A stretch of 37,931 bases of DNA from Pseudomonadota bacterium. GTDB taxonomy: Bacteria > Desulfobacterota > Desulfobacteria > Desulfobacterales > RPRI01. A model generated the notes under the pieces. It made no database searches, had not been told where the DNA came from, and saw only the letters and a program-made list of their open reading frames with translations. The position numbers were made by a program, and so were the translations under genes. The stretch is from assembly GCA_018901125.1 (NCBI GenBank), contig JAHIFE010000094.1, positions 1 to 37,931 of the forward strand. Direction: 5' to 3'. Numbering within the stretch: the first letter of the stretch is position 1; each line of letters opens with the position of its first letter. Positions 1 through 37,931 of the stretch are shown one piece after another.

Positions 1-140
1 AGCCACTTTCAAAACGTTTCAGTTTGGTCAAGGTCAAGGCGGGTGAAAATTTTAACCACAGGAATACATGCGGTATTTCGAGGATTAGAATTTTCACCCA
101 ACGCAGAGATCGGCCAAAATGGGACGTTTTGAAACTGGCT
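1..140. repeat. 140-base imperfect palindrome, probably a dispersed intergenic repeat
   Basis: The outer 17 bases (1-17) match the reverse complement of 124-140 with one mismatch. The match continues inward: the block ending GGGTGAAAATT near 41-51 is mirrored by AATTTTCACCC near 89-99, and even the centre (about 53-87) is roughly self-complementary. The whole unit can therefore fold into one long hairpin with a small loop near 66-74. It contains no ORF and starts at the window edge, so its left boundary is uncertain. It resembles repeats I associate with Desulfobacterales intergenic DNA (REP- or MITE-like), but only one copy lies in this window. Confidence 0.7.
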
Positions 141-199
141 CATAAGAATTGCTATAGCTGAAGAGCTAATGATGATAAAAAGTTCGGCAGTGGCTATCC

Positions 200-421
200 C
201 TATAATTTCATATTGTTACAAATCATAGGTTTAAAAGGTTTTGGTTTGTGATTAATAAAAACATTATAAGCGTTTAGGAATTTAATATATGCGTCGAGAT
301 CCGTTTTTCCGTTATGGTAAAAAGGGTTTTGGGAAGCGGATTTTACACGGCGCATATCTTCTTTCAAAGATTTAGATTTAGCAGCATCAAACATTGCCTG
401 CATTTCTTTTTCATTGTCCAT
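200..421 (-). CDS. Small conserved-looking hypothetical protein (73 aa)
   Basis: I do not recognise a named family. The predicted protein is soluble, with a charged helical N-terminus (MDNEKEMQAMFDAAKSKS) and a C-terminal part rich in Asn, Phe, Lys and Pro (FINHKPKPFKP). There is no signal peptide or membrane segment. The ATG has no clear ribosome-binding site. The ORF lies between the palindromic repeat and the gap terminator. Its protein-like composition and lack of a better ORF on either strand favour a real gene, but its function cannot be stated. Confidence 0.5.
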   Translation of the reverse strand: MDNEKEMQAMFDAAKSKSLKEDMRRVKSASQNPFYHNGKTDLDAYIKFLNAYNVFINHKPKPFKPMICNNMKL

Positions 422-534
422 TTTTAATATATATCATATTGTCCGGCTTTTTACGAGTTTATTGAATTATGGAATTGAAATACCAAAATATTGCGGAGAA
501 GATGCGGGGTGATATATTGAGATATGAAATATAT

Positions 535-580
535 AAAGCGAATAGCAAATGTGTTGTTTGCGCTGTTTGCTATTCGCTTT
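535..580 (-). terminator. Hairpin terminator downstream of gap
   Basis: Two perfect 15-base arms (535-549 and 566-580) are separated by a 16-base loop. On the minus strand the hairpin lies just past the gap stop codon and is followed by an AT-rich tract (TATATATTTC). The arms begin and end in A/T runs, so it could also act for the plus strand. Confidence 0.7.
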
Positions 581-601
581 AATTAAATAGAGGTTTAAAT
601 T

Positions 602-2154
<1,553 letters not shown>

Positions 2155-3186
2155 ATGATAACATATATATTAAGACGTCTTTTATTAATCATTCCGACTT
2201 TTCTTGGAATCACAGTAATGGTTTTTGTGATTACAAGGTTTGTGCCGGGAGGCCCAATCGAACGAATGATAGCTCAGGCTCAGCAGATGCAGAGTATGGA
2301 CGGGAAAAGCGGAGTAAGGCTTGCTTCCAAAGATCAGAATCAACCGCTTTCAGAGCAGCAGATAGAAGAGCTTAAAAAATATTATGGCTTCGATAAACCG
2401 GTTCTTACTAGCTATTTCTTGTGGATGGGAAAAGTGTTGCAGGGAGATCTTGGTGTGTCAACACGTTATTATGACCCGGTATGGAGCATGATAAAAGAGC
2501 GCATACCGATATCACTGTATTTTGGAATAATCACAATGATACTTGTGTACGGGATTTGCATACCTCTTGGAATCTTAAAAGCCGTCAAGCATAAAAGCTC
2601 TTTTGACAATGCAACATCAGTGGTAGTTTTTGCAGGTTATGCAATTCCGGGATGGGTTGTAGGAGTACTTCTGCTTATTCTTTTTTCTTCTCATTGGGAT
2701 ATATTTCCTTTGGGCGGATTTGTGAGTGAGAATTTTGAGGATTTAAATCTTTTCGGAAAGATAACGGATATTATATGGCATACGGTTCTTCCTCTGGCGG
2801 CTTACCTGGTGGGTTCATTTACAGTTATGACATTTTTGATGAAAAATACACTTCTTGACAATCTTTCCGCAGATTATATCCGTACCGCAATCGCAAAGGG
2901 CCTCTCTTTTAAGAAGGCTGTTTTTAAGCATGCCTTAAGAAACAGTCTTATTCCGATTGCTACCAGTTTCGGGAACAATATTTCAATTATTCTTATGGGT
3001 TCTTTTTTGATTGAGAAAGTTTTTAATATAAACGGTATGGGTCTTTTGGGATACGAGGCGATTATTGAACGTGATTATCCGGTTGTTCTCGGGATACTTG
3101 TGATATCATCTCTTCTGCTGCTTATAGGAAATATTTTTTCGGACATATGTGTTGCAATTGTAGATCCGCGGGTTAAGTTCGAGTGA
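2155..3186 (+). CDS. ABC transporter permease, YejB type
   Basis: This is an inner-membrane permease of the peptide/nickel ABC importer family, one of two pore subunits. The 343 residues begin with a membrane helix (RRLLLIIPTFLGITVMVF) followed by the family-typical FVPGGP. A hydrophilic loop of about 60 residues precedes the YGFDKP motif. Permease core helices and the cytoplasmic coupling segment (ADYIRTAIAKGLSFKKAVFK) follow, and the protein ends in DPRVKFE. The long loop and the GYAIPGW segment are closer to YejB (microcin C/peptide uptake) than to classical OppB or DppB. It is first in the operon; the yejE-like gene starts 4 bases after its stop. Substrate is inferred from the family only. 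Confidence 0.9.
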   Translation: MITYILRRLLLIIPTFLGITVMVFVITRFVPGGPIERMIAQAQQMQSMDGKSGVRLASKDQNQPLSEQQIEELKKYYGFDKPVLTSYFLWMGKVLQGDLGVSTRYYDPVWSMIKERIPISLYFGIITMILVYGICIPLGILKAVKHKSSFDNATSVVVFAGYAIPGWVVGVLLLILFSSHWDIFPLGGFVSENFEDLNLFGKITDIIWHTVLPLAAYLVGSFTVMTFLMKNTLLDNLSADYIRTAIAKGLSFKKAVFKHALRNSLIPIATSFGNNISIILMGSFLIEKVFNINGMGLLGYEAIIERDYPVVLGILVISSLLLLIGNIFSDICVAIVDPRVKFE

Positions 3187-3190
3187 AAAT

Positions 3191-4234
3191 ATGCTCTTAA
3201 ATCCTCTAACCAGAAAAAAGCTACAGCGATTCAAATCCATAAAAAGAGGATACTACTCTTTCATACTGCTGTTTGTAATGATTCTTGTTTCTTTTTCAGC
3301 CGAAGTTTTTGTAAACAGTCGGGCACTGGTTGTTTGCTATAATAATAAATTATATTTCCCTGTGTATGCTGATATGAATCCGGGAAAGAAGTTCGGTTTG
3401 GACTATGATTATGAAACAAATTACCGTCAGTTAAAAAAGTATTTTAAAGATGAAAAAAATGGGAACTGGGTTATTATGCCTCCGGTTCCTTATAACGCAC
3501 TTGAAAATGACCTTAAACAAGATTTGTTTCCTCCTTATCCTCCTTCATTTAAGGAGAGACACTATTTTGGCACCGATAATGTGGGAAGAGATATTCTTGC
3601 CCGGCTTATATACGGGTTTAGAATAGCTATATCTTTTTCTCTTCTTCTGCTCTTATTTGATTATGGAATAGGGGTCAGCATAGGAAGTGTAATGGGTTAT
3701 TTCGGAGGAAAATTCGATCTTTTTTTTCAGCGCATTATTGAAATCTGGTCTAATGTTCCCTTTCTCTATGTGATTATAATTATATCGTCTATTGTTGTAC
3801 CTGGGTTTATTACCCTGATACTGATCATGGCTTTTTTCGGCTGGATCGGAATAACGTGGATTATACGGACAGTTACTTATAAGGAGAAGGCAAGAGAATA
3901 TGTTCTTGCCGCAAAGGCTCTTGGTGCTTCAAACAGCCGCATAATTTTCAAACATATAATTCCAAATACTATATCAATTATAGTGACCTATGTTCCTTTT
4001 GCCGTTTCAGGCGGAATTGTTGCTCTTACTTCACTTGATTATCTTGGTTTTGGTCTGCCTCCTCCCACGCCAAGCTGGGGCGAACTGATCCAGCAGGGCT
4101 GGACACATATGGATTCATGGTGGATCGGAGGTTCGGTTATAGGCGCTATGACTGTAACTCTTATTGCCGTAACATTTATAGGAGAAGCTGTAAGAGAGGC
4201 ATTTGATCCCAAAATGTATTCAACATATGAATAG
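3191..4234 (+). CDS. ABC transporter permease, YejE type
   Basis: This is the second inner-membrane pore subunit of the peptide importer. The 347 residues include an N-terminal cytoplasmic RFKSIKRGYYS motif, one membrane helix, and a large periplasmic insert of about 90 residues rich in Tyr and Pro. The signature HYFGTDNVGRDILARLIYG and the permease core follow. The coupling helix region is EYVLAAKALGASNSRIIFKH, and the protein ends in VREAFDPKMY. The insert and the RGYYS opening are typical of YejE rather than OppC. It lies 4 bases after the YejB-type gene. The stop codon runs straight into a G-rich tandem repeat that separates it from the binding-protein gene. Confidence 0.9.
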   Translation: MLLNPLTRKKLQRFKSIKRGYYSFILLFVMILVSFSAEVFVNSRALVVCYNNKLYFPVYADMNPGKKFGLDYDYETNYRQLKKYFKDEKNGNWVIMPPVPYNALENDLKQDLFPPYPPSFKERHYFGTDNVGRDILARLIYGFRIAISFSLLLLLFDYGIGVSIGSVMGYFGGKFDLFFQRIIEIWSNVPFLYVIIIISSIVVPGFITLILIMAFFGWIGITWIIRTVTYKEKAREYVLAAKALGASNSRIIFKHIIPNTISIIVTYVPFAVSGGIVALTSLDYLGFGLPPPTPSWGELIQQGWTHMDSWWIGGSVIGAMTVTLIAVTFIGEAVREAFDPKMYSTYE

Positions 4235-4253
4235 GGGGGAGTATGGATCAGGG

Positions 4254-4347
4254 GGCAGGGTTATGGGGCCAGGGAGCAGGGAACAGGGATCAGTTGGCAG
4301 GGTTCAGGGGCCAGGGGGTAGCAGGGAACTGGGAACAGTTGGCAGGG
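4254..4347 (+). repeat. G-rich tandem repeat, 42-45 base unit, in the leader of the binding-protein gene
   Basis: Unit 1 (4254-4295) and unit 2 (4296-4340) both run from GGCAGGG through GGGGCCAGGG and AGCAGGGAAC to CAGTT; a third unit begins at 4341. The plus strand, and so the mRNA, carries many GGG runs. Both unit lengths are multiples of three, so an in-frame reading stays open from an ATG at 4243. However, the product (Gly, Gln, Trp and Asn rich) would sit in front of a clean signal peptide and is unlikely to be translated. Confidence 0.8.
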
Positions 4348-4386
4348 ATAGGAAGTCTATCGGGTTTTAAAAAAAGAGAAAGTACA

Positions 4387-6216
4387 ATGAAAACAGTTTT
4401 TGCGTTTATTAAGGTTTTTTTGGTTGCAGGGGTATTGTTTTCCCATGCGCAGTCTTATGCTGCCGCACCGGAATTGCCGAAAGATATAAAATGGCTTACA
4501 AACGATTCCGATCCGGTTTTTGCTTCTGATGATGCCAAAAAAGGAGGGACGTTTCATGCTGCCTTAATGAGTTTTCCTATGACTTTTCGCATTGTCGGTC
4601 CTGATTCAAATGACAGTTTCAGAAACGCCATTCAGGACAACCAGAAATCTTTGATAGGAATTCATCCGAATACTTTAAATATTATACCTGAAATTGCAAC
4701 CCACTGGGCTTTCGGAAAAGACAAAAAGACAATGTATTTTAAGTTAAATAAAAAAGCGCGCTGGTCTGACGGAGTTTTTGTTACAGCCAAAGATTTTGCC
4801 TATACACTGGAATTTATGCGTTCAAAGAATATAGTGGCGCCCTGGTACAATGATTACTACTCTAAAGAGATAGACCGCGTTATAGTTTATGATGATTATA
4901 CCCTTGCGGTTGTTGCTACAAAAGCCGAACCCGATCTTTATTTAAAGCTTGGCTTAATCCCGACGCCAATTCATTATTACAAAAAGCTTGGTGAAGATTT
5001 TGTAAGAAAATATAACTGGGAGATAGTACCAAATACCGGTGCTTACCAGATAAGCGATTTTGTTAAAGGGAAATCAATAGTTTTTAAAAGAAAAAAAGAG
5101 TGGTGGGGAGATGATCTGAAGTATTTTAAAAACCGCTATAATGCGGACAAGATTATGTTTAAGGTAATAAGAGACAATAACATGATTTGGGAGTATTTCA
5201 AAAAAGGAAAAATAGATGAATTTAACCTCACCATTCCTGAGTATTGGCATGTAAAATCCAAAACGCCTGTTGTAGAAAACGGCTATGTTCACAAAATCTG
5301 GTTTTTCAATAACACTCAGCAGTCCGCCATGGGATTATGGCTGAATCAGGATAAGGAAATATTTAAAGATATAAATGTGAGATATGCTTTTGCCTATGCG
5401 ATGAATGTGGAAAAGGTTATAAAAAAAGTTTTACGAAACGATTATTTCAGACTTGAAAACGGATATGTGGGCTATGGGCGTTATTCCAACGAAAAGATAA
5501 GGTCAAGAAGGTTTGATCTTATCAAGGTTGATTTTTATATGAAAAAAGCAGGCTGGAAACGCGGAACCGACGGTATATGGGAAAAAGGGGAAAACCGTTT
5601 TTCTGTAGAAGTGGTTTACGGATATGATGATCATACTCCAAGGCTTGTGGTTTTAAAAGAAGAGGCAAAAAAAGCCGGAATCGAGCTTAACTTACAGAAA
5701 CTTGACCCGGCGGCTGTTTATAAAAAAATTCTGGAGAAGAAACACGATGTTGCATGGATGGGTTGGAGCACTTCTTTCAGGCCGCAGTTCTGGGAACATT
5801 TTCATTCGGTAAACGCCCATAAGCCTCAAACAAACAACATCACAAATACCGATGATTCTGAAATGGATAAACTTATAGATGCATACCGCAATTCGCTTGA
5901 TGAAAAAGAACGTATAAAACTCTCACTTATAATTCAGCAAAAGATAGATGATCTTGGGGTTTTCGTGCCTACTTTCATGGTGCCCTATACCCGTGATGCA
6001 TATTGGAGATGGTGGAAATTTCCCAAAGTTCCCGGAACAAAAAATTCATCTGATCTTTTTGATCCGTTCAGCAGCATGACAGGCGGTCTTTTCTGGTTTG
6101 ACCAAAAAGCATATGATGAAACAATAAAAGCTATGAAAAATGGTGAAAAATTTACTCCTGTTACTATTATCGACGAAACTTACAAGATGAAATCAATAAC
6201 AATGAAAATTCAGTAA
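4387..6216 (+). CDS. Periplasmic peptide-binding protein, YejA/SBP family 5
   Basis: This is the solute-binding component that captures peptides in the periplasm and delivers them to the permease pair encoded just upstream. The frame is open from 4243, but the start at 4387 is chosen because it gives a proper signal peptide (MKTVFAFIKVFLVAGVLFSHAQ, cleavage near SYA-AAP). The mature 609-residue form has the family-5 layout: KKGGTF near the N-terminus, the ARWSDGVFVTAKDFAYTLEF segment, and NTGAYQ followed by YAFAYAMN. Length and the WWGDD motif resemble YejA. The ribosome-binding site is weak (AGAGAAAG). The frame upstream of 4387 is repeat sequence, not a protein extension. Confidence 0.9.
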   Translation: MKTVFAFIKVFLVAGVLFSHAQSYAAAPELPKDIKWLTNDSDPVFASDDAKKGGTFHAALMSFPMTFRIVGPDSNDSFRNAIQDNQKSLIGIHPNTLNIIPEIATHWAFGKDKKTMYFKLNKKARWSDGVFVTAKDFAYTLEFMRSKNIVAPWYNDYYSKEIDRVIVYDDYTLAVVATKAEPDLYLKLGLIPTPIHYYKKLGEDFVRKYNWEIVPNTGAYQISDFVKGKSIVFKRKKEWWGDDLKYFKNRYNADKIMFKVIRDNNMIWEYFKKGKIDEFNLTIPEYWHVKSKTPVVENGYVHKIWFFNNTQQSAMGLWLNQDKEIFKDINVRYAFAYAMNVEKVIKKVLRNDYFRLENGYVGYGRYSNEKIRSRRFDLIKVDFYMKKAGWKRGTDGIWEKGENRFSVEVVYGYDDHTPRLVVLKEEAKKAGIELNLQKLDPAAVYKKILEKKHDVAWMGWSTSFRPQFWEHFHSVNAHKPQTNNITNTDDSEMDKLIDAYRNSLDEKERIKLSLIIQQKIDDLGVFVPTFMVPYTRDAYWRWWKFPKVPGTKNSSDLFDPFSSMTGGLFWFDQKAYDETIKAMKNGEKFTPVTIIDETYKMKSITMKIQ

Positions 6217-6231
6217 AAAATACAGTGACAA

Positions 6232-7212
6232 ATGATAGCTGAAAGCCAAATATTAAGAGTAGAAAATCTTGTTACATCTTTTGACACGGAAGCAGGAAGA
6301 GTACGTGCCGTGGATGACGTCAGCTTTAATGTTAACAAGGGAGAAATCTTTGGCATTGTGGGGGAATCGGGTTGCGGAAAAAGCGTTACGGCTCTTTCGG
6401 TTATGAGACTGCTTCCCAAACCTGCCGGACGAATTGAAAGCGGGCGCATTATATTTTCAGGAACCGATATAACAACTCTTCCTGCAGAAAGCATGCAGCA
6501 GATCCGGGGAAACAGAATATCCATGATCTTTCAGGAACCCATGACAGCATTAAATCCGGTTCATACTATCGGGGATCAGATAAATGAAGTATATCTTCTT
6601 CGCCATCCTGATATGGGTATCAGACAAATCAAAAAAGATTCCATTGAGATGCTGAAAAAAGTCGGAATTTCAGATCCTGAAAAACGAGTAAAAGATTATC
6701 CTCACAGCATATCGGGAGGTATGCGACAGCGTGTAATGATTGCAATGGCCCTTGCCTGCAAGCCCGATATTCTTATTGCTGATGAACCTACGACCGCCCT
6801 TGATGTAACCATACAGGCTCAGATACTGGATCTGATGAAAAAGCTACAGGATGAAACCGGCATGGCGATAATATTTATTACTCATGCGCTTGGGGTAATA
6901 GCCGAAACAAGCCACAAGGTGCTTGTGATGTATGCCGGGAAAGTGGCGGAAACTGCGCCGGTTGAAAATCTTTTTAAAAAACCGATGCACCCATATACTA
7001 AGGGGCTTCTTTTATCTATCCCGCGTCTTGAAGGAAAAAGAAAAACAAGGCTTCATGTAATAGAAGGTGCGGTTCCCGCTCTTAATGAACTGCCTCAAGG
7101 TTGCAGATTCAGAAACCGTTGCCCTGAGGCAATGGCTGTTTGCGGGACTGTTTCACCTCCTGCCGTTTGTATTGAAGAAAATCATTATGTGAGCTGTTAT
7201 CTTTATGTCTGA
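6232..7212 (+). CDS. Peptide ABC transporter ATPase, OppD/DppD type
   Basis: This is a cytoplasmic ATPase driving peptide import. The 326 residues include Walker A GESGCGKS, the Q-loop [12 protein letters not shown], signature SGGMRQR, Walker [14 protein letters not shown] and an H-loop [11 protein letters not shown]. Most relatives read THDLGVVAE, so the Asp after the switch His is Ala here. The C-terminal oligopeptide domain has [11 protein letters not shown] plus later cysteines; related DppD proteins bind a 4Fe-4S cluster there, so a cluster is possible. The gene starts 15 bases after the binding-protein gene and overlaps the next ATPase gene by 8 bases. In E. coli YejF both ATPase halves are one fused protein; here they are separate. 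Confidence 0.93.
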
Positions 7213-8191
7213 ATATCTGCTTGAAGCAAAAAATATCAAAATACATTTTCCGGTTTATGGGGGTATATTGCGCAGAAAAACCGGAAAAGTATATGCAGTA
7301 GACGGTGTTTCACTGAAAGTAAAAAAAAGTGAGACAATCGGGCTTGTTGGCGAGTCGGGCTGTGGTAAAACAACAATAGGGCGTGCGGTTATAAAGCTTT
7401 ATAATTTAACGGAGGGTGAAATTATATTTGAAGGAGAAAACATTACACGATTGAGCGACAGAAAAATGAGGCCGTTTAGAAGAAATATACAGATGATTTT
7501 TCAGGATCCATTCGAATCGCTGGATGCAAGGCAGACTATCGGAGATATATTGGAAGAGCCTCTGATAATTCATAAATTCGGTTCCTCACAAACAAGACGA
7601 AAGGAAGTATTAAATCTCTTATCGCGTGTTGGTATACCGCAAAGTGCGGTAAACCGATTCCCGCACGAATTCAGCGGCGGGCAGCGCCAGAGGATAGGAA
7701 TCGCAAGGTCTATAGCCTTGAAACCAAAGCTCATTGTCTGTGATGAGCCTGTATCGGCTCTCGATGTTTCCATCCAGTCCCAGATACTTAATTTTCTTCT
7801 TGACCTTCAGTCTGAGATGAATCTTACTTATATTTTTATTGCACATGATCTTGCGGTTGTTAAGCATATTTCTGATAATATAGCAGTTATGTATCTTGGA
7901 AAAATCGTAGAATATGCGAATGCCGATAGCATATATGAAAATCCTCTTCATCCTTATACAAAGGCTTTGATATCCGCAATTCCGGTTCCTGATCCTTCGG
8001 TGAAAAATAAAAGAAGTATACTTTATGGAGATGTTCCGTCTCCGTTAAATCCCCCTCCAGGATGCCGTTTTCACACAAGGTGTCCTGTTGCATTCGACAG
8101 GTGTAAAGTGGATGAACCAGAGTTAAGGCCTGTAGCAGTTGGGTTTGAAGCCAAAGAGCATTTAGCTGCATGTCATCTTGTAAACGGTTAA
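7205..8191 (+). CDS. Peptide ABC transporter ATPase, OppF/DppF type
   Basis: This second ATPase pairs with the upstream OppD-type subunit. The 328 residues include Walker A GESGCGKTT, Q-loop MIFQDPFESLD, signature FSGGQRQRIGIARS and Walker B LIVCDEPVSALD. The canonical H-loop FIAHDLAVVKH is present. The C-terminal GCRFHTRCP element is typical of OppF/DppF. Its start codon lies inside the end of the oppD-like gene (8-base overlap), which indicates translational coupling. It is the last gene of the five-gene operon; a short AT-rich gap and a small repeat separate it from the convergent membrane-protein gene. I saw no strong terminator. Confidence 0.93.
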   Translation: MSEYLLEAKNIKIHFPVYGGILRRKTGKVYAVDGVSLKVKKSETIGLVGESGCGKTTIGRAVIKLYNLTEGEIIFEGENITRLSDRKMRPFRRNIQMIFQDPFESLDARQTIGDILEEPLIIHKFGSSQTRRKEVLNLLSRVGIPQSAVNRFPHEFSGGQRQRIGIARSIALKPKLIVCDEPVSALDVSIQSQILNFLLDLQSEMNLTYIFIAHDLAVVKHISDNIAVMYLGKIVEYANADSIYENPLHPYTKALISAIPVPDPSVKNKRSILYGDVPSPLNPPPGCRFHTRCPVAFDRCKVDEPELRPVAVGFEAKEHLAACHLVNG

Positions 8192-8228
8192 ATGGGAGAT
8201 GCCTTTAATCAAATTATAAAAGTTGAAA

Positions 8229-8262
8229 ATCGAACAACGAATATCGAACAGCGAAAGAGCAT
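8229..8262. repeat. Short CGAA-type direct repeat
   Basis: ATCGAACAACGAAT is followed directly by ATCGAACAGCGAAA, with a further TCGAAC at 8266-8271. The repeat fills the gap between two convergent genes and reaches the 3' end of the minus-strand gene. Similar ATCGAAC-type runs are common between genes in some deltaproteobacteria, which I recall rather than can show here. Confidence 0.55.
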
Positions 8263-8272
8263 ATGTCGAACT

Positions 8273-8908
8273 TCACTGCTGTTTGCTACTCTCTTCTTTT
8301 GCCGGGGCATCCTGCTCTGCAGGTGTTATCTCCGATACGGTTTCAGGGGCAGTTATCCGAGCTATTATTGAAGCTATCTTTCGAGTTATAAGCTCTGATT
8401 CTATCTCATCCGGACCGAGCAAGGTTGCTCTTTTTAAATATTCAAGGGCGGTTTTGAGTTCAGATATTGTGCCTTTACTTAACGCAATATCGGCTTTATA
8501 AAGGAGCACCATTCTGTCTATTTTATTTAAACGGATATGGGCATCTTTTTTAAGGTCTTCGGTAATTGCGAAAGATAAAGATTTGTTCAGGTAGGTTCTC
8601 ATACCCTCAAAGTCAGGTAGGCCCGGCACATCCATTACTGCATCAGCCTTATCAATAAAATATTTTGCTATTAAAGGAAAAACTTCTTCACGGGTATATA
8701 CTTCTTTTATGGGATTTGGCGGCTGTGCTCCCGGCATCATAATAAAGGGCTCCTTACCGAGAGGAGAGAATCTTCCCTTCCATACTTCTACCGCTCCTTG
8801 CTTATATTCTATAAAATAATTATCAGTGTTTGAACGGCTTGCCATTAAGGTTATTGAAATTAATGCGGCAATAATTATAAATATAGTAAATATGGTTGTT
8901 TTTTTCAT
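8273..8908 (-). CDS. Membrane-anchored hypothetical protein (211 aa)
   Basis: I recognise no family. Starting at the internal ATG (8908), the protein opens with a short basic stretch and one hydrophobic helix (TTIFTIFIIIAALISITLMA), so it is probably anchored in the inner membrane or exported. The next section has a short beta-like part (YFIEYKQGAVEVWKGRFSPLG) and then mostly helices. It ends in a charged Glu/Lys/Gln tail. The chosen start has AAAGG ten bases upstream; a longer reading from 8938 would add ten residues in front of the helix. The YKQGAVEVWKGRF segment reads like a periplasmic element of a stand-alone lipid- or wall-associated protein, but that is a guess. Confidence 0.65.
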   Translation of the reverse strand: MKKTTIFTIFIIIAALISITLMASRSNTDNYFIEYKQGAVEVWKGRFSPLGKEPFIMMPGAQPPNPIKEVYTREEVFPLIAKYFIDKADAVMDVPGLPDFEGMRTYLNKSLSFAITEDLKKDAHIRLNKIDRMVLLYKADIALSKGTISELKTALEYLKRATLLGPDEIESELITRKIASIIARITAPETVSEITPAEQDAPAKEESSKQQ

Positions 8909-9197
8909 GAGATATATACCTTTAGAATTAGCTCTCATATCCCAATATAACTTTAAATCGAATTTTATACAAAGGTTTCAATCATTGAGAGTTAATCTTA
9001 ATTTTTATATAAATTATATACTATATTTTGTAAATACCTTTTGGTAAGTTAAATACAGCGTAAAATATTATTGCTTTTGTTAGAATAACATTCCTAATAC
9101 AATAACAAAACAAGTTTGTCTTGAATTATTATTGGCTTAATATACGGAACATCATCTATGATAAATCTTATAGCAGGAATGGAGAGTTATATAACAA

Positions 9198-10019
9198 ATG
9201 ATTAATAAAACGATTACTTCTAATAACCTCAAAGAAATAAAAGAGCGGCTTATATCAATTTTAAAGAGTTATAATTCGCTTGCTATTGCCTTTTCCGGAG
9301 GTGCGGACAGCTCATTTCTGCTTGCTCTGGCACATCAGGTTTTAGGTAAAAAAGTAATTGCAATTACTGCAATATCACCGGTTCATCCTGCAAGAGAAAC
9401 TGAATTTGCGAAAAAATTTACAAAAAAGCGCAAAATAAAACATGAAATCGTTCAATCGGATGAGATGAGTATTTCTGAATATACAGCAAATACAAGAAAC
9501 AGATGCTATATATGCAAGAAAAATCTTTTCCCCAAACTGCTTGAGTGTGCTTTAAAATCAGGGATAAAAGATCTGGCTCATGGCGCAAACATGGATGATC
9601 TTAAAGATTTCCGTCCTGGTTTTGTGGCGGCTTCGGAGTTGAAAATAGCGGCTCCCCTAATTGATGCCGGGCTTTCAAAGCAGGAAATACGCAGGCTTTC
9701 AAAAAATATTAATCTTGAAACCTGGAATAAGCCTGCTATGGCCTGCCTTGCCACAAGAATACCATATGGAGCTACTATTACAATCGCAAGTTTAAAAAAG
9801 ATTGAAGAAGCGGAAAATGCTTTAATTGATCTTGGCTTTAGCACCTGCCGTATCCGCCATCATGATAATCTCGCAAGAATTGAAGTGCTGCCGAAGGATT
9901 TTAAAAAGATATTAAACAAGGAAAATAAAGAAGCTATCATAAAAAAAATAAAAGAAGCAGGATACTTATATGTTGCAATGGATATTGAAGGCTATTTCCA
10001 GGGAAGTATGAACAGATGA
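9198..10019 (+). CDS. larE: ATP-dependent sulfur transferase, LarE family
   Basis: LarE adenylates and sulfurates the pyridinium dicarboxylate precursor of the nickel-pincer nucleotide cofactor, first known from lactate racemase. The 273 residues carry the PP-loop SGGADS (33-38), a C-x-x-C pair (Cys103/Cys106 in NRCYICKK), HGANMDD, and KPAMACLATRIPYG with Cys183. Cys183 corresponds to the sulfur-donor position in LarE. Three cysteines together suggest the iron-sulfur-dependent class rather than the sacrificial single-Cys class; this is an inference from family knowledge. No larA, larB or larC gene lies nearby, so the cofactor user is elsewhere or the enzyme serves another pathway. A GGAG lies 13 bases before the ATG. 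Confidence 0.85.
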   Translation: MINKTITSNNLKEIKERLISILKSYNSLAIAFSGGADSSFLLALAHQVLGKKVIAITAISPVHPARETEFAKKFTKKRKIKHEIVQSDEMSISEYTANTRNRCYICKKNLFPKLLECALKSGIKDLAHGANMDDLKDFRPGFVAASELKIAAPLIDAGLSKQEIRRLSKNINLETWNKPAMACLATRIPYGATITIASLKKIEEAENALIDLGFSTCRIRHHDNLARIEVLPKDFKKILNKENKEAIIKKIKEAGYLYVAMDIEGYFQGSMNR

Positions 10020-10041
10020 CGGACTTGCAAAAAGCCCGTCA
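10017..10041 (+). terminator. Hairpin overlapping the larE stop codon
   Basis: TGACGGACTT (10017-10026) pairs with AAGCCCGTCA (10032-10041) with one mismatch, and the stem contains the stop codon itself. No T-tract follows directly, so intrinsic termination is not certain. Confidence 0.4.
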
Positions 10042-10043
10042 TC

Positions 10044-10108
10044 AGGCCGTGAGCAGGTTAGCCCCGGCCTCGGGTGAGGATTAAACCACCTGAATTTATT
10101 TCAAGTGG
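10044..10108 (+). other. Compact, GC-rich RNA-like element after larE
   Basis: AGGCC (10044-10048) can pair with GGCCT (10066-10070), while CAGGT (10054-10058) can pair with ACCTG (10088-10092). These pairings cross, as in a pseudoknot. CCTC/GAGG (10069-10079) could form an alternative tetraloop hairpin. A further hairpin (CCACCTGAA with TTCAAGTGG, 10086-10108) ends the element and is followed by an AT-rich run, so it may be the true terminator. No ORF fits. The element is much richer in G+C than its surroundings. Confidence 0.35.
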
Positions 10109-10122
10109 CTGGATATATTATT

Positions 10123-10569
10123 TTATTGGGGGCATTCTTCCCCTTTAAATTTTATATCAACAATAATGTTATCTTTGTTGACTTCAAAATAACCTGCGCA
10201 TTCTGTCTTTTGGATTTGATGCTCAATCGTCAACCCGTTGCCGGTTGTGGTTGTGCCATAAGAATACGCTCCGGTTTTTGTATTATATATGTCCATCTCC
10301 TGTCGTTCAGGTTGTTTTAAAATCGGAACAGGGTAAAACTTTTTTATATTTTTAATCACAATATAAACTGTGTTCCCATTTGGAACCGTGGATGAATGAT
10401 CAGGATAACCGTGCTTTTCGATAAGCGTGTTAATATTAACTCCTATCCACTTTTTCCGTACTTCATCTATTGTTTGACCGGCAAAAACAATATCTGTGGT
10501 TGCAAATAATAAAAGAAACACCGCGATGGTTTTTAAATTAAAAAATATACTTGTTTTTTTTGATTTCAT
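10123..10569 (-). CDS. Secreted/periplasmic hypothetical protein (148 aa)
   Basis: I recognise no family. The N-terminus is a clear signal peptide (basic MKSKKTS, hydrophobic TIAVFLLLFA, then a likely cleavage after VFA). The mature part has a short helix (TIDEVRKKWIG) followed by beta-like segments, including YGTTTTGNGLTIEHQIQKTE and a Cys pair near the C-terminus (TECAGYF and EECPQ). The pattern W-x-G-x-x-x-x-x-L-I-x-x-x-G-x-P resembles small lipoprotein/SmpA-like envelope proteins, but I would not assign it. AGAGAG lies just before the ATG. It is a single minus-strand gene convergent with larE. Confidence 0.65.
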   Translation of the reverse strand: MKSKKTSIFFNLKTIAVFLLLFATTDIVFAGQTIDEVRKKWIGVNINTLIEKHGYPDHSSTVPNGNTVYIVIKNIKKFYPVPILKQPERQEMDIYNTKTGAYSYGTTTTGNGLTIEHQIQKTECAGYFEVNKDNIIVDIKFKGEECPQ

Positions 10570-10763
10570 TGATTCTCTCTTCGGACTGACTGTTAATATT
10601 GAATGATATATAACATACTAAAAAAATCTTTGGTTTGCAATATAAAAACCAGAAAGTGCCCAGTTGCCTCATAAATAAATGTTGCCGAATACTAAGCAAG
10701 GTAGAGATAACGTTGACCCATAAAAGATGTTACCCAAGTTTGTTGTTAACAGAGAAAATTTTA

Positions 10764-11006
10764 TTAAGTTTTTTTATCCATGTTTTTTCTTAGCAGAAAC
10801 GGATTAAGTTTTTCAAGCTGTTTAGAAAGAGAGTATTTTACAGAGGCAGGAATATGGATAGAATCCATGACTCTTTGATAAGGAGTTTTGGGAGAGTCAT
10901 GGTGTTTGATTGTTTTAGAGGCGATTCTTTCTTTAGAGATCAGCAAGACGGTCTTATAGCCAATAACCCCAGACAAACCGCTAAAATCTGTAGTGCCTAA
11001 ATCCAA
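10764..11006 (-). pseudogene. Transposase remnant (C-terminal fragment, rve/IS481-like)
   Basis: The 80-residue frame reads like the end of an integrase-catalytic-core transposase: SKTIKHHDSPKTPYQRVMDS, then a helical stretch ending LEKLNPFLLRKNMDKKT. The element D-x-P-x-T-P-Y-Q-R followed by L-N-P-F is typical of the C-terminus of such transposases. The DNA-binding and catalytic parts are absent, so this is a decayed insertion sequence. Flanks carry ACCCAAG (10732-10738) and the inverted CTTGGGT (11055-11061), which might be remains of element ends, but I could not confirm terminal repeats. Confidence 0.6.
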
Positions 11007-11120
11007 ATTTATATGACGATAACATGCTTATTTATTTTAATTTATAGACCATGAGCTTGGGTTAAGCTTATGGCAGTTGGCTTTTTTGCTATGCGTGGTG
11101 GTGATTTCTTCTTCGTATTG

Positions 11121-11861
11121 TCAATATCTGACTTTAACAAGAAAAAGTCCGTGAGGCGGAGCCGTAGCAGAGGCATTTTTGCGATCTCTTGAATCAAGAA
11201 TTTTTTTTATATCTGAAGGTTCCAGTTTTCCAAGCCCGACACCAACAAGAGTGCCCACAATATTTCTTACCATGAATCTTAAAAATCCATTTGCCTCGAT
11301 TTCAAATTGAATAATATCATCCTTCTTTTCTATAAATTCTGCTCTTAAAACTGTTCTAATCGTGCTTTTTCTCGGGCTGCCGCTTCCTTCAAAGGCTTTA
11401 TAATCTGTAGTCCCTGCAATAAAACAAACCGCCTCTTTCATGGCATTAAAATCAAGTGGCTTTTTTATAAACCATGTATAGTTTCTTCCAATAGCAGACG
11501 GAAGATCCTTGTTTAATATTTTATATCTATATACCTTGCTTTTGGAGTCGTAGCGTGAGTGAAATTGATCGCAAACTTTCTCACAATTTTTAATAATAAT
11601 ATCGTTGGGAAGAAGGCTGTTTAGTCCCCTAAAAAAATAATCGGGTTCAAGTTTTGTGTCACAGATGAAGTTGGCAACCTGTGCAATAGCGTGAACACCC
11701 GCATCAGTACGGCCTGCGCCTGTAAGGGCTATTTTCTGTTTTGTCATAACAAAGATAGCGCTTTCAATTTCACCCTGTATTGTACGACCATTTTTCTGCC
11801 TTTGCCACCCATTGAATGCAGTACCATCATATTCTATAGTGAGCTTAAAATTTTTTATCAT
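11121..11861 (-). CDS. truA: tRNA pseudouridine(38-40) synthase TruA
   Basis: TruA isomerises uridines 38-40 in the anticodon arm of tRNAs. The 246 residues are the normal length. The protein opens with LTIEYDGTAFNGWQRQ and contains the catalytic motif GAGRTDAGVHA with nucleophile Asp53. The conserved SKVYRYKI, YTWFIKKPLD and FLRFMVRNIVGTLVGVG segments follow, and it ends near GLFLVKVRY. It is a single gene; AATAAAAG lies before the ATG and is only a weak ribosome-binding site. The nearest neighbour upstream is a long non-coding stretch. Confidence 0.97.
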   Translation of the reverse strand: MIKNFKLTIEYDGTAFNGWQRQKNGRTIQGEIESAIFVMTKQKIALTGAGRTDAGVHAIAQVANFICDTKLEPDYFFRGLNSLLPNDIIIKNCEKVCDQFHSRYDSKSKVYRYKILNKDLPSAIGRNYTWFIKKPLDFNAMKEAVCFIAGTTDYKAFEGSGSPRKSTIRTVLRAEFIEKKDDIIQFEIEANGFLRFMVRNIVGTLVGVGLGKLEPSDIKKILDSRDRKNASATAPPHGLFLVKVRY

Positions 11862-12275
11862 CTTTTATTAATAAAGTCCTATAACAAAGTTTGCCAAAAA
11901 CAGAGACCGGATATTGCAAATTAACGAGGCCTCTCATAACATCCAGATAAAGACATAGAAAGCTTAACAGACCCTTATTATATAGCGGCAGATCCGCCTA
12001 ATTTATGCAGCCAAGAGATTTTATTCCCACAAAATCTATATTTATTCAAGATGCATGATATTATTACCTTCCTCAGGGCGCTTTTCATTCTTTCGGCAAA
12101 TTTTCTGCTGTTAGTTTATGCCCCCATACTTCTGTTATGGTGAATAAAAGTAAAGTTATCTTAATGAACAATTATTAGATATTTCATCTTGATTTATTGA
12201 GCAGGATAAGTAAAATAGATAATAAACAAAGCAAGATGCTTGTTTTAGGGGATAAACAAATATAAGGTTTTGATC
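11862..12275. other. About 400-base intergenic region upstream of truA and the small membrane-protein gene
   Basis: Divergent promoters for truA (minus) and the small plus-strand gene must lie here. Apart from the promoter listed separately and a few short hairpins (for example GCGG/CCGC near 11984-11996) I see no repeat, RNA gene or ORF of substance. Confidence 0.5.
12189..12216 (+). promoter_or_regulatory. Probable sigma-70 promoter for the small membrane-protein gene
   Basis: TTGATT (12189-12194) and TAAAAT (12211-12216) are separated by 16 bases. The distance to the GTG start is about 60 bases. Confidence 0.35.
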
Positions 12276-12533
12276 GTGCCAATAAAAGCGAAACCAATTT
12301 TTAGAAAGGTTGTATACCCTTTCTATGATACAGAAACAGCGTGCATCATTATCATCATAATAATGCTGCTTGTAATTTTATTCGGGATCACAGGTATAGT
12401 CGTTGCGATAGAAAATTCGCCATATATTGGTTATATATGGGTGCCGGTACTTATAGTATTGTTGAGTTCGGTGGTTTTTATTTTAGAATCAATCCGATTT
12501 ATTAAACATTACATTGATCGCCCTTCAAAATAA
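12276..12533 (+). CDS. Small two-helix membrane protein of unknown function (85 aa)
   Basis: I recognise no family. Two hydrophobic helices (IIIIIIMLLVILFGITGIVV and YIWVPVLIVLLSSVVFIL) are joined by a short polar loop (AIENSPYIG), with basic N- and C-terminal tails (KPIFRK, KHYIDRPSK), so both ends probably face the cytoplasm. The start is taken as GTG at 12276 because TAAGG then lies about 8 bases upstream; the TTG at 12270 is too close to it. The gene stands alone between truA and the convergent Nudix gene. Confidence 0.55.
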   Translation: MPIKAKPIFRKVVYPFYDTETACIIIIIIMLLVILFGITGIVVAIENSPYIGYIWVPVLIVLLSSVVFILESIRFIKHYIDRPSK

Positions 12534-12570
12534 TCAATGAAAACGGTCTGTAGTAAGTCGTATATATAAG

Positions 12571-13200
12571 TTATGTGCTATATACATCTTTAACTGTTTC
12601 AGAACATTTTAAGATAAGTTCTATAAGGTGATGAAGTATTCTTGCCGTAACGCCCCAGATTTCAACATCATCTAATGGATAAATAAGCTCATGAATATCT
12701 GGAAGTCGCCCGTAATATTCTGAATCAATATGTGTTTTAATAAGAGTATTTAATGGAATTTCAAGCACTCTCGATATTTCCGCAGGATCAAATCTAATAT
12801 TTTTTATCTTTTTCCATATGCCAATATACACTTTTATATCTTTATGTTTTATAGTTTGAAAATGACCCAGTGGGCCTATCAACTCGACTTGGTCTTTTCT
12901 TATATTGAGTTCTTCCTCAAGCTCTCTGTATGCAGCCTCAACAAAACTGATATCTTCCTTTTCTACATGCCCTCCGGGAAGAGCCACCTGATTTCGCCAT
13001 GGATATCCTTCATTATCAGTTTTTTGTATCGCAAGAATATTAAGCTCGCTGTTTTTCTTGAAAAGAAGTAAAAAAACACATGTAGAATCGTAGGATAAAA
13101 CGGGAGGAAGACCGGAACGATCAGCATTCCTAATTATTTCGGAAATAACGGAAAAATCAGTTTCTATTGCAATGCCGTTGTGGCAAAATTGCGTTATCAT
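12571..13200 (-). CDS. Nudix hydrolase, CoA pyrophosphatase-like
   Basis: Nudix enzymes hydrolyse nucleoside diphosphates linked to another group; the closest look here is to the NudL/CoA pyrophosphatase group. The Nudix box is complete: LPGGHVEKED, then EAAYRELEEELNI, with the REL-EE metal-binding residues. The preceding TDNEGYPWRNQVALPGG resembles the CoAse motif upstream of the box. The C-terminal half keeps VYIGIW and VWGVTARIL, as in that group. A TTG at 13233 would extend the protein 11 residues into the end of the thioredoxin-like gene; the ATG at 13200 avoids overlap, but neither has a clear ribosome-binding site. Confidence 0.85.
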   Translation of the reverse strand: MITQFCHNGIAIETDFSVISEIIRNADRSGLPPVLSYDSTCVFLLLFKKNSELNILAIQKTDNEGYPWRNQVALPGGHVEKEDISFVEAAYRELEEELNIRKDQVELIGPLGHFQTIKHKDIKVYIGIWKKIKNIRFDPAEISRVLEIPLNTLIKTHIDSEYYGRLPDIHELIYPLDDVEIWGVTARILHHLIELILKCSETVKDVYST

Positions 13201-13213
13201 AATACTGTAATTG

Positions 13214-13690
13214 CTATTTTCCTGAAGAGCCAATACTGACCATATATGATCTAAGGGACATAGTTTTGTAACTGTCAGTATAAACGTACTTTAAGATGGA
13301 TAAAAACATGTCAGGAGGAATAAAGCCCAAATTTTTAAAGATAATATCCTCTTTTTCGGAAATAAATAAAACCCCTGGCCAACCTCTGATCTTATAGGTA
13401 TCTGCGAGGTTTTGTTCTTTATCCGCATTAATTTTAACAGGTATAAAATTTTTATTTATAATATCTATTATAGATTTATCCTTGAAAGTTTTATCTTCGA
13501 TTTCCCTGCAATATCGGCACGAATCTGAATAAAAATAGAGAAACATTTTTTTCTGATTATTGTTGCAGAGTTTCGTTCCTTCTTCATATTTATGCCACTG
13601 AATGCTATCAGATGCAAAAGCATTAGCGGATATCAGTAAGATATATAAAAAGAGAGAAAAAGCGAGGCCGGCGGTTTGTGATTTTTTCAT
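13214..13690 (-). CDS. Periplasmic thioredoxin-like protein (Thioredoxin_7/DUF255 type)
   Basis: This is an exported thiol-disulfide protein. From the ATG at 13690, which has GGAG seven bases upstream, the N-terminus is a signal peptide (MKKSQTAGLAFSLFLYILL, cleavage near AFA-SD). The thioredoxin fold carries C58-R-Y-C61 in FYSDSCRYCREIE, followed by FIPVKINAD and the cis-Pro loop RGWPGVLF. Length (158 aa) fits single-domain SoxW/DsbD-gamma-like proteins. It lies directly downstream of a CcdA-type membrane reductant carrier on the same strand, so it is probably the periplasmic acceptor of electrons from CcdA. Its targets (apocytochromes c or other thiols) are not shown by the sequence. Confidence 0.85.
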   Translation of the reverse strand: MKKSQTAGLAFSLFLYILLISANAFASDSIQWHKYEEGTKLCNNNQKKMFLYFYSDSCRYCREIEDKTFKDKSIIDIINKNFIPVKINADKEQNLADTYKIRGWPGVLFISEKEDIIFKNLGFIPPDMFLSILKYVYTDSYKTMSLRSYMVSIGSSGK

Positions 13691-13780
13691 TAAATACTCC
13701 ACATCCAATATTTAATTAAGTTTTAATTCAAACGGTTAAAGATTAGCCCACGTTGCCTCTATATAATATATTCCGCAAAT

Positions 13781-14473
13781 TTATAAAAATATGTTCGTTA
13801 AAAGAAAAATCCCAACTAATACAAGCAATATCCCTGCGGCAGTATTTATGTATTTCATGGCGAAAGAGACTTTTCTAATAAATTTAATAAAAAGATTGAT
13901 GAAAATAGATATCGCAATAAAAGGAATTGCAAGGCCTGCAGAATAAATGGCAAGAAGAATAATGCCCTCAGATACCGTCTCGATACTGCCGGCATATATC
14001 AGAATCGAGCCCAGCAACGGCCCTATGCAAGGGCTCCACCCAGCTGCAAAAGCCATTCCTACAAACAATACACCGACATAAGTCAACGGCCTGTTATTTA
14101 CCTGGATACGCTTTTCAAACTCAAGGCTTTTGATTCGGATTATTCCTGTTAAATGAATCCCAAGCACAATAATTATAAGGCCACCTATTATTCTGATAAT
14201 GGGGCGGTATTTAAAAATAATTCCGCCCAAAAAGGAAGCGGATGCGCCCATCATAATAAAAACAGATGAGAATCCTACAACATATGAGATCGTTGAAAAA
14301 AACACTTTCTTTCTTATATGGGAATTATAATCTACAGTCAATTGATCCAGGGAAAATCCAGTAATAAATGTGAAATATCCCGGAATAAGAGGAAATATAC
14401 AGGGAGAAGAAAACGAAATAAGTCCAGCAATAAAGGCTGCCGGGTAAGATATTGATTCAGCAAACATATTCAT
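13781..14473 (-). CDS. ccdA: CcdA/DsbD-type thiol-disulfide interchange membrane protein
   Basis: CcdA moves reducing equivalents from cytoplasmic thioredoxin to periplasmic thiol proteins. The 230 residues (from the ATG at 14473; a TTG at 14488 is possible) form about six membrane helices. The two redox cysteines are present: Cys25 in SFSSPCIFPLIPGY (helix 1) and Cys149 in AAGWSPCIGPLLG (helix 4). The first helix contains the usual Pro-Cys-Pro-like environment. The partner thioredoxin-like gene follows 90 bases downstream on the same strand. With ResB and CcsB elsewhere in the window this fits a system II cytochrome c maturation setup. Confidence 0.93.
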   Translation of the reverse strand: MNMFAESISYPAAFIAGLISFSSPCIFPLIPGYFTFITGFSLDQLTVDYNSHIRKKVFFSTISYVVGFSSVFIMMGASASFLGGIIFKYRPIIRIIGGLIIIVLGIHLTGIIRIKSLEFEKRIQVNNRPLTYVGVLFVGMAFAAGWSPCIGPLLGSILIYAGSIETVSEGIILLAIYSAGLAIPFIAISIFINLFIKFIRKVSFAMKYINTAAGILLVLVGIFLLTNIFL

Positions 14474-14488
14474 AAATTGGCGATACAA

Positions 14489-15257
14489 AAATTAGTAGAA
14501 TACAATTTTTCGTGAAAGAATAATTCCAAGCCTGATTGTCTGATTAAATAAAAGCAATTTTGACTATATATATTACAGTTAAAAAACATGTCAATATTAA
14601 ACATTTTTTATCCAACTTATTTATGAGGAGATACTTTTATAAAAAGTCCAAAACGACTTAAATCTCGGTGTGAAAGTGAATCCCATCTTTAAAGTAAATT
14701 GGAAATACATGATTGAATTACTTGGAATTAATGATTATAATTTTTGAATTCCCTTATATTCCCCGCAAAAAAATATGGATAATATGCTCGTATCGATGGT
14801 TTAAATATTTTTACCCCTACCCAAACCCCGGGTTTATCAGCTATTGGCTTCTTTATGGGTTTATTATATACCGATCAACAATATATTTTTCTTAAACATT
14901 TTAACAAGAAGATTATAAATAATTATTAAAATGTATTGACATAACTTGCTATGGTAATTAAATTTAAAATTTAAATATTGAAACGATGTAATAATTTTTT
15001 ATAATTGCAGTATAACAGAAAGACCTTTGGAGAATGCTTGATTTTGGTTAAATAAAAGGAAGGCAATAAATTTAACTATTATAACATATTGAGTATTTAA
15101 AGAATAACGCTAATCGGGCAAAAGGGGCGTTATGTGAGGGTTGAGCAGTGTTATTTGCTAAATGCTATTTATATTCATATATAAAGGATAATTGTTGACT
15201 GTCACTCCTAATTTTTAAGACCTTCCGTTTTTATATGTTATTTCTGTTAGATAAGTT
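14489..15257. other. Long non-coding region upstream of dnaG
   Basis: The stretch is very AT-rich. A 60-codon frame at 14713-14895 (Tyr/Phe/Ile rich) has no ribosome-binding site and looks spurious. The visible elements are the promoter at 14936-14964 and a hairpin at 15104-15133 (ATAACGC/GCGTTAT, loop with G-runs) between that promoter and dnaG, which could act as a leader element. Confidence 0.5.
14936..14964 (+). promoter_or_regulatory. Probable sigma-70 promoter of the dnaG-rpoD operon
   Basis: TTGACA (14936-14941) and TAAATT (14959-14964) are separated by exactly 17 bases. This is the best promoter match upstream of dnaG and leaves a leader of about 300 bases. Confidence 0.45.
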
Positions 15258-15271
15258 GGAGGGTGCTTTTC

Positions 15272-17149
15272 TTGATTTTTTTTATTCCCGAAGAAAAAAT
15301 TTTTGAAATTAAAAATACGGCAGATATTGTCGATGTTGTTTCCGAGTCGGTGCTGTTGAAAAAGTCCGGGAGGAATCATCTTGGGCTTTGTCCTTTTCAT
15401 TCTGAAAAAACACCATCGTTTACAGTAAGTTATGAAAAACAGATATTTTATTGTTTTGGATGTGGTGCAGGCGGAAACGTTTTTGCTTATCTGATGAAAA
15501 AAGAGGGATTTACATTTCCTGAGGCAGTTAAATATGTTGCAGAAAAATATGGAATCGATATCCCCGAAAAACTATCGCCGGAACAAAATAGAAAAATAAG
15601 CGAAAAAGACAGCATATTTTCAATTAACAAACAGGCTATGGAATTTTTTAAAAGTTGCCTTTTAAGCAGTGGTACCAGTAAAAAAGCTTTTGAATATCTC
15701 AACAAAAGGGAAATATCCGAAAATGTTATTCGGGACTATCATCTTGGATATGCCCCTGATGGGTGGAATGTACTTTTAAATTATTTTAATAAAATAAATA
15801 TTTCAACGGCACTGCTTGAAAAAGCCGGATTGATTGTCAGAAAAAATAAATCTGAAGGCTTTTATGATCGCTTCAGAAATAGAATAATCTTTCCGATATT
15901 TGATATAAACTCGCAAGTGATAGGTTTCGGGGGGCGTGTTATGGACGATTCACTCCCTAAGTATCTTAATTCGCCTGAAACTATGGTTTTTAACAAGAGT
16001 CAATCACTGTATGGTCTGGATATAGCAAGAAGCGAGTGCAGGATTACAGAAACTGTTTATATTGTTGAAGGTTATTTTGATCTTCTTTCTCTTCATAAAA
16101 ACGGAATTAAAAACAGCGTTGCTACGCTCGGCACTTCCATAAGCCATGAACATGTTAAGATTCTAAGGGGAATTGTTGGGAAAGACGGTAAGTTTATTCT
16201 TGTTTATGATTCGGATGATGCAGGCATAAAAGCAGCGCAAAGAAGTATAGAGATATTTGATAAGGGATTTGCTGATGCAAAGGTTTTGGTGCTTCCTTCG
16301 GGATACGATCCTGATTCATATCTTGTTAAATTCGGTATAGAAGCTTTTAAAAACGCTGTTTCAAATGCCCAGGGCGCGGTTTCTTTTTTGATAAACAGCG
16401 CAATAAAAAAGTACGGCCTATCGGTTGAAGGAAAAATTCGGATTGTTTCCGAATTAAAAAATACTCTTTCTTCTATCGATGATCATGTCGCGAGAGCACT
16501 TTATATAAGAGAGCTTTCGGAAAAAATTGATATAGATGAAGCTGCAATACATGAAAGAATAAGAGAAACCCTTTCAGATATAAGAAGCGGGAAATATATT
16601 AACAAATCAGATGCAGGCCCGGTTCCTAACAACCAGGACGTGGCAGGTTCTGAGCCTGGAAATATGCTTATAGAAGATATGCAAAGAGGTACAAGGTTTG
16701 AGCGGCAGATAATTGCAATGATGCTTCAATTTCCTGAAATGATTCCAGAAATCATAAAATGCGATCTGTTGAGCGGTTTTACTGACGATGTTTTAAAGGC
16801 AATAGGAAATGCTATTATAGAACAAAAAAGCCTGCCGGAGCTAAATTCCAGGAACGCGATGCCGATATTTGACGATGATGAGAAGAATAGCATAGCAGCT
16901 TTTTTAAGTATAAGAATTTGCCTGAGTATAAGAGATGAAGTATGGGGCCGTGAAGACTGTTTGAAGCTGATAAAGCACTTTGAATATACATATAAACGAA
17001 ATGAAGACACGAGTACAAAAAAAATAAAAGAAGCCGAAGAAACAAAAGATGGAAAGTTACTTTCAGAATTATTGAGAGAAAAGCAAATACAGGCAAAAGA
17101 TAAGAGATCCAATAGGATGAAAGCTTTAGGAGGCGAAACTATATGGTGA
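15272..17149 (+). CDS. dnaG: DNA primase DnaG
   Basis: The primase makes RNA primers for DNA replication. The N-terminal CHC2 zinc domain is complete (Cys40 and His43 in [13 protein letters not shown]; Cys61 and Cys64 in YCFGCGAGG). The catalytic core has RNRIIFPI and the TOPRIM motifs YIVEGYFD (Glu266) and VYDSDDAG (Asp313, Asp315). The C-terminal helicase-binding part is variable. The start is taken as TTG at 15272, nine bases after GGAGG; the GTG at 15263 directly abuts that site and is less likely. The stop overlaps the rpoD start (ATGGTGA), so the two genes are translationally coupled in the usual macromolecular-synthesis order, but no rpsU precedes them. Confidence 0.95.
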
Positions 17150-18975
17150 AAAAGTCCGCTGAGATATCAAAAAGAAAAAAGAAGACTGATAAAAAGACAG
17201 GGAGTGAGGTGACTGTTGCTAAAAAGGGTAAAAGCGCAGTAAAAGCAGACAAAGGAGATTTTAATGACCTGATATCAAAAGGTAAAAAAAAGGGATATAT
17301 AACCTATGATGAGCTTAATGAAGAAATGCCTGACAATGTTATTTCTCTGGATAGAATAGATGAAGCAATTGATGTGTTTGAAAGTCAAGATATTGAAATT
17401 ATTGATATTGATAAGAAAATAAATAAGATAGATGATGATAAGGTATCAGATGATAAAAAGGTAACCCCCGGTGAATTGGCAGCAGCAAGTTTTGGAAGTG
17501 TAACTGATCCTGTTAAAATGTATTTGCGTGAAATGGGTCTTGTAACTCTGTTAAGCAGAGAAGGGGAAGTTGAAATTGCAAAAAAAATCGAAGATGGTGA
17601 GCAGGAAGTTCTAAAAGCTATGGTTTCAACTCCAGTCGGGATGGAATGTATTGTTGATCTTGGGATTCAGATTGAAGGAGGAAGCCTCAGACCTAAACAT
17701 GTCCTTAAAGATTTTGATGAAAGTGATAGTTACGTAGATGAAATGATCCAGGTAGATAATTTTGTTCAGATGATTCTTTCTATAAAAGAAATATATCAAA
17801 AAAACAAGGAGCTACATGATAAGTTATATTCTCTCAAGCCTGACAAAAAAACTGAACAACGCCAGATAAAAAAACTGATTTCCGGAAACAATAATGCAAT
17901 ATTTGAACTTCTTAAAGATTGGCGGCTTGAAAGTGGTGTTCTTGACAGAATTGAATCACTCATGAAAGGTTACATAGATTGGTTCGAAACAATGGGAAAA
18001 AATATTATGGACTGTGCCGCAAAAACTAACATGTCGGCAACAGAACTTAAGATGAACATTGACTCCAAAACTAATTTCTTAAAATCTGCAAAGTCCTGTT
18101 GTAAGCTGGAAAAAGATGAAATTTTATCGGTTTTTGATGAAATCAAGAAATACAGTAGTCTTATAGCTGAAAATGAACAAAAACTCGGAACCAACTGCCA
18201 GACATTGAAAAAAGTTATGACTTCTGTAGGAGAAGGGCGCCTCAGAGCAAAATTGGCAAAGAGCGAATTGACAAAAGCCAACCTGCGCCTTGTTGTCAGT
18301 ATTGCAAAAAAATATACAAACAGAGGTTTGCAATTTTTAGATCTGATTCAGGAAGGCAATATCGGTCTTATGAAAGCTGTAGATAAGTTTGAATACCGCC
18401 GGGGCTATAAATTCAGCACATATGCTACATGGTGGATCAGGCAGGCAATTACAAGAGCTATTGCCGATCAGGCAAGAACTATTCGTATTCCGGTGCATAT
18501 GATTGAAACTATAAACAAGTTAATCAGAACATCAAGATATCTTGTGCAGGAACAGGGACGCGAGCCCTCTCCTGAAGAGATTGCGGAAAAAATGGAGATC
18601 CCGTTAGAAAAAGTGAGAAAGGTTTTAAAAATAGCGAGAGAGCCTATATCTCTTGAAACTCCGATCGGGGAAGAAGAAGACAGCCATCTTGGAGATTTTA
18701 TAGAGGACAAGAAATTTATGCTTCCTTCAGATGCGGCCATAAATCAGAATCTTGCGGAGCAAACAAGAAAAGTACTTGCTACGCTTACTCCAAGAGAGGA
18801 GAAGGTTCTTCGGATGCGTTTTGGAATCGGAGAAAGAGCTGATCATACTTTAGAAGAAGTCGGGCAGGATTTTCAGGTTACACGCGAGCGCATAAGGCAA
18901 ATTGAGGCCAAGGCATTAAGGAAATTGAGACATCCCACAAGAAGTCGCAAACTCAAAAACTTTATTGAAATGTGA
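17143..18975 (+). CDS. rpoD: RNA polymerase primary sigma factor RpoD (sigma-70)
   Basis: This is the housekeeping sigma factor. The 610 residues begin with a Lys-rich tail, then a region 1.1-like acidic part ([14 protein letters not shown]). Region 1.2 is [20 protein letters not shown] near residue 125. A long non-conserved region follows (about 160-370). Regions 2.1-2.4 (about 375-445) carry [20 protein letters not shown] and [13 protein letters not shown]. Region 3 and region 4 follow, with the helix-turn-helix [20 protein letters not shown] near the C-terminus. AGGAGG lies 8 bases before the ATG, inside the end of dnaG. The two-gene operon is followed by a hairpin and then a tRNA with its own promoter. 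Confidence 0.97.
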
Positions 18976-18987
18976 GTAGGAATTCAA

Positions 18988-19016
18988 TTTGATGGATTTT
19001 TTATAAGCCCATCAAA
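18988..19016 (+). terminator. Hairpin after rpoD
   Basis: TTTGATGG (18988-18995) pairs with CCATCAAA (19009-19016) across a T-rich 13-base loop, 13 bases after the rpoD stop. It lacks a following T-run, so it may be a weak terminator or a processing/stability stem. Confidence 0.4.
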
Positions 19017-19024
19017 TGTAGCAC

Positions 19025-19051
19025 TTGACAAATTATTTTTATGAATATAAA
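19025..19051 (+). promoter_or_regulatory. Probable promoter of the tRNA gene
   Basis: A consensus TTGACA (19025-19030) is followed after 15 bases by TATAAA (19046-19051). The tRNA begins 24 bases further on, as expected for a short tRNA leader. Confidence 0.5.
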
Positions 19052-19074
19052 CGTCAGACATCAAAATGCATTGA

Positions 19075-19147
19075 GGGCCCATAGCTCAGCTGGAAGAGCC
19101 ACCGGCTCATAACCGGTCGGTCCCTGGTTCGAACCCAGGTGGGCCCA
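19075..19147 (+). tRNA. tRNA with CAT anticodon (Met elongator or Ile2)
   Basis: The 73 bases fold as a full cloverleaf. The acceptor stem is GGGCCCA/TGGGCCC with discriminator A, the D stem is GCTC/GAGC with loop AGCTGGAA, and the anticodon stem is ACCGG/CCGGT with loop CTCATAA (anticodon CAT). The variable loop is five bases, and the T arm is CCTGG-TTCGAAC-CCAGG. CCA is not encoded. It is not an initiator tRNA: the first pair is G1-C72 and the anticodon stem lacks three G-C pairs next to the loop. Annotation software would call it tRNA-Met, but C4-G69 and C5-G68 are features reported to favour TilS, and E. coli has ileX near rpoD, so Ile2 (lysidine) is a real alternative. Confidence 0.95.
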
Positions 19148-19260
19148 TATCCGTTAACGGAGAAGAAGATGACTCATAGCAATAGTCATCAAAAACTGGT
19201 TACTGGTTTGGTTATAAACAGCCTGTTGTTTTTATTAATAAGGCGAGATTGTTGTATAAT

Positions 19261-19558
19261 ATCCGATCTAAAGCCATATCGGGGTATGGGGGAGTATGCG
19301 AACCGCAGAAATCTTAACCAACTCTTCGTTTGCGGCAGCAGATATGTTTTAATGAAATCAATGCAGCCCCAAAGATGTATTCCCGCGATGCTACATATTT
19401 TCTTCGCCTTTATGGTATTTGTTATCCACCAGGAGGCTTTTTTGCAGTCTTTTGAGAAATTTCCTGCTGTTTGTCTATGTCGTGCAGTGACCCCGACAAG
19501 ACAAACAAGAGTTATTTAAAACTCTCAAGGCATGGTTACATTGACCATGCCTTTTTTT
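19261..19558 (+). ncRNA. Candidate structured non-coding RNA between the tRNA and nif3-like gene
   Basis: A perfect TATAAT lies at 19255-19260 (no good -35) and a strong intrinsic terminator at 19527-19558. The last 90 bases are packed with stems in series: TGTTTGTCT/AGACAAACA (19468-19476 with 19499-19507, with an inner GTCG/CGAC), then AGAGTT/AACTCT (19508-19525), then the terminator. Upstream, CCGCA/TGCGG (19303-19335) and CAGGA/TCCTG (19430-19466) may also pair. A 126-codon frame crosses the region but starts inside the tRNA and has no protein-like features. It could also be a long tRNA trailer; I do not recognise 6S, SRP or tmRNA motifs. Confidence 0.4.
19527..19558 (+). terminator. Strong intrinsic terminator
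   Basis: AAGGCATGGT (19527-19536) pairs perfectly with ACCATGCCTT (19544-19553) over a 7-base loop and runs into seven T residues. No protein-coding gene ends just upstream, so it ends either the tRNA transcript or a separate RNA. Confidence 0.9.
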
Positions 19559-19620
19559 ATTCGGGCAATTGACCAAGTAGTAAAACAGTATATCATAATT
19601 TATGAGTTGATATTTATCCA

Positions 19621-20739
19621 ATGTATGTAACCGTAGGTGATATAGTAAATCTGATTGAAAAAATTGCGCCATCACGGCTTGCTGAAAAATGGGACAATTC
19701 GGGCCTTCAGATAGGAAAATTGGATTGGCCGGTAAAAAGAGTGTTGATTTCTCTTGATCCTACTCCCGATGTTATCGAAGCCGCATGTAACAGCAAGACC
19801 GATCTTCTGATTACTCATCATCCGATGATATTTAATCCGCTCAAGTCCATTGATTTCAGTTCATCCATAGGCGCTCTAATTTATAAAGCGGCTATAAACA
19901 ATCTTGCAATTTTTTCTGCGCATACAAATCTCGACAGTGCGGCAGACGGTATAAATGATATTCTTGTTTTGTCCATAGGCCTTAAAAATCTTAAGACTTT
20001 AAGTACAACTGGCCAAACGGATAAGTGCAAGTTTGTGGTATATGTACCTGCAGACTACGAACATAAAATTATTAAAGCTCTTTTTGAAACAAAAGCCGGA
20101 GTAATCGGTTCTTATACGTGCTGTTCTTTCAGAAATACGGGTAAAGGGACTTTTAAGCCTGGATATTCAGCTAAGCCTTTTATTGGAACTATTGATGAAA
20201 TATCCCATGTTGATGAAGTAAGGATAGAAGTTATAGCAGATAAACATGATATTCCGGAAATTGTGTCATATATCAGGCACTATCATCCTTATGAAACAAT
20301 GGCGTATGATGTATATCCTCTATACGAATATGATAACAAAGAAGGTTTAGGTCGTATCGGTGAGCTTGAAGAAAAGCAAGAGCTTCATATTCTTGCCAAA
20401 AAGATAAAAGAAAATCTTGCCTTAACGTGTGTAAGAGTTGTAGGTAATCCCGAAATTCTTGTTAATCATGTAGCCATCTGTTCAGGAAGCGGATCAGGTC
20501 TTTTAAATGATTTTTTCAAATCCGGCGCCCAGGTTTACATTACTGGCGATTTGCGGTATCATGATGCAAGATCTGCTGAATTTGAAGGGCGGGGTCTTAT
20601 TGATATAGGCCATTTTGCGTCCGAGTATCTGATCGTTGAAAAGCTGGCACAAAAGCTTAACATTATGGCGGGTGAGGCAGGTTATGGTGTTATAGTCGAG
20701 GCATGCAGGATCGAGCGTGATCCGTTTGTTATATTATAG
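19621..20739 (+). CDS. Nif3-like dinuclear metal-centre protein (YqfO type)
   Basis: The Nif3/DUF34 family forms hexamers with a dinuclear metal site; its cellular role is not settled (GTP cyclohydrolase I type 2 is a doubtful label). The 372 residues include the N-terminal motif LAEKWDNSGLQIG and metal ligands His66/His67 in LLITHHPMIF. SAHTNLDSA and the C-terminal GHFASE follow. The extra ~100 residues in the middle (CKFVVYVPADYEHKIIKAL onward) match the PII-like insert of the long YqfO form. The ATG has no clear ribosome-binding site. It heads a run with a zinc-ribbon coiled-coil protein and rnpB, an order I recall as common near rpoD in deltaproteobacteria. Confidence 0.93.
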   Translation: MYVTVGDIVNLIEKIAPSRLAEKWDNSGLQIGKLDWPVKRVLISLDPTPDVIEAACNSKTDLLITHHPMIFNPLKSIDFSSSIGALIYKAAINNLAIFSAHTNLDSAADGINDILVLSIGLKNLKTLSTTGQTDKCKFVVYVPADYEHKIIKALFETKAGVIGSYTCCSFRNTGKGTFKPGYSAKPFIGTIDEISHVDEVRIEVIADKHDIPEIVSYIRHYHPYETMAYDVYPLYEYDNKEGLGRIGELEEKQELHILAKKIKENLALTCVRVVGNPEILVNHVAICSGSGSGLLNDFFKSGAQVYITGDLRYHDARSAEFEGRGLIDIGHFASEYLIVEKLAQKLNIMAGEAGYGVIVEACRIERDPFVIL

Positions 20740-20783
20740 AACTGTTATATCAATAACATATAAAAAAGAAGAAATATTTACAA

Positions 20784-21500
20784 ATGATTAATATGAAGGA
20801 ACAGATAATAATTTTGATAAATCTGCAAGAAATTGAAACTGAAACAAATATGATTAAATCAGCTCTTGCCGGTGTTGCCGACAAAATTGATGCTCTTGAT
20901 TTGGAATTAAATTGTTTCGAAAGAATTGTAGAGGAAAAAAATATATTTATTGATGATTTAAGGAAAAAATACAAAACGCTTGAGTCTGATTGCCAAATGA
21001 AGCTTACGCTTCTTGGAAAAAGCCAGGATAAACTTACAGCAGTTAAAACTAACAAGGAATATCAGACTGTTTTGAAGGAAATCGATGATATAAAAGTTAA
21101 AAATTCTGATATTGAAGAAGAGATGTTAAAAATTCTGGATGCTATTGAAACAACCGAAAAAGAAATTTCCGGGCTAACAAAAGAATCTCTTCTAATAAGA
21201 GAAAGGGTTAATGGGGAAAAAGAAACAATAATGAGAGAAGCTGAGCAAAACAGGAATGATATTGCAGTACTAGATGAAAAATGGAATAATATTTCGAAAA
21301 AAGCAACTTCAGAAATACTCACTAAGTTTAACAGGGTAAGGGATTTTATAAAAGGAACCACAATTGTGCCTACTATAGATGCAATTTGTCAGGGGTGTAA
21401 TATGAATATTCCTCCCCAGATGTATAATGACCTTTTGAAATTCGACAGTATTAAATACTGTCCTCATTGCCAGAGAATGATTTACTGGGGAAAAACTTGA
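20784..21500 (+). CDS. Coiled-coil protein with C-terminal C4 zinc ribbon
   Basis: The 238 residues are mainly two long coiled-coil helices (about 1-190) that probably fold back as a hairpin, followed by a C4 zinc ribbon: Cys202 and Cys205 in AICQGCNMNIPP, Cys226 and Cys229 in YCPHCQRMIYW. This is the zf-RING_7 (CdsZ-like) architecture found in many bacteria and often placed beside Nif3 genes. Its biochemical role is unclear; a nucleic-acid or tRNA link is often guessed. Start codons at 20784 and 20793 are both possible. The stop lies only 5 bases before the mature 5' end of RNase P RNA, so the rnpB promoter must lie inside this gene. Confidence 0.9.
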   Translation: MINMKEQIIILINLQEIETETNMIKSALAGVADKIDALDLELNCFERIVEEKNIFIDDLRKKYKTLESDCQMKLTLLGKSQDKLTAVKTNKEYQTVLKEIDDIKVKNSDIEEEMLKILDAIETTEKEISGLTKESLLIRERVNGEKETIMREAEQNRNDIAVLDEKWNNISKKATSEILTKFNRVRDFIKGTTIVPTIDAICQGCNMNIPPQMYNDLLKFDSIKYCPHCQRMIYWGKT

Positions 21501-21505
21501 TATAC

Positions 21506-21884
21506 GGCTGGAGCAATCAAAACGATCGCAGGGTCAGTTGAACCTGATCCTGAGGAAAGTCCGAACACCATAGGGCAGGGTGCTCCATAACATGGAGTCG
21601 TGGCAACACGAAGGAAAGTGCAACAGAAAGAATACCGCCCTGCAATTGCAGGGTAAGGGTGAAAAGGTGCGGTAAGAGCGCACCAGATATCCGGGTGACC
21701 GGAGATCTCGGTAAACCCCACCCGGTGCAAGACCAAATAGGGGAGTGTTTGAGGGCTGCCCGCCCAAGCTCCCGGGTAGGTCGCAAGAGGTGTTGGGTAA
21801 CCTGCATCCATAGATGAATGATCGTTATCCTGTTTAGAGTAATCTAAACAGGAGACAGAATTCGGCTTACTGATTGCTCTGGCC
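21506..21884 (+). ncRNA. rnpB: RNase P RNA, bacterial class A
   Basis: This is the catalytic RNA that trims tRNA 5' leaders. The 5' block GAGGAAAGTCCGAACACC lies near 21552. The core GGGTAAGGGTGAAAAGGTGC and AAGACCAAATAGGGG follow, and the 3' block ACAGAATTCGGCTTA ends the core. The ends pair as P1 (GAGCAATC near 21511 with GATTGCTC near 21872), which sets the boundaries. P15/P16-like sequence is present, so it is an A-type molecule of about 379 bases. The L15 region reads GAGGGCTGCCC; I do not see the GGT that usually binds the tRNA CCA end, which fits the absence of encoded CCA in the neighbouring tRNA. Confidence 0.95.
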
Positions 21885-21921
21885 GTTATTATTTGATTTA
21901 ACAAGGATATGGCTATAAGCA

Positions 21922-23232
21922 ATGCAATTACAGGAGAATGACAAAGACGGCTCTTTTGCCAAAAAGATTGAGATATTTTCACATGATTATCTTAAATGTT
22001 GTTTATCTTTTTTGAGTGCCGAAGATCCAAAACGGTTTTTTGTAAAAAAATTTATTTTATCTTTTATATCATCATCGCAACTTCTTGAAGATTTTCTTGA
22101 TTACCACGGAGCAAAAAACAATAAGAACTGGTATTACTACAGGGAGCTTTCCGCTGCGGTCAGACATTTAAGCCTTGCCAGTTATTCTCAGACGCATATT
22201 TTGAACAGAATCACTTTCTATGATCTGCCTGTGCTTGAAAATTTCGTGGATGAGGGCAAGGCAACTCTCGATTTTCTTGTAGAGACAATTTTGAAAATGG
22301 CTCCTGAAATACTTGCAGAAGCACACCGTCTTGGTATTCCTGTTCCAAAGGAAATATACAGTCCTGTTGATTTTCCTAGCGTAACTACCAAAGACAAACT
22401 CGAATATGATATAGATGATGACAACAAAGACCTGCAGAAGGAAAGCATAGTTAAAATAGCAAGTGAATTTTTAAACATAGCCGACGATCTGGATCATTAC
22501 AGCTTTTATGAACCTTATGATATTAATGGGATACGCTCCATCGTACCCGGAAGAATAAATGAGGTCGAAATCAGGCATTTTGAAATGCTTGTTCATAATC
22601 TTCAATCTTCTTTCGATACTTATGTCATACACGGTGGTTACCGGTTCGGTAACAGGAAATTGAAGCAGCTTCGCGGTTTGTTCTCTGTGGTGTTTCATCT
22701 TCTCCAGATTATTGGGCGACTTCTGCATTTTTATGAAAGACATCTTCATGATGCCGGTTATAAGAGCCTTTATAAAAAATCCCAGGAAAAACTTTCATTA
22801 CTGGTTGATCCTGATCTCCTTCTTGAACATACTATTAATTATGGCCTTTATTTTGTTTGTTATTTTTTAACTAACGGTAAAGACTTTGCGAAAGAAATAT
22901 TAAATGAGAATATTGAACGTTCGTCAATTGCCGTAGGTATTCCTGTCTCACTAGGTTTTCACAGCAGACCCAGCTTGCTTGTAGCCAAAATTGTACAGCA
23001 TTACGGAGGCCAGGTTGAGCTTTGCGTTGGTACAGACAGATTTGATGCAAGCAATGTCCTTGATATACAATGGGCAGGAGGTAAGATTCAGAAAGAAAAT
23101 ACAAAGGAGGTTATTTTCGAGGGTGATGTGCGAGCCTTGAAAGATATTAAAATACTTGCCGGTGTCAATTATGGAGAAGACACAATGGGTAAAGGCGTTC
23201 CTCTTCCAAAGGAACTGAAATATCTTAAGTGA
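21922..23232 (+). CDS. Large protein with C-terminal HPr-like domain
   Basis: The last ~100 of 436 residues form an HPr domain: VSLGFHSRPSLLVAKI places His347 at the phosphorylated-His position (HPr GLHARPA), followed by YGGQVELCVG and NVLDIQWAGG. The position of the regulatory Ser46 of Gram-positive HPr appears to be Asn. The first ~335 residues are mostly helical, with segments such as FFVKKFILSFISSSQLLEDF and many paired Tyr/His residues; I recognise no domain. No enzyme I or EII gene is near, so it may be a regulatory phosphoacceptor or simply use the fold. It lies between rnpB and ispD; a weak AAGGA is 14 bases upstream. Confidence 0.75.
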   Translation: MQLQENDKDGSFAKKIEIFSHDYLKCCLSFLSAEDPKRFFVKKFILSFISSSQLLEDFLDYHGAKNNKNWYYYRELSAAVRHLSLASYSQTHILNRITFYDLPVLENFVDEGKATLDFLVETILKMAPEILAEAHRLGIPVPKEIYSPVDFPSVTTKDKLEYDIDDDNKDLQKESIVKIASEFLNIADDLDHYSFYEPYDINGIRSIVPGRINEVEIRHFEMLVHNLQSSFDTYVIHGGYRFGNRKLKQLRGLFSVVFHLLQIIGRLLHFYERHLHDAGYKSLYKKSQEKLSLLVDPDLLLEHTINYGLYFVCYFLTNGKDFAKEILNENIERSSIAVGIPVSLGFHSRPSLLVAKIVQHYGGQVELCVGTDRFDASNVLDIQWAGGKIQKENTKEVIFEGDVRALKDIKILAGVNYGEDTMGKGVPLPKELKYLK

Positions 23233-23286
23233 ATTCTAAAAACTTTATGCCAGGAATTTATATTCTTTTATTCTCATGGAACAAGT

Positions 23287-23970
23287 ATGGTTTATGCAAT
23301 TATAGTCGCAGCCGGGAAAGGTGTCAGGATGAACAGTGCAATCCGCAAGCAATTTTTTGAGCTTGATGGCAGTCCTTTGCTGTGCAGTACCCTTAAGGCT
23401 TTTGAGTTATGCACTCTTATTGAAAGTATCATTCTTGTTGTTCCTCCCGATGATTTTCAGTACTGTATTGATAGGGTAGTAGAACCGCTTAATATGAAAA
23501 AGAAAGTCAAGCTTGTCAAAGGCGGTGCAGAGCGCCAGGATTCTGTGTATAATGGTCTGCTTTCGGTAGATGAAAAAAACTGTACAGTTGTGATACATGA
23601 TGGAGTTCGCCCATTTGTAAGCTCTGATCTGATTGGGGAGTGTGCCAGAGAGGCTATTTTGCATAAAGCCTGCGTATCGGGATTACCTGCATCCGATACA
23701 TTAAAGCTTGCAGATGATAAGGGGTATATTAAAAAGACCCTTTCCAGAAATTTGGTATGGCTTGCTCAGACGCCGCAGGCTTTTGATTATAAGCTTATAA
23801 AAAAAGCCCATGATGTTGCCAGAAAGGAAGGCTATACAGGCACAGATGATGCAGAGCTTGTAGAAAGGATCGGCGAAAGAGTAAAAATCATAAAAGGAAG
23901 TAAAACCAATATAAAGATTACTACAAAAGAAGACCTTATTCTTGCGCAGGCAATACTTCAGTTTGTTTAA
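23287..23970 (+). CDS. ispD: 2-C-methyl-D-erythritol 4-phosphate cytidylyltransferase
   Basis: IspD makes CDP-methylerythritol in the MEP isoprenoid pathway. The 227 residues show the nucleotide-binding start IIVAAGKGVRM with RKQFFELDG. GGAERQDSVYNGL, HDGVRPF, PASDTLK and VWLAQTPQAF follow, then TDDAELVE and NIKITTKEDL. All expected catalytic Lys/Arg positions are visible (AGKG-R, RKQ). There is no adjacent ispF, unlike many proteobacteria. The gene follows the HPr-fusion gene by about 50 bases on the same strand and may be co-transcribed. Confidence 0.96.
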   Translation: MVYAIIVAAGKGVRMNSAIRKQFFELDGSPLLCSTLKAFELCTLIESIILVVPPDDFQYCIDRVVEPLNMKKKVKLVKGGAERQDSVYNGLLSVDEKNCTVVIHDGVRPFVSSDLIGECAREAILHKACVSGLPASDTLKLADDKGYIKKTLSRNLVWLAQTPQAFDYKLIKKAHDVARKEGYTGTDDAELVERIGERVKIIKGSKTNIKITTKEDLILAQAILQFV

Positions 23971-24058
23971 TCGCGCAGTTAACGTGTGGCATCAAATACG
24001 AAATTAAGCACTATTTCTAATAAGCGGCAGTATATATATTGTAAGGAGATGGTTGTTT

Positions 24059-26026
24059 ATGAAAAAAATTTTGGTAGTGGATAATGATTTGATGATGTTA
24101 ACTTTTATGTCAGATCTGCTTGAATGCGCAGAATACCAGGTTTTAACAGCAAAAGATGGTCTTACAGCTTTGGAGATTCTGGAAAACTGCATTCCGGATA
24201 TTATGTTTATTGACCTTGTTATGCCGAATATCAGCGGAGAAAAACTATGCGGGGCAATAAGAAGAAATCCAAAATGCAAGAATATTTATATCATTATTAT
24301 CACAGCAATTGCTGCAGAACAGGAAATAAATATTAGTGAAATAGGTGCTGATGCCTGTATAGCTAAAGGTTCTTTTTCAAAGATGTCCAAACATATTTTA
24401 GGTATCCTGGCAAAACTAAATAAAAAAACACCGCGTGATATGACGAATAAAATAATAGGTATTGAAGATGTTCATTCCCGCGCGGTTGTAAAAGAGCTTT
24501 TATTCTACAAAAGACATGTTGAAGTCATGTTAGATAATATTTCTGAAGGGATTTTAGAACTAAATATAAACAAAAAGATAATTTACGCCAACGAATTTGT
24601 TCATAAGCTTACCGGTTTGAGCGAGAACGAACTGTTGGGTTTATATTTTTATGATCTTTTTGAATATCCTCACAAAAAAAAGGTGGAAGATCTGCTTGAT
24701 CTGATTAAAAACGGCCCGCAGAAAATTTCCGAAGACTCGCCTGTAATACTTAAAGGTAAAATAGTATCCATGAGCCTTTTGCCTATAATTTACAAGGAAC
24801 ATGAGTCTATTGTTATAATATTAAATGATATTACCAAAAGTAAAAAGGCTGAGGAAGAACAGCGGTATATGCAGGAACGTCTTCAGCGGTTTGACAAGAT
24901 GAATTCTCTGGGGGAACTGGCAGGTGGTGTTGCACATGATCTCAACAATGTTTTAGGCAGTCTTATAGGTTATTCGGAACTGCTTCTTAGAAAAACAGAT
25001 GATTCAAGTCCAACCATTCGCTATGTTCTGAATATCATGAACAGCGGTGAAAAAGCGGCAGCGATTGTTCAGGATCTCTTGACTATGGCAAGAAGAAACG
25101 TCTATACGGAACAAGTTGTCAATTTGAATTCTATAATCAAAAAATATATGGTTACCCCGGAGTATGATAAGCTGTGTTCTTTTCACAATGATGTCAAGAT
25201 AAGGACAGACCTTAGATCAGATCTGCTCAATATCATGGGTTCTCCTGTTCATCTGGACAAGATGATAATGAACCTTGTTTCGAATGCTGCAGAAGCCATG
25301 CCCAAAGGCGGCATAATTACAATTACTACCGATAATCAATACCTGGACAGACCAATTCAGGGATATGACCATATAAGTGAAGGTGAATACGTAGGCCTTT
25401 CCATATCTGATACAGGAGAAGGTATATCTGCTTCTGATATGAAACTGATATTTGAGCCTTTCTATACGAAGAAGATTATGGGAAGAAGTGGAACCGGGCT
25501 TGGATTAGCTGTGGTTTGGGGTACGGTAAAGGATCACAACGGCTATATAAATGTTTGCAGTGAAGAAAAAAAAGGAACGACTTTTACTCTGTACTTTCCG
25601 GTAACAAGAGAAGAGATGCCCGAAGATCAGGTTAAGTTGCCAAAGTCTGAATACATGGGTAAAGGCGAATCAATTTTGATTGTTGACGATATTGATAGTC
25701 AGCGTGATATTGCCGTTCTTATGCTTAGCGAACTTAATTACAAAGTGGCAATTGTTTCAAGCGGTGAAGAAGCAATAGAATATTTGAAAACCAACAGGGT
25801 GGATTTAATTGTTTTGGATATGATTATGGATCCTGGTATTGACGGACTTGATACTTACAAGAGGATTATTGAGATCCATCCAAAACAAAAGGTTATCATA
25901 GTGAGCGGTTTTTCCGAGACAGATCGTGTAAGTCAGGCTCTTAAGCTGGGTGCAGGAGCTTATGTCAAAAAGCCCTATCTTATGGAAAAAATCGGATTGG
26001 CGGTCAGGAAAGAACTTGATAAGTAA
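24059..26026 (+). CDS. Hybrid sensor histidine kinase (REC-PAS-HisKA-HATPase-REC)
   Basis: This is a cytoplasmic signalling kinase without membrane segments. The ATG at 24059 has AGGAG ten bases upstream. The first receiver domain (residues 1-125) has Asp52 in FIDLVMP and Lys103. A PAS-like domain spans about 150-265 (MLDNISEGILELNINKKIIY). The HisKA box has His293 in GGVAHDLNNVLG, and the ATPase has NLVSNAAEAM, SDTGEGI and SGTGLGLAVV. A second receiver has Asp587 in IVLDMIM and Lys in YVKKPY. No response regulator with a DNA-binding domain lies nearby, so its output is unknown; the two receivers suggest a phosphorelay. It may be co-transcribed with ispD but is more likely independent. Confidence 0.93.
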   Translation: MKKILVVDNDLMMLTFMSDLLECAEYQVLTAKDGLTALEILENCIPDIMFIDLVMPNISGEKLCGAIRRNPKCKNIYIIIITAIAAEQEINISEIGADACIAKGSFSKMSKHILGILAKLNKKTPRDMTNKIIGIEDVHSRAVVKELLFYKRHVEVMLDNISEGILELNINKKIIYANEFVHKLTGLSENELLGLYFYDLFEYPHKKKVEDLLDLIKNGPQKISEDSPVILKGKIVSMSLLPIIYKEHESIVIILNDITKSKKAEEEQRYMQERLQRFDKMNSLGELAGGVAHDLNNVLGSLIGYSELLLRKTDDSSPTIRYVLNIMNSGEKAAAIVQDLLTMARRNVYTEQVVNLNSIIKKYMVTPEYDKLCSFHNDVKIRTDLRSDLLNIMGSPVHLDKMIMNLVSNAAEAMPKGGIITITTDNQYLDRPIQGYDHISEGEYVGLSISDTGEGISASDMKLIFEPFYTKKIMGRSGTGLGLAVVWGTVKDHNGYINVCSEEKKGTTFTLYFPVTREEMPEDQVKLPKSEYMGKGESILIVDDIDSQRDIAVLMLSELNYKVAIVSSGEEAIEYLKTNRVDLIVLDMIMDPGIDGLDTYKRIIEIHPKQKVIIVSGFSETDRVSQALKLGAGAYVKKPYLMEKIGLAVRKELDK

Positions 26027-26055
26027 ATTGCTATCGGCTTTAAGCCTGTAATGAT

Positions 26056-27180
26056 TTACTCAATAAGAATCCTTTCTCCAGCATTTGTTTTTGATATCCC
26101 TTTTGAAATTATAAGGTTTTTACCTATATTAATTCCATCCTGAAGAACATTCTTGTCACAGGTTGAGCTTTTAGATGAAATATTAACGATATGCGGATAC
26201 CTGTATTTTATATATTTGTTAAGCAGAGGATCTTTGGTTTTTATCAGGGCATTAATTGCCATGGTATTAATTGAATGATATTTGTTTTCGGTTCCCGCTT
26301 TCAATTTTGTGCTAAAGCCCTTTATAATGCCCGCAGCAAAATCTGTTTTGCGATGGCGGTTTAACTGTTTCTTGTTATTGTATTCGAGCCACCTGCTCTC
26401 AATATAATGTTTGATAAAATCATGAACATATGACGCTATTTCAATATTTTCCAGAGTTCCTGAAAGTTCAAGTACGCGTCCCATTTTCCCTTTTTCGATA
26501 ATATATGCCGGAACCCATATAGTCCATACGAAATAATAATCCCTAAGTAATCCGGCAAGATAATAATCTTCCTTAGGATGGCGGAGGGCCGGACCACCCG
26601 CTGATATGCTTGTAAAATGGCGATCTGAATCATTAGCAATGATTTCAATATTATATTTAGCAACCAGTTCATGCGCTTTTTTCATAGCGGATTCCGCTTC
26701 ATTACGGTTGCTGCTTTCGGCAAGAGCAAACAGCTTTTTTATGCGAAGCAGTATCGTTGTGTCATGATCATCTGCTTCAATATTGTTGTTATTTATGCTG
26801 TAGTTTTCTGAAGCCTTGTAATCAGCTCTAAGTATATAGCAGGCTTTTTTAAATAAAGGACCATGAGGGGTTTCGGCTTCAGCCCCAAATATCTGTTGTG
26901 CTACCTGATGAGCCATTTCGTGCAGCAGAATCTTTTTTACAAAATCCCACTTGCACGATAGCGCAAGATCACGGTTTATGCAGATCTCATTTTTTTCACC
27001 CGACCAGTATCCCAACCTTCTTTTCATATCTTTTAGACTGAAAGCAGGTATTTGGAGAAATTTGCGGTATTTTGGGTCAAGGAGATACTTAGCTGTTTCC
27101 CATTCAAGGGCTATACCATGGAGTATCTTTCTTTCCAGTTCTTCACTTATAACTGCGGATGCCGGTTTAGATTTATACAT
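26056..27180 (-). CDS. SprT-like metallopeptidase domain with DUF2786
   Basis: The 374 residues join two domains. The N-terminal SprT-like zinc peptidase part has LLHEMAHQ (His87, Glu88, His91) and a further His106 in ETPHGPLFKKAC. The DUF2786 segment has LLRIKKLFALAESSNRNEAESAMKKAHEL (about 144-172), followed by a C-terminal region with YYFVWTIWVPAYI. I see no zinc-finger as in full SprT. DUF2786 is of unknown function and occurs in phage-borne and chromosomal proteins. No ribosome-binding site is evident before the ATG. The gene converges with the hybrid kinase and diverges from the M16 peptidase. Confidence 0.85.
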   Translation of the reverse strand: MYKSKPASAVISEELERKILHGIALEWETAKYLLDPKYRKFLQIPAFSLKDMKRRLGYWSGEKNEICINRDLALSCKWDFVKKILLHEMAHQVAQQIFGAEAETPHGPLFKKACYILRADYKASENYSINNNNIEADDHDTTILLRIKKLFALAESSNRNEAESAMKKAHELVAKYNIEIIANDSDRHFTSISAGGPALRHPKEDYYLAGLLRDYYFVWTIWVPAYIIEKGKMGRVLELSGTLENIEIASYVHDFIKHYIESRWLEYNNKKQLNRHRKTDFAAGIIKGFSTKLKAGTENKYHSINTMAINALIKTKDPLLNKYIKYRYPHIVNISSKSSTCDKNVLQDGINIGKNLIISKGISKTNAGERILIE

Positions 27181-27268
27181 GTCTGAAAGGTATTTGTATT
27201 AATTTGGCAGTAAATTTTGACTTAGTGCCAACCAGTTATTATTATATTCCATAAGTTGCCAAAAAAAC

Positions 27269-27302
27269 GATCAAAACCTCGTTGATCTTGATAAATCAAG
27301 AT
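27269..27302. promoter_or_regulatory. Overlapping palindromes between two divergent genes
   Basis: ATCTTGAT (27285-27292) and ATCAAGAT (27295-27302) form a perfect 8-base-arm palindrome with a two-base centre. It overlaps GATCAA (27269-27274) with TTGATC (27282-27287). It lies in the 274-base gap between the SprT-like and M16 genes, where both promoters must be, and is a good candidate operator. The half-site spacing does not match the FNR/CRP type (TTGAT-N4-ATCAA). Confidence 0.4.
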
Positions 27303-27454
27303 GATAAAGGTTTAAAATATAAAATTATGTCAGAAAGGATATTATCCTTCAAGCATAAAAAATCGTTATTATTATTAAACGTACTCTATTATCAATTTGC
27401 TCATAGTTTCTAAAACCAGTTAAAAAATGGCTTTGCCGGGGTTGAAATTAAATA

Positions 27455-30373
27455 ATGATAAAACAATTTATTAAAAACCGTCAGTTAAAGATATTCTCTT
27501 TTATTATTTGTTGTCTGCTTCTGTTTTGCGGATATTACGGGAATAGTGTTGCAAAGTATTTAGGTGCTGATTCCGCATCAGCCGGAGACAATCAAGCCAT
27601 CTCCCTTTGGTCGCATGAGCAAAGCGATCTCAAACCTGATCCAGCTGTTATTTACGGACGTCTTCCCAATGGATTCAGATATGTTCTTATGAAGAATCAG
27701 GAGCCCAGGAATAGAGTGAATATATGCATTAATGTCCAGGCAGGGTCTATGCAGGAAGAAGATGGGCAAGAGGGTTTGGCGCACTATCTTGAGCACATTC
27801 TTTTTTGCGGTTCTACACATTTTAAACCTGGAGAACTTATAAAATATTTTCAGGATATGGGAATGGACTTTGGACCTGATGCTAATGCCCACACCGGCTT
27901 TTCCGAAACAGTTTATGAAATTCTTCTGCCTGACGGGAAAAAAGAGAGTCTTGATAAAGGTCTTCTTATATCGGAAGATTTCATTAAAGGCGCTCTTATA
28001 CTTGATTCGGAAGTAAACAGAGAACGGCGGGTTATTTTTGCAGAAAAAAGATCCAGAGATTCATCATCATACCGTACTGTTGTTTCGACCATGAAATTCA
28101 AGTTTCCGGATGCAATAATTTCAAAGAGATTACCTATAGGTGAGAAGGAAACGATTCAAAACATTACGAGTAAACAATTGAAAGATTTTTATCAAGCCTG
28201 GTACAGACCTGAAGATATCGCTCTTATAATAGTTGGAGATTTTGATCCCGAAACAGCGGACATCCTTATTGAAGAGAAATTTTCAAAAATTATGCCCATG
28301 GCGCAGACAAAAAAAGCTCTTCCGTTTGGTGATATCAATCATAAAGGAGTAGAACCTTTTTACCATTATGAAAAAGATGAGGGTAATACTACGGTCAGTA
28401 TTGAAGTTTTGAGTAAGATTGAAAAGGAAATAGAAACCTCAAAAGTCCGCAAAAGGCGATTTGTAGCAAATGTTGCAGACAAAATTGTCAGTAACAGGCT
28501 CGACGCTATGGTAACAAAAAATAAAGCACCGTTTACTTCGGCTTCCATCAGTTCCGGAAGTTATCTTAACCATATTCAATACGCCGGTATTTCAGCCGAT
28601 TGCAACCCTGAAAACTGGGAAAAATCATTATCTGTTATTGAGCAGGTCTTAAGAGGCGCTCTCGAAAACGGTTTTACGCAGTCGGAGTTTGAGAGAGTGA
28701 AAAAAGATTTTATGGCTATGTTTTCCAATGCTGTTAAACAGGCATCAACACGCGACAGCAGGATACTTGCAAACGATATAATAAGAGATACAAACAATAA
28801 TAGAGTATTTCAATCTCCAATGCAGGAAGAGCAGTTTTATATTCCCGTGTTAAATTCGATTTCAGTAAAAGATCTGAATGAATCATTTAAAAATACGTGG
28901 AAACCGGACCATAGACTTGTAATTGTTACCGGAAATGCCAAAATTGTGGGTAATGATGAGCCAAAAGATCAGATTGCTAAAGTATATAAAAAAAGCTCCT
29001 TTGAGAAAATATTAAAGAATATTGAGAGTAAACCGGTTTTTTTCCCTTATCTTTCCCGACCCAAGACAAAGGGTAAAATTAAACAAAGAAAAAATATTAC
29101 TGATCTCGGGATGTTGCAAATAGATTTTGAAAACAAGGTGCGCCTTAATCTTAAAAAGACCGATTTTGATGCAAATGAGATCATAGCAAATATTTCTTTC
29201 GGACTCGGAAGTTCGCAAGAGCCTGAAGGCTTGGAAGGTATTTCCTTCCTTTCTCAAGAGGTTGTTAACGAGAGCGGGCTTGGCAAGCTGGACAAGGATG
29301 AGTTGGAAAGAGCGCTTGCAGGAAAAAGCACGGCAGTATCTTTTGCGGTTGAGGATGGGCGTTTTCTCTTGAAAGGCAAAACGGTATCGGATGAAGTCGA
29401 TCTTCTTTTCCAGCTTTTTTATGCCAGGCTTATGGATCCGGGATTCAGAAAAGAATCATATTTGCTGTCAATAGATAGATTAAACCAGAAATACAAGGAG
29501 CTTTCAGGCTCAATAGATGGTGCCATGCCGCTTTCGGGTGAACGCTTTCTTGCAGGAGGCGATACGCGTTTTGGTTATCCCATACCGGAAAAACTTAAAA
29601 AATTATCACTGGATGATGTTATTTCATTTGTTGGTCCAAACTTAAAAAATGAACCTATAGAAATTTCAATAGTTGGGGATTTTAATGAGGATAGAATTAT
29701 AGAGCTTGCTTGCTTATACTTTGGCAGCCTGCCCGAAAGAACGTCCGGGATAAAACCGAAAAGATCCGATCATATAAATTTTCCTTCAGAAGAAACTGTT
29801 AATATTAATGTTGAAACCGAAATAAAAAAAGCTGCGGTTGTTGTAGCGTATCCTACCGAAGATATCTGGAATATCGAAAGAACGCGCCGTCTTAATGTCC
29901 TGGCTGAAATTTTTTCTGAAAAAATACGCGAAGAAGTAAGAGAGAGTATGGGGGCGTCTTATTCTTATTCCGCATATAATTTTCCAAGCAGGATATACCC
30001 CGGATACGGCATCTTGTATTCGAAAGCAGATGTAAACCCTAAAGAGATTGCTGCTGTGGAAAATAAAATTAAAAATATAGCTTCAGACATTGCAACAAAT
30101 GGGGTTAACAAAGAAGATTTAAAAAGGTCGCTTGATCCGATATTAACAAGAATAAAGGATATATTGAGAAACAATCATTACTGGCTTACTGTATTAACCG
30201 AGTCGCAAAAATACCCGCAGCAAATAGATTGGTCCAGGAATTTAAAAAAAGACTATGAAACCATAACCGAAGATGAGCTTTCTGCTCTTGCAAAAAAATA
30301 TCTTGTTAATGCCAGAGCCGCTTCAATTGTTGTAAAGCCAACAAAAGGATCTTTATCTGATGAAAAAAAGTAA
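27455..30373 (+). CDS. M16 family (insulinase/pitrilysin-like) zinc peptidase, exported
   Basis: The protein has the M16 inverted zinc motif LAHYLEHILF (His110, Glu113, His114). The third-ligand region is SEVNRERRVIFAEKRS (Glu190/Glu197). A single hydrophobic helix (IFSFIICCLLLFCGYYG) after a basic start marks it as exported or membrane-tethered. Two M16 halves follow, an active N-terminal half and an inactive C-terminal half starting near FENKVRLNLKKTD. Its 972 residues match PqqL-type periplasmic enzymes. Its stop overlaps the ResB-like gene by 14 bases, so the two are coupled. The substrate is unknown; a role in processing small proteins or peptides in the periplasm is plausible. Confidence 0.93.
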   Translation: MIKQFIKNRQLKIFSFIICCLLLFCGYYGNSVAKYLGADSASAGDNQAISLWSHEQSDLKPDPAVIYGRLPNGFRYVLMKNQEPRNRVNICINVQAGSMQEEDGQEGLAHYLEHILFCGSTHFKPGELIKYFQDMGMDFGPDANAHTGFSETVYEILLPDGKKESLDKGLLISEDFIKGALILDSEVNRERRVIFAEKRSRDSSSYRTVVSTMKFKFPDAIISKRLPIGEKETIQNITSKQLKDFYQAWYRPEDIALIIVGDFDPETADILIEEKFSKIMPMAQTKKALPFGDINHKGVEPFYHYEKDEGNTTVSIEVLSKIEKEIETSKVRKRRFVANVADKIVSNRLDAMVTKNKAPFTSASISSGSYLNHIQYAGISADCNPENWEKSLSVIEQVLRGALENGFTQSEFERVKKDFMAMFSNAVKQASTRDSRILANDIIRDTNNNRVFQSPMQEEQFYIPVLNSISVKDLNESFKNTWKPDHRLVIVTGNAKIVGNDEPKDQIAKVYKKSSFEKILKNIESKPVFFPYLSRPKTKGKIKQRKNITDLGMLQIDFENKVRLNLKKTDFDANEIIANISFGLGSSQEPEGLEGISFLSQEVVNESGLGKLDKDELERALAGKSTAVSFAVEDGRFLLKGKTVSDEVDLLFQLFYARLMDPGFRKESYLLSIDRLNQKYKELSGSIDGAMPLSGERFLAGGDTRFGYPIPEKLKKLSLDDVISFVGPNLKNEPIEISIVGDFNEDRIIELACLYFGSLPERTSGIKPKRSDHINFPSEETVNINVETEIKKAAVVVAYPTEDIWNIERTRRLNVLAEIFSEKIREEVRESMGASYSYSAYNFPSRIYPGYGILYSKADVNPKEIAAVENKIKNIASDIATNGVNKEDLKRSLDPILTRIKDILRNNHYWLTVLTESQKYPQQIDWSRNLKKDYETITEDELSALAKKYLVNARAASIVVKPTKGSLSDEKK

Positions 30374-31727
30374 AATTCCTGATGACCTAATAAACCGGCT
30401 GTGGAAATATTTTGCTTCTGTAAAACTCACAGTAACTCTGCTTATTATTCTGGCTCTTTCCTGTATTATTGGAACGGTAATACCCCAGAATGAAAGCCCG
30501 GCTGCATATTTTTTCAGGTATGGAGAATTTTTCTACAGAGCATTCAGCGCTCTTGACATCTTCGATATGTATCATTCATGGTGGTTTCAGTTTATGGTAT
30601 TTTTGCTGGCGGCAAACATTGTTGTCTGTTCAATCGACCGCCTTTCTTCAACATGGAAAGTAATCTTTAAAAAAAGTCCTTCCTTTGATATCGCTAAGTT
30701 AAAAAACTCGTACAAAGAAGAATTTACTGCCGTTCATACTCACGGAGAGCTTAAGACTCTATTTATGCCAGTATTATTGCGCTTATTTAAATACGCAAGG
30801 GTAGAGGACAAAGAGAATGGGTTTGTGATTTATGCTGAAAAAGGCCGTTGGACCAGGTTGGGTGTGTATGCAGTGCATTTGAGCGTGGTTTTGCTTCTTA
30901 TTGGTGGTTTAATAGGCTCATATTTCGGGTTTGACGGGTCTGTGATTATTCCGGAGGGCAAAAGTATAAAGAGTATTATATTAAGAAATACCGGTAGTGA
31001 TCAGCCTCTGGATTTTGAAATCAGGTGTGATGATTTTAATGTTACATTTTACGAGTCAGGGATGCCGAAAGAATATCGTTCAGGACTTACTATTCTTGAA
31101 AACGGTAAACCGGTTCTTAAAAAAGATGTAATCGTTAATGATCCTCTCCACTACAAAGGAATCAATATTTTTCAGTCAAGTTATGGTATGTTGGAACCTG
31201 AGGAAATATCGCTTAGTTTTACTGATCGTAAAACAGGATCTGTATATAGAACAAAAACGTCTGTAGGGAAAGAAATCGAGCTTCCTGAAACTTTTGGAAA
31301 GTTTGTTTTGGATAAATATTCCCGCGCGTATAGTTTCATGGGACATGATCTTGGAGAGGCTTTTTCAGGAATGCTTACTCCAATAAAAGGAGAGCCTGTT
31401 CAGGTGATTCTTCCTCTCAAATATCCCGGCTTTGACAAGATGAGAAAGGATGAGCTTATAATCTCTGCAGAAGATACTCAAAGGCAGTATTATACAGGAC
31501 TTCAGATAACAAGAGATCCAGGAGTTCCCATTGTTTACAGCGGATTTATAATGATGATTATAGGTTGTTTTATTGCTTTTTTCATGTCTCATATCAGATT
31601 CTGTGTTGAAGTTGTTAAAAAGCGGGGAAAAAGCATTGTTGTAATTGCCGGAATTTCTAATAAGAATAAAATAGGAATGGAAGCCAAGACAAAAAAGCTT
31701 GCTAAACTGCTGTCCAACAAACTATAG
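30360..31727 (+). CDS. resB: ResB-like cytochrome c biogenesis protein (system II)
   Basis: ResB/Ccs1 works with CcsA/ResC to carry haem and present apocytochrome c in the periplasm. The 455 residues have N-terminal membrane helices (KLTVTLLIILALSCIIGTVIP and FQFMVFLLAANIVVC), a large periplasmic part and a further helix near 165-185 (GVYAVHLSVVLLLIGG). The last helix is near 395 (YSGFIMMIIGCFIAFFM). The segment HYKGINIFQSSYG is typical of the family. The start overlaps the M16 stop, with AAGGA ten bases upstream. The CcsB gene follows within about 10 bases, giving a tight pair. Confidence 0.93.
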   Translation: MKKSKIPDDLINRLWKYFASVKLTVTLLIILALSCIIGTVIPQNESPAAYFFRYGEFFYRAFSALDIFDMYHSWWFQFMVFLLAANIVVCSIDRLSSTWKVIFKKSPSFDIAKLKNSYKEEFTAVHTHGELKTLFMPVLLRLFKYARVEDKENGFVIYAEKGRWTRLGVYAVHLSVVLLLIGGLIGSYFGFDGSVIIPEGKSIKSIILRNTGSDQPLDFEIRCDDFNVTFYESGMPKEYRSGLTILENGKPVLKKDVIVNDPLHYKGINIFQSSYGMLEPEEISLSFTDRKTGSVYRTKTSVGKEIELPETFGKFVLDKYSRAYSFMGHDLGEAFSGMLTPIKGEPVQVILPLKYPGFDKMRKDELIISAEDTQRQYYTGLQITRDPGVPIVYSGFIMMIIGCFIAFFMSHIRFCVEVVKKRGKSIVVIAGISNKNKIGMEAKTKKLAKLLSNKL

Positions 31728-31737
31728 GATGAATACA

Positions 31738-32574
31738 ATGAACAGTTCAATATTGTTATCAATTACTACCTTCATATATGGATTTGCAGCATTTTTATAT
31801 ATTTTTTCCTTAGTTTTTAAAAAGCCTTTCTTCGGAAGTCTTGGGACCTGGACTTTGCTTGCCGGCATTTCAGGAAATTCTGGCGGCTTATTGTTAAGAT
31901 GGCTTGAATCATACAGGCTGGGAATAGGGCATGCTCCGCTTTCAAATTTATATGAATCTTTAATTTTCTTTTCACTTGTTATCGTTGTAGTATACCTTGT
32001 TGTCGAAAAAATTTATGATAACCGCTCAATCGGAGCTTTTGCTACCCCGCTTGCTTTTCTGGCAATGGCCTATGCATCCCTTTCTCCAAATATAAGTGAG
32101 AAAATTCAGCCACTTTTGCCGGCATTGAAAAGCAATTGGCTGATCGTGCATGTTATCACCTGCTTTATAGGATATGCCGCATTTGCTATAGCTTTTGGCC
32201 TTGGGATTATGTTTCTTCTTAAGCAAAAGGACTCGAAACCGGGGATCTCATTTTTGAAGTTGTTTCCCGATTTATATATGATAGATGAGCTTTCACACCA
32301 GATGATAATGTTTGGTTTTCTATTTCTTTCGGGAGGAATAATTACCGGTGCGATATGGGCAAATTCTGCATGGGGCAGATACTGGGGTTGGGACCCCAAG
32401 GAAACCTGGTCGCTTATTACCTGGTTTATTTATGCCACTCTTCTTCACGCAAGATTTATGCGGGGATGGCGCGGGAAACGCCTTGCTTATCTGTCGATTA
32501 TAGGTTTCTTGGCGGTTCTTTTTACATATTTTGGTGTAAATCTGCTTTCCGGACTTCATAGCTACGGTCAGTAA
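31738..32574 (+). CDS. ccsB: Cytochrome c biogenesis protein CcsB/CcsA (WWD haem-handling)
   Basis: This is the haem-exporting partner of ResB in system II cytochrome c assembly. The 278 residues (from the ATG at 31738, 8 bases after AGGA; the ATG at 31729 is also possible) give about eight membrane helices. The WWD-type motif is GRYWGWDPKETWSLITWF, and conserved His residues are in GHAPLSNLYES, NWLIVHV and LLHARF. The gene starts within about 10 bases of the resB stop. Together with CcdA/thioredoxin elsewhere in the window, it fits an organism with many c-type cytochromes. Confidence 0.93.
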   Translation: MNSSILLSITTFIYGFAAFLYIFSLVFKKPFFGSLGTWTLLAGISGNSGGLLLRWLESYRLGIGHAPLSNLYESLIFFSLVIVVVYLVVEKIYDNRSIGAFATPLAFLAMAYASLSPNISEKIQPLLPALKSNWLIVHVITCFIGYAAFAIAFGLGIMFLLKQKDSKPGISFLKLFPDLYMIDELSHQMIMFGFLFLSGGIITGAIWANSAWGRYWGWDPKETWSLITWFIYATLLHARFMRGWRGKRLAYLSIIGFLAVLFTYFGVNLLSGLHSYGQ

Positions 32575-32725
32575 TTTTTGATACTTTTGAAAAATACAAA
32601 AATCCAATAATCAAATCATAACGTGCTAATATTAAAGTTCGATAGGATATCAATATTCGTCCACTTCCGTTATTGTCTCCTCTTTTGCGCTGGCTGAAAA
32701 CCGATTTTCTATCACCTGCTCACAA

Positions 32726-33988
32726 TCATAATCTTTCAGATTCGTCAGTTATTTGCGCGGCGCTACGTCCCGCTATCCAGCCGGTTGAAAATGCTGCCTG
32801 CAAATTGTATCCGCCTGTGTCAGCCTGAATGTCTATCAGCTCTCCGGCAAAAAAGAGTCCCTTTGTTTTCCTGGATTCCATGGTCCTGGGGTCAATCTCT
32901 CTGGTATCTATTCCTCCAGCAGTAATAATTGCTTCGGCAAAGGGTCTGTATCCGACAACATCCAGCCGGAAATCCTTGAGCCAGGTCCTGAGACGCACGC
33001 GTTCTTTTGCAGACATGTTGCAGGATAGTTGTTCGCCAGGTATTCGGGTGAGATCGAGGCAGACAGGAACCATTTCTCGAGGAATCAAACCCCGCAAAAG
33101 GCTGCTGATTTGCTCTTTACCCCGAGAAGCAATATCGCGCTGAAGACGCGCATCAAGTTTATTCTCATCAAGAGCGGGTTTGAGATCAATGGAAAAGGTA
33201 ACTTTGTGCCCGTTGCGAAGGCTGTCAACTGCTTCACCGCTCAGGGTAAGAATTGCAGGTCCGGTCATCCCAAATTCAGTAAATACGATTTCACCAAATT
33301 CTTCCCTTTTTCCCCTGCCGTTGATAAACATTCGGGTGTTTACATTGCGAAGATTGAGGCCAGCCATTCTTTTTGCTTCATCTCCTGAGGTTTCAAGCGG
33401 GACAAGTGCCTGGCGGACCGGGATTACTGTATGTCCTGCTGATTCAGAAAGGCTGTAGCCGTCTCCGGTTGAACCTGTAGCAGGATAGGAGACTCCGCCT
33501 GTGGCAAGTATAACGGCATCACAGCGGATTTCCTTGCCTTGAGAAACAACACCGGTGAGGTGTTTATTATGTATCAGTATTTTATCAACAGGAGCCAAAT
33601 GTTGGATCCGGACTCCGGATCTTTTATTCCATTGCAGAAGAGCTCTCTGAACATCCGGCGCTTTGCCGCTGGCAGGAAAAACACGGCCGCCTCTTTCAGT
33701 AACTAACTCTATGCCCAGTTCATTGAAGAATTCCATGAGATCGGTATTGAAGAACCGGGCAAAGGCTTGATGAAGAAAATGGCCGGTTTTGCCAAAATGG
33801 GAAATAAAGTCGGATATCTCGGCGGTATTTGTGATGTTGCAGCGGCCCTTCCCTGTAATAGATAGTTTGAGTCCGGTCCGTTTCATTTTTTCAAGCAGAA
33901 GAGTTTCAGCTCCTGCCTGTGCTGCCTGCCCTGCAGCTATAAGTCCTGCAGGGCCACCGCCTATGACAATTACTTTTCGTGCCTTCAT
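32726..33988 (-). CDS. BaiN/RdsA family FAD-dependent flavoprotein
   Basis: This is a flavoprotein of the HI0933/BaiN group. The 420 residues start with the FAD fold VIVIGGGPAGLIAAGQAAQ and continue with KLSITGKGRCNITN. VILATGGVSYPATGSTGDGY and the C-terminal ITAGGIDTREIDPRTMESRK, with GLFFAGELIDIQADTGGYNLQ, follow. AGAGGA lies upstream of the ATG. Base composition is clearly more GC-rich than its neighbours (28 of 60 in 32881-32940, against 16 of 60 in the PEPCK gene at 34501-34560), which suggests transfer or a different codon history. BaiN-like proteins act on enoate-type substrates in some gut bacteria, but the substrate here is unknown. Confidence 0.9.
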   Translation of the reverse strand: MKARKVIVIGGGPAGLIAAGQAAQAGAETLLLEKMKRTGLKLSITGKGRCNITNTAEISDFISHFGKTGHFLHQAFARFFNTDLMEFFNELGIELVTERGGRVFPASGKAPDVQRALLQWNKRSGVRIQHLAPVDKILIHNKHLTGVVSQGKEIRCDAVILATGGVSYPATGSTGDGYSLSESAGHTVIPVRQALVPLETSGDEAKRMAGLNLRNVNTRMFINGRGKREEFGEIVFTEFGMTGPAILTLSGEAVDSLRNGHKVTFSIDLKPALDENKLDARLQRDIASRGKEQISSLLRGLIPREMVPVCLDLTRIPGEQLSCNMSAKERVRLRTWLKDFRLDVVGYRPFAEAIITAGGIDTREIDPRTMESRKTKGLFFAGELIDIQADTGGYNLQAAFSTGWIAGRSAAQITDESERL

Positions 33989-34303
33989 TTATTATTTAGT
34001 CCTCTTGAACCCTCAGCCTGCTCTTGTTGAATTTATTGCAGAAGTATAATTCTTCTATCCCTTTTTCTCAATCCCAATGGGCCGGTTTTATGTCCATATG
34101 GTTCATGCGATTATGTATACCGGGTATGTGCTTGAATCTATGGGGTGAAAGCCCAGCGCGTGTGAATCATGTTAATGGTTAATATCTTTCTAATTCACTG
34201 CGGGGTTCGAAGGTCGCTAAGAGGCTGATGCTTGAAACAATCTTAATTAAGGATTCATGTTTTTTATGCGTGTTTTTATCTGCAGAATTTTCCGGCAAAT
34301 ATA
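33989..34303. other. Non-coding region with possible group II intron remnant
   Basis: The section 34083-34260 contains a TATGGGGTGAAAGCCCA hairpin (TGGG/CCCA) near 34140. GTGAAT pairs with ATTCAC (34162-34167, 34193-34198), and the stretch runs on to GGGGTTCGAAGGTCGCTAAG. This series resembles the domain I part of bacterial group II introns. There is no reverse transcriptase ORF nearby, so at most it is a relic. I cannot confirm it without a covariance search. Confidence 0.3.
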
Positions 34304-36286
34304 TCAATATGTCTCGCCTTTGTTATTAAGTTTAAGAAGATCGGTGGGACTCACAACAGAACCGAACAATTTTTTAAGATTAAGAAGTCCTTCCTTCTGT
34401 TCATTGAGAACTTCAAACAACTTGTATGGCACTCCTTTTTCTTTTCCGTAAGCATTGATCTGCAGATCAATCCTTACGATAATATTGTCAATATAAAGAG
34501 AAAACTGTTTGATATAAAGTGATTCCAGGTACTCTTTTTTTATAATTTCCCGAAACATTTTTTTTAGATCATCATATTTAGGTATCTGGCCGATAGGTGT
34601 TTCGATTACATCGACTTCATCATAGGCTTTTCTTTCCAGCCATGTCAGCCATACCCTTACATCACGTTTTTCACCCAAAAGCTTATTTGAAATTCCGCCT
34701 CTTGCCTTATCGGTAAGAAAATAATTGAGTCCTGCCATAACTGGCTTATATTCCGTTGCTATTTTTTTATTTCCAAAAAAACAAAACTGGGCATCCATAT
34801 AATCAGCAAGAGGCCCGGGTATAAAGGGTGCATTAGCCCAGGGGGCTCGGTTTACTCCTGTTGCCCCGACTTCTGTAGAGGTTGCAGCAGATACTATGGA
34901 TGCGCCTATAACAACGCCATGATCTGAATTTTTTGCTACACGGACAGGCGGCATGGTATCGCTGTCGCGCCCGCTGTATGTAAATATCCTTGTAATAGCG
35001 CCCTCAGGATTTTCGCTATCGGACGAATAGTTTGCTATATCTTTAGAGGCAAGTGTGGCCCGCGCATTGGAATGTGATATGGGAACAGGTATTCCGTTTT
35101 TATCCGTCATGCCTTTTTTCCAGAAGCCCTGAAAATTGAATCCTTGTTCAGGTGGTTCTTCTCCGTTTCCGGTCCAATGGGGAAAGCCTTTTTCATCAAT
35201 AAGAACATTAGACCATATAACTTCCGTGCCTTCTTTTTTCAAAAGCTCCATCAGCAATGGATCACCTTCCCAGTTCAAATTCTCAACAATGCCGAATATT
35301 CCGCACTCCGGATTAACAGACCTTATGGCGCCGTTTTTGTCAATCCACATCTGAGCCAGATCATCACCCATAAAATGATGTCCTGCCATAGCCGTGGTTG
35401 TTTTTCCGCATCCGCTTGGAGCAGCTCCTGCAAACCAGGTTAAACGCCCTTGAGGCCCTTTAATTCCTGTTATGAACATATGCTCCGAAAGTTCATCGCC
35501 ACGGTTTTTATAGACAGCTTTATCAACGGAAAATCTATGGTTTCCTTTTTTCAATAAAAGGGTATTTCCGGCATAAGTGCAGTTAATAGCATATGTTGTC
35601 TGATAACTTCTATCCATATAAACACGTGCATTCGGAAGGTCTTCCGGCCTGTTTTGCCCCTGGCTGTGGATATTTGTATAGAAATGCCCCAGTCTGTCAA
35701 CTTCCTTATCAAAATGAAGGTATATATTTCTGTATAGAATTTCGGCGCTATGTAAAACATAGGCAGAACTAGTGATTTCTACAGCCGGATTAGACATGGG
35801 AGAACCTAAAGGTCCGCGCAAATAAAAGCCGATCAGCATTACTTTGCCACGCATGATCCCGCTCATTTTGGCTTTGATATCATTAAGTGCATCATATCTT
35901 GATGTTTTTTTTGCAAGGGAGCTTACCTCTTCTCCGTCATTAATTATATAAAAAGTTCGATCAGTAATACGTCCCTGTTCTTCTTTTAAATCAAAATGCA
36001 CAGTATGCCCCTTCAAGGCAAGCTTTGTCTCCTCACGGTTGTTAAGGGCAATATCTCTTATGTATTGTTTATCTTCTTCAGAGCCGGTACACACAAAAAC
36101 ATTATCCGGCTGACACATTGCAATAGAATTTGCAATTTTCAAAAGCACGTCTTTTTGATTTATTTTAAGAAGTTTTGAAAGATTTTCACGGTCAAGTTTT
36201 TTTTCAAAAAGTGCGAAAGCAGCATCAAAAGATATTATACCGCCTATTTCAAGAATAATATCTATTCCTTTATTTTTTAAAAGCAT
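34304..36286 (-). CDS. pckG: Phosphoenolpyruvate carboxykinase, GTP type (divergent)
   Basis: PEPCK interconverts oxaloacetate and PEP with GTP, feeding gluconeogenesis. The 660 residues contain the substrate-binding FYLRGPLGSPMSN. The P-loop-like kinase motif is AAPSGCGKTTTAM (residues 288-300; the typical GTP form reads SACGKTNLAM), with GDD at 307-309. NPECGIFGIV and the NRAPWANAPF-type segment follow. The Cys in the P-loop fits the GTP family. The variant motif and the extra N-terminal ~60 residues make it a divergent member. It lies 11 bases after rdgB, and the GGGGGGA ribosome-binding site covers the rdgB stop, so it is the second gene of a two-gene operon. Confidence 0.85.
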   Translation of the reverse strand: MLLKNKGIDIILEIGGIISFDAAFALFEKKLDRENLSKLLKINQKDVLLKIANSIAMCQPDNVFVCTGSEEDKQYIRDIALNNREETKLALKGHTVHFDLKEEQGRITDRTFYIINDGEEVSSLAKKTSRYDALNDIKAKMSGIMRGKVMLIGFYLRGPLGSPMSNPAVEITSSAYVLHSAEILYRNIYLHFDKEVDRLGHFYTNIHSQGQNRPEDLPNARVYMDRSYQTTYAINCTYAGNTLLLKKGNHRFSVDKAVYKNRGDELSEHMFITGIKGPQGRLTWFAGAAPSGCGKTTTAMAGHHFMGDDLAQMWIDKNGAIRSVNPECGIFGIVENLNWEGDPLLMELLKKEGTEVIWSNVLIDEKGFPHWTGNGEEPPEQGFNFQGFWKKGMTDKNGIPVPISHSNARATLASKDIANYSSDSENPEGAITRIFTYSGRDSDTMPPVRVAKNSDHGVVIGASIVSAATSTEVGATGVNRAPWANAPFIPGPLADYMDAQFCFFGNKKIATEYKPVMAGLNYFLTDKARGGISNKLLGEKRDVRVWLTWLERKAYDEVDVIETPIGQIPKYDDLKKMFREIIKKEYLESLYIKQFSLYIDNIIVRIDLQINAYGKEKGVPYKLFEVLNEQKEGLLNLKKLFGSVVSPTDLLKLNNKGETY

Positions 36287-36297
36287 ATGAATCCCCC

Positions 36298-36975
36298 CTA
36301 TAGGATCTCAATATCGATTTTTTCACATCCGGACATGACCTTAAACTTATCCTGTTTAAGCATATTCTGGTTTATCCATATAAGCACTTTGCCTAATTCA
36401 TTTTTCAGTTCGTTCAGCGCAATTCCCCTGTGACTAACTGAACTCTTTTCTTCCATGCTCATTTCGGCAAAGGTTTTTCCCAAAGGAGGATAATAAAATA
36501 TGGGATCGTAGCCAAATCCATTTGTTCCGGAAGGTTCTTTTGTGATAATTCCTTCGCAGCGGCCCTCATAAGTAAGGGCGTAGCCGGACGGGACTGCAAC
36601 AGAAATTACGCACTCAAAAACAGCCTTTCTGTTTGCTTTCCCTTTCATTTCGGCAAGCAGCTTTAAGCATCGTTTTTCATCCGTGGCATTTTCTCCAGCA
36701 TAGCGGGCGGAAAAAACACCCGGAGCTCCGGAAAGAGCTTCAACTAAAAGACCGGAGTCATCGGCAAGAGCAGGAAAGCCAAGTGCTCTTGCCGCAAAAC
36801 TGGCTTTTTTGTATGCATTTTCATCAAAGGTTTTTCCATCTTCTTCAATGATGGATATGGGGCCAAAATCTGTAAGATTTTGAATTTTTACAGGATGATC
36901 TTTAAAAAGATCTGCAATTTCTGCGGTTTTGCCGTTATTCCGGGTAGCTATTACGAGAGTTATCAAATTGTTCAT
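36298..36975 (-). CDS. rdgB: XTP/dITP diphosphatase (RdgB/HAM1 family)
   Basis: RdgB removes non-canonical purine nucleotides (XTP, dITP, ITP). The motifs are complete: LVIATRNNGKTAEI at the N-terminus, EEDGKTFDENAYKKA, ALADDSGLLVEAL with the metal Asp residues 71/72, and PGVFSARYAG. GTNGFGYDPIF and SHRGIAL follow. Family members are about 195-205 residues; here a tail of about 25 residues (QDKFKVMSGCEKIDIEIL) extends the C-terminus and has no known counterpart. There is no clear ribosome-binding site before the ATG. It is first in the operon with PEPCK. Confidence 0.95.
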   Translation of the reverse strand: MNNLITLVIATRNNGKTAEIADLFKDHPVKIQNLTDFGPISIIEEDGKTFDENAYKKASFAARALGFPALADDSGLLVEALSGAPGVFSARYAGENATDEKRCLKLLAEMKGKANRKAVFECVISVAVPSGYALTYEGRCEGIITKEPSGTNGFGYDPIFYYPPLGKTFAEMSMEEKSSVSHRGIALNELKNELGKVLIWINQNMLKQDKFKVMSGCEKIDIEIL

Positions 36976-37079
36976 AATGTATATTTTTAATGTATGTATA
37001 TAAATGAATCGATTATTTAAACTGAAAATATCTATAAATCATGGTTTGCACTTTGTAAAGTTTTTTCCCCTCTTATGAA

Positions 37080-37108
37080 TTCAAATAATTTCATAATTGT
37101 GTTATACT
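37080..37108 (+). promoter_or_regulatory. Possible promoter of the K+ channel gene
   Basis: TTCAAA (37080-37085) and TATACT (37103-37108) are separated by 17 bases, about 100 bases before the ATG. The -35 match is partial. Confidence 0.3.
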
Positions 37109-37206
37109 ATGACCGGTCTATTTACCTGCCTAAAATTATTTACAAACCTGTTATGATATATTAAATTGCAAAAATAAAATGATTTGAGTTTCATCTCTAT
37201 AAATTA

Positions 37207-37931
37207 TGGATATCAAAAAACGACTATATTTTATTCTTTTTACAATTTTTCTTGTGGTGCTTGCCGGCAGCAGCGGATACTATATTCTTTTCAACGGTAA
37301 ACCTAAATATATGGACTGTTTATATATGACAGTCATATCCATGACAAGTGTCGGATATGGTGAAATCCTTCCTATCTCAGGGAATATACCAGCCCAAGTT
37401 TTTACCATGATACTTATTACCTTTGGTATGGGAATAATTCTATATGGTATAAGTACATTAACAGCAATAACAATTGAAGGAGAACTTTCAGGGATATTAA
37501 GGAAAAACAAAATGGAAAAGGACATAAGAAAAATACGCAATCACGTTATAGTTTGTGGTGGTGGTGAGACAGGCCGCCATGTAATGGGAGAGCTTGTTAA
37601 AAACATGGAAAAAGTGGTTTTGATAGAGCATCTCGATGATAATATAGAAAAAAGCAAATGTATTGAAGGGCTTCTTTATATTAAAGGAAATGCCACAGAC
37701 GACAGCAATCTGATTGCTGCCGGCATAGAAAGGGCTTCCGGTATTGTTATATGTCTTGCCTCTGATAAAGACACCCTTTATGTAACGATGACCAGACTGT
37801 GTCGTAATATTATTTGCAGTACAAAATTTAAACGTTCTTTGACAAAAAATATTAGAAATCAGTTTCTAAAGATAAATCGGGATAATTTCATATGTCATTG
37901 GTTCATGTTTCTTCCTTCAGAAGGCCATATC
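37207..37931 (+). CDS. Potassium channel with RCK/TrkA-N domain (3' end outside window)
   Basis: The visible ~241 residues begin with a helix (YFILFTIFLVVLAGSSG), then a pore loop and filter SMTSVGYGEILP (canonical TVGYGD). A second helix (QVFTMILITFGMGIILYG) follows. The Rossmann-type RCK domain begins HVIVCGGGETGRHVMGEL with KVVLIEHLDDN and IKGNATDDSNL. The pattern is the two-helix channel fused to TrkA-N. After DKDTLYVTMT the residues (TRLCRNIICSTKFKRS) match the family poorly, so a local sequence change or frameshift is possible, though no stop occurs up to the edge. No ribosome-binding site is obvious. Confidence 0.8.

Follow-up and report, generated by a model that had tools for sequence, protein, structure and literature searches.

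The tRNA(CAT) locus

The window analyzed here is the whole 37,931-nucleotide stretch of DNA in which the locus lies. A tRNA gene with anticodon CAT, recognized both by ARAGORN and by Rfam model RF00005, occupies positions 19075–19147. It is followed by a 3′ trailer (19148–19239), a structured segment of 282 bp (19245–19526), and an intrinsic terminator (19527–19558) whose stem of 12 pairs spans 19527–19553 and is followed by T7. All of these features, and all parts of the segment described below, are on the + strand. At gathering score, the models of Rfam 15 match nothing in this stretch except the tRNA; elsewhere in the window they identify an RNase P RNA, a class A gene at 21510–21884 (314 bits) located downstream from a nif3-like gene.

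A sequence-only reading of this DNA had proposed that a TATAAT at 19255–19260 and the terminator may enclose an RNA gene, either a new small RNA or an overlooked family member such as 6S RNA. The features on which that proposal was built are indeed present, including the TATAAT, the 9-base arms TGTTTGTCT/AGACAAACA (19468/19499), and the 6-base arms AGAGTT/AACTCT (19508/19520). Its impression that there is more structure here than a tRNA trailer needs was also borne out, because the 300-nt fold has a predicted energy of −84.9 kcal/mol versus −68.5 kcal/mol for dinucleotide shuffles (z = −3.6), and none of 200 shuffles was as stable.

Alignment of seven genomes indicates that the trailer is ancestral spacer, with 53%–80% identity between the window and six same-genus genomes. 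In the window it contains two hairpins, TCCGttaaCGGA and GATGACT..AGTCATC. The latter hairpin is kept with the trailer across the genus, as seen in the window and at six further loci, and at these same loci the trailer has repeatedly been struck by different inserts. The terminator is present in all seven genomes of the genus that were compared. Its stem reads GCATGG/CCATGC in the window versus GCGTGG/CCACGC in four relatives, which is a compensatory change, and the terminator is therefore part of the tRNA unit. Thus, the terminator named in the sequence-only reading is real, but it does not belong to the segment, as relatives carry it without the insert.

An insertion at the orthologous site

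To locate the orthologous locus, 59 related genomes were searched at the DNA level and the loci found were inspected. In two relatives (G005 and G009), the matches cover the tRNA with its trailer and, farther along, the terminator region, but not the portion between them; this middle portion matches elsewhere as a repeat. The order in G009 and G001 is simply tRNA, a trailer of ∼90–100 nt, and terminator, with no counterpart of 19261–19526, even though conservation of this interval in relatives would be expected of an RNA gene at the locus. The insert has been mostly deleted from G005, which retains ∼24 bp of its right end. Dispersed relatives of the insert are found in eight other genomes of the genus.

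The sequence AAGGC flanks the insert on both sides in the window, at 19240–19244 and again at 19527–19531, where it forms the start of the terminator stem. In G009, where the site is empty, there is a single AAGGC. Two flanking copies opposite a single copy at the empty site mark an insertion that was accompanied by a 5-bp target-site duplication. Because the termini of the window copy carry several substitutions, its boundaries rest on the alignment together with this duplication. Judging from these comparisons, and with a probability of roughly 0.86, we interpret 19245–19526 as one copy of a non-autonomous mobile element, now decayed, that was inserted into the tRNA(CAT) unit downstream from the trailer and ahead of the terminator.

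The same trailer holds other inserts or remnants in four additional genomes (G008, G002, G006, and G004). In two of these, G008 and G002, the trailer is interrupted by a separate repeat (..GGCATAAGGAGCCGTAAC..), beginning at about position 1525 of locus L006 and about position 1575 of locus L005.

A family of elements with shared ends

Copies of the consensus element are present in nine of the 10 genomes of the genus. Its ends are the terminal inverted repeats GAGACCTTTGCATAAC and GTTATTCAAAGCTCTC, which have diverged in the window copy. A search with the terminal 16-mer GAGACCTTTGCATAAC found matches in eight of the 10 genomes, and the reversed control matched none. Exact 5-bp flanking repeats border 24 of 69 non-redundant two-ended elements, with 0.1 expected. 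Repeats of 3, 4, and 6 bp flank only three, two, and one of the same 69 elements, which is no comparable excess.

Many of these two-ended elements are short, about 140–190 bp, and lack the central portion that we call the core. Those that carry the core are about 260–290 bp long and have their ends and duplication length in common with the short elements. When intact, the core-carrying elements are arranged as a terminal repeat, an inner arm, a core of ∼128 nt, a second inner arm, and a second terminal repeat. A search of 1.3 Mb of loci revealed no transposase flanked by such ends and no autonomous transposon with the same ends; draft assemblies break at repeats.

The window copy follows this arrangement throughout. 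Its left terminal repeat, GAGATTGTTGTATAAT at 19245–19260 (family GAGACCTTTGCATAAC), contains the TATAAT, which is a variant of the family repeat (GCATAAC to GTATAAT). Alignment with the arms of a G007 copy, which are 34 bp long and 97% complementary, places the left inner arm, GGGGTATGGGGGAGTATGCGAACCGCAGAAA, at 19282–19312. The conserved core (19326–19452) is matched by two covariance models, termed R1 and R2. It scores 99.2 bits with R1, for which the window copy was one of the 15 building sequences, and 48.5 bits with R2. Alignment with intact copies and the energy of the duplex formed by the copy's own arms identify a decayed right inner arm at 19457–19501. In the 9-bp stem noted above, the 5′ strand and the first part of the 3′ strand come from this arm. 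The right terminal repeat, GTTATTTAAAACTCTC (family GTTATTCAAAGCTCTC), is at 19511–19526 and accounts for most of the 6-bp stem.

Judged from the sequence of this copy, much of the pairing between its arms is gone, as is some of that within its core. The duplex of its own arms has a predicted energy of −33.2 kcal/mol versus a family mean of −69.5 kcal/mol. In the alignment row for the window, all three core helices have broken pairs. Helix 1 (5′ strand GCGGCAG at 19332–19338, partner at 19404–19411) is partly broken, helix 2 (19340–19343, partner at 19428–19431) retains two of its four pairs, and the CCCC strand of helix 3 (19367–19370) is located opposite GGAG at 19432–19435.

Structure of the core and its arms

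Across the dispersed copies, the core has one covarying helix and two further short helices that cross it. In an alignment of 41 sequences that includes more divergent members, helix 1 has seven pairs, is 99% paired, and carries changes on both sides at two pairs. One of these pairs (12/83) is A-U in 30 sequences and G-C in 11. The same pair, numbered 12/85 in an alignment of 60 sequences, has the highest corrected mutual information of any two columns. Helix 2 has four pairs with both-sided changes at every one, and 69.5% of its cells are paired. Helix 3, also of four pairs, is 98% paired and nearly invariant, and so it is supported more by conservation of sequence than by covariation. The covariation score is 0.261 versus 0.122 ± 0.011 for shuffled versions (0 of 500 as high), and slid versions reach at most 0.111. 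The three helices all cross one another, an arrangement that suggests a pseudoknot. Covariation had been named in the sequence-only reading as a test of its small RNA, and it is indeed found; the sequences that covary, however, are scattered copies of a mobile element rather than orthologs.

The inner arms behave differently from the core. Arms pair well within a copy and poorly between copies (mean duplex energies of −69.5 versus −32.9 kcal/mol), and they contain 50 G·U pairs versus 68 A·C mismatches. Since G·U pairs are not in excess of A·C mismatches, selection on the arms at the RNA level is unsupported, and the arms are probably kept as inverted repeats in DNA. The corresponding counts in the core are 12 G·U versus three A·C for helix 1, and nine versus 25 for helix 2. 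RNAalifold returned no useful structure for the whole alignment of full elements because the arms differ between copies and the helices cross.

Outside the genus, the core is located between nearly perfectly self-complementary arms of about 35–55 bp that are entirely different in sequence from one subfamily to the next. The outer ends differ as well, being TTATTACTCCGGCAA in one group and AGGGGTCGGGGAGTTT in another. In both groups, the core and its inner arms can face either way between two outer arms that are unlike each other (10 loci and others like them), which suggests that the core inverts by recombination between the inner arms. An additional hairpin rich in GC (GGCGGTCCGCC..GGCGGACC type) is inserted close to the 5′ part of the core in some copies, such as those at loci L057, L161, and L208.

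Distribution of the core

Model R1 finds four copies of the core in the genome of the window and many more in some of its relatives (25 in G001, 23 in G002, 29 in G003, and 38 in G007), but none in G005 or G009. Across 389 genomes of the order, it matches 19 genomes in eight genera, including members of other families. Model R2 was applied to 395 genomes of the phylum and matched nine, again with other families included. Three of these nine genomes have at least eight copies (all eight candidates scored were positive), and the match in one genome (G635) was weak and proved doubtful on inspection.

A sequence pattern for the core, applied to a named genome collection, yielded more than 120 contig matches, nearly all from Desulfobacterales or Thermodesulfobacteriota MAGs. 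The few outliers from other phyla are unmatched by R1 and resemble coding sequence. No match to the pattern was found in the viral contigs scanned, and none was found in phages or plasmids searched with one element each. The genes around the copies show no orientation bias upstream and a weak one downstream. At permissive E-values, Rfam returned nothing relevant for the window locus or for 25 related loci. The literature searched describes no such element, although it comprised open-licence papers only, so this absence is weak evidence.

Alternative explanations for the locus

The Rfam scan recommended in the sequence-only reading agrees that the segment is not a catalogued RNA, and this leaves room for a new RNA. 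An independent small-RNA gene, driven by a promoter of its own at the TATAAT (19255) and ending at the terminator, would also account for the presence of both signals and for the fold z-score of −3.6. We nevertheless regard such a gene as quite unlikely. No sigma-70-type promoter is matched around the TATAAT, which belongs to a terminal repeat of the family, and the sole + strand site found by the promoter scan is at 19569–19596, past the terminator. Moreover, the orthologous position lacks conservation, and relatives have the terminator but no insert. What was taken for a small RNA is instead best described as an inserted mobile element.

The decayed element might still have been domesticated, and now function within the tRNA transcript in trailer processing or RNA stability, for example. 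Its position between trailer and terminator means that it is probably co-transcribed with the tRNA, and the stability of its fold relative to shuffles could be read in the same way. Domestication is unlikely in our estimation, because same-genus relatives lack the insert or have lost it, the pairing of its arms and core has eroded, and other, unrelated inserts are present in the same trailer of genus members, which indicates that the site tolerates insertions. The window copy is most likely passive sequence that is transcribed only within a tRNA precursor ending at about position 19558.

Two further explanations strike us as very improbable. The proposal of 6S RNA, or of some other known family that was overlooked, would fit the length and structure of the transcript and its proximity to a housekeeping gene, but the 6S RNA of this genome was located on a different contig (C107, 98.7 bits), RF00013 is absent even from the list of matches with E ≤ 10 at this locus, and no Rfam family matches either the window locus or intact copies. 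The core could also be a degenerate protein gene, as single copies do contain open frames. An example in the window is an ORF of 126 amino acids (19139–19519), but this frame spans from the tRNA through the inserted element. Furthermore, at most 29 of 60 aligned copies are open in any one frame, the cores differ in length by amounts other than multiples of three, and the base pairs covary.

A proposed mechanism and its implications

A mobile element entered the DNA between the trailer and the terminator of the tRNA(CAT) unit, duplicating the 5 bp AAGGC. By analogy with MITEs, a transposase acting in trans would recognize the terminal repeats and make 5-bp staggered cuts, and this enzyme would presumably be common to the short coreless and the core-carrying elements. 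Because the core appears to fold via a covarying helix and two crossing helices, it probably acts as a folded single-stranded nucleic acid, either RNA or DNA, in the propagation of the element itself.

A tentative and rather doubtful extension of this proposal is that the core represents a new class of functional structured RNA, or a folded single-stranded DNA signal, that moves from one kind of transposon end to another within Desulfobacterota and helps any element carrying it to become mobile. If it is a structured RNA, it may for example be self-cleaving, guide-like, or transposase-recruiting. Since the same folded core recurs although the arms and termini around it are quite different, selection seems to act on the core itself and not on a single transposon. 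The core is thus a candidate, open to testing, for a nucleic-acid component that aids the spread of mobile DNA. In addition, many genomes of the sulfate-reducer type hold multiple copies of an element that is missing from RNA catalogues, and annotation based on structure alone will therefore keep labeling such copies “small RNAs,” as happened at this locus.

Comparison with known elements

MITEs and other small mobile sequences such as NEMIS/Correia, RUP, ERIC, and CIR are the general kind of element to which the family can be compared (reviewed in PMC2229807). Like the element described here, bacterial MITEs are short, non-coding, multi-copy, mostly intergenic sequences without a transposase of their own, with terminal inverted repeats, a target-site duplication, and predicted long hairpins. 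The family at hand exhibits terminal inverted repeats, a target-site duplication of fixed length, dispersed copies, empty sites, and no coding capacity. It also includes elements with a core of ∼128 nt whose crossing helices are common to differing arms and termini across families, and this pseudoknotted core sets it apart from a plain MITE. We know of no such core common to the listed MITEs, and the element family behind the locus looks new.

The bcr1 repeats of the Bacillus cereus group are also mobile and intergenic, duplicate their target site, and have a fold that is conserved and covaries, and the element resembles them in each of these respects as far as general descriptions go. By the same descriptions, bcr1 is shorter (about 155 bp), is confined to one species group, and is not known to have a pseudoknotted core between arms that differ. 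6S RNA resembles the element in being a structured non-coding RNA of similar length, but the element differs in having no match to the 6S model, in a genome whose true 6S gene is elsewhere.

At positions 1653–1718, the window also contains a mini-element of 66 bp with ends of the same kind (GAAACCTTTGGATAAC..ATTATTCAAAGATCCC) and a 5-bp repeat, ATCAT, on each side; judging from these ends, the terminal-repeat family has inserted here for a second time in the window.
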